A stretch of DNA of 57,979 nt from Chloroflexota bacterium. GTDB lineage: Bacteria > Chloroflexota > Anaerolineae > Anaerolineales > VGOW01. The stretch spans positions 1-57,979 of the forward strand of contig VGOW01000021.1 of the NCBI GenBank assembly GCA_016875735.1. Direction: 5' to 3'. The position numbers and the translations under genes are program-made. A model generated the notes under the pieces. The model was given only the letters and a program-made list of their open reading frames with translations, was not told the DNA's origin and did not search any database. This document shows, one piece after another, positions 1 to 57,979 of this stretch; position 1 is the first letter of the stretch, and every line of letters starts with the position of its first letter.

Positions 1-120
1 CGTCTTAAACAAGTGGCCAATGAAACCAAGCAGACTGTCTATCGCATCAAACGCGGGTTGTTGTCTGACTACCTCCGGCAACAACTCAGGTCTCCAGCTA
101 TTCAAATGGCTTTTGCGTAA
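1..120 (+). CDS. C-terminal end of an unidentified gene cut by the window edge
   Basis: The first frame is open from base 1 to a TAA at 118-120, giving 39 residues that include the stretch KQTVYRIKRGLLSDYLRQQL. Its helical, basic character would suit the last helix of a DNA-binding protein, but this is only an impression. The start lies outside the window, and the converging small gene on the other strand overlaps its last bases. I do not recognise the family, and it could be a chance open frame. Confidence 0.3.
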   Translation, partial: RLKQVANETKQTVYRIKRGLLSDYLRQQLRSPAIQMAFA

Positions 121-346
121 GTCCTGAGCATATAATAGTAGCGAGCCAGATCATCGTGATCAAACAGCCAATGGCTCGGATTGGGAAGAACAGCCAATAG
201 ATGATGCTGTCATCAATAGGGGCAGAAGCCAAGCCGCAATATAGACAGGCAAGTATCAACAGCGCACAAGCGACAGCCACAGGCAAGTGTTGCCTCAGTC
301 TATCGGTTATTGCCATTATGCGAATGTTCATCGTGCCGTTGCTCAT
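98..346 (-). CDS. Small two-helix membrane protein, hypothetical
   Basis: This 82-residue product has two hydrophobic segments, roughly residues 21-41 and 48-72, separated by a short polar turn (APIDDS), so it is predicted to be an inner-membrane hairpin protein. A GAGG sits directly before the first ATG and would be too close. A start at the internal ATG (about residue 6 or 11) is equally possible. No function is recognisable, and its divergent neighbour is the antitoxin-like gene at 406. The hydrophobic pattern supports it being real more than any homology does. Confidence 0.4.
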   Translation of the reverse strand: MSNGTMNIRIMAITDRLRQHLPVAVACALLILACLYCGLASAPIDDSIIYWLFFPIRAIGCLITMIWLATIICSGLTQKPFE

Positions 347-405
347 CCTCTTTCCGCAAACTTGGCGAACCGTAGTAATATAACCGCTGAAGTGAGAGAG
401 TTGTT

Positions 406-720
406 ATGGCCGAAACCGCCCAAATCAAAATCGAAATCCCCAAAGATAAACTCGCTGACTTTTGCCGACGACACCACATCATCAAGTTGTCGTTCTTCGG
501 CTCGGTTTTGCGCGACGATTTCACGCCGGAGAGCGACGTTGACGTGCTGGTGGAGTTTGACCCTGTCCACATTCCCGGCCTCATGCGTTTCGTCGGCATG
601 GAAATGGAACTGTCAGAGATTCTAGGCCGGAAGGTTGATTTGAACACGCCAAACTCCATCAGCCGCTACTTCCAAAATGAGGTATTGGCTGAAGCAAAGG
701 TACAGTATGTCGAAGCGTGA
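406..720 (+). CDS. mntA: MntA-type nucleotidyltransferase antitoxin
   Basis: This 104-residue protein belongs to the minimal nucleotidyltransferase family that pairs with HepT toxins. The core motif is visible at residues 31-47: FGSVLRDDFTPESDVDV, i.e. GS-x10-DxD, with the two metal-binding aspartates intact. In characterised MntA/HepT pairs the enzyme AMPylates the HepT toxin near its RX4HXY motif and so neutralises it. A purine-rich GTGAGAGAG stands 7-15 bases before the ATG. The next gene, the HepT partner, overlaps its 3' end by 14 bases, the usual arrangement. The family assignment is firm; AMPylation by this copy is inferred. Confidence 0.85.
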   Translation: MAETAQIKIEIPKDKLADFCRRHHIIKLSFFGSVLRDDFTPESDVDVLVEFDPVHIPGLMRFVGMEMELSEILGRKVDLNTPNSISRYFQNEVLAEAKVQYVEA

Positions 721-1057
721 TTACATTATCCGCTTGCGCCACATGCTTGATCATGCGCACGAAATAGTAAGGATCACGTCAGGAAAAACACTGGCCGATC
801 TCGACACTGACCGTTTGCTCGATCTGGCACTTCTGCATCTTATTACCATCATTGGTGAGGCCGCAAGCCGAATACCCGCCGATGAACGAAACAAATACTC
901 CGAAATCCAGTGGGCGCAGATTTCTGGCATGAGAAACCACATTGTGCACGAGTATGATGTCGTAGATTATGACATCCTGTGGGAAACTGTCACCGAGGAC
1001 ATTCCTCGCCTCATCTCCGCTCTCGAAAAGATAATTCCTCCCGACAACGCAACATAA
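707..1057 (+). CDS. hepT: HepT-like ribonuclease toxin (DUF86)
   Basis: This 116-residue all-helical HEPN-type toxin is the partner of the MntA-like antitoxin it overlaps. The catalytic RX4HXY signature reads RNHIVHEY, about 30 residues before the C-terminus. The preceding text IGEAASRIPADERNKYSEIQW is typical of DUF86 proteins. HepT proteins act as ribonucleases (for example on tRNA) when not modified by MntA. I chose ATG 707 (MSKRDYIIRL) because an earlier in-frame ATG at 677 lies deep inside mntA and adds residues the family lacks. Nothing suggests inactivation. Confidence 0.85.
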   Translation: MSKRDYIIRLRHMLDHAHEIVRITSGKTLADLDTDRLLDLALLHLITIIGEAASRIPADERNKYSEIQWAQISGMRNHIVHEYDVVDYDILWETVTEDIPRLISALEKIIPPDNAT

Positions 1058-1089
1058 ACCGCCGCAACATTCATCCTTCACCCTTTGCT

Positions 1090-2199
1090 TCAATTCCCCG
1101 CCCATTCCTTCACTGCATCGTAAATCGGCCTCGGCGTGAAGTCCGGCGTCACAAAAGAATAATAGTCGCCGTAAGTGTACAGCGGCGCGGGGAAACGAAA
1201 GGCCCACGTGCACACCACTTTCACATACGGCCAGTTCTTCTCCGCCCAGTCGTATGAGCCGATCGTGTGCTCGATCCGCACTGCCGGTTTCACCGCCCGC
1301 GTCCAGCGCGGTGAATCATTCCAGCCCGACTCGGTGATCATGATCGGCTTTGCGCCCTCGTCATTCTTCCCCATAATCTCGCGCGCGAGTTCCACCCGGC
1401 GGAAGTTGAGCGCATCGGGCGCGGGCGGTTCGTCGGGAGCGAAGCCCAACCCATACGAGTGCACCGCAAGAACATCGTAATAGTTTGCGAAGCCCGCGTC
1501 GTATAACTTTTGCAGATACAGCAAATCGTTCATTCCCCACGGTGAGCCTTCGGGCTCGAGGGTAGGGGCGAGCGCGCCGGCCAAAACTTGAACATCGGGA
1601 TTCGCCCGCTTCGCCGCCGCGTACGCCAACTTCAGCATCTCGATATACCCCGCCGGATCAACCTGCCGATACCCCCACTCCAACGAAAGATTCGGTTCGT
1701 TCCAAATGACGATGTGTTTGATTCGTCCGCGATAGCGCGAGGCAAACTCAAACACGAACTCGGCGAAGTCGTCGTAGTGTTCCGAATCGAGATAGGTGTC
1801 GGTCGTCTCCGGCGCGGGCGGCTTGGGCCGCGCCCACCCCGGCACCAGCCCCAACCGGGCGATCACGGTGAGCCCTTGATTCTCCGCGTGGCCGATCACC
1901 ACATCGGGGTGAGTGAAATCATAATCGTTCTCCGCACCCTCGTAATACGCCCACGGAAAGTATTCGACAATCGTGCTCGCTCCCATCTCACGCGCCATCG
2001 CCAACGTGCGCTGAATCTTCCACTCTTCCACCTCGTCGGTCAGCCGGGTGTGGACACACACAATGGGGTGAGTCGTCTTCACCGTCTGCGGCGGCCCCAT
2101 CACGATCAACGGGCGCGGCGCGGCGGGCAACTTCAACAGCGCCCACACTGCCGCGCATCGCAGTGCCCAACCCAAAACCTGCCTCCGTGAAATTCGCAT
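1090..2199 (-). CDS. Exported clan GH-A glycoside hydrolase (cellulase/xylosidase-like)
   Basis: This 369-residue protein begins with a twin-arginine-type signal (ISRRQVLGW, then a hydrophobic stretch to about residue 27), so it is probably exported folded. A TIM-barrel hydrolase follows. The acid/base glutamate sits in IVIWNEPN (Glu about 168) and the likely nucleophile in IMITESGWND nearer the C-terminus, the pattern of clan GH-A families such as GH39 and GH5. The substrate cannot be read from the sequence. ATG 2199 was chosen because the RR motif follows it at once; an upstream in-frame ATG adds residues encoded by spacer repeats. A TATAAT hexamer only 6 bases before the ATG suggests a leaderless mRNA. 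Confidence 0.8.
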   Translation of the reverse strand: MRISRRQVLGWALRCAAVWALLKLPAAPRPLIVMGPPQTVKTTHPIVCVHTRLTDEVEEWKIQRTLAMAREMGASTIVEYFPWAYYEGAENDYDFTHPDVVIGHAENQGLTVIARLGLVPGWARPKPPAPETTDTYLDSEHYDDFAEFVFEFASRYRGRIKHIVIWNEPNLSLEWGYRQVDPAGYIEMLKLAYAAAKRANPDVQVLAGALAPTLEPEGSPWGMNDLLYLQKLYDAGFANYYDVLAVHSYGLGFAPDEPPAPDALNFRRVELAREIMGKNDEGAKPIMITESGWNDSPRWTRAVKPAVRIEHTIGSYDWAEKNWPYVKVVCTWAFRFPAPLYTYGDYYSFVTPDFTPRPIYDAVKEWAGN

Positions 2200-2205
2200 T
2201 GAGCG

Positions 2206-2211
2206 ATTATA
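2206..2211 (-). promoter_or_regulatory. Probable -10 box giving a leaderless transcript of the glycoside hydrolase
   Basis: On the minus strand a perfect TATAAT ends 6 bases before the ATG at 2199. Transcription would start at or next to the A of the start codon. The matching -35 region is weak (TGCGAT at 17-bp spacing). Confidence 0.45.
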
Positions 2212-2265
2212 CTCATTGGCGATTGCAGATCGCAGATTGCTGATTGCCCCATGCGCCCCCGCCAT

Positions 2266-2460
2266 TCATCGCCTCATCGCTCATTCGTCATTCGTCATTG
2301 CTCACTGATCATTCGTCATTATCCATTCGTCACTCGTCATTTGTCATTCGTCATTCGTCATCCGTCATTGCTCATTGTTCATTGTTCATTTCTCATCCTC
2401 ACTTCCTGCGTCCCCCAACCACCCAACCACCTAACCACCCAACCACCTAACCACCCAACG
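2266..2460. repeat. Low-complexity spacer: ATTCGTC quasi-repeats followed by ACCACCCAACC repeats
   Basis: From about 2266 to 2400 the DNA is a degenerate run of CATTCGTCATTCGT-like units with variants such as CATTGTTCATTGTTC. From about 2415 to 2460 it becomes CCACCCAACCACCTAACC units. The same TCATTCGTCAT text recurs at 12740-12756 and 13866-13880, so it is a dispersed spacer family. Part of it is also read as the signal peptide of the lipoprotein gene starting near 2341. Confidence 0.75.
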
Positions 2461-3246
2461 ACCCTCCCCACCCCAACCTTGCTCGGCACCGTCGCGCCGC
2501 CCACTCGCATTCAGCCGTCGGCCACACCCCAACCCGACTCCTGCATCTTCCGCACCGACCCGGCCACCGAGATCGGCGTGTATCGATTCGATTGGGACAA
2601 CGCCACCTTCACCATCGAAACGAAACTCGGCCCGATCATCATCGACGGTCCCCGAACTCTGACTCCCGGCCCGCGCCGACTCATCCTCCTTCACAACGCC
2701 GACATCCCGCCCTCGTTCGGCGTCGCCATCAACTTCGACGTGGGCGGCGTGCTGATCCACGATCTCTCCACCGGCACGCAGGAGACTCGCGATGCGGGCG
2801 GCACAACTCTCATCCAAACGCTCGCCGATCCGGTGGGTGACGCGAACGGACTGCCGCCGTATCTCGACATCACCCGCGTCGAGCGCAACTTCGGTTATTA
2901 CCCCAACAGCACTGTGCGCGTGTTTCTGGCGGGCGTGCGCGACGCGCCGCAGATATGGACGTTTCAGAGCATGGCCGTGTCGCTCGACGGCCAAACGTAC
3001 ACGCGGCAAAGTTTCGCCGATGGCCGGGTGAATCTCACCGTCGCCGATTCGCAGGGTCGAGTGAAGGACTGGCCCGGCCCGGTGTCGATTGAAAGAAACA
3101 TCGTTGCGTTCTCACTGCAAACGGGCGTGGATGAGGCCGTGTCGGCGGCCACGTTCACCAGCGGCGGGGATGGCGACACTGCGGGGCCATATCCGAAAGC
3201 GGCGATGCAAAAAGTTTGGGAGGCGGTGAAAGAGTTCTGCCCGTGA
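2341..3246 (+). CDS. Putative secreted lipoprotein of unknown function
   Basis: The reading frame encodes about 300 residues. From the TTG at 2341 it gives a short basic n-region (RHP), a hydrophobic core and the lipobox LTSC, with the lipidated cysteine at 2407-2409. A Pro/Thr-rich linker follows to about residue 60, then a beta-rich region with no family I recognise (GVYRFDWDNATFTIETK; YLDITRVERNF). The frame is open further upstream to 2251, but that part is pure repeat DNA, so the start is uncertain. It is divergent from the glycoside hydrolase, and both products are predicted to be exported. Confidence 0.6.
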   Translation: MSFVIRHPSLLIVHCSFLILTSCVPQPPNHLTTQPPNHPTTLPTPTLLGTVAPPTRIQPSATPQPDSCIFRTDPATEIGVYRFDWDNATFTIETKLGPIIIDGPRTLTPGPRRLILLHNADIPPSFGVAINFDVGGVLIHDLSTGTQETRDAGGTTLIQTLADPVGDANGLPPYLDITRVERNFGYYPNSTVRVFLAGVRDAPQIWTFQSMAVSLDGQTYTRQSFADGRVNLTVADSQGRVKDWPGPVSIERNIVAFSLQTGVDEAVSAATFTSGGDGDTAGPYPKAAMQKVWEAVKEFCP

Positions 3247-3249
3247 AAC

Positions 3250-3360
3250 GTGTATACTTGCCGGATAATCAGCACGCAGATAACGCTGATCCACCCGGAT
3301 GAACGCTGATCTCAATTTGATCCGCGCAAATCTGTCCGATCCGCGTCATCCGCGTGCCAA
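3250..3360 (+). promoter_or_regulatory. Promoter-like TATACT followed by a GCGGAT/GCTGAT spacer repeat
   Basis: TATACT at 3253-3258 is a plausible -10 for the downstream amidohydrolase. It is followed by text built from CGGATNA, AACGCTGAT and ATCCGCG units that can pair with each other. Related spacers occur at 5520-5615 and 31545-31625. Confidence 0.45.
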
Positions 3361-3383
3361 ACTCAAGCCGCCAAAGGAATCCT

Positions 3384-4550
3384 ATGCTCGCCAAAGCCCA
3401 AGCCCTCAAACCTCGCCTCGTCGAACTGCGCCGCGCTATTCATCGCAACCCCGAACTCGGCTTCGACGTTTTCCAAACCGCCGAACTCGTGGCCCGCGCG
3501 CTGGGCGAGATCGGAGTCGAATGCCAAACCGGAGTCGGCAAAACCGGAGTCGTCGGCTACATCGGCGACGGCGACGGCCCGGTGGTCGCCATCCGCGCCG
3601 ACATGGACGCCCTGCCCATCCAAGAGATCAACGAGGTCGAATACAAATCGCAAACGCCGGGCAAGATGCACGCTTGCGGCCACGACGCGCACACGGCGAT
3701 GTTGTTGGGCGCGGCCATGTTGTTAGCGAAAGAAAAAATCGCCGGGCAGATTCGATTGCTCTTTCAACCGTCGGAAGAAGTGGCCGATGCGGAGGGGATC
3801 AGCGGCGCGCCGCGCATGATTGCCGACGGGGCGTTGAAGGGAGTGGATGCCGTTATCGCCCTTCATGTGGATGGAACGCTGAATGCCGGAACCGTGGCCA
3901 TTGAGGATGGAAAGGTGGCCGCCGCAGTGGACTCGTTCAAAGCGCATGTGATCGGCACGGGCGGCCACGGCGCTCATCCCGATCGGGCGGTTGATCCGAT
4001 CTGGCTGGCAACTCAAGCGCTCAACGCCATGTATGCCGTGCCATCGCGGCGCATCGATCCGCTCTTGCCGTCGGTGCTATCGTTGGGAGTGGTGCGCGGC
4101 GGCGCGGCTTCCAACGTCATTCCGGACTCGGTTTACATCGAAGGCACCCTGCGGAGCATGGATGATCATATCCGCGAGAAGCTGCTCGACGAAGTGAAAC
4201 GGTGTTTGGAAATTGCGCGGGCGTTGGGCGGCGATTACAAACTGGACATCGAACGCGGTTACCCGCCGATGCACAACGATCCGGGTGTAGCCGAAGAGTT
4301 CCGCAGGGTGGCGCGTGATCTGCTGGGCGAATCGAATCTGGGCCCGCCGGAGCGCACCATGGGCGCGGAGGATTTCAGCTACATGCTCCGGCTCGCGCCG
4401 GGGGCCATGCTGAGATTGGGAACGAAAGCGCCGGGCGGCAAACCGAAATATGTGCACACGCCCGATTGGGATCTCGACGAGAATGCGCTGCCTGTTGGCA
4501 CGGCCATGCTGGCCGAAACGGCGTTGAGGCTGTTGAGATCACGCCAGTAG
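3384..4550 (+). CDS. M20 family amidohydrolase (hippurate/N-acyl-amino-acid hydrolase type)
   Basis: This 388-residue metal-dependent amidohydrolase is of the M20D type. Visible motifs are RADMDALP (about residues 73-80), the metal-binding HACGHD, the catalytic PSEE, the dimerisation-domain GGHGAHP, and the C-terminal MGAEDFSYM. These enzymes remove acyl groups from amino acids; members include hippurate hydrolase, indole-3-acetyl-amino-acid hydrolase and N-acetyl-diaminopimelate deacetylase. No specific substrate can be assigned. ATG 3384 (MLAKAQAL) fits the family N-terminus; the ATG 30 bases upstream lies in spacer text. It converges on the ABC ATPase gene, with a hairpin repeat between them. 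Confidence 0.88.
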   Translation: MLAKAQALKPRLVELRRAIHRNPELGFDVFQTAELVARALGEIGVECQTGVGKTGVVGYIGDGDGPVVAIRADMDALPIQEINEVEYKSQTPGKMHACGHDAHTAMLLGAAMLLAKEKIAGQIRLLFQPSEEVADAEGISGAPRMIADGALKGVDAVIALHVDGTLNAGTVAIEDGKVAAAVDSFKAHVIGTGGHGAHPDRAVDPIWLATQALNAMYAVPSRRIDPLLPSVLSLGVVRGGAASNVIPDSVYIEGTLRSMDDHIREKLLDEVKRCLEIARALGGDYKLDIERGYPPMHNDPGVAEEFRRVARDLLGESNLGPPERTMGAEDFSYMLRLAPGAMLRLGTKAPGGKPKYVHTPDWDLDENALPVGTAMLAETALRLLRSRQ

Positions 4551-4552
4551 CC

Positions 4553-4594
4553 CTCACCCCCAACCCCTCTCCCGCCGGGGGAGGGGAGAATGCG
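4553..4594. repeat. CCCTCACCCCCAACCCC hairpin repeat between convergent genes
   Basis: The spacer reads CCCTCACCCCCAACCCCTC and then CTCCCGCCGGGGGAGGGGAG, a compact GC hairpin. It is a member of a common dispersed bacterial repeat type and could serve as a bidirectional terminator, though it has no T-tract. A cousin lies inside the rpiB reading frame at about 20748-20800. Confidence 0.6.
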
Positions 4595-5518
4595 CTACCT
4601 CCCAGCCAATTCCACGAACACATCCTCCAGCGTTGGCTCGGTCTCTTCAACAATCGCATCGGCAAAGCCGCGCGCGATGAGGGCGGAGCGCAAACTCTCG
4701 GCGGTGTGAGAGTCGCCCAACGAGATCGCGTGCAGATGATCGCCGAGCAGTCCGGCGCGGTGAACGCCGGGAGTGGCCGAGAGCGCGTCGAGGGCGGGGA
4801 TGAGCGGGTCGGCCACCACATTCCATGCCGGGCCTTTGAGCTGCGATCCTTTGAGGGCGCTCGGCGTGTCCATCGCCATGAGTTTGCCGTTGTACATGAT
4901 TCCGAGTCGGCCACAGTGTTCGGCCTCATCCATGTAGTGCGTGCTCACGAACACCGTGGCCCCCCGCTCCGTCAACGTGTAGATCAGATCCCAAAACTCA
5001 CGCCGCGCCGATGGATCCACTCCGCTGGTCGGTTCGTCGAGGAACAGAAGTTGAGGGCTGTGAACGAGGGCGATGCCGAGCGCCAGCCGTTGCCGCCACC
5101 CGCCGGAGAGTTCGCCGGCCCGTTCGTTTTCGCGCCCCGATAGGCCGATCAACGCCAACACGTCCTGCACGCGCGGGCGATAGTCGTCGGGCCGCATTCC
5201 ATACACCCCCGCATAGAAAACAAGATTCTCTCGAATGGTGAGATCCTCATAGAGCGCGAACTTCTGACTCATGTAGCCCACCAACGGGCGAATGGACTCG
5301 GCCTGCTTTTCGATGTCGAAGCCGAGCACTTGCGCGCGGCCCGAGGTGGGGCGGAGGAGGCCGAGCAGCATTCGCATCGTCGTCGTTTTGCCGCTGCCGT
5401 TGGGGCCGAGGTAGCCCACCACTTCGCCGCGTTGAACTTCGAACGAGACTCCGTCAACGGCGGTGAAGTCGCCAAATTTTTTGGAGAGCTCGTGGACGGA
5501 GATCGCTATGTCTGGCAT
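4595..5518 (-). CDS. ABC transporter ATPase, drug/lipid efflux type (second ATPase of the operon)
   Basis: This 307-residue ATP-binding protein shows Walker A GPNGSGKTTT near residue 39, the signature LSGGWRQRLALG, Walker B LLFLDEP, and the switch histidine in STHYMDEAEH. It is the last gene of the minus-strand TetR-permease-HlyD-ATPase-ATPase operon. E. coli YbhF carries two ATPase domains in one chain; here they are separate genes, this one resembling the second half. It should pair with the other ATPase under the single permease. A 114-bp repeat spacer separates it from the upstream ATPase gene. Confidence 0.88.
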   Translation of the reverse strand: MPDIAISVHELSKKFGDFTAVDGVSFEVQRGEVVGYLGPNGSGKTTTMRMLLGLLRPTSGRAQVLGFDIEKQAESIRPLVGYMSQKFALYEDLTIRENLVFYAGVYGMRPDDYRPRVQDVLALIGLSGRENERAGELSGGWRQRLALGIALVHSPQLLFLDEPTSGVDPSARREFWDLIYTLTERGATVFVSTHYMDEAEHCGRLGIMYNGKLMAMDTPSALKGSQLKGPAWNVVADPLIPALDALSATPGVHRAGLLGDHLHAISLGDSHTAESLRSALIARGFADAIVEETEPTLEDVFVELAGR

Positions 5519-5632
5519 GAACTGGGCAACGCGGATGGCGCAGATAATGCGGATGAACGCTGATGATTTTGATTCATCCGCGAACTCCGCTCCATCCGCG
5601 TTATCCGTGTGCGACTCTTGATTGAAAGGTCA
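5519..5632. repeat. GCGGAT/ATCCGC inverted quasi-repeat spacer inside the efflux operon
   Basis: The spacer contains AACGCGGATGGCGCAGATAA, GCGGATGAACGCTGAT and then ATCCGCG, ATCCGCGTTATCC. The first and second halves are roughly reverse complements, so the transcript could fold into a long hairpin between the two ATPase genes. It belongs to the same family as 3260-3355 and 31545-31625. Confidence 0.65.
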
Positions 5633-6568
5633 TCACTGCGTCTTTCCCGATGAGGCGAGAAGAGAAATGAAAGCGTCTTCGAGCGTGGCGGGAATCGGCC
5701 GCAATCGATCCACCATCACCCCGCCCCCGCTCAACGCGGAGGGCAACCGCGACACCACGCCCTCAATCTGCCGGACTCGCAAATGGAGGCGGTCGCCAAA
5801 GGCGAGGGCGTCTTCCACATCGGGATCGGCCAAACACAATTCGCGCGCTCGATCCTTGGGATGGGCGATCAGTTCGAGCACGTGGCCGCTCATGTTGGCG
5901 GTGAGCTCGCGCGGCGAGCCGTGAGTGAGGATGCGCCCGCGATACATGAAGCCGAGCCGATTGCATCGCGCAGCCTCATCCATGTATGGCGTGCTGACGA
6001 TGGCGGCGATGCCTTCGGAGCCGAGCAAGCGAATGATGAGCTGCCAAAAATCTTGCCGCGTCACCGGATCGACTCCGGCGGTGGGTTCGTCGAGCAGCAG
6101 CACTTGCGGGCGATGGATGAGCGCGGTGGCGAGGCCGAGTTTTTGCTTCATGCCGCCGGAGAGGTTGCCCGCGAGTCGGGTCTCGAAACCGGCGAGGCCG
6201 ACGAAGTGAAGCAGTTCGGCGGCGCGGGCGTCGAGCGGCGCGCCGGCCACGCCGCGCACTTCGCCGAAGAAGCGCAGGTTCTCGATCACCGTGAGATCAA
6301 CGTAGAGGCTGAATCGTTGGGCGAGGTAGCCCACCATTGCCCGCGCCGACTCGGCGTGTTTGCCAAGATCGTGCCCGCCGATGATCACCGAGCCGGAGTC
6401 GCACGAGAGGGCGCCGATGAGCAGGCGCATGGTTGTGGTTTTGCCAGCGCCGTCCGGGCCCACGAGTCCGTAGGCCTCACCGGCGTTCACGGTCAGGCTC
6501 ACGCCGTCCACCGCTTGGGTGGAGCCAAAACGCTTGCGCAGATCGCGGGCTTCGATGAGAGTGGTCAT
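5633..6568 (-). CDS. ABC transporter ATPase, efflux type (first ATPase of the operon)
   Basis: This 311-residue ATPase begins MTTLIEARDLRKRFG and has Walker A GPDGAGKTTT, signature LSGGMKQKLGL, Walker B LLLDEP, and STPYMDEAAR at the switch position, where the usual histidine is replaced by proline-tyrosine. The sister ATPase keeps the histidine, so this site may be the degenerate one of an asymmetric pair; that is inferred. Its ATG overlaps the stop of the HlyD gene, so translation is coupled. It corresponds to the first half of YbhF-type fused ATPases. Confidence 0.88.
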   Translation of the reverse strand: MTTLIEARDLRKRFGSTQAVDGVSLTVNAGEAYGLVGPDGAGKTTTMRLLIGALSCDSGSVIIGGHDLGKHAESARAMVGYLAQRFSLYVDLTVIENLRFFGEVRGVAGAPLDARAAELLHFVGLAGFETRLAGNLSGGMKQKLGLATALIHRPQVLLLDEPTAGVDPVTRQDFWQLIIRLLGSEGIAAIVSTPYMDEAARCNRLGFMYRGRILTHGSPRELTANMSGHVLELIAHPKDRARELCLADPDVEDALAFGDRLHLRVRQIEGVVSRLPSALSGGGVMVDRLRPIPATLEDAFISLLASSGKTQ

Positions 6569-8091
6569 TTTCCAAATTTCACGTCGGCGGGCATGCCGGG
6601 TTTCAGTTTTCCTTCGGGGTTGTCAATCGAAAGGTCAATGGCGAACACGGTGGTCTTGCGGCCTTCGGTGGTTTGCACGTTGCGCGGCGTGAACTCGGCT
6701 TGATCGGCGATGTGGGCCACGGTGGCGGTGAAGGTTTCGTCGGGGAACGAGTCGACGGTGACGGTGGCGGTCTGCCCGAGGCTGATCGCGCCGTATCGAT
6801 CTTCGGGGACGTACACGGTGATGGTCAATCGGCTGAGGTCGGCGACGACGAGCAAGATTGCGCCGGGCAGGATGACTTCTCCCGGCTCGACAGCGCGCGA
6901 AAGGACGATGCCATCGGCGGGGGCGAGGAGGGTGAGTTTGGCGATCTGCACATCGAGCACGCCGAGCGCGGCTTGAGCCAATTCCACTTGCGCTTTCGCC
7001 GTTTCGAGTCGATCGTCGGAGGCGGCGGCTTTGGCGGCGATCAACGCGGTTTCGGCGGCGGCCAGCCGCGCCTGCGCCGCGGCAAGTTTGTCGGGGTCGG
7101 GGCCGGTTTGCACTTTTTCGTAACGGCTCAGGGCGTCGTCGAGTTTGGCTTGCGCCACTTCCACATCGGCTTGGGCGATGGCGAGATCGATTGCGTCGGG
7201 CCCCTGCAACGCCCAGTCCAAATCTTGCCGCGCATCGTCGAGGGCTTCCTGAACATCGTCGGTGAGATTGCTGTTGCTTCGTTGGGCCTGATCGATTTGG
7301 AGTTCGAGCTCGCGCACGGTGTTGGCAATGTCGTTGTATGCATCCTGCGCGTCTTCGAGGCGCATGGGGATTCTATCGACGGTGACGTATCGGTTGGGGT
7401 CGCATTCGGGGCAACCGGCGATGGCAGTTTTCACTGCGCCCAATCGGTCTCCGGCGGTTTTGAGCGCGTCGCGCGCGGCCTGCAAACTTGCTTGCAGTGA
7501 GCCGATGTCGATGATCTCGGCGTTCTGCTGGGCGGTGAGCAGTGCGTCTTCGGCTCTGTCCACTCGATCTTGATAGAACTCGATGTCGGGGTGGCGGGTG
7601 TTATTGAGGCGCTGTTGGGCTTTGTCGAGGGCGTCGCGGGCGCGGGCCACTTCGGATTCGGCCTGCGCGGTGGCGAGGGCGGCGGTGTCGTTCAGGGTGT
7701 CGAGCGCCTGCTGGGCGTCGAGCAATTCTTTTTCGGCGCGGGCCACGGCGGCGTTCAGCTGTTCGGCGGCGGCGCCATCGACGAGCGAGTCGTAATTGGC
7801 TTGGGCGGCGGCGAGGGCGGCGGCGGCTTGCGCTCGTTGAGTCTCGAGGAGCGCGGTATTCATCTGCACGAGCGCGTCGCCCCTTTTCACCGAGTCGCCT
7901 TCGGCGACGTTGATCAGGCTCACCCGCCCGGAGAGTTCGGGAGCGATAGCAATATCAACGGCCTCGATGGTGCCTGAAGCGTCAATGTCGCCTTTTTGCG
8001 CCGAGGCGCGGCTGGTGAAATACCAGTAGCCGAGTCCGGCGAGGGCGAGAAGAAGGATGACGGGGGCGATTCGTTTGGAATCGGGATGCAT
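6565..8091 (-). CDS. HlyD/YbhG-type membrane fusion protein with a long coiled coil
   Basis: This 508-residue periplasmic adaptor has one N-terminal membrane anchor (IAPVILLLALAGLGYWYF, about residues 7-24), a split biotinyl-lipoyl domain (IAPELSGRVSLINVAEGDSV and LTLLAPADGIVLSRAVEPG) and a very long Ala/Gln/Asp-rich helical hairpin between them (about 100-370). The length, versus about 330 residues for E. coli YbhG, comes from that hairpin. An internal CPECDP motif interrupts the coiled coil and is unusual. ATG 8091 (MHPDSKRIAP) has GAGG 8 bases upstream; the longer open frame runs into spacer repeats. Confidence 0.85.
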   Translation of the reverse strand: MHPDSKRIAPVILLLALAGLGYWYFTSRASAQKGDIDASGTIEAVDIAIAPELSGRVSLINVAEGDSVKRGDALVQMNTALLETQRAQAAAALAAAQANYDSLVDGAAAEQLNAAVARAEKELLDAQQALDTLNDTAALATAQAESEVARARDALDKAQQRLNNTRHPDIEFYQDRVDRAEDALLTAQQNAEIIDIGSLQASLQAARDALKTAGDRLGAVKTAIAGCPECDPNRYVTVDRIPMRLEDAQDAYNDIANTVRELELQIDQAQRSNSNLTDDVQEALDDARQDLDWALQGPDAIDLAIAQADVEVAQAKLDDALSRYEKVQTGPDPDKLAAAQARLAAAETALIAAKAAASDDRLETAKAQVELAQAALGVLDVQIAKLTLLAPADGIVLSRAVEPGEVILPGAILLVVADLSRLTITVYVPEDRYGAISLGQTATVTVDSFPDETFTATVAHIADQAEFTPRNVQTTEGRKTTVFAIDLSIDNPEGKLKPGMPADVKFGK

Positions 8092-8095
8092 GAGA

Positions 8096-8163
8096 ACCTC
8101 CAAGATCAAACTCCAAACTTCAAACTCCAAATTTGGGAGTTTGAGTTTTGGAGTTTGGAGTTA
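8096..8163. repeat. CAAACTCC / GGAGTTTG hairpin spacer
   Basis: The left half is made of CAAACTCCAAACTTCAAA units and the right half of GGGAGTTTGAGTTTTGGAG units, so the spacer between the permease and HlyD genes is one imperfect inverted repeat. Related text occurs at 13828-13862, 24690-24730, 25060-25148 and 48416-48500. Confidence 0.7.
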
Positions 8164-9297
8164 ATCCAGTCGTTTGCGGAATCGGAGGGCGGCGGCGGTC
8201 ATGATGCCGACGCCAAAGATGGTCAGGGCGATAACTTCATTTTGGATTTCTGCGAGGCCCACGCCTTTGAGCAAGAGAGTGCGAATGATCGTGAGGTAGT
8301 AGCGCAAGGGCATGAGGAACGAAAGATAACGCAACACGGCGGGCATGGCTTCGAGGGGAAAGAAGAAACCGGAAAGGAAGATGCCTGGCAAGAGCGTCAT
8401 CCACACGGTGAGCATCGCTTCCTGTTGGGTATTGGCCACCGAGGAGGCAAACAAGCCGATGCCGAGGCTGGACATGAGGAACAGCGCCGAGAGCCCCAAG
8501 ATGAGCAGCAGGCTGCCGCGCACCGGCACATGAAACCACCATGCGCCGATGGCCAGCACTTCGATTGCGTTGAACAACGCAAGAACGGTGTACGGGAGCA
8601 ACTTGCCGACGACGAGTTCCCATGGACGGATAGGGGTGACGATGAGCTGCTCGATGGTGCCGCGTTCGCGCTCGCGGACGATGGCGGTGGCGGTGAGGAT
8701 GGACGTGATGGCGTAGAGGATCATGCCGATCACGCCGGGGATCATGAAATAGGCGTTGACAAGATCGGGGTTGTACCAAACTTGAGTGCGCACATCGACC
8801 GGCAGGGTGGTTTGCAGAACTGCGCCGCGCCGCGCCAATCGCTCGCTCATGATCTCGGTGGACTTCGATTGCCCGATGAGTTTGGCCGCCGAGAGGGCGG
8901 TGCCGGCTACCGTCGGGTCACTGCCATCCAAGATAAAGGCTACTTGCGCCGAGCCGCCGCTGTTGAGTTGCTTGCCGTAGTCGGGCGGGATGATCAACCC
9001 GGCGCGGGCCTGGCCGCCGTCGATCAACGCGAGCAATTCATCTTCGGAGCCAACATCGTAGGCGAGCCGAAAATAGTCGGCGGCGCGGTAAGCGTCGAGC
9101 AGGGCGCGCGCTTCGGGGCCGCGATCTTGATCCAGCACGGCCAGCGGCACGTTGCGCACATCGTTGTTGGCGGCATAGCCGAGCAGAAACAACTGCATCA
9201 CCGGGATGATGATGATGAGAACCAGCGTGCGGGGATCGCGTGTGATCTGAATGAACTCTTTGCGCACCAGAGAGAACAGGCGAGTGTTGAACATCAA
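8161..9297 (-). CDS. ABC-2 type permease (YbhS/YbhR family)
   Basis: This 378-residue permease has one membrane helix near the N-terminus (LVLIIIIPVMQLFLLGYA), a large extracytoplasmic region to about residue 175, and five C-terminal membrane segments beginning at IPGVIGMILYAITSILTATA. The motif RERERGTIEQLIVTPIRPWE is the typical ABC-2 amphipathic loop. YbhSR in E. coli are two permeases; only one is present here, so a homodimer is likely. Its ATG overlaps the stop of tetR by 4 bases. Substrates of this class are drugs or other hydrophobic compounds; none can be named. Confidence 0.88.
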   Translation of the reverse strand: MMFNTRLFSLVRKEFIQITRDPRTLVLIIIIPVMQLFLLGYAANNDVRNVPLAVLDQDRGPEARALLDAYRAADYFRLAYDVGSEDELLALIDGGQARAGLIIPPDYGKQLNSGGSAQVAFILDGSDPTVAGTALSAAKLIGQSKSTEIMSERLARRGAVLQTTLPVDVRTQVWYNPDLVNAYFMIPGVIGMILYAITSILTATAIVRERERGTIEQLIVTPIRPWELVVGKLLPYTVLALFNAIEVLAIGAWWFHVPVRGSLLLILGLSALFLMSSLGIGLFASSVANTQQEAMLTVWMTLLPGIFLSGFFFPLEAMPAVLRYLSFLMPLRYYLTIIRTLLLKGVGLAEIQNEVIALTIFGVGIMTAAALRFRKRLD

Positions 9298-9908
9298 GCC
9301 TCCGGCTCAAGTATGCCATGCAGGTAAACGTCCATCATGCCATCGAACCAATCCAGTTCCGCGTTTTTGAAAGCGGGGATGTTCTTTAGCACCATTTCGG
9401 TCATGAGGTAGCCAGCGAAGGTGGCAAACAACATGCGAATCATAATTGGCGGAGGGACATTGCGAAGTTTCCCCTGCCGCCCAACCATGCGTTGAACGAA
9501 GGCAAGGATGGTGGGCATCAACTTCTCGGCCAGAGTGGCGAGATGGCAACCTTGAAACTCCACCAGTTCGATGAAGAGCAGCGGCAGAAGTTTGGTCTCG
9601 GTGCCCTCGATTTCATTTTTCACCCGTCGGGCGGCGTCACGCATGAACAATTCAACCGTCTCACCCTCTGTCGTTTCCAGCGCCGGAAAAATGGTGTGGT
9701 ACGGGTGGTAAGCATCGAGCACGGCGGCAAAGATTTCCTCTTTACTGCCGAAGTGGTTGTATATCCCCCCCAGCGCGAGGTCGGCTTTCTCGGCAATCTG
9801 CCTCATGCTCGTGCCGTGGAATCCATTTTTGAGGAACAAACCATAGGCGGCCCCGATAATGGCAGACCGAGTTTGTTCGCCCTTTGATTGTGGTTTTTCG
9901 TCAGGCAT
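9294..9908 (-). CDS. TetR family repressor of the efflux operon (CecR-like)
   Basis: This 204-residue regulator has a TetR N-terminal helix-turn-helix: RSAIIGAAYGLFLKNGF, then SMRQIAEKADLALGGIYNHF (about residues 14-50). The remainder is the helical ligand-binding and dimer domain. It is the first gene of the minus-strand operon, and a palindromic operator covers its promoter. The gene order matches E. coli cecR (ybiH)-ybhG-ybhF-ybhS-ybhR, so it probably represses itself and the pump until a ligand binds. Confidence 0.88.
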   Translation of the reverse strand: MPDEKPQSKGEQTRSAIIGAAYGLFLKNGFHGTSMRQIAEKADLALGGIYNHFGSKEEIFAAVLDAYHPYHTIFPALETTEGETVELFMRDAARRVKNEIEGTETKLLPLLFIELVEFQGCHLATLAEKLMPTILAFVQRMVGRQGKLRNVPPPIMIRMLFATFAGYLMTEMVLKNIPAFKNAELDWFDGMMDVYLHGILEPEA

Positions 9909-9921
9909 TTCGCTCCGAAAA

Positions 9922-9941
9922 ATATGAACGGTCGTTCATAT
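9922..9941. promoter_or_regulatory. TetR-type operator palindrome
   Basis: ATATGAACG at 9922-9930 and CGTTCATAT at 9933-9941 are perfect inverted repeats with a 2-base centre. The site lies 14 bases upstream of the tetR ATG and overlaps the probable -10 element, as expected for autorepression. Confidence 0.8.
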
Positions 9942-9967
9942 CCTATACCCGAATCGCCGTTTGTCAA
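9940..9967 (-). promoter_or_regulatory. Promoter of the TetR/efflux operon
   Basis: On the minus strand a perfect TTGACA (9962-9967) is followed after 16 bases by TAGGAT (9940-9945), with TATAGG as a shifted alternative. The -10 overlaps one arm of the operator. Confidence 0.65.
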
Positions 9968-9972
9968 CAGGC

Positions 9973-10013
9973 AAAAAAAAACGGACTCTGCGCCAAAGCC
10001 CAGAGTCCGTTTT
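9973..10013 (-). terminator. Rho-independent terminator of the small membrane-protein pair
   Basis: On the minus strand AACGGACTCTG and CAGAGTCCGTT form an 11-bp stem with a 10-base loop, followed by a run of T. It stands right after the gene at 10034-10267 and ahead of the tetR promoter. Confidence 0.85.
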
Positions 10014-10033
10014 ACCGCCGAATCGGCCAGAGT

Positions 10034-10267
10034 TTATTTGTGGCCCATGCTCGCCACTTGCTTCACCAACGAGGCCAGCGACACGCCAATCTGCAACGCG
10101 TCTTTCGTCGCCAACTGCAGCGGCTCGCCCGCTTCTTCGATGTTGCGAATGTACAGATATGCCGCGCCGATACCCACCAGCGCACCCACCGCTCCGCCGA
10201 TGAGTATTGCCTTCACTTTCCAATCGAGCTCGAATTCGCTATCGCCTTCCATTGTCCGCACCTCCAT
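10034..10267 (-). CDS. Small membrane-anchored protein (YtxH-like), hypothetical
   Basis: This 77-residue protein has a single glycine-rich membrane segment (AILIGGAVGALVGIGAAYLYI, about residues 20-40) and a short helical tail. The size and layout resemble YtxH-type small membrane proteins, but there is no decisive motif. Its ATG overlaps the stop of the upstream gene (ATGA), so the two are translationally coupled; an alternative ATG lies five codons in. A strong terminator follows. Function unknown. Confidence 0.65.
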   Translation of the reverse strand: MEVRTMEGDSEFELDWKVKAILIGGAVGALVGIGAAYLYIRNIEEAGEPLQLATKDALQIGVSLASLVKQVASMGHK

Positions 10268-10761
10268 CAGCGGCCAAAGAATTTGCGAACGCCCTGCGCA
10301 AAACTATCGAACCCGGCCACTGCCGATTTGAACTGCAACACCGGCTCCACGACATATCGCATCGCCCATTCGGTTTTGCGCGCCGCCAGCGCGGAGTAGT
10401 CCTGCGCAATCTTGAAGTACGGCGGCATCACTTTCAGAAGATAGCCAACAGCGTAGGCCAATCCGCCGAAGATGATGACCAACGGCAGAACGACGATCAT
10501 CACTTGCAGGATGACGAAGGCCAGCGACACATCGGCCCACACTCGCGCGCTTCCGGCGCCGGGGGAGGCCGCCGCCACGACGGCCAACACCCCCGCCCCG
10601 ATCATCAACACCAACCCGACTCCCAGCGGGAAAAAGATCTGCCAATACGTTTCGCGCTTGTGTTGGGCTTCGGTCTTTCGGTTGCGCGGCAGTTGCGAGG
10701 GCGGTGTATTGAGGATGGTTTCGAACGAGGGGGGCGCAGAGGGGATGCTCATGCCGGACAT
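10267..10761 (-). CDS. Two-helix membrane protein, hypothetical
   Basis: This 164-residue product has a polar N-terminus (about 40 residues), two strong membrane segments (FFPLGVGLVLMIGAGVLAVVAA and FVILQVMIVVLPLVIIFGGLAYAVGYLL), and a cytoplasmic-looking C-terminal helix region. It forms a two-gene unit with the downstream small membrane protein through an ATGA overlap. No family is recognised. A start at the fourth codon (MSIPSAPP) is equally possible. Confidence 0.65.
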   Translation of the reverse strand: MSGMSIPSAPPSFETILNTPPSQLPRNRKTEAQHKRETYWQIFFPLGVGLVLMIGAGVLAVVAAASPGAGSARVWADVSLAFVILQVMIVVLPLVIIFGGLAYAVGYLLKVMPPYFKIAQDYSALAARKTEWAMRYVVEPVLQFKSAVAGFDSFAQGVRKFFGR

Positions 10762-10875
10762 TTTATCACGGCCTCAGGACTCCGCGTCGAAGTGCAGATA
10801 CGTCGGGCGGGCATCGGCGGCGAACTGCGGCGCGGACGCTGGGGAATAGACTCGGATAAGGGATGAGGGTGAGAT

Positions 10876-11646
10876 TCATGCCAGCCTCAAACAGGCTTCG
10901 GCGGCCAGCCAAAACAATTTCTCGCGCACCGACGTTTGCCGATCCCAATGCCGCGAGTCCCACTTGTCGCTATCGAGATTGTCGCCGCCGTACAGGATTT
11001 GGGCGAAGGTCGCGCCGCGAAACTGCGCCACCGCAAAAAAAGCGGCGGCTTCCATTTCAACGGCGATGCATCCTTCGGACTTTCGCAGTTTCACTTTGTC
11101 GGGCGTCTCACGATAAATGGCGTCGGTTGTCCACGTTTTGCCGGTGATGTAGGCGATGCCGTCGGCTTTGAGCGCGGCCTCGATGGCGGTCACGCCGTCG
11201 GGGCTGGGGCTCACCTCGCGGCCCGGCGGAAGATAATGATACGATGCGCCTTCGTCGCGCACGGCTGAGGTGGGCACGATGAGATGTCCCACGGCGATCT
11301 CGCGGTCGAGCACGCCCGCGCCGCCGCAGGCGATGAACTTCTGCGCGCCCAAACCGATCAACTCATCCAAAAACCCGGCCGCCAACGGAGCGCCCACGCC
11401 CGGATGCACCGCCGCCAATCGCCGCCCGTCCATTTCCAGTTCATAGATCGGGTTGTCGCCGATCTCGCTTCGCAGTTTGCCGATTCGCTTCAACGTTCCA
11501 TTCGCCGCCAACGCATCGAACACTTCGGCGAAGAAACAGAGCACGCAGTGCTGAGGCACTTTGCCGCGCGCCCCGAACTGAGGCGGCTGAATCACGGCGA
11601 CGGGATTGGGATCGTATTCGAGAATGGGGTAATGGTTTGGATGCAT
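10876..11646 (-). CDS. Nucleoside phosphorylase (uridine/purine phosphorylase family)
   Basis: This 256-residue protein is of the PNP/UDP phosphorylase superfamily. Visible are IACGGAGVLDREIAVGHLIV (phosphate and ribose site region), TTDAIYRET, and the characteristic GCIAVEMEAAAFFAVAQF around the base-binding and ribose-binding glutamates. The enzyme would split a nucleoside with phosphate to a base and (deoxy)ribose-1-phosphate. The base specificity cannot be assigned. It could supply pentose phosphates to the microcompartment genes 9 kb away, but no mutase gene is seen and the link is speculative. Confidence 0.82.
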   Translation of the reverse strand: MHPNHYPILEYDPNPVAVIQPPQFGARGKVPQHCVLCFFAEVFDALAANGTLKRIGKLRSEIGDNPIYELEMDGRRLAAVHPGVGAPLAAGFLDELIGLGAQKFIACGGAGVLDREIAVGHLIVPTSAVRDEGASYHYLPPGREVSPSPDGVTAIEAALKADGIAYITGKTWTTDAIYRETPDKVKLRKSEGCIAVEMEAAAFFAVAQFRGATFAQILYGGDNLDSDKWDSRHWDRQTSVREKLFWLAAEACLRLA

Positions 11647-11717
11647 TGACTTTTGCCCTCGCGGCGGGATAATGGATTCTACTCTTGAATCACTCCATCG
11701 ATCACACAGAAGCGCAC

Positions 11718-12716
11718 ATGAAACTTCACAACGCCATCACCGACATCCCCGGCATTCGCGTGGGGCACGCGCACGACGCCGACGCGCTCACCGGTTGCAC
11801 CGTCATCCTTTGCGAAAGCGGGGCTGTTGGCGGCATCGATCAGCGCGGCGGAGCGCCCGGCACCCGCGAAACCGACGCGCTTCATCCCATGCATCTCGTC
11901 GAGCACGTGCACGGCGTCGTGCTCTCCGGCGGCTCGGCCTTTGGGCTGGATGCCGCCGCCGGAGCGGTGCGTTACCTCGAAGAGCGCGGCGTGGGCTTCG
12001 ACGTGCGCGTGGCTAAAGTGCCCATCGTGCCCGCCGCCATTCTGTTCGATCTCGGAATCGGCTCGGCGAAGATTCGACCGGATGCGGAGATGGGCTATCG
12101 CGCCTGCCTCAACGCCAGCGCCGACCCGCCGGCCGAAGGCAACGTAGGCGCGGGCACCGGCGCAACGGTGGGGAAGATTTTGGGAATCGGGCAAGCGATG
12201 AAATCGGGGATCGGGACGGCATCCATCGAGATCGGCGGCGGGGTGAGGGTGGGAGCCATCGCCGCCGTCAACGCCTTCGGCGACGTGATCGATCCGGCCT
12301 CGGGCCGAATCGTCGCCGGGGCGCGGACTCTGCGCACCGGCCCGCTTCGCGTGGGCGCGCCCGGCTACTTTGCCGACACAATGGAAGTGATGAAGAGTCT
12401 CGCCGGGCGCACCCTTCTCGGATTCGCCTCGCGGGAGAACACGGTGATCGGGGTGGCGGCGACGAACGCTCAGTTAACGAAAGAGCAAGTGAACAAAGTG
12501 GCGCAGATGGCGCAAGACGGACTCGCCCGCGCCGTGCGCCCGGCTCACACCATGCTCGACGGCGACACCATTTTTGCGCTCGCCACCGGCCAACACAAAG
12601 CCGACGTGAACATCGTGGGCGCATATGCCGCCGAAGTTTTCGCGCAAGCCATCACACGCGCCGCGCGCGCGGCCAAACCCGCCGCCGGTCTGCCCGCCGC
12701 CAGCGACGCGCCGTGA
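11718..12716 (+). CDS. P1 family (DmpA-like) N-terminal-nucleophile peptidase
   Basis: This 332-residue protein is of the P1/DmpA aminopeptidase family. It begins near the conserved [13 protein letters not shown], followed by [30 protein letters not shown] and [18 protein letters not shown]. The probable self-cleavage site is at [12 protein letters not shown], where a Thr would become the new N-terminal nucleophile; that is inferred by family analogy. Members cleave N-terminal D- or beta-amino acids or have unknown substrates. ATG 11718 was preferred to an upstream ATG at 11685. It is divergent from the nucleoside phosphorylase gene. Confidence 0.85.
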
Positions 12717-12778
12717 TCGTTCATCGCGCGAAGGTGTGTATTCGTCATTCGTCATTTGTAATTCCCTCCCTCCTTTGC

Positions 12779-12784
12779 TATACT
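12779..12784 (+). promoter_or_regulatory. Extended -10 promoter of argF
   Basis: TGCTATACT (TGn plus TATACT at 12779-12784) is an extended -10 element about 30 bases before the argF ATG, just downstream of TCATTCGTCATT spacer text. No clear -35 is visible. Confidence 0.55.
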
Positions 12785-12813
12785 CGCGCTCAGATCATTT
12801 CGGAGAGAACAAC

Positions 12814-13824
12814 ATGCAGCATTTCATCGCCATCGCCGACCTCAGCCGCGCTGAAATCGAAGCCCTCCTCGACTCGGCCCTCAAACTTAAACGGGAACGA
12901 GCCAAAGGCGGCAACAAGCCGATCCTCAAAGGCAAAACGCTGGGCATGATCTTTCAGAAGCCGTCACTGCGGACTCGCGTCTCGTTCGAAATGGGCATGC
13001 GGCATCTCGGCGGCGACGCGCTGTATCTCTCCCCCGCCGAGATCGGGCTGGGGGGCCGAGAGTCGGTGCCCGATGTGGCCCGCGTTCTGTCGGGTTACGT
13101 GGATGGGATCATGGCCCGCGTCTTCGATCATCAGCACGTGCTCACGCTGGCCGAATGGTCGCGCGCGCCGGTGATCAACGGCCTCTCCGATTACAACCAC
13201 CCGTGTCAAGCATTGGGCGACATCTTCACCGTGATGGAACGGCGCAAGAAATTGGAGGGGCTGACGTTTTCCTATGTGGGCGACGGCAACAACGTGGCGA
13301 CTTCGCTCATTCACATTTGCGCGAAGCTGGGCATCCACTTCCGAATTGGCACGCCCGCCGATTATGAATTGCCGGCGCCGGTGGTGGTGAAGGCGCGCGA
13401 GTTCGCCGCTGTGAGCGGCAGCCAAATTTTCGAGACCATCGACCCGCACGAAGCGGCGCGCGGCGCTGACGTGATTTACACCGATGTGTGGACGAGCATG
13501 GGGCAAGAGGCCGAAACCGAGAAACGCAAAGCCGCCTTCCCGCCGTATCAAGTGAACGAGGCGTTGGTGAAACTGGCCAAGCCCGATGTGCTGGTGATGC
13601 ACTGCCTGCCCGCGCATCGCGGGCAAGAGATCACCGACGAGGTGGCCGACGGCCCCAACAGCATTCTCTTCCCGCAAGCTGAGAATCGGATGCACGCGCA
13701 GAAGGCCATCCTCCTCACCCTGCTGGGGAAGGAGGAAGGCGGAAAGATGAAGAAAGAAAAGGGCAAGAGTCGGCCCCCCCGCGCGACGAAAGCAAAACGG
13801 AAATCAAAGACGGGAAAACGATGA
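12814..13824 (+). CDS. argF: Ornithine carbamoyltransferase
   Basis: This enzyme transfers a carbamoyl group to ornithine to make citrulline in arginine synthesis. The motifs are the carbamoyl-phosphate site SLRTR (about residue 50), [16 protein letters not shown] and the ornithine loop [14 protein letters not shown] precedes ATG 12814. The enzyme core ends near residue 308. About 28 further residues, beginning [13 protein letters not shown], form a Lys/Arg-rich tail that ordinary ornithine carbamoyltransferases lack. No other arginine gene is adjacent. Confidence 0.93.
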
Positions 13825-13895
13825 ACTGCCGGTTTGGAGTTTGTGTTTTGTAGTTTGTAATTGGTTATTCGTCATTCATCCTTCATCCTTTGCCT

Positions 13896-16253
13896 ATGGC
13901 CGGCAACCGCGAAATCTACGAACGGGCACTCAACGATGGCAACTCTGCGGCGTGGGATCAGCAGTGGGATAAAGCCATTGCCGCGTATGGCCGCGCCCTC
14001 GACGAATTCCCCGACGACAGTTCAGTGATGTCCAGCCTGGGACTGGCTCTGCTAGCAAAGAACAGGCACGACGAGGCGCTGATGGTTTACCGCCGCGCCG
14101 CGCAGCTCAACCCCGAAGACCCCCTGCCCATCGAGAAGTGCGCCGAGATTCTGGAGCGGATGGGCAAACTGCACGACGCCTCACAGGCCTATTACATCGC
14201 CGCCGAGGCGTTTGTGAACAAGCGCGATGTGAACAAAGCCATCGAGAATTGGTCGCGCGCAACTCAATTGGAAGCGAATCATCTGCAGGCGTATTCACGC
14301 CTCGCGTTAGCCTACGAGCGGGTGGGGCGAACCGCCGAATCGAGCGCCGCCTATGTGAATGTGTCGCGCATTCTGCAAAAGCAGGGCGAGCTGCAGAAGG
14401 CTCTGCAATCGGCGCAGCGCGCCGCCCAACTCGACTCGAACAACCCCGATGCGTTGAGCGCCATTGACTTGATCCAGCGCGGCATTTCACTGCCGGAGCC
14501 GGAGCGCCCGCGCATTGGCACGGGCACACTGCGCCCGCCCTCGCAAGCCTTCTCTCCGCTCGATACCGCCATCAAAGAACCGGAGAAGCGAAAAGAAGAA
14601 AAGAAATCGAATCCATTGGAAGACGCGCGGCAAACGGCCTTGGCGCAGTTGGCCGATGCGCTGTTCGACATCAGCAGCGACGAAAGGGCGCCGTCTCCGC
14701 CGCCCTCCGGCAAAGGCGGGCTGGGCGTGCTCAAAAAGGTGCGCGCCGATCCGTTCCGCAACGTCAAAGGCGGCAGCCGGGCTCAAATCCTGTCCTACCT
14801 CACGCAGGCCATCGATCTGCAATCGAAAGGCGACGCCAGCACGGCGCTGTCGTTCTTCGAGAAAACCCTGCGCGCCGGAATGGAACACGCCGCGCTCAAC
14901 TTCATCATTGGCGCGGCGTATTTCGGAATGGAGCGCTACAAAGAGGCCGCCAAACAATTCCAAGCCTCCAGCCAGCACCCCGACTTTGCCGCCGGAGCGT
15001 TTTACGGGCTGGGCGTGTGCAGGGGCCGCGAAAACAAAATGAAGGACGCGGCGAGCTACCTGCTGAGGTGCCTGCAGGTGGTGGATCAGGGCACGGTGCC
15101 GGAGTCCCAAGCCGACATGCTGGCCGCCTCGTACGAAAGTTTGCAGGAGAATCTGGGCCGCGATCAAACCGAAGAAGAGATGATCCAGATCGGCGAAACG
15201 TTGGTGGCCTTTGTGTCGGGGCACGATTGGCGCAAACGGGCGCAGGATGCCCGCCACCAATTGGATGCTCAACAAGAAGACAGCACGCTGGCGTCGTTGG
15301 CCGAAATGATCTCCATCCCCCGCGCCGACCGGGTGATGGAAAGCATGGCGCGCATCGACAAGCACATGGCGAAGGGGTTGTGGATGCCCGCGCTCGACGA
15401 AGCGCAGTACGCGGTGGAATATTCGCCCATGTATCTGCCAGTGCACATCAAAATGGCCGAGATACTCGCCGCGCAGAATCGAGTCGAGGCGGCGCTGGCA
15501 AAATACACGGTGGCAGCCGAAGCCTATCGGGTGCGCGGCGAATCGGCGAGGGCAGTGAGGCTGTATCAACAGATGGCGCAGCTCGCGCCGATGGATCTCA
15601 ACATTCACACCAAACTCTCGCAGATGCTCACCGCACAGGGGCGCACGGCGGAGGCCATCCGGCAGAATGTGGAGATTGCCGGTATCCACCTCAGCCTCGC
15701 CGACTTCGAGACGGCGCGGCAGACGTATTCGAGCGCCCTGCTGCTGGCCCAGAAGCCCGGCATCGACAAATCGCTGGCGATTGAAATCCTGCACCGCATT
15801 GGCGATCTCGACATGCAGAGGCTCGACTTGCGGCAGGCGATGAAAACTTACGAGCAGATCAAAACGCAGAACCCTTCCGACGGCAAAGCGCGGCTGGCGC
15901 TGATCGACATCTATTTCCGACTTGGGCAGGCGCGGCAGGCCATCGCCGAAACCGACGACATGCTCAAACACCTTCTGCCGACCGAAGGACTGGCGAAATC
16001 AATCAGCCTGATGGAAACGCTGATCGCCGAGCGCGGCGACGAGCCCGCCCTGCGCCAGCGCCTGGCTCGCCTCTATCAACAGGCCGGGCGCAAAGCCGAT
16101 GCCATCGCCCAGCTCGACGCGTTGGCCGATCTTCATCATCAAGCCGGGAACAAAGCCGACGCCGCCAAAACGATTCAGGCCATCATTGCGCTGGGGCCCG
16201 ATAACGTCGCCGAATACCAGCAGCTGCTGGCTCAACTTCAGTCGCCCGCTTAA
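13896..16253 (+). CDS. Large tetratricopeptide-repeat protein
   Basis: This 785-residue protein is made almost entirely of TPR-like helical pairs: WDKAIAAYGRALDEFPDD, HDEALMVYRRAAQLNPED, VNKAIENWSRATQLEANH near the N-terminus, and SARAVRLYQQMAQLAPMD, RQAIAETDDMLKHL later. There is no signal peptide. A low-complexity linker at about residues 205-285 contains SPPPSGKGGLGV, which looks like an in-frame copy of a GC-rich spacer repeat. TPR arrays mediate protein-protein contacts; no partner can be named. ATG 13896 was chosen over a TTG two codons earlier. It is followed by cdaA. Confidence 0.85.
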   Translation: MAGNREIYERALNDGNSAAWDQQWDKAIAAYGRALDEFPDDSSVMSSLGLALLAKNRHDEALMVYRRAAQLNPEDPLPIEKCAEILERMGKLHDASQAYYIAAEAFVNKRDVNKAIENWSRATQLEANHLQAYSRLALAYERVGRTAESSAAYVNVSRILQKQGELQKALQSAQRAAQLDSNNPDALSAIDLIQRGISLPEPERPRIGTGTLRPPSQAFSPLDTAIKEPEKRKEEKKSNPLEDARQTALAQLADALFDISSDERAPSPPPSGKGGLGVLKKVRADPFRNVKGGSRAQILSYLTQAIDLQSKGDASTALSFFEKTLRAGMEHAALNFIIGAAYFGMERYKEAAKQFQASSQHPDFAAGAFYGLGVCRGRENKMKDAASYLLRCLQVVDQGTVPESQADMLAASYESLQENLGRDQTEEEMIQIGETLVAFVSGHDWRKRAQDARHQLDAQQEDSTLASLAEMISIPRADRVMESMARIDKHMAKGLWMPALDEAQYAVEYSPMYLPVHIKMAEILAAQNRVEAALAKYTVAAEAYRVRGESARAVRLYQQMAQLAPMDLNIHTKLSQMLTAQGRTAEAIRQNVEIAGIHLSLADFETARQTYSSALLLAQKPGIDKSLAIEILHRIGDLDMQRLDLRQAMKTYEQIKTQNPSDGKARLALIDIYFRLGQARQAIAETDDMLKHLLPTEGLAKSISLMETLIAERGDEPALRQRLARLYQQAGRKADAIAQLDALADLHHQAGNKADAAKTIQAIIALGPDNVAEYQQLLAQLQSPA

Positions 16254-16325
16254 ACCAACGACGGACGACGGACGAACGACCTTCGGCGACATCGTCATTC
16301 GTTCGTCGCCGGTTGTCCGTCTCCC

Positions 16326-17153
16326 TTGCCCGACTTCCTCACCGAAACCACCTTCTTCTTCCAACGCCTCGACTGGCTCGGCGTCGTCGATATTCTGCTC
16401 GTCACCGCCGTTTTCTTCAGCCTGTTCGTGCTCATGCGCGACACACAGGCCGTTATGCTCCTGCGCGGCGTGATCTTCATCATCGTCATCGTCGCCCTGC
16501 TCAGCGGTTTCCTTCGCCTGCGCGCCTTCACTTGGCTTTTGCGCAGCACACTGCCCGCGCTTCTGCTCGCCATCCCGGTCATCTTTCAGCCGGAGATTCG
16601 CCGCGCCCTCGAACGGATGGGGCGGGCCAGCGTCTTCCTCAACTTCGGCAGCCGCGAGGCGCACGCCCAGCCAGTCATCGAATCCATTTGCTCGGCCAGC
16701 CAGCGCCTCTCCGAAAAACGGTGCGGGGCGCTCATCGTCATCGAGCGCGAAGTGGGCTTGCAAGAACACATCGACACCGGAGTCAAAATAGATTCGCTCG
16801 TCTCGGCCGAACTGCTGGCGCAAATCTTCGTCAAAGACACACCCCTGCACGACGGCGCCGTGATCCTGCGCCACAATCGTTTGGTCAGCGCCGCCTGCGT
16901 TCTGCCCCTCTCCACCGAAGCCCACCTCTCGCAACAACCGATGGGCCTGCGCCACCGCGCGGCCATCGGCATCAGCGAAGTTTCCGACGCCGTAGCCGTC
17001 ATCGTCTCCGAACAGACCGGCACGATCAGCGTTACCCACAATGGTAAAATGATTCGGCGGCTCGACGCGGCGCGTCTGCAAAACATCCTCACCGCCTTCT
17101 ATCGGCCCCAAACCACGCCCCTCTTCCGCCCGCCCAAGAAATCCTCCAATTGA
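16326..17153 (+). CDS. cdaA: Diadenylate cyclase (c-di-AMP synthase)
   Basis: This 275-residue protein has three N-terminal membrane helices (about residues 18-85) followed by the DAC domain. The signature motifs DGAVIL (in DTPLHDGAVIL) and RHRAAIG are both intact, so it should make c-di-AMP from two ATP at the membrane. It starts with TTG at 16326. The next gene is the YbbR-domain regulator cdaR, the standard partner. glmM, often third in this operon, is absent here. Confidence 0.93.
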   Translation: MPDFLTETTFFFQRLDWLGVVDILLVTAVFFSLFVLMRDTQAVMLLRGVIFIIVIVALLSGFLRLRAFTWLLRSTLPALLLAIPVIFQPEIRRALERMGRASVFLNFGSREAHAQPVIESICSASQRLSEKRCGALIVIEREVGLQEHIDTGVKIDSLVSAELLAQIFVKDTPLHDGAVILRHNRLVSAACVLPLSTEAHLSQQPMGLRHRAAIGISEVSDAVAVIVSEQTGTISVTHNGKMIRRLDAARLQNILTAFYRPQTTPLFRPPKKSSN

Positions 17154-17185
17154 TTGTTGATTGCTGACTCCTGACTCCTGGCCTC

Positions 17186-18502
17186 ATGCGCTGGCTCCTC
17201 CGCAACCTCTCCGCCCTCCTCCTCTCACTGGCGCTGGCCGTCACCATTTGGGTTGTGGCCATCAACGAAGAAGACCCCTTCGAAGAAAAAGTGTTCGCCG
17301 ACCCCGTGCCCATCACCATCACCCACTTGCCGCAAGGCATGGTCATCGTGGGCAGTCCGCGCCTCGCCGCCGACATTCGCGTGCGCGCCCCGCAGTCCGT
17401 TTGGGCCTCGCTCAAAATCGATCAACTTCACGTCGTCGCCGACCTGAGCAACGCCGCCCCCGGAACCGTGACCGTGCCCCTCGCCGCGGTGGTCGATGCG
17501 CCCCACACGCTCATCACCAACATCGCCCCACAAGAAATTCAATTGACGCTCGAACCGATCATCAACCGCGAACTGCCTCTGCGATTGGAGATCAACGGCG
17601 AGCCGGCCACCGGCTATAAATTGCGTGAGGTGGCCACCGCGCCCGAGTCGGTCATCGTCTCCGGCCCGGCCTCCGCCGCCGACTCGGTGAGCGAACTGAT
17701 CGCCCAAGTGGACGTGAGCAACGCAAAGCAAACCGTCACCGAAGTGGTCGGGGTCACGCCGGTGAACGCAGCGGGGCAACCGGTGTTCGGCATCACCCTC
17801 GCCCCCTCAACGGTGGCGGTCACCGTCCCGGTGGAGCAGCTCGGCGGCTACCGCGATGTGGCGGTCAAAGCCGTCATCGAGGGGCAAGTAGCGGCGGGCT
17901 ATCGGCTCACCAACATTTCCGTCTCGCCGCCCGTCGTCACCCTCTTCTCATCCGATCCCACCATCGTCGCCGCGCTGGCCGGATTCGTGGAGACCGAAAA
18001 ACTAGACATCAGCAAAGCCAGCGACGATCTCGAAGTGCGGGCTACGTTGGTGCTACCGGAGGGCGTGTCGTTGGTGGGCGAGCAAACTGTCGTGGTGCAG
18101 ATCAGCATTGCCGCCATCGAGAGCAGTCTCACCATTCAACACGATCTCGAAATACAGGGGCTGGGCGCGGGGCTGGCCGCCACTGCCTCGCCGTCCGCCG
18201 TGGATGTGATCCTCTCCGGCCCCCTGCCCATCCTCGATTCGCTCACACACGAGTCGGTGCGTGTCGTGCTCGATCTGCTCGGCCTGCCGCCCGGCCTGCA
18301 TCAAGTCACGCCGCAAGTTGTTGCGCCCGAAGGCGTGACCGTGCAAACCATTTTGCCCGGCACCATCGAAGTGCTCATCACCGGCTCCGGCACCGCCACT
18401 CGCGCGCCCACCGCCGCCTCGCCACCGCCCACCACCCGCCTCGCCACCGCAACGGCCACGCGGGCGCCCACGCTCACGCCGACGCCGACGGGCACGCCCT
18501 GA
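17186..18502 (+). CDS. cdaR: YbbR-domain protein, CdaA regulator
   Basis: This 438-residue membrane-anchored protein has one N-terminal helix (LSALLLSLALAVTIWVVAI) and then about four YbbR repeats of roughly 80-90 residues on the outer face (for example INGEPATGYKLREVATAPESV). In characterised systems CdaR binds CdaA and modulates c-di-AMP synthesis. The last 35 residues are a Pro/Thr/Ala tail (TATRAPTLTPTPTGTP). It lies 32 bases after cdaA, separated by a GATTGCTGACTCC spacer. Confidence 0.88.
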   Translation: MRWLLRNLSALLLSLALAVTIWVVAINEEDPFEEKVFADPVPITITHLPQGMVIVGSPRLAADIRVRAPQSVWASLKIDQLHVVADLSNAAPGTVTVPLAAVVDAPHTLITNIAPQEIQLTLEPIINRELPLRLEINGEPATGYKLREVATAPESVIVSGPASAADSVSELIAQVDVSNAKQTVTEVVGVTPVNAAGQPVFGITLAPSTVAVTVPVEQLGGYRDVAVKAVIEGQVAAGYRLTNISVSPPVVTLFSSDPTIVAALAGFVETEKLDISKASDDLEVRATLVLPEGVSLVGEQTVVVQISIAAIESSLTIQHDLEIQGLGAGLAATASPSAVDVILSGPLPILDSLTHESVRVVLDLLGLPPGLHQVTPQVVAPEGVTVQTILPGTIEVLITGSGTATRAPTAASPPPTTRLATATATRAPTLTPTPTGTP

Positions 18503-18572
18503 AGCGATCGACAATCAGCCATCAGCGGCTAGCCATCACCATTCATCGTTCCGCGTTCATCCTTCTTCGTTT

Positions 18573-19949
18573 ATGCCCAAGCCCCTCATCGCCCTCGTAG
18601 GCCGCCCCAATGTGGGCAAGTCCACCTTCTTCAATCGGCTCATTGGCGAGCCGCGCGCGGTGGTGGACGACACGCCCGGCACCACCCGCGACCGGCAGTT
18701 CGGCGAATCTGAATGGAACGGCGTGGCCTTCGACGTGGTGGACACCGGCGGCATCGAAATCGCCAGCCGCGAGCCGAACGCCAAACCCCTCTCCGTTGAC
18801 TCCGCCGACTTCATCCCCGAGATCCGCGCCCAAGCCGAACTGGCCATCACCGAAGCCGACGCGGTGATCTTCCTCACCGACGCCGCCAGCGGCCCCACCG
18901 CCGCCGATCACGAAGTGGCCGATATCCTCCGCAAGCATCAAAAGATGGCCGACGGCCAGCCGCGCCCGCCCGTGTTCCTCGCCGTCAACAAAGGCGATAA
19001 CCCGGCCCGCCGCGATGAAGCCTACGGATTCTATGAACTCGGCATGGGCGATCCTTTTCCCATCTCGGCCATGCACGGCATCGGCACCGGCGATCTGCTC
19101 GACGCAGTGATCGCCGCCCTGCCAAAGCAAGAAGCGGTTGAAGAGGACACATCGGTCAAAGTTGCCATCGTGGGGCGGCCCAACGTGGGCAAAAGCAGTC
19201 TGCTCAACCGACTGCTCGGCGAAGAGCGAGCCATCGTCTCGCCCATCCCCGGCACCACCCGCGACGCCATCGACACCCAACTCGAATACGAAGGCATGGC
19301 CGTCACCCTCATCGACACGGCCGGCATTCGGCGGCGCGGGCACATCAGCGTCGGCGTGGAAAAGTACAGCGTCCTTCGCACCCTGCGCGCCATCGATCGC
19401 GCCGATGTCGTGCTGCTGCTCATCGACGCAGTGGAAGGCATCACCGCACAAGACGCGCACATCGCCGGAATGGTGATCGACAAAAACCGCAGTGTCGTCG
19501 TCGTCGTCAACAAATGGGACGCGGTGGAAAAAGACACGCATACGATGAACATCTTCACCGACACAGTGCGGCAGGGCCTGCACTTCCTCGATTACGTGCC
19601 CATCCTTTTCATCTCGGCCAAAACCGGCCAGCGAACCGATCAAGTGTTGCCCACCGCCCTGCGCGTGCAAGAGGAGCGGCTGGTGCGTATCCCCACCTCC
19701 GAATTGAATCAGATCGTGCGCGAGGCAATGGACAAGCACATGCCTTCGTTCAAATCGGGGCGCCGACTCAAAATCCTCTACGCCTCTCAGGTGGACACCG
19801 ACCCGCCCACCTTCCTCTTTCACGTCAACAGCCCCGAGCTCGTTCACTTCACCTACCGCCGCTTCCTCGAAAACCAAATCCGCGAGCGATACTCATTTCT
19901 CGGCACACCCTTGCGGCTGTCGTTTCGTGGACGCAGTGACAAGGGGTAG
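18573..19949 (+). CDS. der: Ribosome assembly GTPase Der (EngA)
   Basis: This 458-residue protein has two tandem GTPase domains and a C-terminal KH-like domain. The first domain has GRPNVGKSTFFNRL, DTPGTTRD, DTGG and NKGD; the second has GRPNVGKSSLLNRL, PGTTRDAID, DTAGIRRRG and NKWD. Der acts in maturation of the large ribosomal subunit. In the first domain NKGDN replaces the usual NKxD, still compatible with guanine binding. The length fits the family. Confidence 0.95.
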   Translation: MPKPLIALVGRPNVGKSTFFNRLIGEPRAVVDDTPGTTRDRQFGESEWNGVAFDVVDTGGIEIASREPNAKPLSVDSADFIPEIRAQAELAITEADAVIFLTDAASGPTAADHEVADILRKHQKMADGQPRPPVFLAVNKGDNPARRDEAYGFYELGMGDPFPISAMHGIGTGDLLDAVIAALPKQEAVEEDTSVKVAIVGRPNVGKSSLLNRLLGEERAIVSPIPGTTRDAIDTQLEYEGMAVTLIDTAGIRRRGHISVGVEKYSVLRTLRAIDRADVVLLLIDAVEGITAQDAHIAGMVIDKNRSVVVVVNKWDAVEKDTHTMNIFTDTVRQGLHFLDYVPILFISAKTGQRTDQVLPTALRVQEERLVRIPTSELNQIVREAMDKHMPSFKSGRRLKILYASQVDTDPPTFLFHVNSPELVHFTYRRFLENQIRERYSFLGTPLRLSFRGRSDKG

Positions 19950-20037
19950 AGGTTACTGGCTGATCGGTTCTCGGTTGACCGGTGGACGGTCGTGATCTGC
20001 CGGGGGCCAATGACTCAGCGTCGAGAGGCAACTGGGC

Positions 20038-20043
20038 TATAAT
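20038..20043 (+). promoter_or_regulatory. -10 box of the lepB/microcompartment operon
   Basis: A perfect TATAAT stands 26 bases before the lepB GTG start, with CAGGAG between them. No convincing -35 is visible. Because lepB, rpiB, uma2 and deoC overlap or abut, this promoter probably drives the first microcompartment genes too. Confidence 0.55.
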
Positions 20044-20069
20044 TCGCGCATCTCAGGAGCCTGATCCCA

Positions 20070-20684
20070 GTGGAAGCGCAAGAGATTCAAGAAGCCCAAC
20101 CCCCGCGATTCTCAAAAGCCAAATCCATCGTCCGCGAAATCGTCGAGACGCTGGTTCTCACAGCCATCATCTTTGTCGTCGTCAACTCGGTCACCGGCCG
20201 GTTCAAGATTTACGGCGCAAGCATGGACAACACTTTCAAGAACGGGCAATACATCATCGTCAACCGACTGGCCTATCAGTTCGGCGAGCCTCAGCGCGGC
20301 GATGTGGTAGTGTTCGTGCCGCCCGGCCACCCCGAATCGACGTTGTGGGAGCGCATTCTCGGCATCCCCGGCGAGACCGACTTCATCAAACGAGTCATCG
20401 GCGCTCCCGGCGACACGATCATCATCCGCAGCGGACAGATCGAAGTGAACGGCCAGATCCTCGATGAGCCGTACATTAAAGAGCCGATGCTGGCGCATCA
20501 ATCCGGCGAGTGGAAGCTCGGGCCGGATCAATACTTTGCGCTGGGCGACAACCGCAACTTCTCTAAAGATTCGCGCGATGCCAGCGTCGGCCCCATCAGC
20601 GGCGACAGCATCGTGGGCAAAGTGTGGATGGTGTATTGGCCGGTGAACGCATGGAAGATGGTGGAACACTATCGTTACCCATGA
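20070..20684 (+). CDS. lepB: Signal peptidase I
   Basis: This 204-residue type I signal peptidase has one N-terminal membrane helix (VETLVLTAIIFVVVNSVTG, about residues 23-42). The catalytic serine is in IYGASMDNT and the general-base lysine in FIKRVIGAPGD; box E is GDNRNFSKDSR. It cleaves signal peptides of exported proteins on the outer face of the membrane. GTG 20070 follows CAGGAG. Its stop overlaps the ATG of rpiB (ATGA), an unusual coupling of a housekeeping protease to a microcompartment operon. Confidence 0.92.
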   Translation: MEAQEIQEAQPPRFSKAKSIVREIVETLVLTAIIFVVVNSVTGRFKIYGASMDNTFKNGQYIIVNRLAYQFGEPQRGDVVVFVPPGHPESTLWERILGIPGETDFIKRVIGAPGDTIIIRSGQIEVNGQILDEPYIKEPMLAHQSGEWKLGPDQYFALGDNRNFSKDSRDASVGPISGDSIVGKVWMVYWPVNAWKMVEHYRYP

Positions 20685-21250
20685 CTCTTTCCGATTCTGA
20701 TCTTCGCGCCGTCGTCGAGCGAGTCGTTCGGCGGACGTTGGGAGGGCAACCCCCACCCCAGCCCTCCCCCGTCGGAGCAAGCACCGACAGGGGAGGAAGT
20801 GTGGTGGCCCTCGGCGCGGATCACGGCGGCTATCCGTTGAAAGAAACGTTGAAGGCGCACCTCGCCTCACTGGGGTACGCCGTCACCGATTGCGGCACGA
20901 ATTCGACGGAGGCCGTGGATTATCCCGATTTCGCCTATGCCGTCGCGCGATTGGTAAGCGAAGGCAAAGCGTGGCGCGGCATCGTGATCGACGGCGCGGG
21001 AATTGGCAGCGCGATGGCGGCCAACAAAGTGCCGGGCGTGCGCGCCGCCTTGTGCTACGATCACGCTACCGCCGTGAACAGCCGCGAGCATAACGACGCC
21101 AACGTGCTCACGCTCGGCGCGGGGCTCATCGGCGCAAACCTCGCCAAGCAGATCGTCGAAGTGTGGCTGAGAACCGAGTTCGGCGGCGGGCGGCACGCGA
21201 AGCGGGTGAGCAAAATCATCGAGATCGAGAAGAGGTTTCTGAAGGAATGA
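20681..21250 (+). CDS. rpiB: Ribose-5-phosphate isomerase B with N-terminal encapsulation peptide
   Basis: The 189-residue product has a short amphipathic helix (TLSDSDLRAVVERVVRRTL, residues 2-20), a Pro/Gly linker, and then the RpiB/LacAB core starting at VVALGADHGGYPLKETL. The core has GAGIGSAMAANKVPGVRAAL and EHNDANVLTLGAG. It would interconvert ribose-5-phosphate and ribulose-5-phosphate, or act on another aldose phosphate. The N-terminal helix is absent from housekeeping RpiB and resembles peptides that target enzymes into microcompartments. ATG 20681 overlaps the lepB stop, and its own stop overlaps the next gene. The linker is encoded by a spacer-type repeat. Confidence 0.9.
   Translation: MTLSDSDLRAVVERVVRRTLGGQPPPQPSPVGASTDRGGSVVALGADHGGYPLKETLKAHLASLGYAVTDCGTNSTEAVDYPDFAYAVARLVSEGKAWRGIVIDGAGIGSAMAANKVPGVRAALCYDHATAVNSREHNDANVLTLGAGLIGANLAKQIVEVWLRTEFGGGRHAKRVSKIIEIEKRFLKE
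20748..20800. repeat. GC-rich hairpin repeat embedded in the rpiB reading frame
   Basis: CCCCCACCCCAGCCC is followed by CTCCCC-C-GTCGG (20764-20775) and CCGAC-A-GGGGAG (20784-20795), a strong hairpin. The text resembles the intergenic repeat at 4553-4594. It is read in frame as a QPPPQPSPVGASTDRGGS linker between the encapsulation helix and the enzyme. Confidence 0.65.
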
Positions 21251-21837
21251 GCGCGATGGCTGCGGCCAATGCTCCATACACGACTCCGGCGGCAGAGGCC
21301 GAACGCTGGACGTATGCCCGCTATTTGCGCGAGACGGCGGAGGGCGAATACTTTTCGGTGATTGGAGGGGAGAGACTCATGTCGCCAAGCCCAAATCGCT
21401 GGCATCAAACCGTGTTGATCAATCTTGCCGTGCATCTCAGAAACCATGTGAAGCAGAATCGCCTCGGGGCAGCGTTGATTGCTCCGTTGGACGTATTCTT
21501 CTCCGAACATGAATTCGTCCAGCCGGATTTTCTGTTCGTCGCTAACGAACACGCCAACCGTCTCACCGACAATGGCGTGTCCGGCCCGCCCGATCTCGTC
21601 GTCGAGATAGTCTCGCCCGGCAGTGTCCGCGCCGACCGGGTGACGAAGCGAAACCTATACGCCAAATATGGCGTGCGCGAATACTGGATTGTCAGCCCCA
21701 CCGAACGCACGGTGGAAGTGCTGGCCCTGAAAGGAAACGACTACGGGTTGGCGGGGTTGTACGAAGAGGCCGAAACAGTCCTGTCGCCGATGCTGCCGGG
21801 GCTGGCGATCAAAGTTGAGCAACTCTTCGAAGAGTAG
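21247..21837 (+). CDS. Uma2-family (PD-(D/E)XK-like) protein inside the BMC operon
   Basis: This 196-residue protein is of the Uma2/DUF820 family. Conserved segments are [40 protein letters not shown] and [19 protein letters not shown], which form a PD-(D/E)XK nuclease-like fold; the acidic and Glu residues (PDF, EIVSP) are present. The biological role of the family is unknown. Its ATG overlaps the rpiB stop (ATGA), and deoC follows after 4 bases, so it sits within the microcompartment operon. Such genes are abundant and mobile in these genomes, so it may be a passenger. Confidence 0.82.
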
Positions 21838-21841
21838 GGAT

Positions 21842-22765
21842 ATGCCCATCGATCCGCGCGCTGTCGAACGTCTCGTCGAAACGATCACCAAACAGGTGCT
21901 TCTGCGTTTGGCCGAAGAGCAACGGGCGGCGCAGAGCGGCCAGCCGCCGTGCGGCAGTGAGTGCACGGGCGGCCTGTGCGCGCAGATGTGCATTGACCGC
22001 GTGGGCATGGTGATTGCCGCCGGAGCGGATCGATTGAGCGCGGGACTCGGAGTCATCCCGCCCAGCCGGGGCATCGCCGCCAAAATCGATCACACCCTGC
22101 TCAAGCCCGAAGCCACGCCCGATCAGATCGCGCAGTTGTGCTACGAGGCTCGCAAGCACGGCTTCGCCAGCGTGTGCGTGAACCCCACGCACGTGCGGCT
22201 GTGCGCCCAATTGCTTCGCGGGTCGCCGGTCAAAGTTTGCACGGTGATCGGCTTCCCACTGGGAGCCACGCCGCCCGAAGTGAAAGCGTTCGAGACTCAA
22301 CAGGCTGTGGACGAGGGGGCGAGCGAGATCGATATGGTGATCAACATCGGCGCGATCAAGTCGAGAGATTACGAGCACGCGGCGCGCGATGTGCGCTCGG
22401 TGGTGCGCGCCGCGCACGCCAAAGGCGCCATCGTCAAAGTGATCATCGAAGCCGCGTTGCTCACCGACGAAGAGAAGATCGCCGCGTGTTATATTTGCAA
22501 AGAGATTGGCGCGGACTTCGTCAAAACGTCCACCGGGTTCGGGCCGGGCGGGGCCACGGTGGCCGATGTGGCGCTGATGCGCAAAGTGGTGGGGCCGGGA
22601 ATGGGCGTGAAGGCGGCCGGCGGCATCCGCAATTTCGCCGACGCGCAGAAACTCATCGAGGCCGGGGCCACGCGCATCGGCGCCAGCGCCGGAATCCGAA
22701 TTGTGGCCGAGGCGAGCGGCGAGGCCAAAGCCGAGCCAGCGCCGCCAACGGCAGGGAAATATTGA
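21842..22765 (+). CDS. deoC: Deoxyribose-phosphate aldolase with encapsulation peptide and Cys-rich N-terminus
   Basis: This 307-residue class I aldolase is predicted to split 2-deoxyribose-5-phosphate into acetaldehyde and glyceraldehyde-3-phosphate. The Schiff-base lysine is in [23 protein letters not shown] and VKAAGGIRN are also conserved. Before the catalytic domain (from about residue 80) are an amphipathic helix (residues 6-25, [20 protein letters not shown]), taken as an encapsulation peptide, and a segment [14 protein letters not shown] whose four cysteines could bind metal or an Fe-S cluster. Ordinary DeoC has neither. ATG 21842 is 4 bases after the Uma2 stop. Confidence 0.92.
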
Positions 22766-22842
22766 ACCGCGAAGGCGCGAAGAACGCAAAGATTCATACG
22801 AAGTAATCTTCGCGCCCTTTGCGTCTTTGCGGTGAAACTAAA
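22766..22842. repeat. Inverted CGCGAAGG.../CTTTGCGTC spacer repeat
   Basis: ACCGCGAAGGCGCGAAGAAC and CGCAAAG face CGCGCCCTTTGCGTCTTTGC and GGTG, so the RNA between deoC and the first BMC-P gene can fold into a long imperfect hairpin. Related text at 27888-27932 precedes folK. The hairpin may adjust the expression ratio of the enzyme to the shell vertex protein. Confidence 0.65.
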
Positions 22843-23133
22843 ATGCAAATTGCTAAAGTCATCGGCTCAACCATCGCGACGATCAAAGATGAAAAGCTGA
22901 CGGGCCGCAAACTGCTCATCGTGCGCGAAGCCGATGAGACGGGCAACCCGGTGGGCAAGCCATACGTGGCGGTGGACACGGTGGACGCGGGCACGGGCGA
23001 CCTCGTGCTGGTAGCCGCCGGTTCATCGGCCCGGCAGACGACCATCACCAAAGACTCGCCGGTGGACGCGGTGATCATGGCCGTCATCGATTCGCTGGAA
23101 GTGAGCGGGACGGTGACTTTTAGGAAGAGTTAG
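22843..23133 (+). CDS. BMC-P shell vertex protein (EutN/CcmL family), copy 1
   Basis: This 96-residue protein starts MQIAKVIGSTIATIKDEKLTG and contains the family core LLIVREAD, AVDTVDAGTGDLVLVAAGSSAR and VDAVIMAVIDSLEV. BMC-P proteins form pentamers that cap the vertices of the polyhedral shell. ATG 22843 was taken because the short upstream in-frame ATG lies in the hairpin spacer. It lies between deoC and the aldehyde dehydrogenase. Two further BMC-P genes are at 46236 and 46590, so three different vertex proteins are encoded. Confidence 0.93.
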   Translation: MQIAKVIGSTIATIKDEKLTGRKLLIVREADETGNPVGKPYVAVDTVDAGTGDLVLVAAGSSARQTTITKDSPVDAVIMAVIDSLEVSGTVTFRKS

Positions 23134-23172
23134 ACTATACTATCGCCCACTCTGCCCCCATGGTAACCACTC

Positions 23173-24642
23173 ATGCCCGAACTTGATCACGATCTCCAAT
23201 CCATTCAAGAGGCCCGCACTCTGGCCAATGCCGCGCGGCAGGCGCAGTTGCAGTGGATGAAAGCCAGCCAAACAGAAGTGGATCGCGCCTGCGCGGCGAT
23301 GGCCGAAGCCGGGTACCGGGCCGCCGAACGGTTGGGGCGCATGGCCGCCGAAGAAACCGGATACGGCGTCCCCCAGCACAAAACGCTCAAAAACATTCTC
23401 ACGTCGAAATTATTGTGGGAGGCGATCAAAGACATCAAAACCGTCGGCGTGATTCGGCACGACGAAAAGAAGCGAATCTACGATGTGGCCTGGCCGATGG
23501 GGGTGGTGGCCGCGCTCACGCCCAGCACCAACCCCACCAGCACGGTGATGTTCAAAACGCTCATCGCCGTGAAAGCGCGCAATGCGGTGGTGTCGGCGCC
23601 GCACCCCTCAGCGGTGAAGTGCTGTGTGGAGACGGCGCGCATCATGGCCGAAGCGGGCGAGGCCGCCGGAATGCCCAAAGGGCTCGTGTCGTGCATGAGC
23701 AAAGTTTCTCTGCCCGGCACGCAGGAATTGATGCGCCACAAATACACGGCGGTCATTCTGGCCACGGGCGGCAGTGAAATGGTGAAGGCCGCGCACTCGG
23801 TGGGCAAGCCCGCCTACGGCGTGGGGCCGGGCAACGTGCCGGTGTATGTCGATCGCTCCGCCGATCTCAAAAAGGCGGCGCGCGACATCGTCGCCAGCAA
23901 AGCCTTCGACCGCTCGGTGATCTGCGCCACCGAGCAAGCGGTGGTGGCCGACAAACCCATCGCCGCGCAGTTGGCCGAACTGATGAAAGCCGAAGGCGCG
24001 TATTTCGTGGATGAGGCGCAGGCCAAAGCATTGGGCCGAGTCCTGTTCCCCACCGGCGGCCTCATCGATCCGAAGACGGTGGGCAAAAGCCCTCAGCAGT
24101 TGGCGCAAATGGCCGGCATCACCGTGCCCGATTGGGCGCGCATCCTCGTCGCCCGCCTCGGCAAGGTCGGGCGCGACGAGCCGCTCTCTGCCGAAAAGCT
24201 GACGACGGTGCTGGGCTGGTACGAGGCCGATGGGTGGGAAGCGGGATGCGAGCGCTGTATCGAAATGATCAACTACGGCGGGCGCGGTCACACGCTGGTG
24301 ATCCACGCTCAAGACGAAAACGTAATCATGAAGTTCGGTTTGGAGAAGCCGGTGTTCCGTATCGTGGTGAACACCTGGGGCACGCTCGGCGCAACCGGCT
24401 ACACCACCGGCGTGATGCCGTCGATGACTCTCGGCCCGGGCGGCGTGGGCGGGGCGATCACCGGCGACAACATCACCGTGCATCATCTCTACAATATCAA
24501 ACGGGTGGCCTACGAGCTCGGCTCGCCGCCGCCCGAAGCCTACACCGACGGCCCCGCATCGCTCGCGTCGGCGCCCCCCGGCACATCGGATTCGGAAATC
24601 GAAGAGATCGTGCGGCGGGTGTTGAAGGAATTGAAAGGCTGA
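23173..24642 (+). CDS. CoA-acylating aldehyde dehydrogenase with C-terminal encapsulation peptide
   Basis: This 489-residue enzyme is of the PduP/EutE class, predicted to oxidise an aldehyde with NAD+ and CoA to an acyl-CoA. The nucleophilic cysteine is in DRSVICATEQAVV; TPSTNPTST, YGVGPGNVPVY and GGRGHTLVIHAQ are typical of this subfamily. The extreme C-terminus is an acidic linker and an amphipathic helix (SDSEIEEIVRRVLKELKG), matching the encapsulation peptides found on microcompartment dehydrogenases. It is the only aldehyde dehydrogenase in the locus, so both aldolases may feed it. Acetaldehyde from DeoC is the most obvious substrate. Confidence 0.92.
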   Translation: MPELDHDLQSIQEARTLANAARQAQLQWMKASQTEVDRACAAMAEAGYRAAERLGRMAAEETGYGVPQHKTLKNILTSKLLWEAIKDIKTVGVIRHDEKKRIYDVAWPMGVVAALTPSTNPTSTVMFKTLIAVKARNAVVSAPHPSAVKCCVETARIMAEAGEAAGMPKGLVSCMSKVSLPGTQELMRHKYTAVILATGGSEMVKAAHSVGKPAYGVGPGNVPVYVDRSADLKKAARDIVASKAFDRSVICATEQAVVADKPIAAQLAELMKAEGAYFVDEAQAKALGRVLFPTGGLIDPKTVGKSPQQLAQMAGITVPDWARILVARLGKVGRDEPLSAEKLTTVLGWYEADGWEAGCERCIEMINYGGRGHTLVIHAQDENVIMKFGLEKPVFRIVVNTWGTLGATGYTTGVMPSMTLGPGGVGGAITGDNITVHHLYNIKRVAYELGSPPPEAYTDGPASLASAPPGTSDSEIEEIVRRVLKELKG

Positions 24643-24741
24643 CGACAGTGATCAGCAGTCAGTGGTCAGTCATCGGACACTGACGGCTTGCTTCTCCAAA
24701 CTCCAACTCAAACTCTCACTCTCTAATTTCAGGAGGACACA

Positions 24742-25059
24742 ATGCCCGTAGATGTCGCAATGATCGCGCTCGGAATGGTGGAAACCAAAGGCCTCATCGG
24801 CTCGATTGAAGCCGCCGATGCGATGGTGAAGGCCGCCAACGTCACCCTCATCGGCAGTGAATACGTGGGCGGCGGATTCGTGACGGTGATGGTGCGCGGC
24901 GACGTGGGCGCGGTGAAGGCCGCCACCGACGCCGGGGCCGCCGCCGCCAAGCGCGTGGGCGAACTCGTCTCCGTCCACGTCATCCCGCGCCCGCACTCCG
25001 ACGTGGAAATGATTCTGCCGCAAAACACCAAAGGCTCATTCGGCGGGCGAAGCAAATAG
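24742..25059 (+). CDS. BMC-H hexameric shell protein (PduA/EutM-like)
   Basis: This 105-residue single-BMC-domain protein ([41 protein letters not shown]) would form the hexagonal tiles of the shell facets, with a central pore for metabolites. A strong AGGAGGACACA ribosome site precedes ATG 24742, as expected for the most abundant shell protein. It is the only BMC-H gene in the window. The spacer upstream is GTCAGTGGTCAGTCATC and CAAACTCC quasi-repeat text. Confidence 0.95.
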
Positions 25060-25148
25060 TTAACTCCCAAATCCCAATTTCCAACATCCAAAACTTCTTG
25101 TGGACAGTCTGCCTGTGGAAGTTGGGATTTTGAAGTTTGGGATTTGGC
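25060..25148. repeat. CCCAAATCCC / GGGATTTGG hairpin spacer
   Basis: The left part (CCCAAATCCCAATTTCCAAC) is roughly the reverse complement of the right part (GAAGTTGGGATTTTGAAG, TTTGGGATTTGG). The core between them, ACAGTCTGCCTGTGG, is unrelated. The transcript leaving the BMC-H gene could fold here, so it may act as a processing or attenuation hairpin before the response regulator. Confidence 0.6.
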
Positions 25149-25799
25149 ATGGCTCCTCTGCGCCTCATCATCGCCGACGATGCGCCCGAATTTCGCAAGA
25201 GCGTCCGCGCTATGATGGCGCTCGAGCGAGACATCGAAGTGGTGGCCGTCGCGCGCGATGGGCAGGAAGCGGTAGAACTCGCCCAGAAGCATCAGCCCGA
25301 TGTGGTGTTGATGGACATTAACATGCCCCGCATGGACGGGTTGACCGCCATCCGCGCCGTCAGTCAAGTCAGCCCGTCAACGGTGTGCATGATCGTTTCG
25401 TCGGACTCCGAGAACGAGACCCTGCGCAAAGCCATGGCCATCGGCGTGCGCGAATATCTCATCAAGCCGTTCGGCCCCGACGAACTGATGAGCGCCATCC
25501 GCCGCACCACCGCGCAAATTTCCGACACCCGCCGCCGAACCGAGGAAGCCACCCGCGCCATCGAAACCGAGCGATACCAATACCTTTTGCAGTTGGTGCT
25601 CACCCACCTTCGAGAAGAACGATACGACCACGACGCGCTCAAAGCCTATCGAGCCTACGCCGCCCACGCCGAAGCGGATCTCGATCTCGTGGCTCGCTTG
25701 GCCGAAGTGTTTGTAGCCCTGCGCGATTGGAAGACCGTGCGCCAGATCTGCGACCGAATGGAATCCGCCAGTCGAGGAGTCACTCGCCCACTCGACTGA
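25149..25799 (+). CDS. Response regulator, receiver domain plus uncharacterised helical C-terminus
   Basis: The first 120 residues form a CheY-type receiver: acidic pair ADD (residue about 9), phospho-acceptor aspartate in VVLMDINMPRMDG, and conserved lysine in YLIKPFG. The remaining about 95 residues are helical (ETERYQYLLQLVLTHLREE, AYAAHAEADLDLVARLAEVF) with no DNA-binding motif I can identify. It follows the BMC-H gene after a hairpin spacer. No histidine kinase gene is adjacent. ATG 25149 gives the standard receiver start (MAPLRLIIADD). Confidence 0.85.
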   Translation: MAPLRLIIADDAPEFRKSVRAMMALERDIEVVAVARDGQEAVELAQKHQPDVVLMDINMPRMDGLTAIRAVSQVSPSTVCMIVSSDSENETLRKAMAIGVREYLIKPFGPDELMSAIRRTTAQISDTRRRTEEATRAIETERYQYLLQLVLTHLREERYDHDALKAYRAYAAHAEADLDLVARLAEVFVALRDWKTVRQICDRMESASRGVTRPLD

Positions 25800-25831
25800 C
25801 CAATAAGACAGCGACCCAACGACATAACCAC

Positions 25832-26620
25832 ATGACTAGCATTGGCATGGCCGCTCAGGACAACACTGAGCGGCTTAAGTTTGAGAACGAAGTGAAGCGC
25901 ATTGTGGAGGCGGGCAACTCCGCCGGGATCACCCTGCGCCTGCTCGGCTCACTGGCTTTCCATCAGCACTGCCCAAGTCGCGGCCACCTGCAAGCCAAGA
26001 TGGGCCGCGCTTACACCGACATTGACTTCGCCGCCTACAAACATCAGGCCGCCCAAATCCGCAAATGGATGCCCGCTGCGCTCGGCTACAAAGAAGACCC
26101 CGAAGTGTTCATCAACACCAGCGGCGAGCGCATGATCTTCGAGCATCCGGGCAACGGCCTCCACGTGGACATCTTCGTGGACAAACTCGACTTCTGCCAC
26201 ACCATCTTTTGGAAAGACCGGCTCGAAAAAGACAGCCCCACCATCCCGTTGGCCGAGATGGTTCTCGAAAAACTTCAGATCGTGAAAATCAACGAGAAGG
26301 ACATCATCGACATGATCATGCTCCTGCTCGAACACCCGTGGGGCGATCATGATCGCGAAACGATCAACCTGCCATACATCGCCAACCTCTGCGCCGACGA
26401 TTGGGGCTTCTGGCGCACGGTGACCATGAACTTCGACAAAGTGAAACGCCTGGCGCAGAATTACACCACCCTCTCCGCCGAGGAGAAAGCCGGCGTGGCC
26501 GCGCAGGTTGACCATGCGCTCGCGGCGCTGGAGGCCGCGCCCAAATCGTTCGGCTGGAAGATGCGGAGCAAGATTGGCGATAAAGTTAAGTGGTACAAAG
26601 ATGTGGAAGAAGTGAAGTAG
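25832..26620 (+). CDS. Nucleotidyltransferase-like protein (AbiEii-like fold), hypothetical
   Basis: This 262-residue protein shows the nucleotidyltransferase pattern: LLGSLAFHQHC (GS motif), then YTDIDF with the DxD pair, and HVDIFVDKLDF as a possible third acidic strand. The C-terminal half is helical. The family is related to AbiEii-like and other small-molecule nucleotidyltransferases, so the substrate is unknown. A longer in-frame upstream extension is an overlap with the response regulator gene and is rejected. The MFS gene follows after 2 bases. Confidence 0.7.
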   Translation: MTSIGMAAQDNTERLKFENEVKRIVEAGNSAGITLRLLGSLAFHQHCPSRGHLQAKMGRAYTDIDFAAYKHQAAQIRKWMPAALGYKEDPEVFINTSGERMIFEHPGNGLHVDIFVDKLDFCHTIFWKDRLEKDSPTIPLAEMVLEKLQIVKINEKDIIDMIMLLLEHPWGDHDRETINLPYIANLCADDWGFWRTVTMNFDKVKRLAQNYTTLSAEEKAGVAAQVDHALAALEAAPKSFGWKMRSKIGDKVKWYKDVEEVK

Positions 26621-26622
26621 CC

Positions 26623-27879
26623 ATGATCGGCACTCGCCACCAATTCATTGCCCGCAAAACGGTGTGGACTCTTTTCGCCGCGCAGAGTCTCGGCTCGGCG
26701 GGCATCGTCGCTACAGCGGCCATCAACACCATCGTCAGCGCCGACCTCGCCGGCGGCGCGCGCTGGTCGGGCGCACCCACCGCCGTGTATCTCATCGCCG
26801 GAGCGCTGGCCGTGTTCGCTTGGGGGCAGAGCATGTCGCGCTTGGGCTGGCGCGGCGGCCTCACGCTCGGACTCTCGCTGGCCGTTGCCGGGTCGGTCGT
26901 CGCCGCCTCATCGGTTCAATTCCATTCGCTCATCCTCTTCGTCATCAGCATGGCCCTTCTCGGCATCGGCAACGCCGCGCTCAATCTCGCGCGATTCGCC
27001 GCCGCCGAAGTGCACCTGCCCGCCGAACGCGGGCGCGCGGTTTCCAACGTCGTCATCGGCGGCACCGTGGGCGCGGTGCTGGGGCCGTGGATTGTGGGGC
27101 CGAGCAGTGGCTGGGCGGCCGCATTCGGTTGGAGCGAGCTCGTCGGCCCGTATTTGGGTTCTGTGATTTTGTTCGCTCTCGCCGCCGTCGTCGTTTTCAT
27201 TTCCCTCCGCCCCGAACCGCGAGAGGTGGGGCGCGAGATCGCCGCGCAACACCCCGAGTCTGCGCCCACCGCCTCCGGCGCGGCGCGCACCATTTCGCAA
27301 ATCCTGCGCGCCCCCGCCGCCTTCACCGCCATCGCCGCCATGGTGTTCGGGCAGGCAGTGATGATCATGGTGATGGTGATCACCTCACTGCACATGAAGA
27401 ACCTGCATCATGAACTGGGGGATATCGGCATCGTGATCTCGTCGCACGTCTTCGGCATGTATGCCTTTTCGATCCTGTCCGGGCAATTGGCCGACCGTTG
27501 GGGACGCGGCCCGGCCATCCTCATCGGCGCGGCCACCCTCATCGCCGCCTGCCTCGCCGCTCCCCTCTCGCCCGATGTGATCCCGATCGGCGTCGCCCTT
27601 TTCCTGCTCGGGCTCGGCTGGAATTTTTGCTACGTCGGCGGATCGTCACTGCTCGCCGATCAACTCTCGCCCGACGAGCGCGGCCAAATGCAGGGCTTCA
27701 ACGATCTGCTCATCGGCTTCGTGTCCGCCGCCGGGAGCCTCGGCAGCGGCCTCGTGTTCGCCGCAGTGGGCTACGGAGTGATGGGCCTCGTCGGCGCAGT
27801 CGCCGCCCTCATCCCGCTCGGCCTCGCCCTGGGGTGGCAAGCCACGCGCATCGCGCCCCCGACTGCTCAACCCACCTAG
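26623..27879 (+). CDS. MFS transporter
   Basis: This 418-residue integral membrane protein has about 12 hydrophobic segments. After the second segment the loop reads GQSMSRLGWRGG, the position of the usual MFS loop 2-3 motif, and GQLADRWGRGPAIL repeats it in the second half. The substrate is unknown. It begins 2 bases after the nucleotidyltransferase stop, so the two are probably cotranscribed. Confidence 0.85.
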   Translation: MIGTRHQFIARKTVWTLFAAQSLGSAGIVATAAINTIVSADLAGGARWSGAPTAVYLIAGALAVFAWGQSMSRLGWRGGLTLGLSLAVAGSVVAASSVQFHSLILFVISMALLGIGNAALNLARFAAAEVHLPAERGRAVSNVVIGGTVGAVLGPWIVGPSSGWAAAFGWSELVGPYLGSVILFALAAVVVFISLRPEPREVGREIAAQHPESAPTASGAARTISQILRAPAAFTAIAAMVFGQAVMIMVMVITSLHMKNLHHELGDIGIVISSHVFGMYAFSILSGQLADRWGRGPAILIGAATLIAACLAAPLSPDVIPIGVALFLLGLGWNFCYVGGSSLLADQLSPDERGQMQGFNDLLIGFVSAAGSLGSGLVFAAVGYGVMGLVGAVAALIPLGLALGWQATRIAPPTAQPT

Positions 27880-27932
27880 CCGCCGATGAACCTTTGTGAC
27901 TCTTTGCGCCTTCGTTTCTTTGTGGTGAATCA

Positions 27933-28436
27933 ATGCCCATCGCTTATCTCGCCCTCGGCGCCAACCTCGGCGACCGCGCCGACAACTTGCGCCGCGCCCT
28001 CGCCGCGTTGCGCGCCGACTTCAGCCTCGAAGCAGTCTCTCCCATTTATGAAACAGAACCGGCTCACATCCTCGATCAGCCCCGCTTCTACAACCTCGCC
28101 TGCCGCGCCGTCACCGCCCTCTCCCCTCGCGAGACGTTGATCCGGCTCAAGGCCCTCGAATCCGAATTGGGCCGCCAGCCCGGCATCCGCTACGGCCCCC
28201 GACTCATCGATATTGACATTCTTTTTTACGATCAATTGATTCTCGACACGCCCGAACTTACTATCCCTCACCCTCGTCTTCACGAGCGAGCCTTCGTTCT
28301 CGTTCCTCTCGCCGAGATCGCGCCCGACCTCATTCACCCCATACTGAATCTCGCCATCGCTCAGCTTCGAGATCGATTGGGCGGCACGCTCAATAGCGTC
28401 TGGCGCGCCGATCTCACACCGCCCACCCGCAAATAA
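27933..28436 (+). CDS. folK: 2-amino-4-hydroxy-6-hydroxymethyldihydropteridine diphosphokinase
   Basis: This 167-residue HPPK protein contains ALGANLGDR, YETEPAHILDQPRFYNLACR, the metal-binding YGPRLIDIDILFYD and HPRLHERAFVLVPL. It pyrophosphorylates hydroxymethyl-dihydropterin in folate synthesis. folP follows 45 bases later. A TTTGTGACTCTTTGCGCC spacer repeat precedes it. folB is not next to it. Confidence 0.94.
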   Translation: MPIAYLALGANLGDRADNLRRALAALRADFSLEAVSPIYETEPAHILDQPRFYNLACRAVTALSPRETLIRLKALESELGRQPGIRYGPRLIDIDILFYDQLILDTPELTIPHPRLHERAFVLVPLAEIAPDLIHPILNLAIAQLRDRLGGTLNSVWRADLTPPTRK

Positions 28437-28481
28437 TTCAACAACAAAATCCGTTTCATCCGTTCAATCCGTCGACGACTC

Positions 28482-29393
28482 ATGACTCTCCATCCGTCCC
28501 TCACCCTCGGCGGCGCCACGTTCCAGTGGGGCGCGCAAACGTACCTCATGGGCATCCTCAACATCACCCCCGACTCGTTTTCGGGCGACGGCCTCGCCCG
28601 CGCCGACGACTGGATCGAGAGAGCCGTATTGCAGGCCGAAGCGCAAGCGGCGGCCGGCGCGCACATCCTCGACGTGGGCGGAGAATCAACTCGCCCCGGC
28701 AGTCAGCCCATCCCGCTCGACGAAGAACTGCGCCGCGTCATTCCCGTCATCCACGCCATCGCCGGGCGAGTGGCCGTCCCCATTTCGATTGACACGTACA
28801 AAGCGGAAGTGGCGCGGCAAGCCGTCGAAGCCGGAGCGACGATCATCAATGACGTGTGGGGCTTTCGGATGGATAGCCAGATCGCGCGAGTGGCCGCCGA
28901 GTCGGGCGCGGCGGTGGTGCTCATGCACAACCGAAGCAAACCCAAAGACGCGGCGCAAGAGGCGCAGTTGGGCGGGCGCTACGTCGGAGTCGAATACGCC
29001 GAACTGCTCGGCGACATCAAGCGCGAATTAACGGAGTCGGTTGAACTGGCGCTGAGAGCCGGAGTCAAAGAGGAACGCATCATCGTCGATCCGGGCATCG
29101 GCTTCGGAAAGACGGTGGAGCAAAATTTAGAATTGGTGGATCGATTGGGAGAACTGAAAGAGCTCGGCTACCCGATCCTCGTCGGGCCGTCGCGCAAATC
29201 GTTCGTGGGCTACACCCTCAACCTTCCGCCCGATCAGCGGGTGGAGGGCACGGCGGCGGCGGTGGCGCTGTGCATCGCTCGCGGCGCCGACATCGCCCGC
29301 GTGCACGACGTTCTGCAAATGAATCGCGTGGCGAAGATCGCCGATGCGATTGTGCGGCGGGCGGGCAGAGTCATTTCAGCGCCCTCACGGTGA
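28482..29393 (+). CDS. folP: Dihydropteroate synthase
   Basis: This 303-residue TIM-barrel enzyme condenses the HPPK product with p-aminobenzoate. Signature segments are MGILNITPDSFSGDG, ILDVGGESTRPGSQPI, ISIDTYKAEVARQA, INDVWG, and the C-terminal PSRKSFVG and RVHD. Its last 23 bases overlap the converging truncated peptidase gene. Confidence 0.95.
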   Translation: MTLHPSLTLGGATFQWGAQTYLMGILNITPDSFSGDGLARADDWIERAVLQAEAQAAAGAHILDVGGESTRPGSQPIPLDEELRRVIPVIHAIAGRVAVPISIDTYKAEVARQAVEAGATIINDVWGFRMDSQIARVAAESGAAVVLMHNRSKPKDAAQEAQLGGRYVGVEYAELLGDIKRELTESVELALRAGVKEERIIVDPGIGFGKTVEQNLELVDRLGELKELGYPILVGPSRKSFVGYTLNLPPDQRVEGTAAAVALCIARGADIARVHDVLQMNRVAKIADAIVRRAGRVISAPSR

Positions 29394-29970
29394 TGAAGTC
29401 CAGCATCAGCCTTGCCGCCAGTATCGCCGTTTGGCGCGCGGTCGAATCGTACACCGCCTTCACCTGCGCCGCCGTCATGCCGCGCTCGTATTCCTGCAAG
29501 AGCGGATCGTAAATGCTCTCGGTGTAGCCAAAGGCTTCGGCCTGCTGGCGTTTGAGATCGATCATCTTCTCCAGCGCCGGGCGGAAGGCCTCGAAGTTGT
29601 TCTCGGCGCGGGCTTTGGCCCAAACCTCTTGCGCCAGCGAAGTGTGTTGGGCAATCGCGCTTTCGAGTTCCGCTGGCACTTTGCGTTTGCGGTCGTATTC
29701 CCATTTGGCGAAGCGCGCCAGCCCGGCGGCATCGGAGTCGTAATCGCCCACTGCGCCGTCGGCAGAAAGATCGCCGAGCAGTTGGCCGATCTCGTCGGCC
29801 ACAAACTTTTCGTGGGCGAGGCGTTTGATGGTGGCGAACTGTTCGGCGCGCGCTTCGCCGCCGCCTTCGGGCATATACGTTTGCTGATCCCATTCCAGCA
29901 CATCGGCCACCGCGCGCAAATCTTGCACTTCGTTGAGGAGCGTTTGGAGACGTTCGAGTTTTGAGGCCAT
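29371..29970 (-). pseudogene. Truncated M32 carboxypeptidase paralogue (N-terminal fragment)
   Basis: This 199-residue open frame aligns by eye with the first about 190 residues of the complete M32 enzyme directly upstream: DLRAVADVLEWDQQTYMP versus DLDKLGWVLNWDQRTMMP, and YDPLLQEYERGMTAAQVKAVYD versus YDILLDDFEPGMKTAEVRAVFD. It then ends, so the catalytic HExxH domain is missing. Its 3' end overlaps folP by 23 bases, suggesting a deletion that fused the remnant to the folP end. A TATAAT lies 36-41 bases before its ATG, so it may still be expressed, perhaps as an inactive subunit, but decay is the simpler view. Confidence 0.7.
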
Positions 29971-30005
29971 GCGTTTCCCTTTTGCCAAACGTGGGGTGGC
30001 CGAAA

Positions 30006-31511
30006 TTATACTCCGTACATCTCCCGCGCTTTGCTTTTGAGGTAGCGAATGTACGGGCCGAGGGTGATGCCGCCGCCCACCACCTTTTGCAGAGTCTCTT
30101 TCGGCGTGAATTTGCGCCCGTGCCGATGCAAGTTTTCGCGCAGCCATTCGCGCAAAGCCATGAACTCGCCGCGCTCGAACTGCTCGTAGAGATCGGGCAT
30201 GGCGGCCAAGGCCTTCTCCCAGATTTGGCAAGAGATGATGTTGCCGAGCGAATAAGTGGAGAAGTAACCCAAATAGCCGCTCGACCAGTGGATGTCTTGC
30301 AGAACGCCGTCGGCATCGCGGGGGACATCGACTCCGAGATACGATTTCATCCGCGCGTTCCATACCTCAGGCAGATCGCGCAGGGCAACCTTGCCCTCCA
30401 TAATCTCTTGCTCGAGCTCGAAACGCAGAATGATGTGCAGGTTGTAAGTGGCCTCGTCGGCCTCGATTCGGATCAGCGACGGATGCACTTTGTTGACGGC
30501 GCGGTAGAACGTCTCGGCATCCACAGCGGAGAATTGTTCGGGGAAGGCGGCCTGAAGTTTCGGATAGAAGAATTTCCAAAACGGGCGACTGCGCCCCACG
30601 AGGTTTTCCCACATGCGGCTCTGCGATTCGTGCAGGCCGAGCGATACGCCCCGACACAGCGGCGTGCGCTCCAGCGCCGGGCTGACGCCGTTTTCGTAGA
30701 GGCCGTGCCCGCACTCGTGCATCGAGCCGAAGAGCGCCGGGCTGAGAAAGTCTTCGACGTATTTGGTGGTGATGCGAATGTCGGTGGTGCAGGAATTGCT
30801 GGCGAACGGATGCACGGTGGGATCGAGCCGCCACGATTCGTGGCGGAAGCCGAATCGCTCGATGACGCTCAGGCAAAACATGCGCTGTCGTTCGGCGGGG
30901 AAGTGGCCGCGCAGGCAAGCATCACTCACCGTATCAACTTGGGCGTTGACGGCGGCGATGAGGGGGATGAGGTCTCGCTTGAGGTCGTCGAAGACCGCGC
31001 GCACTTCCGCTGTTTTCATTCCCGGCTCGAAGTCGTCGAGCAGAATGTCGTAAACGTGATCCGGCTCGTCGAAGCACTCGACGTACTTGTGTTTGAGATC
31101 GACCGTTTTCTGCAAATGAGGCAGAAAGATGGCGAAGTCGGATTGCTTGCGCGCTTCGATCCAGGCCTCGGTGGCAATGGCGGCGGCGCGAGTCATTTCC
31201 GCTTCGAGGTCGGCCGGCACGCGGAGGAGTTTCTCACGCTCGCGGCGGGCGTAGCGGATGAGGCTGGCCTCGTCGGAATCGTAGGGCAGTGATTCTTCAT
31301 ACGGGCGCAAATCGTCGAGCAGTTTCCCAACTTCGGGCGACGTCCATTTTTCCAGCCACAACTTTTTCAGCGTGGCCTTTTGCTCGGCGCGCACCGCCGC
31401 GCCTTTGGGCGGCATCATCGTGCGTTGATCCCAGTTGAGTACCCAGCCCAGTTTGTCGAGGTCGTGGGCTTCGGCGAGGCGAGTTTTGAGGTCATTGAAT
31501 TTTGATTCCAT
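30006..31511 (-). CDS. Thermostable carboxypeptidase Taq-type (M32)
   Basis: This 501-residue zinc metallocarboxypeptidase has HECGH in LFGSMHECGHGLYENG (zinc ligands and catalytic Glu), and further conserved segments SLGLHESQSRMWEN (third ligand region) and HPSLIRIEADEATYNLH. M32 enzymes remove C-terminal residues from peptides in the cytoplasm. ATG 31511 (MESKFNDLKTRLAE) was chosen because the longer open frame upstream consists of spacer repeats. A truncated paralogue follows on the same strand. Confidence 0.92.
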   Translation of the reverse strand: MESKFNDLKTRLAEAHDLDKLGWVLNWDQRTMMPPKGAAVRAEQKATLKKLWLEKWTSPEVGKLLDDLRPYEESLPYDSDEASLIRYARREREKLLRVPADLEAEMTRAAAIATEAWIEARKQSDFAIFLPHLQKTVDLKHKYVECFDEPDHVYDILLDDFEPGMKTAEVRAVFDDLKRDLIPLIAAVNAQVDTVSDACLRGHFPAERQRMFCLSVIERFGFRHESWRLDPTVHPFASNSCTTDIRITTKYVEDFLSPALFGSMHECGHGLYENGVSPALERTPLCRGVSLGLHESQSRMWENLVGRSRPFWKFFYPKLQAAFPEQFSAVDAETFYRAVNKVHPSLIRIEADEATYNLHIILRFELEQEIMEGKVALRDLPEVWNARMKSYLGVDVPRDADGVLQDIHWSSGYLGYFSTYSLGNIISCQIWEKALAAMPDLYEQFERGEFMALREWLRENLHRHGRKFTPKETLQKVVGGGITLGPYIRYLKSKAREMYGV

Positions 31512-31544
31512 GGGGTTCCTTTTGGGTTCTGCGGGGTTGAGAAG

Positions 31545-31625
31545 AAAGGGGAACGCGGATGAAGCGGATACAACGGATGAGCGCGGATAATCAAAAGTTA
31601 TCAGCGTCATCCGCGTGCTTAGCGG
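31545..31625. repeat. GCGGATGAAGCGGAT / ATCCGCG spacer
   Basis: AACGCGGATGAAGCGGATAC and GAGCGCGGATAATC face GCGTCATCCGCGTGC, forming an imperfect inverted repeat between the dehydrogenase and the M32 gene. Same family as 3260-3355 and 5520-5615. Confidence 0.6.
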
Positions 31626-34058
31626 TCATGCGCGGATTCTCTCCCCCTTCGGATCGTACAGCGGTTCCCTTTCCACCACTGCGTCAATCTCCACGCCGAA
31701 GGACTCGATGGTCAGTTTTGTTCCGGGCTGAGAGAGGGCAACGGGCAGATAGCCGTAGGCGATGCTCTTTCGCACGGTGTAGCCGTATCCGCCCGAAGTG
31801 ATCCAGCCGGCCACTTTGCCATCGTGCCGGATCGGTTCACTGCCAAACGTGACCGTGTTTGGATCCGCCAAAGTGATACAGCAGAGTTTCTGCTTTATGC
31901 CTTCTGCTTTCACTCTTTCCAACGCTTGCTTGCCGATGAAGTCCACGGGTTTGTGGAGGGCGACGGCGAAACCCAACCCGGCCTCGAAAGGCGTGTAATC
32001 GGGAGTGATGTCGGCGCTCCAATAGCGGTAGCCTTTTTCGAGCCGCAGTGAGTCGATGGCTTTGTATCCACCGGCGATCATGCCAAACTTTTCGCCCGCT
32101 TCCCACAGCGTCTCCCACAACCGCTCGCCGTATTCGGTCGGGGCATAAAACTCCCAGCCGAGTTCGCCAACGTATGTGACGCGCAAAGCCAGCGTCGGAA
32201 CACTGCCGATGGTGATCTGCTTTGCGGTCATGTACGGAAAGGCGGCATTGGAAACATCGGCTTTCGTCACCGTCTGCAAAATATCGCGCGCGCGCGGGCC
32301 CCACAGCCCAAAGCAGGTTCGGCTGGAGGTGGTGTCGTTGATGTAAACGGAGCCGTCGGTGGGGGCATGTCGGCGAAGGTGGGTGATGTCGTGAGTGCCG
32401 AAGGCCGTGCCGGTGACGATCATGAATCGGTCGGCGTCCAGGCGGGTCACGGTGAAATCACATTCGATGCCGCCGCGCTGATTCAACATCTGCGTGTAAA
32501 TCACCGAACCGATGGGCCTGTCAATATCGTTGGCGCACAAGCCCTGCAAGAAATTCAGCGCGCCGGAACCGAGCGCTTCGATTTTGCTGAATGACGTTTC
32601 ATCGAAGAGCGCCGCGCGTTCGCGCGTGGCAATGTGCTCCACGCCGATGGCCGGCGACCAGTGGTGTCGGCCCCACCCTTTGGGTTCATGTTGGGGCGCA
32701 TCGCGGTGCGTTCCGACGTTCGACTCAAACCAATTCGGCCTCTCCCATCCGCCCTTTTCGCCGAAGGCCGCGCCCAACGCTTGGAGTTTGTGATAGGCTG
32801 GCGAGAGCCGCAGTGGCCGCGCGCTCTGCCGCTCTTCGGCGGGGTAGTGGATGTCGTAATACTGCGCATACGTTTCGACGGTGCGGGCGAGTGTGTACGA
32901 TTGACTGCCATATTGATTGCCGAAGCGGCGCGCGTCGAGCCGCCACATATCCCATTCGGGGTGGCCGTCGATGATCCATTCGGCCATCACTTTGCCAATG
33001 CCGCCCGCTCCGGCCAGCCCGTGCGCGCAAAAAGCGCAGGCTACCCAAAAGCCGCGCACGGCGGTGGGGCCGAGCAAATACTCGGCGTCGGGGGTGAAGC
33101 CTTCGGGGCCGTTGAGCAGCTGCACGATCTCGGCGGTTTCGAGTGACGGCACCCGTTTGATGGCGGCCTCCATCAACGGCGTGAATCGATCCCAATCGGG
33201 CTCGAGCAGTTTGAAGTTCCAATCTTGGGGGACGCCGTCGAGTCCCCACGGAGCGGGTTCGCGTTCGTAACCACCGGCGATGAGGCCGCCCACTTCTTCA
33301 CGATAGTAAACGAGATTGTCGGGGTCGCGCATCGTCGGCAGATCGCGCGGCTGTCCGGGGATGGGTTTGGTGATGAGGTAGAGGTGCGCCATCGGAATGA
33401 TGGGCAGGCTGAGGCCGACCATGCGGGCGATGTCATTTCCCCACAGCCCGGCGGCGTTGATCACCACCTCGGTTTTGATCGCGCCTTTGTCCGTCACCAC
33501 TTCGGCCACTTGATTGTTGTTGACTCGGATCGCGGTCACGCGCGTGTCAGTGAGAAACTTCGCGCCGCGACGCTTGGCCCCTGCCGCCAGCGCGTTGGTG
33601 AGGCCGGTGGGGTCGAGGTAGCCGTCGGTTTTGAGGAAGACGCCGCCCTTCACGCCGTCGAGCGACATGGGCGGGAAGAGATCGCCGCACTCTTTGGGCG
33701 TGAGCATATCGAGCGGCATACCGAAGGCTTTGGAGTAGCCGACGATGCGTTTGAGTTCTTCCATGCGCTCGTTGGAGGAGGCAATGCGCATACTGCCCAC
33801 TTCGCGCCAGCCGGGATCGACTCCGGTTTCGTCTTTGAGGCGGCGGTAGAGATCGGTGCTGTAGCGCATGAGTTTGGTGAGGCTGGAGGAAGTGCGCAGT
33901 TGGCCGATGAGTCCCGCCGAGTGGAAGGTGGAGCCGCTGGTGAGTTCGTGCCGTTCGACGACGACGACATCCTTCCAGCCCATGAGGGTGAGGTGGTAGG
34001 CGATACTGCACCCGCCCACCCCTCCGCCGATGATCACTGCTTGCGCGTGAGTTTGCAT
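31626..34058 (-). CDS. Dimethylglycine/sarcosine dehydrogenase-like FAD oxidoreductase with GcvT domain
   Basis: This 810-residue fusion has an N-terminal FAD-binding DAO domain (VIIGGGVGGCSIAYHL, Rossmann glycines at about 9-14; TSGSTFHSAGLIGQLR around the flavin) to about residue 390. A linker and a C-terminal aminomethyltransferase-like (GcvT) tetrahydrofolate domain follow (RAALFDETSFSKIEALG; GLGFAVALHKPVDFIGKQAL). Such enzymes oxidise dimethylglycine or sarcosine and pass the methyl group to folate. TFHSAG matches the usual flavin-linked histidine region. ATG 34058 has GAGGAGAC upstream; the longer open frame enters repeat DNA. A choline-kinase-like gene lies beyond the repeats. Confidence 0.87.
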   Translation of the reverse strand: MQTHAQAVIIGGGVGGCSIAYHLTLMGWKDVVVVERHELTSGSTFHSAGLIGQLRTSSSLTKLMRYSTDLYRRLKDETGVDPGWREVGSMRIASSNERMEELKRIVGYSKAFGMPLDMLTPKECGDLFPPMSLDGVKGGVFLKTDGYLDPTGLTNALAAGAKRRGAKFLTDTRVTAIRVNNNQVAEVVTDKGAIKTEVVINAAGLWGNDIARMVGLSLPIIPMAHLYLITKPIPGQPRDLPTMRDPDNLVYYREEVGGLIAGGYEREPAPWGLDGVPQDWNFKLLEPDWDRFTPLMEAAIKRVPSLETAEIVQLLNGPEGFTPDAEYLLGPTAVRGFWVACAFCAHGLAGAGGIGKVMAEWIIDGHPEWDMWRLDARRFGNQYGSQSYTLARTVETYAQYYDIHYPAEERQSARPLRLSPAYHKLQALGAAFGEKGGWERPNWFESNVGTHRDAPQHEPKGWGRHHWSPAIGVEHIATRERAALFDETSFSKIEALGSGALNFLQGLCANDIDRPIGSVIYTQMLNQRGGIECDFTVTRLDADRFMIVTGTAFGTHDITHLRRHAPTDGSVYINDTTSSRTCFGLWGPRARDILQTVTKADVSNAAFPYMTAKQITIGSVPTLALRVTYVGELGWEFYAPTEYGERLWETLWEAGEKFGMIAGGYKAIDSLRLEKGYRYWSADITPDYTPFEAGLGFAVALHKPVDFIGKQALERVKAEGIKQKLCCITLADPNTVTFGSEPIRHDGKVAGWITSGGYGYTVRKSIAYGYLPVALSQPGTKLTIESFGVEIDAVVEREPLYDPKGERIRA

Positions 34059-34085
34059 TTGAGTCTCCTCGATGTACAAGTCACA

Positions 34086-35145
34086 AGCGCCCTGAGCGAA
34101 GCGGCGGCGCTTTCCCGCCGCGCAGTCGAAGGGCACATCGATCGCAAACACAACCGCATCCTTCGACTACGGCGCGCACAACACGCGCCTTCGCTCAGGA
34201 CGCCCTTTTACCTGAACATTAGCGCCCTGAGCGAAGCGGCGGCGCTTTCCCGACGCGCAGTCGAAGGGCACATCGATCGCAAACACAACCGCATCCTTCG
34301 ACTACGGCGCGCACAACACGCGCCTTCGCTCAGGACGCCCTTTTACCTGAACATTAGCGCCCTGAGCGAAGCGGCGGCGATTTCCCGACGCGCAGTCGAA
34401 GGGCGCGGCCTTCACGCATTGTCCGCATCCTTCGACTACGGCGCGCACAACACGCGCCTTCGCTCAGGACGCCCTTTTACCTGAACATTAGCGCCCTGAG
34501 CGAAGCGGCGGCGATTTCCCGACGCGCAGTCGAAGGGCGCGGCCTTCACGCATTGTCCACATCCTTCGACTACGGCGCGCACAACACGCGCCTTCGCTCA
34601 GGACGCCCTTTTACCTGAACATTAGCGCCCTGAGCGAAGCGGCGGCGCTTTCCCGACGCGCAGTCGAAGGGCGCGGCCTTCACGCATTGTCCACATCCTT
34701 CGACTACGGCGCGCACAACACGCGCCTTCGCTCAGGACGCCCTTTTACCTGAACATTAGCGCCCTGAGCGAAGCGGCGGCGCTTTCCCGACGCGCAGTCG
34801 AAGGGCGCGGCCTTCACGCATTGTCCACATCCTTCGACTACGGCGCGCACAACACGCGCCTTCGCTCAGGACGCCCTTTTACCTGAACATTAGCGCCCTG
34901 AGCGAAGCGGCGGCGCTTTCCCGACGCGCAGTCGAAGGGCGCGGCCTTCACGCATTGTCCGCATCCTTCGACTACGGCGCGCACAACACGCGCCTTCGCT
35001 CAGGACGCCCTTTTACCTGAACATTAGCGCCCTGAGCGAAGCGGCGGCGCTTTCCCGACGCGCAGTCGAAGGGCGCGGTGATTATCAACGCAACCGCACC
35101 CTTCGACTTCGCCCCTTCGGGGCTTCGCTCAGGGCGCTTCTTTTG
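34086..35145. repeat. Tandem array of eight about 134-bp palindromic repeats
   Basis: Units begin AGCGCCCTGAGCGAAG at 34086, 34221, 34356, 34490, 34624, 34758, 34892 and 35026 (period 135 or 134). Each unit has a left arm (AGCGCCCTGAGCGAAG ... AGTCGAAGGG) and a right arm (ATCCTTCGACTACGG ... CTTCGCTCAGGACGCCC) that are imperfect reverse complements, so each can fold into a long hairpin. Three centre types occur: A (ACATCGATCGCAAACACAAC) in units 1-2, B (CGGCCTTCACGCATTG) in units 3-7, and a terminal T type (GATTATCAACGCAACC, ending CCCCTTCGGGGCTTCGC) in unit 8. No gene is seen in the array; it spans more than 1 kb between the dehydrogenase and the GIY-YIG gene. Confidence 0.9.
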
Positions 35146-35461
35146 ATCGGGATTTGGCTTTACGCTGTTTGCGTTCCTGCTTCACAATCTCATGTATCCC
35201 ATACCAATCCCCCCGAATCAACGCCTCTTTTTTCGCTCGCGACCACCCTTTGATTTGGCGCTCACAACGAAAAGCATCATCGTGAGACTGGAATGCTTGC
35301 GACCAAACGAGTTCGACCGGGCGGCGAGAGTGAGTGTAACTTTTCGGATCGACGCCTGTTTGGTGTTGAGCGATTCGTAGTTCGAGGTTATTGGTCATGC
35401 CAACGTAGTATGAGTCGTCTGCGCATTTGAGCAGGTAAACCCAGAAGCTTTGGCGACTCAT
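35129..35461 (-). CDS. GIY-YIG nuclease-family protein embedded in the repeat array
   Basis: This 110-residue single-domain GIY-YIG (URI) protein starts SFWVYLLKCADDSYYVGMTN, with the VYLL ... YYVG motif pair, then the conserved Arg in LELRIAQHQTG, and HDDAFRCERQIKGWSRAKKEALI, whose Glu would bind the catalytic metal. Small proteins of this type nick or cut DNA, but most have unknown roles. The gene lies between two blocks of the 134-bp palindromes, and its last residues KEAP and stop come from the repeat sequence itself. ATG 35461 was chosen; the open frame upstream is repeat-derived. Confidence 0.85.
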   Translation of the reverse strand: MSRQSFWVYLLKCADDSYYVGMTNNLELRIAQHQTGVDPKSYTHSRRPVELVWSQAFQSHDDAFRCERQIKGWSRAKKEALIRGDWYGIHEIVKQERKQRKAKSRSKEAP

Positions 35462-35515
35462 TTCAACATACGCATCCTTCGACTTCGCGCGGGATGCTCC
35501 TTTCATCTGAACATT

Positions 35516-35770
35516 AGCGCCCTGAGCGAAGCGGCGGCGCTTTCCCGACGCGCAGTCGAAGGGCACATCGATCGCAAACACAACCGCATCCTTCGACTAC
35601 GGCGCGCACAACACGCGCCTTCGCTCAGGACGCCCTTTTACCTGAACATTAGCGCCCTGAGCGAAGCGGCGGCGATTTCCCGACGCGCAGTCGAAGGGCG
35701 CGGCGATTATCAACGCAACCGCACCCTTCGACTGCGCCCCTTCGGGGCTTCGCTCAGGGCGCTTCGCCCT
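35516..35770. repeat. Two further 134-bp palindromic repeats (A and T types)
   Basis: Units start at 35516 (A centre) and 35651 (T centre with the same terminal CCCCTTCGGGGCTTCGC as the last unit of the left array). A partial unit (CGCATCCTTCGACTTCGCGC) at 35470-35515 precedes them. The A-T order copies the ends of the left array (A A B B B B B T). The last bases run into the choline-kinase-like gene and supply its stop codon. Confidence 0.88.
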
Positions 35771-36671
35771 TGAGGTCGTCCAGCCACTCCCGATATTGCT
35801 CGCTCTTCACCACTTCTGCAATCCGCTCAAAATACTTTTGCCCGTAGCCCACGTAATCGAAGTCCAGTTGCGAGACGTTGCACTGCACCATCGCCCACAT
35901 GGCCTCGCGCATGTCGCTCATGATCTTCATCAGTTTGAGGCGGGCGTGTTGGGCTTTCGTGAAAGAGCCAAAGTAATTGCGGAGCAACGTTTCATCCTGC
36001 CCATCGTCGAAAGCGTGCTGGGCCGAAAAGTTGCCGAGATCGAAAAAGGGGTCGCCCATTCCGGCGTATTCCCAATCGAGGATGCGGATGCGCTGGCCGT
36101 CGTCAATGAAGTTGCCGTTGAGCAAATCGTTGTGGCACGGCGCGGGTGTGAAGGGGCGGCGCAGGAACGCGCGCTCGATCTCGGCGGAGGTGGCGAGCAG
36201 CCATTCCATGTTCGCCGGGAGCGGCGCGTTGTATTTGCGCGCCGTAACGGTGTAAGTTTCGACGACGCGAAAGGGGGAGAACGATCCGGGAAAGCCGGGA
36301 AGGGCGTGATACTGTTTGATGGACTCGACCACGCGGCGGATGTTTTGGGCCGAGCCGATCGTTTCCGCCGGGAGGCCGACTCCGGCAATGAAACGGGTGA
36401 GGAGGTAACCTTCGGGTTCGAGGAAGGCGACCGGCTCCGGGGCGACGCCCACGCGAGAGGCGGCGAGGGTGCAGCCGTATTCGATTTGGCGGTCGATTCC
36501 CAACAGGTCAGTATCGTTGCCGCCCACCCTCAGCACATAGGCCTCGCCATCGCTCATCTCAATCTTGTAATTGCGATTGGTGATGCCGCCCGAAAGTTCG
36601 GTGACGGCGAGATCGGCGGCGCTGTTGAACAGCGGCACGCGGGCGAGGATGGCTTGGAGGGAATCGGGCAT
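35754..36671 (-). CDS. Choline/ethanolamine kinase-like phosphotransferase (APH fold)
   Basis: This 305-residue protein has the aminoglycoside/choline kinase fold. Visible are GGITNRNYKIEM with the nucleotide-binding loop, YVLRVGG, the Brenner motif CHNDLLNGNFI (catalytic Asp) and ILDWEYAGMGDPFFDLGNF (metal-binding Asp), all typical of bacterial LicA-type choline kinases. It would phosphorylate choline or a similar amino alcohol. The C-terminal GEAP and stop are encoded by the adjacent repeat. The dimethylglycine dehydrogenase-like gene nearby hints at a shared choline theme. Confidence 0.85.
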   Translation of the reverse strand: MPDSLQAILARVPLFNSAADLAVTELSGGITNRNYKIEMSDGEAYVLRVGGNDTDLLGIDRQIEYGCTLAASRVGVAPEPVAFLEPEGYLLTRFIAGVGLPAETIGSAQNIRRVVESIKQYHALPGFPGSFSPFRVVETYTVTARKYNAPLPANMEWLLATSAEIERAFLRRPFTPAPCHNDLLNGNFIDDGQRIRILDWEYAGMGDPFFDLGNFSAQHAFDDGQDETLLRNYFGSFTKAQHARLKLMKIMSDMREAMWAMVQCNVSQLDFDYVGYGQKYFERIAEVVKSEQYREWLDDLKGEAP

Positions 36672-36731
36672 GGGCGCTCCACCGAGAGCAGAGGCGATTA
36701 TATGCGCAAGCTGGGCTTTGGCAAACTCAAG

Positions 36732-36759
36732 TTGACTTGTATGACACTTGCGATATACT
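36732..36759 (+). promoter_or_regulatory. Promoter of the ABC importer operon
   Basis: TTGACT (36732-36737), a 16-bp spacer and TATACT (36754-36759) give a near-consensus promoter. The start would be about 36766, leaving a leader of about 165 bases before the binding-protein ATG. The leader contains AAGGAGGTGATG at about 36842 followed by a 10-codon frame (MIYQGRVDIV and stop), but no riboswitch I can recognise. Confidence 0.65.
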
Positions 36760-36932
36760 CTCCCTTGTTATTGGCTCTTAACTTCCCCTTTGCCGAAGTA
36801 TAACAAAAGCCGCTTGCCGTTGAATCGCCGATTCCGTCTCGCAAGGAGGTGATGATCTATCAGGGTAGAGTTGACATCGTCTGACTCCATTTGTCGAACA
36901 CCACTCACACAATCCTTCGGAGGAGAGACAAA

Positions 36933-38087
36933 ATGACATCCAAGCATAAAGTTCTGAATACGGTCGGCGTCTTCGCCGCGATTTTCGCGTTGGTTCTCAC
37001 TGCCTGTGGCGGCGGGGGCGGCGCGGCGAAGGATTTCAGCACGGTGGCCTCTGCCGCCGACGGCGGCGGCATGGACGCGCTGGTGGCCGCCGCCAAAGCG
37101 GAAGGCCAACTGACCACCATTGCCCTGCCGCACGACTGGTGCAACTACGGCGAAGTGATCGAAGGCTTCAAGGCCAAGTACGGCCTCGCCGTGAACGAAC
37201 TCAACCCCGACGCCGGTTCGGGTGACGAGATCGAAGCCATCAAAGCCAACAAGGATAACAAAGGCCCGCAGGCTCCAGATGTGATCGATGTGGGCTTCGC
37301 CTTCGGCGGGTCGTCGAAGGCCGAAGGCTTGATCGCGCCATACAAGGTTGAAACGTGGGACACCATCCCCGCCGATGCGAAGGATGCTGAAGGCTATTGG
37401 TATGGCGATTACTACGGCGTGCTGTCCTTCATGGTTAACACGGATGTGGTAGCGAACGTGCCGCAGGACTGGGCCGACCTGTTGAAGCCGGAATACAAGT
37501 CGCAAGTGGGTGTGTCGGGCGACCCGCGCACCTCCAACCAGGCCATCCAAACCGTGTATGCCGCCACGCTGGCCAACGGCGGCACGCTGGACAATGCTCA
37601 ACCCGGCTTGGATTTCTTTGCCCAGATGCAGCAGGCCGGCAACCTGGTCCCGGTCATCTCCAACAACTCGTTGGTGGCTGTAGGCGAAACGCCGATCCGC
37701 ATCACCTGGGACTACAACGCCCTGGCTGGCCGCGATTCGATGGCTGGCAACCCCAACATCGAAGTCGTCATCCCGGCAACTGGCCGCTTCGCCGGCGTGT
37801 ACGTGCAGGCCGTGTCGGCTTACGCGCCGCACCCCGCCGCCGCCCGCCTGTGGATGGAATACCTGTACTCGGATGAAGGCCAGTTGCTCTGGCTCAAGGG
37901 CTACTGCCACCCCATCCGCGAACCAGACCTGCGCGCCCGCAATGCCATCCCGGCGGACATGCTGGCCAAACTGCCCGACATCTCCGGCGCAGTCTTCCCC
38001 AGCGTGGCCCAACTGGACGCGGCGAAGGTCTTGATCACCGGGAGCTGGGACTCGGTGGTTGGCGCCGACATCCATGCCGCCCCGTAA
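36933..38087 (+). CDS. ABC importer substrate-binding lipoprotein (PotD/AfuA class)
   Basis: This 384-residue secreted solute-binding protein begins with a lipoprotein signal (FAAIFALVLTACGGGGG, lipobox LTAC) and continues as a family 1/8 binding protein (PQAPDVIDVGFAFG; YWYGDYYGVLSFMVNTDVV; WADLLKPEYKSQVGVSGDPR). The class takes up polyamines, iron(III) or 2-aminoethylphosphonate; the ligand cannot be read. GGAGGAGAG lies 6-10 bases before ATG 36933. The two permeases and the ATPase follow in order. Confidence 0.88.
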   Translation: MTSKHKVLNTVGVFAAIFALVLTACGGGGGAAKDFSTVASAADGGGMDALVAAAKAEGQLTTIALPHDWCNYGEVIEGFKAKYGLAVNELNPDAGSGDEIEAIKANKDNKGPQAPDVIDVGFAFGGSSKAEGLIAPYKVETWDTIPADAKDAEGYWYGDYYGVLSFMVNTDVVANVPQDWADLLKPEYKSQVGVSGDPRTSNQAIQTVYAATLANGGTLDNAQPGLDFFAQMQQAGNLVPVISNNSLVAVGETPIRITWDYNALAGRDSMAGNPNIEVVIPATGRFAGVYVQAVSAYAPHPAAARLWMEYLYSDEGQLLWLKGYCHPIREPDLRARNAIPADMLAKLPDISGAVFPSVAQLDAAKVLITGSWDSVVGADIHAAP

Positions 38088-38110
38088 GTTCCTGATTAGC
38101 TGTTGACTCA

Positions 38111-38142
38111 AGCGAGACCCTGCCCGGCGGTGGGGTCTCGCT
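38111..38142 (+). promoter_or_regulatory. Intercistronic hairpin after the binding-protein gene
   Basis: AGCGAGACCC (38111-38120) and GGGTCTCGCT (38133-38142) form a perfect 10-bp stem with a 12-base loop and only CTTC after it. It lies 23 bases after the binding-protein stop and likely stabilises the upstream message or partly ends transcription, so that binding protein is made in excess over the permease. Confidence 0.7.
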
Positions 38143-38219
38143 CTTCACGGCAAGGGCGATGAGGTCGCAGAAAGCGCGAAAGCCTCACCAGTCTGAAAGA
38201 ACCCTGAAAGGGATTGTCA

Positions 38220-39113
38220 ATGACACAGGCCAGCCTGCCACTTCAGAAACCAGCCACAATTCGACCGCGAGGCGCCGTCTTCAACTGGATCGGCGTGATT
38301 CCATTTTTCCTCTTTGCCATTGCATTTTTATTCCTGCCCTCCAGCTCGCTCTTCATCGGCAGTTTCCAGAACTCAGAGGGCGGGTTCACCTTCGACAACA
38401 TCTTGGGCCTGTCTCAACCCAAGATTCTTGATTCGTACTGGTTGAGCATCCGGGTGAGCGCCGTCACCGCCATCGGCGGCGGCATCTTCGGCTTTTTGCT
38501 GGCCTACGCCGTCAGCATTGGCGGCCTGCCGGCGTGGGTGCGCTCCAGCATCACCACCTTTTCCGGCGTGGCCTCTAACTTTGCCGGAGTGCCGCTGGCC
38601 TATGCTTTTGTGGCCGTGCTGGGCCGGGTCGGCTTTGTCACCGGCATCCTCAAAGACATCTTCAACATTGACATTTATGAAGCCGGTTTCAATCTCTATA
38701 GCTTCTGGGGCTTGAGCCTGACCTACATGTACTTCCAATTTCCGCTCATGGTGCTGGTCATGGCCCCGGCCCTTGACGGCCTCAAACGAGAGTGGCGCGA
38801 GGCCTGCGAGAATCTGGGCGCGACCTCTTTTGAATACTGGCGTTACGTCGCCATGCCCATTTTGTTGCCGTCACTGTTGGGCACCATGATCCTGCTCTTT
38901 GGCAATGCTTTCGGCGCTTATGCCACTGCTCTGGCCCTCACCGGCGGCACATTGAATCTGGTCACCATTCAAATCGGCGCTCAAATTCGGGGCGACGTTT
39001 TGCACAACCCCGGCCTGGGCTACGCTCTGGCTTTCGGCATGGTTGTCATCATGGCGATCTCCATTGCCGCCTACACCTGGCTGCAACGGCGAACGGAAAG
39101 GTGGTTGCGATGA
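38220..39113 (+). CDS. ABC importer permease 1
   Basis: This 297-residue permease has six membrane segments, starting NWIGVIPFFLFAIAFLFLP. The conserved EAA loop is EACENLGATSFEYWRYVAMPILLPSL. It is a PotB/CysT-like permease that pairs with the next gene product. GAAAGGG lies 7 bases before ATG 38220; TTG 38214 is an alternative. Its stop overlaps the following ATG. Confidence 0.88.
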   Translation: MTQASLPLQKPATIRPRGAVFNWIGVIPFFLFAIAFLFLPSSSLFIGSFQNSEGGFTFDNILGLSQPKILDSYWLSIRVSAVTAIGGGIFGFLLAYAVSIGGLPAWVRSSITTFSGVASNFAGVPLAYAFVAVLGRVGFVTGILKDIFNIDIYEAGFNLYSFWGLSLTYMYFQFPLMVLVMAPALDGLKREWREACENLGATSFEYWRYVAMPILLPSLLGTMILLFGNAFGAYATALALTGGTLNLVTIQIGAQIRGDVLHNPGLGYALAFGMVVIMAISIAAYTWLQRRTERWLR

Positions 39114-39925
39114 GACGCTTTCCTTTGTGGAGTTGGTTCTGGTTTTTGCTGGGCACTCTGTATTTCTTCCTGCCCCTCTTGGGCACGCTAAACTTTTCTT
39201 TGCGCATCCGGCGCGACGTGCTGAGTCTGGACGCCTATAACAACGCGCTGACCGATCCTGAGTTTATTAGAACGTTCGTCTTCTCCAATCAGATGGCGGT
39301 GATGACCATCCTGGTCAGCATTCTGCTCATCGTGCCGACGGCTTATTGGGCGCACCTGCGCCTGCCTCAGGTTCGCCCGGCGCTTGACTTTATCACCCTG
39401 ATGCCGTTTGTGATCCCGGCCATCATCCTCGTCTTCGGTCTGATCAAAACCTACAGCCGCCCGCTCACCGTCTTCGGCCTGCCCGTCGTGCCGCCGCTCA
39501 CCAACACCGTCTTCAGCACCAACATCCTGCTCATCTTCGGCTACACCGTCCTCTGCCTGCCGTACATGTATCGCTCGGTGGATAACGGCTTGCGGGCGAT
39601 GGACGTGCGCACCCTCACCGAAGCCGCCCAAATCCTGGGCGCCGGCTGGCCCACCATCCTGTTTCGAATCATCCTGCCTAACCTTCGCACAGCTTTATTG
39701 AGCGGCGCGCTCCTCACCTTTTCCATTGTCGTCGGCGAGCTGACTCTGGCCACCTTCCTGGCCCGCCCGGCCTTTGGTCCCTATCTGGCCCTGCTAGGCA
39801 ACCACAAACCCTACGAGCCTTTCGCTCTCTCTCTCATCAGCTTCGCCCTCACCTGGGTTGCGATGGGCATCATTCAATTCGTCACTCGCGGCTCCGGCCA
39901 GGGTCAGTTGGCAGGCGGTCATTAA
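39110..39925 (+). CDS. ABC importer permease 2
   Basis: This 271-residue PotC-like permease has six membrane segments and the EAA loop EAAQILGAGWPTILFRIILPNL. Its ATG overlaps the stop of permease 1 (ATGA). The product forms the heterodimeric channel of the importer. Confidence 0.88.
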   Translation: MRRFPLWSWFWFLLGTLYFFLPLLGTLNFSLRIRRDVLSLDAYNNALTDPEFIRTFVFSNQMAVMTILVSILLIVPTAYWAHLRLPQVRPALDFITLMPFVIPAIILVFGLIKTYSRPLTVFGLPVVPPLTNTVFSTNILLIFGYTVLCLPYMYRSVDNGLRAMDVRTLTEAAQILGAGWPTILFRIILPNLRTALLSGALLTFSIVVGELTLATFLARPAFGPYLALLGNHKPYEPFALSLISFALTWVAMGIIQFVTRGSGQGQLAGGH

Positions 39926-39947
39926 ACCAACATCACACGAGGCAACA

Positions 39948-41009
39948 ATGGCTTACTTAGAACTAGAAAACGTCCGCAAAGAGTTCAACAACAGCGTCGC
40001 CGTCGAAAACTTCAACCTCAAAGTCGAGCGCGGCGAGTTTGTGTCCTTCCTCGGCCCCAGCGGATGCGGCAAAACCACCACCCTGCGCATGATCGCCGGA
40101 TTCGAATTGCCAACTTCAGGCGCCATCACCATCAACGGCGTGGACATGACGGACACCCCGCCCAACAAACGCAACGTGGGCATGGTGTTCCAAGCCTACG
40201 CGCTCTTCCCCAACATGACCGTCGCCGACAACATCGGCTTCGGCCTCAAAATCGCCAAGCGGCCCGCGGATGAGATCAAGAAGCGGGTGAAAGAAATGTT
40301 GGACTTGATTCACCTGCCGGTCAAAGGCGACAGTTATCCCTATCAACTTTCCGGCGGCCAGCAACAACGCGTCGCCCTGGCCCGCGCATTGGCTTTTCAA
40401 CCGCAAGTGCTTCTGCTCGACGAACCCCTCTCCGCGCTCGACGCCAAGATTCGCGTCGAGCTCCGATCCGAGATTCGCCGCATCCAACAGCAGCTCGGCA
40501 TCACCACCATCTACGTCACCCACGATCAAGAAGAAGCCCTCTCCATTTCTGATCGCATCGTGGTGATGAGCGCGGGCAAGATGGAGCAAGTGGGCACGCC
40601 GTTCGAGATTTACAACTTCCCGCAAACCTCCTTCACCGCCTCGTTCGTCGGGCAGCTGAATCTCCTTCCCGTCACCGTCTCCGACGCCGAAGGCCGGCGC
40701 TGCGCATTCAACGGGCGCGCGCTCGCAGTGGGCCAGCCCATCCGCTTCGCCAACGGAGCATCGGTGCGCCTGGCCCTGCGCCCCGAAGAACTCAACCTCG
40801 GCGGCGCAAGCGGCGACAGCCAACGGAACGAACTCACCGGCGCAGTGGAAAGCGTGAACTTCCTCGGCTCGGTCGTCCGCATTCGGGTGGATGTCGGCGG
40901 CGCGACCATCTCCATCGATCTCTTCAACGAGCGGCAGCTGGTTCTGCCCAAAGCCGGAGAGCAAGTGACGGTGAACTTCCCGGCCGAGTCGTGCTGGGTG
41001 ATGGAATAG
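39948..41009 (+). CDS. ABC importer ATPase (PotA/FbpC class)
   Basis: This 353-residue ATPase has Walker A GPSGCGKTTTLRM, Q-loop VFQAYALFPNMT, signature LSGGQQQRVALARAL, Walker B LLLDEPLSALD and the H-loop VTHDQEEALSISDR. A C-terminal TOBE/MOP-like beta domain (VRLALRPEELNLG) follows from about residue 240, as in importers of polyamines, iron or phosphonates. It completes the importer operon. Confidence 0.92.
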   Translation: MAYLELENVRKEFNNSVAVENFNLKVERGEFVSFLGPSGCGKTTTLRMIAGFELPTSGAITINGVDMTDTPPNKRNVGMVFQAYALFPNMTVADNIGFGLKIAKRPADEIKKRVKEMLDLIHLPVKGDSYPYQLSGGQQQRVALARALAFQPQVLLLDEPLSALDAKIRVELRSEIRRIQQQLGITTIYVTHDQEEALSISDRIVVMSAGKMEQVGTPFEIYNFPQTSFTASFVGQLNLLPVTVSDAEGRRCAFNGRALAVGQPIRFANGASVRLALRPEELNLGGASGDSQRNELTGAVESVNFLGSVVRIRVDVGGATISIDLFNERQLVLPKAGEQVTVNFPAESCWVME

Positions 41010-41022
41010 TTGTCAACTCTTC

Positions 41023-41706
41023 ATGCCGCCCGCCATTCTCATAGATTTCGACGGCGCCATCGTTCCCTACGATGTTGAGTTCGAGTTGTATGCTCAACTC
41101 GGCGGCGCCGATCGCGCGGGGGATGTCGTCGCCCGATGGGAGCGGCGCGAGCTCGATGTCCCCGAACGACTCGCGCAGGGGTTCGCCGCCCTCCGCAATG
41201 GCGGCGTCACCCGGAACCAATTGGAATCTTTCCTCGACGGCGTCCCGCTCGATCCGACGTTCGCGGAATTCCTCAACTTCCTCAACGCCCGCCAATGGCC
41301 TCACGCTATTCTCTCCGATGGACTCGTTTGGTATATCGAAGGCGTGCTCAAGCGACACGGCATCGCGAACATCCCGCCGATTATTTCTAACGAGATCGAT
41401 TTCGACGACGATTGGAAATTAGGATTCCCGAATCGCAATCACGACTGCTCGCCGTGCCGCCAGTGCGCCACGTGCAAGCGCTACCCGGTGCGCGAGGCCA
41501 AAGCGTGGGCCGGGCCGGTGGCGCTCATCACCGATGGCCGCGCCGACCGCTGGGCGGCGGTTGAGTGCGACATGGTCTTCGCCAAAGAGCCTTTGCTCTC
41601 CACCCTCCGCTTGTGGAAGAGGCCGCGGCGGGTGTTCGAGTTTCGGGACTTCGACGACGTGCGCCGCGAGTTAGAAAAGATTCTGCTATACTCTCACGCA
41701 TCCTGA
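41023..41706 (+). CDS. MtnX-like HAD phosphatase with Cys-rich insert
   Basis: This 227-residue HAD hydrolase has the nucleophile motif DFDGAI (residues 8-13), SDGLVWYIEGVLKRHG (second motif) and a last motif in LITDGRADRWAAVECDMVFA. The fold resembles MtnX and phosphoserine phosphatase-like enzymes. In the C2-cap region is CSPCRQCATCKR; the spacing could hold zinc. The substrate is unknown. It begins 13 bases after the importer ATPase, so it may be cotranscribed with that importer. Confidence 0.8.
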   Translation: MPPAILIDFDGAIVPYDVEFELYAQLGGADRAGDVVARWERRELDVPERLAQGFAALRNGGVTRNQLESFLDGVPLDPTFAEFLNFLNARQWPHAILSDGLVWYIEGVLKRHGIANIPPIISNEIDFDDDWKLGFPNRNHDCSPCRQCATCKRYPVREAKAWAGPVALITDGRADRWAAVECDMVFAKEPLLSTLRLWKRPRRVFEFRDFDDVRRELEKILLYSHAS

Positions 41707-41721
41707 TCCGGAGACTCGCTC

Positions 41722-42714
41722 ATGCGATTGTTCGGCAAGAAGCCCAGCAAAAAAGCCACGCGCATATTCTTCGCCACCGACATTCACGGCTCCGAAGTGG
41801 CCTTTCGCAAATTTGTGAACGCCGGAAAGTTTTACGAAGCCGACGTGCTCATTCTCGGCGGCGATGTCGCCGGCAAATTGCTCATCCCCATCGTGAAAGA
41901 TGGGCGCGCGCATCGCGCCCGCTTGCAGGGGCAGAATCACGTGATGGAAACCGAAGCCGAACTGGCCGACCTGAAACGCAAACTGGGCATCTTGGGTTTT
42001 TACTCGGTGATGCTCTCGCCCGACGAGTACAAGGCCATGAAAGATGACGCCGCCGCGCAAGACCGGACGTTTGTGCGCGAGGCCCGCCAGCGGCTGGCCG
42101 AGTGGATCCTCCTCGCCGAAGAACGATTGAAAGACTCGCACCGGCAGTGTTACATCACCGGCGGCAACGACGACCCGTGGGAAGTGCTGGCCGCGCTGGA
42201 AGAGAACGCGCAGGATCACGTGGTGCCGTGCGAAGGCCACACGGTGAAGATCGACGACGACCACACGATGGTGAGTCTGGGCTACAGCAACGAGACGCCG
42301 TGGAAGACTCCGCGCGAAATCACCGAAGACGAATTGGCGCAGAAAATCGGCGAGGCCATTCACGGCGTGGAAGATTTCGGCAAGTGCATCTTCAATTTTC
42401 ACTGCCCGCCCAAAGACAGCACCCTCGACACCTGCCCCATGCTCGACACCTCCACCGACCCGCCGACGATCATCATGGAGGCGGGCAACCCGGTGCTGTT
42501 CGGCGCGGGCAGCACTTCGGTGCGGGCGGCCATCAACAAATATCAACCCCTGCTGGCCCTGCACGGCCACATTCACGAATCGCGCGGCATTGCCCGGCTG
42601 GGCAAGACCGTGTGCATCAATCCGGGCAGTGAATACGGCGAAGGCATTTTGCACGGCGTGATTGTGAATCTTCTCGACGGGAAGATTGAGGGGTATCAGT
42701 TGACTTCGGGGTGA
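41722..42714 (+). CDS. Calcineurin-like metallophosphoesterase
   Basis: This 330-residue protein carries the metal-binding motifs of the superfamily: ATDIHGSEVAF (D-x-H), LGGDVAGK (GGD), TGGNDDPWEV (GGND for GNHD) and LALHGHIHES (GHxH). The substrate is unknown; members cut phosphodiesters such as cyclic nucleotides or UDP-sugars. It starts 15 bases after the HAD gene, and its stop overlaps the GTG of the methyltransferase gene. Confidence 0.85.
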   Translation: MRLFGKKPSKKATRIFFATDIHGSEVAFRKFVNAGKFYEADVLILGGDVAGKLLIPIVKDGRAHRARLQGQNHVMETEAELADLKRKLGILGFYSVMLSPDEYKAMKDDAAAQDRTFVREARQRLAEWILLAEERLKDSHRQCYITGGNDDPWEVLAALEENAQDHVVPCEGHTVKIDDDHTMVSLGYSNETPWKTPREITEDELAQKIGEAIHGVEDFGKCIFNFHCPPKDSTLDTCPMLDTSTDPPTIIMEAGNPVLFGAGSTSVRAAINKYQPLLALHGHIHESRGIARLGKTVCINPGSEYGEGILHGVIVNLLDGKIEGYQLTSG

Positions 42715-43703
42715 AACAGAAAAGCGTTATGCACAATCTGCCCGGCTTTGAGCCGCCCAAACAGATCGAAGGCCAATATCGGCCCGAAGCAGACGTGGTC
42801 CTTTATGAGGGCGACACGGTTGACTTTGTGTCCACCATTCCCGACAACTCGGTTGCCCTGATCATCACTTCGCCGCCTTACAACTTGGGCAAGGATTACG
42901 AAACCCGCACTTCAATCGAGCAGTATCTCGAAATGCAGACTCAGGCCATTGCCCAGCTGTGCCGCATTCTTCGGAACGATGGCAGTCTGTGCTGGCAGGT
43001 GGGCAATTTTGTGGAGAACGGCGAAGTCTATCCGCTCGATATTCTCTATTACAGCATTTTCAAGAAGTTCGATTTGCGTTTGCGGAATCGGATCATCTGG
43101 CGATTCGGGCACGGCCTTCATGCCTCGAAACGTTTTTCGGGGCGATACGAAACTATTCTTTGGTTCACTAAAAGCGACAAGTATATTTTCAATCTCGACC
43201 CGGTTCGAGTTCCATCCAAATATCCGGGCAAGCGCCACTTCAAAGGCCCCAATCGCGGCAAGCCTTCGGGCAACCCGCTCGGCAAGAATCCGTCCGACAT
43301 TTGGGAAGTCGTAGCGCAGGATTGGGAAGAAACCGTGTGGGATATTCCGAACGTCAAAGCCAATCACCCGGAAAAGACGGCGCACCCTTGCCAGTATCCG
43401 ATTGAATTGGCCGAGCGGTGCGTGCTGGCGCTGACAACCGAAGGCGGCTGGGTGTACGATCCCTATGCCGGAGTTGGCACATCGCTCATTGCCGCTGTCA
43501 TGCACAATCGGCGGGCGATGGGCAGTGAAAAAGATGCGGCCTATGTCGCGACCACGCGCCAGCGCATTCAAGATTACTTCAACGGCACACTCCGGCGCAG
43601 GCCAGTTGGCAGGCCGGTTCACCAGCCCTCTGGGAACGAGAAGGTCGCTCAGATCCCTGAGGAGTGGAAGAGCCATGGCAACAGGGTCCTTGAGAGTCCG
43701 TAG
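42711..43703 (+). CDS. Type II DNA methyltransferase (N4/N6, beta class)
   Basis: This 330-residue DNA methyltransferase has the catalytic motif IV TSPPYNLGKDY at about residue 53 and motif I DPYAGVGTSLIAAV near the C-terminus. The order IV before I marks it as beta class, methylating N4-cytosine or N6-adenine. GTG 42711 overlaps the upstream stop; ATG 42729 (MHNLPGF) is an alternative. The following HNH nuclease gene makes a likely restriction-modification pair. Confidence 0.88.
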   Translation: MKQKSVMHNLPGFEPPKQIEGQYRPEADVVLYEGDTVDFVSTIPDNSVALIITSPPYNLGKDYETRTSIEQYLEMQTQAIAQLCRILRNDGSLCWQVGNFVENGEVYPLDILYYSIFKKFDLRLRNRIIWRFGHGLHASKRFSGRYETILWFTKSDKYIFNLDPVRVPSKYPGKRHFKGPNRGKPSGNPLGKNPSDIWEVVAQDWEETVWDIPNVKANHPEKTAHPCQYPIELAERCVLALTTEGGWVYDPYAGVGTSLIAAVMHNRRAMGSEKDAAYVATTRQRIQDYFNGTLRRRPVGRPVHQPSGNEKVAQIPEEWKSHGNRVLESP

Positions 43704-43720
43704 AAAAGACAAGTACGCGA

Positions 43721-44314
43721 ATGCCAAGAAGCAGATCGTCGACTCCGAACAAGGCGGATGTAATTGAGGCTGTCTGCGAGGCTTTGCTAAATGGCAATAG
43801 CGCCAAAGCGCGAAAGGTTGCACGATCAGAATATCGTTTTCAGTTCCACGAAAAAGAACAGCGCCAGATTACACCGCTCCAAGCCCTCAATCTGTTCTGG
43901 CGAGATGGTTTTGTTGACCGCTATTCAGGCCAAAGACTTGTTTTTCCCGGCATACTTCGCCTGCTTTCAAAGCGTTTGCCCAAGGAGTTTCCGTATCATC
44001 GAAACTGGAAAATGAGCGAATGCCATATCGCTTACTATGAGTTGTCCCCAACAATTGACCACGTAATGCCTGTAGCACGAGGTGGGCTAGATGACGAGTC
44101 AAATTGGGTAACAACCTCGATGCTTCGCAATTCGGCCAAAGCAAACTGGACGTTGGAAGAACTCGGATGGAAACTCTATCCTGCTGGCAACGTGAAGGTT
44201 TGGGATGGCCTAACGCACCTGTTCATAGAACTTATCGAATCTCAGCCAAATCTCTTGCAGGATAAGAGATTGTCGAATTGGTATAGATTGGCACATCATG
44301 TTTTGCGCACTTGA
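43721..44314 (+). CDS. HNH restriction endonuclease, partner of the methyltransferase
   Basis: This 197-residue protein ends in an HNH domain: TIDHVMPVARGGLDDESNWVTT, with the catalytic His and the Asn of NSAKANWTL. The rest is helical (KARKVARSEYRFQFHEKEQ). Its position 17 bases after a DNA methyltransferase and its size fit a type II restriction enzyme. The base composition is visibly less GC-rich than neighbouring genes, suggesting recent transfer. The recognition site is unknown. EutJ-like coding follows at once. Confidence 0.8.
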   Translation: MPRSRSSTPNKADVIEAVCEALLNGNSAKARKVARSEYRFQFHEKEQRQITPLQALNLFWRDGFVDRYSGQRLVFPGILRLLSKRLPKEFPYHRNWKMSECHIAYYELSPTIDHVMPVARGGLDDESNWVTTSMLRNSAKANWTLEELGWKLYPAGNVKVWDGLTHLFIELIESQPNLLQDKRLSNWYRLAHHVLRT

Positions 44315-44337
44315 CTCTCTCAGGCCCGACTCTTCAC

Positions 44338-45150
44338 ATGAACCCACACCTCGACTCCCTCCTCACCCAAACCGAAAACGCCATGCGCGGCGAGGCCAAC
44401 GGCCACTACCGCGGCCCGGTGCACGTGGGCGTCGATCTGGGCACGGCCTACACCGTCCTCATCGTCCTCGACGAAAATTATCAACCCCTCGCCGGAGAAT
44501 ATCAATTCGCGCAGATTGTGCGCGATGGGTTGGTGGTGGATTTTGTGGGCGCGGTGGCATTGGTGCGGAAGATGAAAGAACGAATCGAAGCGCGGCTGGG
44601 CTTCGCGCTCGAGTCGGCGGCCAGCGGGTATCCGCCGGGCGTGCCATTGGCCGAGGTGCGGGCCACGGGCAACGTCCTCCGCGCCGCCGGATTGGAATGC
44701 ACCGGCTTGCTCGACGAGCCGACGGCGGCGAACAACGTGCTCAAGATCGAAAACGGCGTCATCGTCGATGTGGGCGGCGGCACAACGGGCATCGCAATTC
44801 TCAAAGACGGCAAAGTAGTTTATACTGCCGACGAACCAACGGGCGGCACGCATTTCTCACTGGTCATCGCCGGAGCATTGAACATCCCGTTCGAGCAGGC
44901 CGAAGAGCTGAAAAAGAATCCGGCTGAACAGCCGAGACTGTTTCCGGTGATTCGTCCGGTGATGGAAAAAGTGGGCAGCATCGTGCGGCGGCATATTGCC
45001 GGGCGGGACGTGGACACTATTTATCTCGTCGGCGGCACTTGCGCCTATCCCGGCATCGACTCCGTGATCGCCGAATACACCGGCGTGCGAACCCTTCTGC
45101 CCGGCAACCCGCTCTTTGTGACGCCGCTGGGCATTGCGATGCATAATTGA
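44338..45150 (+). CDS. eutJ: EutJ-like actin-fold chaperone of the microcompartment locus
   Basis: This 270-residue protein has the ASKHA ATPase fold: VGVDLGTAYTVLIVLDENY (phosphate 1), the typical EPTAANNVL, VDVGGGTTGIAIL (phosphate 2) and IYLVGGTCAYPGI (adenosine motif). EutJ homologues are common in ethanolamine and SPU-type microcompartment loci and are thought to assist activation or assembly; the exact role is unproven. ATG 44338 follows the HNH stop by 23 bases. It is the first gene of the second microcompartment block. Confidence 0.88.
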   Translation: MNPHLDSLLTQTENAMRGEANGHYRGPVHVGVDLGTAYTVLIVLDENYQPLAGEYQFAQIVRDGLVVDFVGAVALVRKMKERIEARLGFALESAASGYPPGVPLAEVRATGNVLRAAGLECTGLLDEPTAANNVLKIENGVIVDVGGGTTGIAILKDGKVVYTADEPTGGTHFSLVIAGALNIPFEQAEELKKNPAEQPRLFPVIRPVMEKVGSIVRRHIAGRDVDTIYLVGGTCAYPGIDSVIAEYTGVRTLLPGNPLFVTPLGIAMHN

Positions 45151-45253
45151 GAAGATAGAGGTCAGAAGTCAGAGGTCAGACGACACCAGACTGCTGATTA
45201 CTGACTACTGACTACTGATTACTGATTACTGGTCATCAGCCTCTGGAGACTGC
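45151..45253. repeat. CTGATTACTGACTACTGA quasi-repeat spacer
   Basis: The spacer between the EutJ-like and BMC-T genes is made of AGGTCAGAAGTCAGAGGTCAG and CTGACTACTGATTACTG units. Related text occurs at 24643-24680 and 17152-17178. No gene is seen in it. Confidence 0.6.
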
Positions 45254-45883
45254 ATGGGAGACAAATTTCAACTTCGCTGTTATTCGTATCTCGACCGAAT
45301 GCAGCCGCAGTATGCGGCGTTTGTGGGCACGGTGACGCAAGGCGACTTGCCCACCGAAGGCATGGCCGCGCTGTACATCGAAGTGGCGCCGGGCAATGAA
45401 GTCTTCCGGTTGGTGGATATTGCCGTGAAGGCCACCGAAGCCCGGCCCGGCGCGCAAGTGGTCGAACGCGAATTCGGCATGTTCGAAGTCCACTCGCATT
45501 CGCAGGCCGAAGTGCTGGAGGCCGGGCGCATTGTGCTCGACCGGCTCGAACTCAAGATCGCCGATCGGGTGAAGCCGGAGATCGCTTCCGTTCAAGTCAT
45601 CACCAACATCGATCCATATCAGGCGCAGCTGCTCAACCGCTTCCGCCGCGGCTCCATGCTCGTGCCGGGCGAAACACTGCTGGTGGTGGAGTGCGCCCCC
45701 GCCGCCTACATCAACTACGCTTTCAACGAAGCCGAGAAGGGCGCATCCATCAAACTCATCCACGTTTCGTCGGTGGGGCGGTTTGGCCGCATGTGGCTCT
45801 CCGGCTCCGAGGCCGAGATCATCACGGCCCGCAACGCCGCCGTGAAAGCCATTGATGAACTGGAGGGAGTGAAAGGGAAATGA
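45254..45883 (+). CDS. BMC-T tandem-domain shell protein
   Basis: This 209-residue protein has two BMC domains in tandem. The first is about residues 32-100 (AALYIEVAPGNEVFRLVDIA), the second about 135-205 (TLLVVECAPAAYINYAFNEA, IKLIHVSSVGRFGRMWLSGS). It would form trimers (pseudo-hexamers) with a larger, possibly gated pore in the shell. About 30 residues precede the first domain (FQLRCYSYLDRMQPQYAAF). Its stop overlaps the next ATG. Confidence 0.92.
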   Translation: MGDKFQLRCYSYLDRMQPQYAAFVGTVTQGDLPTEGMAALYIEVAPGNEVFRLVDIAVKATEARPGAQVVEREFGMFEVHSHSQAEVLEAGRIVLDRLELKIADRVKPEIASVQVITNIDPYQAQLLNRFRRGSMLVPGETLLVVECAPAAYINYAFNEAEKGASIKLIHVSSVGRFGRMWLSGSEAEIITARNAAVKAIDELEGVKGK

Positions 45884-46179
45884 AAACCTTCTACACCGAA
45901 CGCGACATCGTTGACATGGCCGCTCGCGGGGTGATGGCGCTGGATGTGGACGACGACGTGGTGCTCACCGATCTGGCCCGCGAAAAGGCGCTGTCGCTCG
46001 GCGTGCGGATCGTTCGGGGGAAGCCGAGTTCCGGCGCGGCGCCCAAACAGTCTGCGCCGATGGCGCAGGATGAGATTGTCGCCAAAGTTAAGTCCGCCGT
46101 CATCGCCCGGCTGGGCAACGACGTGGACGCGGCCCTGCTCGACGCGGTGCTGGCGCGGGTGGCAGCGCAGATCAAATAG
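45880..46179 (+). CDS. EutT-N-like small BMC accessory protein
   Basis: This 99-residue protein begins FYTERDIVDMAARGVMALDV, then VVLTDLAREKALSLGVRIV. This pattern resembles the N-terminal domain of EutT-type cobalamin adenosyltransferases and other small accessory proteins found in BMC loci. The C-terminal half is a single amphipathic helix region (DEIVAKVKSAVIARLG, DAALLDAVLARVAAQI) that would suit an encapsulation peptide. It overlaps the BMC-T stop by 4 bases. It may tie a cargo to the shell; the function is unknown. Confidence 0.75.
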   Translation: MKTFYTERDIVDMAARGVMALDVDDDVVLTDLAREKALSLGVRIVRGKPSSGAAPKQSAPMAQDEIVAKVKSAVIARLGNDVDAALLDAVLARVAAQIK

Positions 46180-46235
46180 CGAATAGCGGTTAGCGATCTG
46201 CTCGCTAACCGTTAACCGCTAACTGCTGACCCTAC

Positions 46236-46553
46236 ATGCTTTTAGGCCGCGTTCTCGGCTCCGCCGTCTGCACCATCAAATATCAAGACCTCGACGGCGT
46301 CAAACTTCTCACCGTTCAGCCACTCAACAAAAAACTGGAGCCGGTGGGCCGGGTTCAAGTGGCCGCCGACGTTGTGCACGCCGGTGTGGGCGATCTGGTG
46401 GTGATGGTGCGGGCGCGCGAAGCCTCGCTCGCCATGCACGGAGTCAAGTTTGTGCCGGTGGATTTGGCCTGCATCGGGGTGGTGGATGAACTGGAGTTGA
46501 AACGGGAGGGGTTCGATTTCGAGTTCCGATCCGGCTTCACCCGGTACACGTGA
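46236..46553 (+). CDS. BMC-P shell vertex protein, copy 2
   Basis: This 105-residue EutN/CcmL-family protein (MLLGRVLGSAVCTIKYQDLDG, LLTVQPLN, DVVHAGVGDLVVMVRAREAS, CIGVVDELEL) has an extra C-terminal tail (GFDFEFRSGFTRYT). It would form vertex pentamers. The spacer upstream has GTTAGCGATCTGCTCGCTAAC, an inverted repeat. It lies between the EutT-N-like gene and the third BMC-P gene. Confidence 0.93.
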   Translation: MLLGRVLGSAVCTIKYQDLDGVKLLTVQPLNKKLEPVGRVQVAADVVHAGVGDLVVMVRAREASLAMHGVKFVPVDLACIGVVDELELKREGFDFEFRSGFTRYT

Positions 46554-46589
46554 ATCGGCGACTGCCCATCGTCTTTCGTCCTTCATCCA

Positions 46590-46859
46590 ATGATCATCGG
46601 CAAAGTCATCGGCACGGTCGTCACCACCATCAGCCACCCGCACTTCAAGAATCGGCGTCTGCTCGCTGTTCAGCCGTTGGCCCTGCCCGGCCAGCCCGAT
46701 GACGGCGATTTTATCGCCCTCGACAATACGCAGGCCGGCATCGGCGACACGGTGCTGGTGAACCGCGAGGGCAACGGCGCGCGGCAGGCGCTCGGCATCC
46801 CCGATGGGTGTGTCATTTCGGTCATCGTCGGCATCGTCGATTCGACTACCCTTCCTTGA
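46590..46859 (+). CDS. BMC-P shell vertex protein, copy 3
   Basis: This 89-residue EutN/CcmL-family protein (MIIGKVIGTVVTTISHPHFKN, LLAVQPLALPG, ALDNTQAGIGDTVLVNREGN, VSVIVG-type strand at the end). It differs clearly from copies 1 and 2, so mixed vertices are possible. Its 3' end overlaps the longer open frame of a truncated response regulator. Confidence 0.93.
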   Translation: MIIGKVIGTVVTTISHPHFKNRRLLAVQPLALPGQPDDGDFIALDNTQAGIGDTVLVNREGNGARQALGIPDGCVISVIVGIVDSTTLP

Positions 46860-46872
46860 CCGTCGTCCCGAT

Positions 46873-47649
46873 TTGTCATTTCTCAATAGTCATTCTACAT
46901 CAGCCCCATCGTCGCACGGCTACGACGTGATCACCGCCTACGAAGGCGAAACCGCCATTCGACTCTGCCGCGCCCAACTGCCGAACCTCGTTCTGCTCGA
47001 CGTGGGCCTGCCCGACATCGACGGCTTCACCATGTGCCGCCGCCTCCGTCAAACGCCCCGCTTCCAACACCTGCCCATCATCTTCGCCACCAAACGCGAT
47101 CGCCGCGCCGACCGCGCCGAAGGCCTCAGCCTCGGCGCCGACGATTTCATCTCCAAACCTTTCGACCTCGACGACCTCTTCCTGCGCGTGCAAAACACCA
47201 TCAGCCGCTCGGCGCGCAATAACCTCACCGACCCGCGCACCGGCCTGCCCGGACTCGAAGTGGTGCGCCAAGAAACCGCGCGAGCCGCAGGCCAGTCCGT
47301 CAACACTTTTCAACTGCGCCACCTCGAACCCCTCCGCGAACTTTACGGCGCCATCGCCGCCACCGAAGTCTTGCGCGCCACCGCGCTACTGCTCAACCCC
47401 ATCATCGAAGAGCTCGGCCTGCCCGACGCCTTTCTGGGCCACGCCGCCGAAGACTCGTTCGTGATCATCTGCCCGGCCGCCAACGCCGCCGATGTGGCCT
47501 GCGCCGCGCTCGACCGTTTCGCCGAGTCCGCGCTTCAGCATTATCCCGACGGCGCGCGCGAGGGCGAGACCGTGCGCGCCCGCGACGCGGACGGCAATGA
47601 GCGAGTCGTGCCCATCGTCGCCCTCCAGTCCAGCCTGCCCTGCCCGTGA
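46873..47649 (+). CDS. N-terminally truncated response regulator with degenerate GGDEF-like domain
   Basis: The translated frame joins a receiver domain partway: GYDVITAYEGETAIRL, phospho-acceptor LLDVGLPDIDGF, lysine in ISKPFDLDDL. The first strand with the acidic pair is missing. It is followed by DPRTGLPGLEVVRQE, where a GGDEF domain would begin, but no GGDEF motif is present (HAAEDSFVIIC at that place), so cyclase activity is unlikely. The open frame upstream runs into the third BMC-P gene; TTG 46873 is the best start. The gene looks cut by insertion of microcompartment DNA. The aldolase GTG overlaps its stop. Confidence 0.6.
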   Translation: MSFLNSHSTSAPSSHGYDVITAYEGETAIRLCRAQLPNLVLLDVGLPDIDGFTMCRRLRQTPRFQHLPIIFATKRDRRADRAEGLSLGADDFISKPFDLDDLFLRVQNTISRSARNNLTDPRTGLPGLEVVRQETARAAGQSVNTFQLRHLEPLRELYGAIAATEVLRATALLLNPIIEELGLPDAFLGHAAEDSFVIICPAANAADVACAALDRFAESALQHYPDGAREGETVRARDADGNERVVPIVALQSSLPCP

Positions 47650-48458
47650 CCGCCGACTCAGAACTGCGCGCCGAGATCGTTCGTGTCGGCAAATTGATGC
47701 ACCAGTTCGAGTTGGTGGATGGGGCCTCGGGCAACATCTCGGCGCGGCTCGACTCGAACCGACTCCTGGCCACGCCCTCCGGTCTGGCCAAAGGCTTCCT
47801 CTCGCCCGAGCAACTGATTGTGGTGGATATGGAGGGGGAACTGATTCCCCCGGCCCCGCCCGGCCTCAAGCCCACTTCCGAATTGCTGATGCACCTCGAG
47901 GCCTACAAGCAGAGGCCGGATGTCAACGGAGTGGTGCACGCCCACCCGATCACGGCGGTGGCCCTGAGCATCGTCGGCATCCCCCTCACCGATTGTGTCA
48001 TCCCGGAATCGGTGATGCTGTTCGGCGCGATTCCCACCACGCCGTACGCCAACCCCTCATCCGCCGAGAATCAGCGCGCGATCTCGGAACTGGTGAAAAC
48101 GCACGATGCCATCGTGCTGGCGTATCACGGCTCACTCACGGTGGGGCCGACGGTGTGGGAGGCGTATCTCAGACTCGAATCGCTGGAGCACACGGCGAAG
48201 ATCATTGCGCAGGCGCGAGTGTTGGGCACAGTGAAGCCCCTGCCGCCGGAGCAGGTGGCCAAAATAATTTCAACACGCCAACAATGGGGGTTCGCCCGCG
48301 CCACCGACGCGGAAGAGTTCTGCAAGTATTGCGGGGTGTGTCATGCGTCGGGCCAGCACCGCGATGAAGAGGCGCTCATCCGCGCGGTGGCCGAAGAAGT
48401 GAAAAACAAATTGCAAGTCTCAAACTTCCAATCTCAAACCTCAAACTCCCAAACCTGA
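47646..48458 (+). CDS. Class II aldolase/adducin protein with Cys cluster and C-terminal encapsulation peptide
   Basis: This 270-residue zinc aldolase of the L-fuculose-/rhamnulose-phosphate family has the phosphate-loop GASGNISARL, the zinc site VVHAHPITAVAL and third ligand in AYHGSLTVG. Such enzymes split ketose phosphates to DHAP and a short aldehyde. After the core come CKYCGVCHASGQH and an amphipathic helix (EEALIRAVAEEVKNKL), a likely encapsulation peptide. The last residues (QVSNFQSQTSNSQT) are read from CAAACCTCAAACTCCC spacer repeat. GTG 47646 overlaps the regulator stop. It may be a second aldehyde source for the microcompartment. Confidence 0.85.
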   Translation: MTADSELRAEIVRVGKLMHQFELVDGASGNISARLDSNRLLATPSGLAKGFLSPEQLIVVDMEGELIPPAPPGLKPTSELLMHLEAYKQRPDVNGVVHAHPITAVALSIVGIPLTDCVIPESVMLFGAIPTTPYANPSSAENQRAISELVKTHDAIVLAYHGSLTVGPTVWEAYLRLESLEHTAKIIAQARVLGTVKPLPPEQVAKIISTRQQWGFARATDAEEFCKYCGVCHASGQHRDEEALIRAVAEEVKNKLQVSNFQSQTSNSQT

Positions 48459-48499
48459 GACCTGCAATCCGCAACCCGCAATCTGCAAACTCCAAACCC
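48459..48499. repeat. CAAACTCC-family spacer before the tRNA promoter
   Basis: Following the aldolase stop, the text GACCTGCAATCCGCAACCCG and CAATCTGCAAACTCCAAACC continues the quasi-repeat that also encodes the end of the aldolase. No other feature is visible before the tRNA promoter. Confidence 0.5.
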
Positions 48500-48528
48500 T
48501 TGCCCATCCAAGATGCGCGTGATACAAT
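48500..48528 (+). promoter_or_regulatory. Promoter of tRNA-Glu
   Basis: TTGCCC (48500-48505), a 17-bp spacer and TACAAT (48523-48528) lie 28 bases before the mature tRNA 5' end. Confidence 0.65.
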
Positions 48529-48555
48529 CTCGCCCGCGTGGAAGGATGGCGCAAC

Positions 48556-48628
48556 GCCCCCATCGTCTAGTGGACTAGGACGCGGCCCTTTCAAGGCCAA
48601 AACCGGGGTTCGAATCCCCGTGGGGGCA
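48556..48628 (+). tRNA. tRNA-Glu (anticodon TTC)
   Basis: A 73-base cloverleaf: acceptor arms GCCCCCA (48556-48562) and TGGGGGC (48621-48627) with discriminator A at 48628; T arm CGGGG-TTCGAAT-CCCCG; anticodon loop CTTTCAA with TTC. CCA is not encoded. Its last nine bases are part of the left attachment repeat of an integrated element, so the insertion leaves the tRNA intact. Confidence 0.93.
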
Positions 48629-48655
48629 CTCTGAAATCTTGGGTAAGAGCATCTT
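48620..48655 (+). other. attL, left 36-bp direct repeat of the integrative element
   Basis: These 36 bases, starting with the last nine of tRNA-Glu and ending AAGAGCATCTT, are identical to 56096-56131. The bases just outside differ on both sides (C/T before, T/G after), which sets the limits. Confidence 0.92.
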
Positions 48656-48677
48656 TGTTTCATGGGAGTGACACAAG

Positions 48678-48926
48678 ATGACCTTACCCAAGCCCCCCAC
48701 TCTCTCGCGTAAGCCCATGCCCGATCTCAAAGACTATATGACCACCGAAGAGGCGGCGAAGGCGCTGGGCTTTCACGTTATCACAGTAAGGCAGATGGTC
48801 AGGGACGGCAAACTCGAAGGAGTGAAACTTGGCCCCGGCTGGCTTGTCTTGCGGAAGTCGGTAACCGATTACAAGAAACGCACCGAGGGCATGAGCAAGA
48901 ACGACCCCCGACGCGGAGAAAAATAG
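48678..48926 (+). CDS. Excisionase/MerR-like HTH protein (recombination directionality factor candidate)
   Basis: This 82-residue protein contains a HTH_17-type DNA-binding domain: YMTTEEAAKALGFHVITVRQ, MVRDGKLEGVKLGPGWLVLR, followed by SVTDYKKRTEG. Such small proteins often direct excision by the partner recombinase. It is the first gene inside attL. In the excised circle it would lie directly downstream of the recombinase gene. ATG 48678 or 48717 (MPDLKDYM) may be the start. Confidence 0.8.
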   Translation: MTLPKPPTLSRKPMPDLKDYMTTEEAAKALGFHVITVRQMVRDGKLEGVKLGPGWLVLRKSVTDYKKRTEGMSKNDPRRGEK

Positions 48927-48962
48927 AAAGCGCGGTGACAGTTGACACGCGCTTTTTGTTTT
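48927..48962 (+). terminator. Terminator of the excisionase-like gene, overlapping the next promoter
   Basis: AAAGCGCG (48927-48934) and CGCGCTTT (48948-48955) form a stem, followed by TTTTTGTTTTG. The loop holds the TTGACA of the following promoter. Confidence 0.75.
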
Positions 48963-48970
48963 GCTATACT
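48942..48970 (+). promoter_or_regulatory. Strong consensus promoter inside the element
   Basis: TTGACA (48942-48947), exactly 17 bases, then TGCTATACT with TATACT at 48965-48970, an extended -10. It drives the genes from 49150 on. Its -35 is in the loop of the preceding terminator hairpin. Confidence 0.8.
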
Positions 48971-49149
48971 GGCATCGCGGCGACGTGACTACGCAAGGCC
49001 GCTTTTCTTTTCGCCCTACTTACATCGCGGTAATGCCACCTTTCCAACTGCATCGCTTCCCCGCCCGGCGGCTCATTGCCGACAAAGAGATGATGGTCAG
49101 AGGGTCAAGAGGGAGCACCGTATCCACCATCGCCCACGAAAGGAGTCTT

Positions 49150-49590
49150 ATGAATTGCTGTCAGTCCGTCATTGGCGGCGAACGATGCAACAAGCCCGCC
49201 GTGTGGCGGCCAATCGCACACGGCGAAAACGGCTCGCCGTTTTCGGTGTACGTGTGCGCCGATTGTCTGCAAAGGCAGACACCGACGAGAGGAGCGAACA
49301 TGCAACCCCCACTAGATGACGAGTTGATCGAAGAGTTGGCTAAGATGCACTCAACGCTACAGATACGCATCCGCCAAAGAAAGGTTGACCATGAAGCATC
49401 TTATCACCGTTTGCGGCTTCGTTGTCGTGGCGCTCGTGTGGCTCACTCCCTTCGTCCAACGTGTGCTCGAGGCCGTGTGGCCTATCGCGGCGGCGGCCAC
49501 CGCCTTAGTTATCGGCGCATCGGCAATCGCCCTCAGCGTGGTCATCATCGGCGCGGCCCTTCGCAGTGTGAAGAACGAAAGGCCGATTGA
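49150..49590 (+). CDS. Cys-containing small protein, hypothetical (3' end uncertain)
   Basis: From ATG 49150 the frame gives MNCCQSVIGGERCNKPAVW and VYVCADCLQRQTP, a possible zinc-binding knuckle, then a helical part from the internal ATG at 49312 (MQPPLDDELIEELAKMHST). AAAGGAG precedes the start. The open frame continues to 49590, but the last about 200 bases lie over the next gene and read like an off-frame shadow. The true protein is probably shorter, or the two parts are separate genes. No function is recognised. Confidence 0.4.
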   Translation: MNCCQSVIGGERCNKPAVWRPIAHGENGSPFSVYVCADCLQRQTPTRGANMQPPLDDELIEELAKMHSTLQIRIRQRKVDHEASYHRLRLRCRGARVAHSLRPTCARGRVAYRGGGHRLSYRRIGNRPQRGHHRRGPSQCEERKAD

Positions 49591-49999
49591 GATCATCCCC
49601 GCTTCGCCCCTCGTGGCCTTCGCCCGAGAAGTGACGGGCATCGCCGATGACGAAAGCCACGATTACCGCTGGGGCGTGGCGGTGATACAGTTCTGCTTCA
49701 TCGGCAACGCGGTCGGCTTCAGCGTGCGACGATTGCAACCCCACATCGAGCGCATCGGGCGGCAAGTGTACGTTGACTTGCTCACCTCGCCCGGCGTGCT
49801 CGTGACAGACAAGGCCGGCACACGCTGGGGGGCCGGTTGGAACTACCCGCGCTTGCGAAACGAAATCAAGCACGGCCTCATCGAACTCCCCTACCCCACC
49901 GGCGATCCGCCCCCTGTGCGCTGGCTACAGCACAGTTCAGCACACACAGCACACACACCCAGCACAGGGGAGATCGTGTACTCCAGTCCGCTTTCCTGA
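49391..49999 (+). CDS. Membrane protein of the element, hypothetical
   Basis: This 202-residue protein has two N-terminal membrane segments (LITVCGFVVVALVWLTPFV and IAAAATALVIGASAIALSVVIIGAAL). A soluble C-terminal part follows with no recognised domain (IERIGRQVYVDLLTSPGVLV, TRWGAGWNYPRLRNEIKHGL). ATG 49391 is taken; a TTG two codons earlier is possible. It lies in the cargo region of the integrative element. Confidence 0.6.
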   Translation: MKHLITVCGFVVVALVWLTPFVQRVLEAVWPIAAAATALVIGASAIALSVVIIGAALRSVKNERPIEIIPASPLVAFAREVTGIADDESHDYRWGVAVIQFCFIGNAVGFSVRRLQPHIERIGRQVYVDLLTSPGVLVTDKAGTRWGAGWNYPRLRNEIKHGLIELPYPTGDPPPVRWLQHSSAHTAHTPSTGEIVYSSPLS

Positions 50000-50049
50000 C
50001 AGGGCGGCGCTATGTAACTCGACACATAGCGCCGCACCCCGAGGCACCC

Positions 50050-50442
50050 ATGAACGAAGACATCACCAAGCGCGGCCCCAAGACAAATAGACGCTACTGC
50101 TTTCGTTGCGCGCGGCCTTCGGGCTTCTCGAATGTCGAATGGCTTTTCGCCGAAGAGGTGACTGTCAACGGCCAACGGGCCTTCAAGATGCGAACTCGCG
50201 CCAGCCGCCCGGTCGTGTGCGACCGTTGCGGCCAGCAGGTAAACAACTTCTACGAAGTCCGACCCGATAGGCCGCCCCTGCGCGTGGAAGTGCTCGAGGC
50301 GCGGGAGCAAGAGCAGTACATCGCGCTCACGATAGGCGTGGCTTGCGGGTGTGTGTTTGGGATGTTCATTGCAGTATTCTTGTGGGAAGGCTTTCTGCGA
50401 TTGCTCAAAGACTTCATGCAGTTCTTCCCATTCTTTCAGTAA
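50050..50442 (+). CDS. Zinc-ribbon plus membrane-helix protein, hypothetical
   Basis: This 130-residue product has two CxxC pairs (YCFRC and VCDRCG, residues about 15 and 60) likely forming a zinc ribbon, then a single membrane segment near the C-terminus (ALTIGVACGCVFGMFIAVFLW). ATG 50050 starts MNEDITKRGPKTNRRY. No function is known; it is cargo of the element. Confidence 0.55.
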   Translation: MNEDITKRGPKTNRRYCFRCARPSGFSNVEWLFAEEVTVNGQRAFKMRTRASRPVVCDRCGQQVNNFYEVRPDRPPLRVEVLEAREQEQYIALTIGVACGCVFGMFIAVFLWEGFLRLLKDFMQFFPFFQ

Positions 50443-50635
50443 AAAGCCATGCAAAACTTGTTGAGCATTTTTCGCGCCGACAATATGACCCCGTCACCGG
50501 AAGCGTCAAATTTCCGGCGCGCTAAAACACGGCTATTTCTCAGTGGCGGGCGCTTTCTGCGCGCGGTACACATGGCGGCGGTAACGGCGTCTGGCTTCAA
50601 TGTGGAACTGATATATACTGTCGGTGGAGGCAATC

Positions 50636-50821
50636 ATGAGACTGTATTACCAACCCAACGCGAGCAAGAACTACTCAATCAAACTCAACAACAATTACCG
50701 GGACATGTTGCAAAGCCTCATGCAAGATTGGCAGATGGACGGCGCGCAAGTCATCCGGCAACTCATCCGCGAAGCGCACCGCAAGGTGAAGCGCAAACAG
50801 AAAACCGCGAAGGGCGTATAA
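50636..50821 (+). CDS. Small ribbon-helix-helix-like protein
   Basis: This 61-residue basic protein (YSIKLNNNYRDMLQSLMQDW, GAQVIRQLIREAHRKVKRKQ) has the strand-helix-helix profile of an RHH DNA-binding protein and is probably an element regulator. GGTGGAGG precedes ATG 50636. A GTATAAT overlaps its stop and might serve as a promoter for what follows. Confidence 0.6.
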   Translation: MRLYYQPNASKNYSIKLNNNYRDMLQSLMQDWQMDGAQVIRQLIREAHRKVKRKQKTAKGV

Positions 50822-50914
50822 TCTCGATCAATCAAAACGCCCGACGATGGAGAAACATCATCGGGCGCGCTACCCACCGATGAAGGCGGCGGGCTGAGAC
50901 ACAGTAGCACTTGC

Positions 50915-50948
50915 AAGCCGCCCAAGTCAAGGGCGGCTTTTTGTTTTT
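50915..50948 (+). terminator. Rho-independent terminator
   Basis: AAGCCGCCC (50915-50923) and GGGCGGCTT (50931-50939) form a 9-bp stem, followed by TTTTTGTTTTT. It separates the RHH-like gene from vapB. Confidence 0.88.
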
Positions 50949-50958
50949 GGAGATCACT

Positions 50959-51201
50959 ATGAGCACACAGACGATCACCCTCTCCCTCTCCGACAGCCTG
51001 ATAAAACGCGCCGAAGCACTGGCGGCCCAGCGGCACATCACCGTATCCCGCCTTCTCGCCGAAGCCATCGAAGAACTGATCGCGCGCGAAGACCGCTACG
51101 CCCGGGCCCGGGCGCGGTCTTTGGCGCTCATGGCGAACGCGCCCGACTTGGGCACACGCGGCCAGATCGCCGTGACCCGTGAGGCTTTGCATGAGCGATA
51201 A
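50959..51201 (+). CDS. vapB: VapB-like RHH antitoxin
   Basis: This 80-residue protein starts TITLSLSDSLIKRAEALAAQ and HITVSRLLAEAIEELIARED, an RHH DNA-binding fold typical of antitoxins, followed by a flexible C-terminus that would wrap the toxin. GGAG precedes ATG 50959. It overlaps the PIN toxin gene by 11 bases. The pair would autorepress and help keep the element. Confidence 0.8.
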   Translation: MSTQTITLSLSDSLIKRAEALAAQRHITVSRLLAEAIEELIAREDRYARARARSLALMANAPDLGTRGQIAVTREALHER

Positions 51202-51619
51202 GCCGCAGTTTGTGGATACGAATGTGCTGATCTACGCCCATGATAGATCGGCGGGCGCCAAGCACGAACGCGCGCGGGCTGTGTTGGAGTCGTTGTGGGA
51301 AAACGGCAACGGGCGACTCAGCATCCAGGTGTTGCAAGAGTTTTATACCAATGCCACGCGGAAGATCAGCAAGCCGCTCGACGCCGACACCGCCAAAGAC
51401 ATCATCGCCAGTTTTGGGGAATGGCCCACACACTCGCCCACTGTGGCCGACGTGCTGGCGGCCATTGAATTGCAGAAGCGGCACTCGCTCTCGTTCTGGG
51501 ATGCGATGATGCTGACGAGCGCGGCGCGGATGGGATGCGAGGCGGTGCTATCGGAAGACCTGAGCGCCGGGCAGGACTACGACGGCGTGAAAGTGGTCAA
51601 CCCGTTTGAGGGGGGATGA
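51191..51619 (+). CDS. vapC: VapC-like PIN-domain toxin
   Basis: This 142-residue PIN ribonuclease contains FVDTNVLIYAHD (first acidic residue), VLQEFYTNAT (second acidic), and LSFWDAMMLTSAARMGCEAVLSEDL with the two C-terminal acidic positions (WDAM and SEDL). All the usual catalytic residues are present. Such toxins cut tRNA or rRNA. ATG 51191 was preferred over GTG 51179. Partner of the antitoxin just upstream. Confidence 0.85.
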   Translation: MSDKPQFVDTNVLIYAHDRSAGAKHERARAVLESLWENGNGRLSIQVLQEFYTNATRKISKPLDADTAKDIIASFGEWPTHSPTVADVLAAIELQKRHSLSFWDAMMLTSAARMGCEAVLSEDLSAGQDYDGVKVVNPFEGG

Positions 51620-51655
51620 TGGATTGGCAACAGAACGACGAAGGGAGGTGAGGAA

Positions 51656-52111
51656 GTGATCGGTTGGCCGTATGTAGTTGCGCTAGTTGTGATCCTCGGG
51701 GTACTTGATTCCATCGTCTTTGTCATTGCCGTGAATCGGGCGCTGATGATGGGGAGACTTGAGATATTGCGCAACCCACCCAAACCGGGCGCGCTGATCA
51801 CGATGGACGAACGCGCGCAGAAACTTTTGCGGATAAAGGACTTTCAAGAGTTTAGAGTCGAGTACCCCAAAGAGAGAGCCAGCGATGATGAGTCTGTTTC
51901 TGTTGGCAAACGGACACCGACGAACACAGAGAGAAGGCGGTTTGAGTGTTTCCGCAAATTGAAAGATCAACATCCCGATTGGACTTATGAACGGCTTGCT
52001 GATGAGGTCAACGTTACGAGGAAATTAGGCGAAATAGTGAGCGGGGACACAGTTAGGAATACCTATCGGGCAGTGGGGGCGAAATGGCACAAAGGAGATC
52101 GAAGAAGATAG
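51656..52111 (+). CDS. Single-helix membrane protein with C-terminal HTH-like region, hypothetical
   Basis: This 151-residue product begins at a GTG (51656) after GGGAGGTGAGG. It has one membrane helix (YVVALVVILGVLDSIVFVIA) and a C-terminal region KLKDQHPDWTYERLADEVNV, GDTVRNTYRAVGAKWHKGD that resembles a helix-turn-helix. No family is recognised. Confidence 0.55.
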   Translation: MIGWPYVVALVVILGVLDSIVFVIAVNRALMMGRLEILRNPPKPGALITMDERAQKLLRIKDFQEFRVEYPKERASDDESVSVGKRTPTNTERRRFECFRKLKDQHPDWTYERLADEVNVTRKLGEIVSGDTVRNTYRAVGAKWHKGDRRR

Positions 52112-52154
52112 GCGGTAAGCGGTAGCCAACAAAATTGATCCGTTTACCAGTTAG

Positions 52155-52188
52155 GAAGGCGTGTATTGTTTTAGCAATATACGCCTTC
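52155..52188 (+). other. Hairpin between element genes
   Basis: GAAGGCGTGTATTG (52155-52168) and CAATATACGCCTTC (52175-52188) pair along 14 positions with one G-T, around a 6-base loop. There is no long T-tract, so it is a weak terminator or processing site. Confidence 0.55.
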
Positions 52189-52207
52189 TCTGATTCTGGA
52201 GGATGAC

Positions 52208-52399
52208 ATGGTTCGAGTAAGCATCACATTGACGGCAGATGAAGCACGCCGACTTATTGCGTTGTCGAAGCAAGAGCGCAGACATCCGCGAGACCAAGCG
52301 GCTGTCCTGTTGGGCGAACGCCTTCGGCGCGTGAAGTTGTCACCAGCCGATGCCGAGCGCATCGAGCGCGCGCCGGTGGGCGCGGGAGGACACGCATGA
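52208..52399 (+). CDS. Small RHH-like protein, hypothetical
   Basis: This 63-residue product (VRVSITLTADEARRLIALSK, DQAAVLLGERLRRVKLSPAD) begins like a ribbon-helix-helix DNA-binding protein. Its stop overlaps the ATG of the primase/helicase frame (ATGA). GGAGG lies 6 bases before ATG 52208. Confidence 0.55.
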   Translation: MVRVSITLTADEARRLIALSKQERRHPRDQAAVLLGERLRRVKLSPADAERIERAPVGAGGHA

Positions 52400-54300
52400 C
52401 CAACTTAAACGCGAAGCCCGCTCTGCCAGAAGCGGGCCTCGCAAAAAAGGATTTGGGAATGGGTAATCAAGAGTATAGCACACTCGACTCGCTGAGCGCA
52501 AGCCATTATCGGGCCTTGCAGTCGTCGGCGATCTCGGACGACGTGATCCGCGAGCGCGGCTACCGAACCATCACCGCTCTCAAGGAACTACGCGATCTCG
52601 GATTCTCGCAATGCTCAACCGCCCAAGTGCCCGGCCCGCTTTTGCCCCTGCACTCCGTCGAAGGCGATCAGCCCTTCCACGTTTACCGCCCGGACAACCC
52701 GCGAACCTTCGACGACAAGAAGGGCAAGCGCAACCCCGACTGTCCCTCTGGGTCACGGAAGGGCAGAAGAAAGCCGACGCGCTTGCCAGCGCCGGGCTGT
52801 GCGCTATCGCTCTTCTCGGTGTGTCGAATTGGGCAACGAAGTTTCGCTCCAAAGACGGCAAGACCGAATGGCGATTCATCGCCACGAAGAAGCGCGCGAT
52901 CAATGTCGTCTTCGACTGCGACGTGATGATGAAAGGCAAGGTGAGAATCGAACTCGCCAACCTCACGAAGTTCTTGCAGAACAAAGGCGCAACGGTCAAT
53001 GCCGTCTATCTTCCCAACGATCCGAAACGGGGCAAGGTTGGAGTCGATGATTGGCTTGCCGAGGGTCACACCCTCGCCGAACTCGAAAACCTGATCGACG
53101 CGCCGCGGCCGGCCCCGCAACTTCCACCACCCATCACCGAATTACTCGATGATGCTCCGCCCACGATCAGCCGCCCGCTATCGCTGATCAGCGGGCGCGC
53201 TTACGCGGCGGCATGGCCGTACACCCAAACCCGGATCGATTTCGACAAAGACCGGGGAGGCAACATCGTCAAACTGCCAGAACCGCGCTTCGAGAAAGAA
53301 CGGCGGTTGATCATCATCCGCAATGACGGCGCGCGTTTCGGCGATGGAATGCAAAACTCTTTCGCCGATCTGGGCATCGATGTTCGTCTTGCCGATCCCC
53401 CGCCGCAAAAAGACAAACTCTGGTCAACGCCCGGCATTCGGAAGTATCTCGGCGGCTATCGCCCCGATCCTGCCGATGTCTTTCGACGTGTAGTCGAAGT
53501 GCTGAGTCACTTCGTGGACTTCGAGCAATCCCTCGCCGATCAGGAAACCATGTCGCAAATGATCGCCTGCTTCATCCTCTCGACATGGTTTCTCGACATG
53601 ACGAACGTATCCGGCGCATTGTGGATGACGGGCGAGAAGGGATCGGGTAAGTCGCACACGATGATCGTGGTCTGCGAACTTGGGCACCTCGGTCAGGCGA
53701 TCATCGGCGCATCGAGCGCGGCCAGCGTGCGCGACCTCGCGGCCTACGGCGCGCTACTCGGACTCGACGAGGCCGAGAACATCGCCGATAAGAGCAAGGT
53801 CGATCCCGAACTGCGCGATCTGTTTCTGGCGAGCAATCGACGCGGCGTGCCTGTCTCGTTGAAAGAGGCCGGGCCCGACGGGAAGTGGCACAACATTCTG
53901 ATCGACGCCTTCGGCGCGAAGGTGTTCACCGCGATCAGCAATCCCTTCGACACGCTGTCCAGCCGCGTGATCATCGTGCCCCTTGCCAAAACCCCCGACC
54001 GCAAGAAAGCCAACGCCGACCCACTCGATCATCGCCAGTGGCCGCACGACTGGCGAACGCTGATTGACGATCTCTGGGCAATGGCGCATCTCTCGTTTGC
54101 CGGAGATGCAGAGATACGATCTGATGGTCAGCGAACACACCCGGATCATCGGGCGAGACCTCCAGCCGTGGCGCGGCCTTCTTACGGTGGCCGCGTGGCT
54201 CGATGCGAACGGCGTGCCCGGCCTGTGGACGAAGAACGACGGCGGCGGGCTTGTGTGCAACAACTGCCACGAGGATCCGCGGCTGAAAGCAAGGCAATAA
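52396..54300 (+). pseudogene. DUF3854-type primase/helicase-like gene with two frameshifts
   Basis: Three consecutive frames together make one protein. Frame 1 (52396 or ATG 52459 to about 52740): SASHYRALQSSAISDDVIRE. Frame 2 (about 52740-54100): LWVTEGQKKADALASAGLCA (Toprim-like), FDCDVMMKGKV, and the helicase Walker A WMTGEKGSGKSHTM with Walker B-like LLGLDEAENI. Frame 1 again (about 54100-54300): MVSEHTRIIGRDLQPWRGLL. At the first join the expected linker seems shortened as well. The protein would be the element's replication enzyme; as written it is broken unless frameshifting or a sequence error is involved. Confidence 0.75.
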
Positions 54301-54366
54301 ATGACCTGCGTCCCGTAGAAATCGCTCTACGGCCTTCCTGACGCGATTTGCAAGCATCGTAGACCC

Positions 54367-54582
54367 ATGAACGGCAACAGTCCGCCCACCCCATCGAAAA
54401 GCGCATCCTTCGACGTGGAAGAGATCGGCGGCGCGCAGTTCGACGATCTCACCGAAGCGCAGAGGGCCGCCCTGCCCCTCTTGGCCGCCGACATCACGAC
54501 GGCGCTTCGGGCGCTCATTGCTTCGGGCGCGCTGGCTGTGCGTGATGGGCGCGTGACCGTGTGCGACAACAAATCATCATGA
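54367..54582 (+). CDS. Small acidic protein upstream of the recombinase
   Basis: This 71-residue product (VEEIGGAQFDDLTEAQRAAL) has no recognised domain. Its stop overlaps the recombinase ATG (ATGA), so it is coupled to recombinase synthesis and may be a regulator or accessory of integration. Confidence 0.5.
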   Translation: MNGNSPPTPSKSASFDVEEIGGAQFDDLTEAQRAALPLLAADITTALRALIASGALAVRDGRVTVCDNKSS

Positions 54583-56645
54583 CCGACTACATCCCCCCGC
54601 CCTCTTCTCTCCCGCCCGGCTCTTCGGTGTGGGCCTACTTGCGCGATAGCGGCGGCACGGCGCAAGAATTGAGCGTGAAGCAACAGGAAAGCGTGATCAT
54701 GGCTTACTGTGCGAGGCACAGTCTCATCCTAACGCGCCTCTTCGCCGATGAAGCCAAGACTGCCAGCACCGACAAAGGGCGCGATATGTTCGCCGAGATG
54801 ATCGACGTGACCGCAAGACCGCAAGACCGCCCCGCCGGGCTGTTGATCTGGAGTCTCTCTCGCTTCGCCCGCAACCAAAACGACTCGCCCTACTATCGCG
54901 CCATGCTCCGCAAGCGCGGCGTGGTCATTCACTCCCTCACCGAAGTCTTGCCCGATGACTCGACCGCCATCGTGATCGAGGCCGTTTACGATTTCACCAA
55001 CGCCGAGAAGTTGCGCCAAACTTCGCGCGACGTGAAGCGCGCTCTTCACGCGCTCGCCCGGCAAGGCTTCATCGGCGGCGTGCCCCCGCGCGGCTACAAA
55101 GCCGAGTCCGTCATCATCGGCGAGAAGCGTGACGGCGCTCCCCGCAAGGTAAGCCGCTGGGTCATCGATCCCGATCTCGCTCCCTTCGTGCAAAAGGCGT
55201 GGGCGCTGGCCGCCGAAGGGAAAGGCACGCGAGAGATCGAGCGCGCCACCGAAGGCCGACTCTACAAGCCCAAGAACTCATGGACAACGTTCTTTGCCAA
55301 CAAGACCTATATCGGCATTCTCAAATTCGGCGACGAAGAGATCGAGGGCGTGATCCCCGCCCTGATCGACCGTGAGACTTGGGAGGCCGTGCAACGACAT
55401 CGGCAAGCGCGGGCAAGAACGAACATCCGAAGGGGGCCGACTCGCGGCATACTCTCCGGGCTGGCCTTCTGTGCCCGATGCAATTCCACCATGTCGCACA
55501 GCATGAACAAACTATGGCGGTATTACATCTGCGGCAAGAAGACTCGCGAGGGCGCGAAGGCTTGCCCCGAACGAAGGATCGGCGCAGACAAAGCGGATGC
55601 CAGAGTGCTCGATGCGGTGATCGGGCGCGTGTTCACCCGGTCAATGGCCGAAGCGTTGATCGCCGAAGTGCAAGCGCAACTTTCCGACACGAGCGCGCTC
55701 GACCGCGAGATTGCTCAACTGGACAAGCAGATCGCCGAAGTGAAACGCAAGATAGCCCACCTCAACGATCAGATCGAAAACTTCGGCCCGGCCAAGTCCA
55801 CACAGGAAACTTTGTTGCGGCGCGAGACCGAACTCGCCGAGGTGGAAGGCAGGCGCGCCCATGCCGAAGCGCGCAAGGCCGCGCACGCGATCACCATCAC
55901 GCCCGATGTCTTGGCCTTCGTGATCAATTTGTGGATTGGCGATCTGGCTCAGGCGCGCGAAGCGAAGGACGTGACGGCCATGCAGGACTTGCTTCGGCGA
56001 TTTGTTTCAAGAGTCGATCTGAGTTACAATTCAACTCGTATCACTTATCGGTTTCCACTCAACGACAGCGACTGTAGCAAAGACACCGTGCCTTTGTGGG
56101 GGCACTCTGAAATCTTGGGTAAGAGCATCTTGCTCTTTGAGGCGCAGGCACGTTGTGTCTGCGTTTTGTTTTTGCGCCTCCTCTCGCGGGCAGGTCGACG
56201 CGGCCTCGCGTTATTCCAACGGCCAACCCGGTATCGCTGCATCAATCTCCGCCATCAACCGGATGGTCTCTTTGAGCGCCACTACCACTTTGGCATAGTG
56301 CGCCTTGTCTTCGGCGCTCAGTTCGCGCCCGCGCCGGTCTTTGAGCCACTTGTGGCAGACCTGATAGCCGCCGACGTGAAATTCCCACACGTCTTCCGGC
56401 ACGCCGACAAAGCCTTGCTCATCGTTAATCCACACCGTCTCGTCCTCGTACTTGGGATAACCCGAAGCGACGACGTTGTCACCCTTGCCAGTGAATTTGG
56501 CGATGGGATGATTGAGGGCTTTGGATTCCAACAGATGCAAGCCTACCAGTTCTTTACCCTTGGCCGCCAGCGCGCGGAACAGCTCAAGGTTGCGGGTGAG
56601 CGGCAGGCGGGGGAAATCTATTTTGAGAAACTCGGCGTAGCGTGA
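54579..56645 (+). CDS. Large serine recombinase whose 3' end runs through attR
   Basis: The catalytic domain (residues about 15-150) has VWAYLRDSGGTAQELSVKQQ (Ser of RDSGG likely nucleophile) and LLIWSLSRFARNQND. A recombinase domain (GGVPPRGYKAE, YIGILKFGDEEIEGV), a zinc ribbon (CARCNSTMSHSMNKLWRYYIC with a later C), and a coiled coil (EIAQLDKQIAEVKRKIAHLN) follow. The reading frame enters attR (56096) without a stop and continues into host DNA to 56645, adding 171 residues antisense to the neighbouring gene. In the excised circle the frame would enter attL and stop at 48669-48671, giving a short tail ending SIFVSWE. ATG 54579 overlaps the previous stop. Confidence 0.85.
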   Translation: MTDYIPPPSSLPPGSSVWAYLRDSGGTAQELSVKQQESVIMAYCARHSLILTRLFADEAKTASTDKGRDMFAEMIDVTARPQDRPAGLLIWSLSRFARNQNDSPYYRAMLRKRGVVIHSLTEVLPDDSTAIVIEAVYDFTNAEKLRQTSRDVKRALHALARQGFIGGVPPRGYKAESVIIGEKRDGAPRKVSRWVIDPDLAPFVQKAWALAAEGKGTREIERATEGRLYKPKNSWTTFFANKTYIGILKFGDEEIEGVIPALIDRETWEAVQRHRQARARTNIRRGPTRGILSGLAFCARCNSTMSHSMNKLWRYYICGKKTREGAKACPERRIGADKADARVLDAVIGRVFTRSMAEALIAEVQAQLSDTSALDREIAQLDKQIAEVKRKIAHLNDQIENFGPAKSTQETLLRRETELAEVEGRRAHAEARKAAHAITITPDVLAFVINLWIGDLAQAREAKDVTAMQDLLRRFVSRVDLSYNSTRITYRFPLNDSDCSKDTVPLWGHSEILGKSILLFEAQARCVCVLFLRLLSRAGRRGLALFQRPTRYRCINLRHQPDGLFERHYHFGIVRLVFGAQFAPAPVFEPLVADLIAADVKFPHVFRHADKALLIVNPHRLVLVLGITRSDDVVTLASEFGDGMIEGFGFQQMQAYQFFTLGRQRAEQLKVAGERQAGEIYFEKLGVA
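56096..56131 (+). other. attR, right 36-bp direct repeat of the integrative element
   Basis: Identical to 48620-48655. It lies within the recombinase reading frame, and the host tRNA terminator follows 12 bases later. Confidence 0.92.
56143..56173 (+). terminator. Displaced terminator of tRNA-Glu
   Basis: CGCAGGCAC (56143-56151) and GTGTCTGCG (56155-56163) form a 9-bp stem with one mismatch, followed by TTTTGTTTTT. In the uninterrupted chromosome this would lie about 25 bases after tRNA-Glu; the insertion moved it 7.5 kb away. Confidence 0.75.
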
Positions 56646-57979
56646 GCGATAAGTGGGCGAATGGAAGACCGCGTACATGTAGTGGAAGAGGTCTTCCGGG
56701 CCAAAAGTCTTTTGGAGGTCGCCCGTGCCATCGGGGATGAAGGCCAAGCCCAGCCGCGTTTCAATCTCCGCAATGAACTTGGGCGAGAGGTTGGGCTTGC
56801 GACCGCCGGGGCCGGCTTCAGCAAACATCGATTTCTGCTGATAATCGTCTTGGTCTTCTGAGTAAAAATAAACAGGAAACAGATAGTTGTACTCTCGTGT
56901 TTCTAATGAAATCGTGTTTCCATCAATCAATCTGTTCGTAACAAAAACATGAGCGAAATCATCCCCAGCAAGCTGTCGAACCGAAATCAAGGCCAGATTC
57001 GGTTTGCACATTCCCTGCATCAACTTGCCGCGCATACGCTTGATTGCATATGGGTGATAGAGTATCGGACGAACATCAAAGGGGCGGTAAAGCCATTCTT
57101 GTAGAAATTCCGTTTGTGGTCGTCTGCGCACGAGATTACGAATTTGTGAGTAGTTGAAGCTTGACCAATTCGGAGCATCAATACCAAGAGCAACCGCATC
57201 GAAGCTCGCACTATCTGCAATGGTTGTCAGACGTTTATTCATCTCTTTTGCTGTTATGGTCGAAACGAATTCGTCGCGTCCTGTCTGAACACCACTCACT
57301 GAGTCAGCAAACAATTCAGCCAGACTCCAGCCAAGGCAATATTCGTCTATGTTTTCGAAGGCTTTGGGTGTGAAGAAGCGAAAAGCCCCTAGGCAGGTCT
57401 GTCGATCAAGGTCTCTAACGTCACTCCATTTTGTTGTTGAAACATCATATTCAACCAAATAGGCGTATTTGCTCTCCCTCGAGCCCCAGAGCTCTGCGTG
57501 GCGAACTTCTCCGTTTCGCTTCCCCTGACCTCTTCTCACAAGAATTCCAATAGCTACTCCCTGCTTGATGTCAAATACGTTTTCATCCTTGGATCCGTCG
57601 GGCGCAATCTCTTTTTTCATTGCGCTGCCGTGTAAGTCCAAAATGTATATGCTATCGAAAGTCTCTCGCAGACTCTGGCGCATCCGACGATGAGTTATGC
57701 CCTCAATGAAAGTGTTATTCGTAATGAAGGCGAGGATACCTTGGCCGGTTTGCTCAATGCGCCACTGGGCGAAACGCATGAATTTGATAAAGTCATCGTC
57801 GAGGTTAATCTTCTTTTCATTCAAGTCCTTCTTGTAATCGTCAAGCAGGCCCGAAATCCATTCGCCCTTGTTCATTTGGCCGAAATTGGAATACGGCGGG
57901 TTGCCGATGATAACGGTGATGGGCGTCTCGGTTTTCACCGTGGCCGCCTCTTCGGCCTCGTGCGCCAAAAAGGCGGTGT
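56211..57979 (-). CDS. Type ISP restriction-modification protein, C-terminal part (start outside the window)
   Basis: The visible 585-plus residues contain the methyltransferase motif IV in PITVIIGNPPYSNFG, then MRFAQWRIEQTGQGILAFIT and NNTFIEGITHRRMRQSLRE. The C-terminal specificity-like part has FDVRPILYHPYAIKRMRGKL, AEIETRLGLAFIPDG and WEFHVGGYQVCHKWLKDRRG. This layout matches type ISP (LlaBIII-like) proteins, in which nuclease, translocase, methyltransferase and target recognition share one chain. The nuclease and helicase parts would lie beyond the window end; the frame is open to the last base. The recombinase read-through tail lies antisense to its 3' end. Confidence 0.85.
   Translation of the reverse strand, partial: TAFLAHEAEEAATVKTETPITVIIGNPPYSNFGQMNKGEWISGLLDDYKKDLNEKKINLDDDFIKFMRFAQWRIEQTGQGILAFITNNTFIEGITHRRMRQSLRETFDSIYILDLHGSAMKKEIAPDGSKDENVFDIKQGVAIGILVRRGQGKRNGEVRHAELWGSRESKYAYLVEYDVSTTKWSDVRDLDRQTCLGAFRFFTPKAFENIDEYCLGWSLAELFADSVSGVQTGRDEFVSTITAKEMNKRLTTIADSASFDAVALGIDAPNWSSFNYSQIRNLVRRRPQTEFLQEWLYRPFDVRPILYHPYAIKRMRGKLMQGMCKPNLALISVRQLAGDDFAHVFVTNRLIDGNTISLETREYNYLFPVYFYSEDQDDYQQKSMFAEAGPGGRKPNLSPKFIAEIETRLGLAFIPDGTGDLQKTFGPEDLFHYMYAVFHSPTYRSRYAEFLKIDFPRLPLTRNLELFRALAAKGKELVGLHLLESKALNHPIAKFTGKGDNVVASGYPKYEDETVWINDEQGFVGVPEDVWEFHVGGYQVCHKWLKDRRGRELSAEDKAHYAKVVVALKETIRLMAEIDAAIPGWPLE

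Follow-up and report, generated by a model that had tools for sequence, protein, structure and literature searches.

Integration exchanges the C-terminal end of a large serine recombinase in a Chloroflexota element and probably cuts its operon with an excisionase-family gene

The window analysed here (the whole stretch of Chloroflexota DNA, 57,979 nucleotides) holds a 7.5-kb integrative element in which the attachment site attP would lie between, and partly inside, the gene of a large serine recombinase (LSR) and an excisionase-family HTH gene. Since the end of the recombinase gene spans the landing site, joining the chromosome swaps its last few amino acids for host-encoded ones, and related elements together with a sequenced circular form show that this att-spanning end is an evolved feature. 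We consider it probable that attP is embedded in a translationally coupled recombinase-HTH operon, which is cut in two by integration.

Results

The features of the element and its surroundings are collected in Table 1. The element is 7,476 bp long and is bounded by a direct repeat of 36 bp that is perfect at both ends (0 expected according to shuffles), compared with about 10-14 bp common to the relatives. The extra 26 bp to the right of the tRNA end (56106-56131) match the element's own left arm, and are perhaps the scar of an earlier related element. As for its cargo, the element carries a small DUF6364-like protein with a PIN-domain protein after it (50911-51619), likely a toxin-antitoxin pair, and a DUF3854 protein (52611-54341), which is probably replication-related. 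No second small serine recombinase (CcrA/DsiA) was found among the selected element ORFs that were scanned, and an empty site with the same right flank was not found in the same-genus genomes.

Table 1. Coordinates of the features discussed in the text (positions of the window).
Feature	Position	Strand	Basis and remarks
tRNA-Glu(TTC), integration target	48556-48629	+	ARAGORN; 3' end intact at attL
attL repeat copy (tRNA 3' end and 26 bp)	48620-48655	+	exact 36-bp repeat
Left end of the element, coding the circle-specific tail SEILGKSIFVSWE and stop TGA (48669-48671)	48630-48671	+	joined translation; 10 further elements and sequenced joined DNA alike
Predicted RNA hairpin, CTTGGGTAAG ... CTTACCCAAG	48638-48692	+	encloses SD GGGAG (48664-48668) and the HTH start codon
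Excisionase-family HTH gene, 82 aa	48678-48926	+	Pfam HTH_17 2.4e-9; TIGR01764 excise 2e-11
Hairpin terminator directly 3' of the HTH gene	48927-48970	+	sequence and promoter scan
71-aa ORF	54367-54582	+	ORF list; family match: none
Serine recombinase ORF	54579-56645	+	start ATG at 54579, overlapped by the stop of the 71-aa ORF (ATGA)
Recombinase body and linker to the attR end, without a stop	54579-56131	+	Pfam
attR repeat copy, within the recombinase frame	56096-56131	+	exact 36-bp repeat
Host DNA in the recombinase frame when integrated, 171 codons including the border codon	56132-56645	+	ORF
Displaced tRNA terminator, predicted (14-pair stem, T-run)	56138-56168	+	upstream of the host stop codon
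Host Type ISP/Eco57I-like restriction-modification gene	56211-57977	-	Pfam Type_ISP_C 2.1e-81; 5' end off the window

The Pfam domains Resolvase (PF00239), Recombinase (PF07508) and Zn_ribbon_recom (PF13408) were all found above their cut-offs over residues 19-347 of the recombinase, and this combination of a catalytic Resolvase domain, a Recombinase domain and a zinc ribbon on one protein is that of a large serine recombinase; its relatives are 36-48% identical. In the chromosome the frame has no stop before or within attR and continues through 171 codons of host sequence (codons 518-688) to a stop at 56643-56645, while in the circle, joined in silico, the protein ends in ...GKSIFVSWE (LWGHSEILGKSIFVSWE / GHSEILGKSIFVSWE) at the TGA of the element's left end. 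The ORF reading and the joined translation bear out, in every coordinate, the original prediction, which had stated that the frame is open up to attR, that 171 host codons are read in the chromosome, that the circle would stop after SIFVSWE, and that the C-terminus therefore differs between the two states; to the last of these it can be added that the circle tail is evolutionarily maintained and is present in real circular DNA. A stop codon before attR in related elements had been named as one finding that would speak against the proposal, and such a stop is absent from the 10 other fully resolved elements (10/10) and from most of the other relatives. Judging by this comparison, the openness of the frame up to and through the core, which recurs in nearly all relatives, is not due to chance.

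Related recombinases were found by whole-genome searches, and 11 elements with both ends resolved were obtained, the window included. Seven of them form a tRNA-Glu group (the window, G061, G433, G323, G366, G520 and G525; at the left end of G520 only a tRNA-Glu-like 3' end is visible) and four a tRNA-Val group (G014, G515, G487 and G573a). In these elements the recombinase stands at the end away from the tRNA, on the same strand as the tRNA, and its frame crosses the core, the 3' end of the tRNA, without a stop (11/11). The core is read in differing frames (WGH, RGGT, FGGT, CAH or LAPT) and the exit is open every time, so the open exit is what is kept. In the predicted circles the stop lies 42-57 nt past the core (about 14-18 codons), and its distance to the ATG of the HTH gene is -4 to +7 nt in all 11 recombinase frames, five of them being ATGA overlaps; in the predicted circle of the window the HTH gene starts 6 nt past the recombinase stop. 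A stop in the same range around the HTH start was found in 3 of the 22 alternative frames, and the comparison of 11/11 with 3/22 gives 1.9e-6 if the frames are independent, an independence that is incomplete since the relatives are kin.

The circle tails of the tRNA-Glu group can be aligned as G/S-E-K-S/P-I-M-V-E-W-S. Among ten aligned tails of this group the pairwise differences at codon positions 1, 2 and 3 number 132, 45 and 176, respectively, and in a column permutation (a small test, on 10 codons) position 2 was low (p = 0.007) and position 3 high (p = 0.03). This suggests that the circle tail is under protein-level constraint, and is suggestive rather than proof, because these bases are shared with the SD and the hairpin, which could impose a constraint of their own. 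The tRNA-Glu and tRNA-Val elements differ in their tail residues, and they share an SD block that is read either as GAG TAA or as TGG AGT, depending on the frame. A strand-like pattern was present in 10 of 11 circle tails, 0 of 22 alternative frames, 0 of 11 host tails and 4 of 16 phage relatives, counts that are illustrative only, as the pattern was set after the sequences had been seen.

The same arrangement was found in sequenced joined DNA. A profile scan of viral contigs gave L147 (IMGVR_UViG_3300007775_000008; 15,906 bp), which is a closed circle, since it has a terminal overlap of 123 bp and a tape-measure-like ORF of 588 aa that runs open across the join. It contains a single core, and recombinase, tail and HTH gene are contiguous, the recombinase ending in ...RGGTQIIRGEKSIMVEWR and its stop, with the ATG of the HTH gene following after 2 nt. 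Since this junction matches the prediction made from the integrated relatives, the predicted arrangement exists in nature. The same recombinase-tail-HTH junction, in other sequences, was seen in L148 and in L177/L180, and these junctions (L148, L177, L180) may belong to circles or to tandem integrated copies. The scope of the recombinase-tail-HTH arrangement is given as the 11 tRNA-Glu/tRNA-Val elements and the joined forms L147, L148 and L177/L180. Beside its tape-measure-like gene, L147 also carries a primase/helicase-like gene, and it may be a small phage or a satellite belonging to this family.

Both family matches of the HTH gene (TIGR01764 and HTH_17) place it in the excisionase family, and the HTH genes of the resolved elements encode 78-93 aa. 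Going by its family, the gene would have the role of an excisionase-type directionality factor or of a regulator. The 5' arm of the predicted leader hairpin lies inside the tail-coding part, and its folding reaches a z of -4.1 in the window against dinucleotide shuffles, with a mean z of -3.4 over the 11 elements; this structure could be a DNA operator instead of an RNA device. A terminator-like hairpin follows the HTH gene in all 11 elements. In the window this terminator is at the same time part of a terminator/promoter composite, having a -35 TTGACA in its loop and a -10 TATACT past its T-run, and similar composites stand 3' of the HTH gene in G014, G520, G525, G573a and L147.

On the host side, the integrated tails of the resolved elements, the window included, are unrelated host sequences of 0, 1, 4-6, 20, about 35, 171 or several hundred codons, and the host DNA past the core usually forms a terminator-like hairpin, as is expected of the displaced tRNA terminator. 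As this predicted terminator precedes the host stop codon in the window, a non-stop message is predicted for the integrated state, with the 171-codon tail probably left incomplete. The terminator probably precedes the stop in G323, G487 and G573a as well, and in the 7 other elements the stop comes before or within the hairpin. The tail had also been pointed out as antisense to the neighbouring restriction gene; this is correct as to position, but the unrelated host tails of the relatives and the predicted terminator upstream argue against a meaningful tail of 171 codons. A functional antisense tail was rejected because it is common to no relative, has a terminator before its stop, and lies in a naturally stop-poor frame (11 stops in about 589 codons of the restriction-modification gene, where the two remaining frames have 24 and 26). 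The long overlap with this gene looks compatible with chance.

The recombinase of L147 with its circle tail was modelled with AlphaFold from a 20-row alignment of the window and viral loci (mean pLDDT 76, pTM 0.38). Residues 506-531, the linker over the core, are disordered in the model, and residues 533-538 (the SIMVEW region) form a strand with a pLDDT of about 73. Foldseek matched the model to 9y66_A (7.6e-16) and also to Bxb1 and phiC31, and VIA gave Z = 13.2 over 441 residues (rmsd 16.9), up to residue 505. The solved LSRs 9y66, 9dxh, Bxb1 (9iu2) and phiC31 align with the model to residue about 505, and the model of this homologue shows the LSR fold including the coiled coil. Since the canonical fold ends before the swapped part, the integrated enzyme would keep its entire catalytic and DNA-binding body; according to the model, integration alters only an extension beyond the canonical LSR fold.

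In the wider family, the phage relatives cross the core as PVGA and their frame often ends in a terminator-like hairpin; in L150-L174 the recombinase stop is often in the loop of this hairpin, and the residues around the core, LPIE...VGA...LYRQ, encode an attP-like dyad, TTGCCTATAG...CTATAGGCAA. In the class B relatives the recombinase runs antisense into tRNA-Glu, Gly, Thr, Asp, Ala, Arg, Val or Ile, and in the phylum-wide relatives L129-L146 the frame passes antisense through complete tRNA genes (Ala, Val, Arg, Ile); as regards class B circle tails, no credible att repeat was found in the class B relatives. G508/L173 and the degenerate L053 are exceptions, having a stop that precedes the core. 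The plasmid and phage records contained only distant relatives (best about 30% identity). Partial tRNA-Glu 3' ends occur near attR in G494 and G520, with a cluster on the G546 contig, and were located at 6014-6110 (L091), 7892-7990 (L093) and 9145-9240 (L094), suggesting repeated integrations at one tRNA gene.

Discussion

To hypothesize how such an operon would work, in the circle one frame would lead through the tRNA-derived core and about 14-18 more codons to a stop on or next to the HTH start, and, with the stop in this place, recombinase and HTH gene would form a coupled operon ending at the terminator past the HTH gene. Ribosomes finishing the recombinase would open the hairpin at the HTH start. 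Strand exchange at the core would cut this operon, the recombinase gaining a variable host tail and the host tRNA terminator, and the HTH gene, its start masked by the hairpin, moving behind the tRNA, which carries no ribosomes to open the hairpin. The HTH protein presumably works together with the recombinase, either as a directionality factor or as a regulator, and the loss of tail and partner may lower or redirect recombination in the chromosome. The circle-specific tail of the enzyme is likely a second effect beside the cutting of the operon. It is possible, and we propose it tentatively, that the proper C-terminus (a short conserved strand) and translation of the HTH gene exist only in the circle, integration being a self-executed switch that alters the enzyme and silences its partner.

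The evidence for a divided operon has to be weighed against a simple by-product, in which attP lies at the recombinase 3' end by coincidence, the exchanged residues do not matter, and conservation concerns DNA or RNA (attP arm, SD, operator, hairpin) and not a protein tail. The differing tail residues of the Glu and Val groups and the one SD block read in two frames would agree with this, as would the end of the canonical LSR fold at residue about 505, before the swapped part, and the residues next to the core of the phage relatives, where LPIE...LYRQ corresponds to the attP-like dyad TTGCCTATAG...CTATAGACAA. However, openness is specific to the recombinase frame (11/11 versus 3/22), codon position 2 is the least variable, and a stop before the core, although it would be a simple solution, is avoided by nearly all elements; we regard a by-product as rather unlikely.

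The opposite view, in which the tail itself is the switch, follows the original prediction that the swap could block excision or destabilise the integrated form; it would have the circle-tailed form integrate and the host-tailed form be inactive or altered for excision, so that the site sets the direction. A strand-like tail that is conserved in circles and absent from all integrated forms speaks for it, and a precedent is the Mx8 integrase, whose properties, as cited in PMC6070905, change with the replaced 3' end. We find it plausible but rather unlikely, since host tails ranging from none to several hundred codons share nothing, so that any effect would have to come from loss of the circle tail, and the LSR body stays intact after integration. 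Improbable, in our opinion, is decay by a non-stop route, by which the chromosomal transcript would end at the displaced tRNA terminator, before its stop, and the product would be tmRNA-tagged and destroyed. The order of terminator (56138-56168) and stop (56643) in the window, probably repeated in G323, G487 and G573a, is what this would need, but the terminator is a prediction, and as 7 of the 11 elements stop before or in the hairpin, non-stop decay cannot be the general design and was rejected as a general mechanism. The divided operon with its circle-specific tail thus remains our preferred reading.

Attachment sites inside coding sequences have been met with before. In mycobacteriophage BPs the altered protein is reportedly the repressor, whereas here it is the recombinase; the excerpt on BPs immunity describes an attP in a reading frame and a protein C-terminus altered by integration (PMC4557955). 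The closest likeness is to DsiB of the Dehalococcoides ssrA islands, a CcrB-like LSR whose 3' end always lies over att with its stop outside the island; McMurdie et al. (2011, PMC3146451) suggested that its full function may be confined to the circular form, and did not settle where its stop codon lies. The recombinase described here shares with DsiB a frame over att with no stop on the element side. Unlike DsiB, whose target ssrA is read antisense (PMC3146451), it uses tRNA-Glu or tRNA-Val on the same strand, and it has a resolved circle tail, to which an excisionase-like HTH gene is probably coupled. The L147 homologue matched the CcrB equivalog NF047343 with 7.7e-22 and 77.6 bits against a cut-off of 900, and on this score it is a relative of CcrB and not an equivalog.

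In Myxococcus phage Mx8, attP lies in the int coding sequence and integration creates a new int 3' end with changed properties (PMC6070905, in excerpt), which resembles the integration-dependent C-terminus found here. Mx8 is, however, cited among the tyrosine integrases in the part of PMC4383910 on Islander, which allows for integrases extending across attP, while ours is a serine recombinase, and the excerpted account of Mx8 mentions no coupled HTH gene (PMC6070905). The archaeal SSV-type suicidal integrases also have the recombination site inside the gene, which integration splits into Int(N) and Int(C) with loss of activity (PMC8371274); the likeness is that the integrase gene carries att and is altered by integration, but in our elements all canonical domains lie upstream of the core and only the extension is lost. 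Serine integrases with a tRNA target, like ours, are described as rare, phiRSM1 at tRNA-Ser and Mycobacterium AICEs at tRNA-Leu being named in the excerpt of PMC3218068, which makes no mention of an overlap of frame and att for them. To judge from the literature searched, three points are new: a circle tail that is both resolved and conserved, its proposed coupling to an excisionase-family gene, and a circle that has been sequenced.

Conclusions

Control of the direction of serine integrases is central to their biology and to their use as genome-insertion tools. The elements described here offer a natural case in which att is built into coding sequence, and the enzyme tail and its coupling to an excisionase-like gene would differ between free and integrated DNA. 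The question raised for DsiB in 2011, namely where the missing stop codon is, is answered at least for these relatives, and L147, L148, L177 and the window are ready sequences for a direct test. If true, the self-executed switch would operate in a whole family of serine recombinases, spread over a bacterial phylum.
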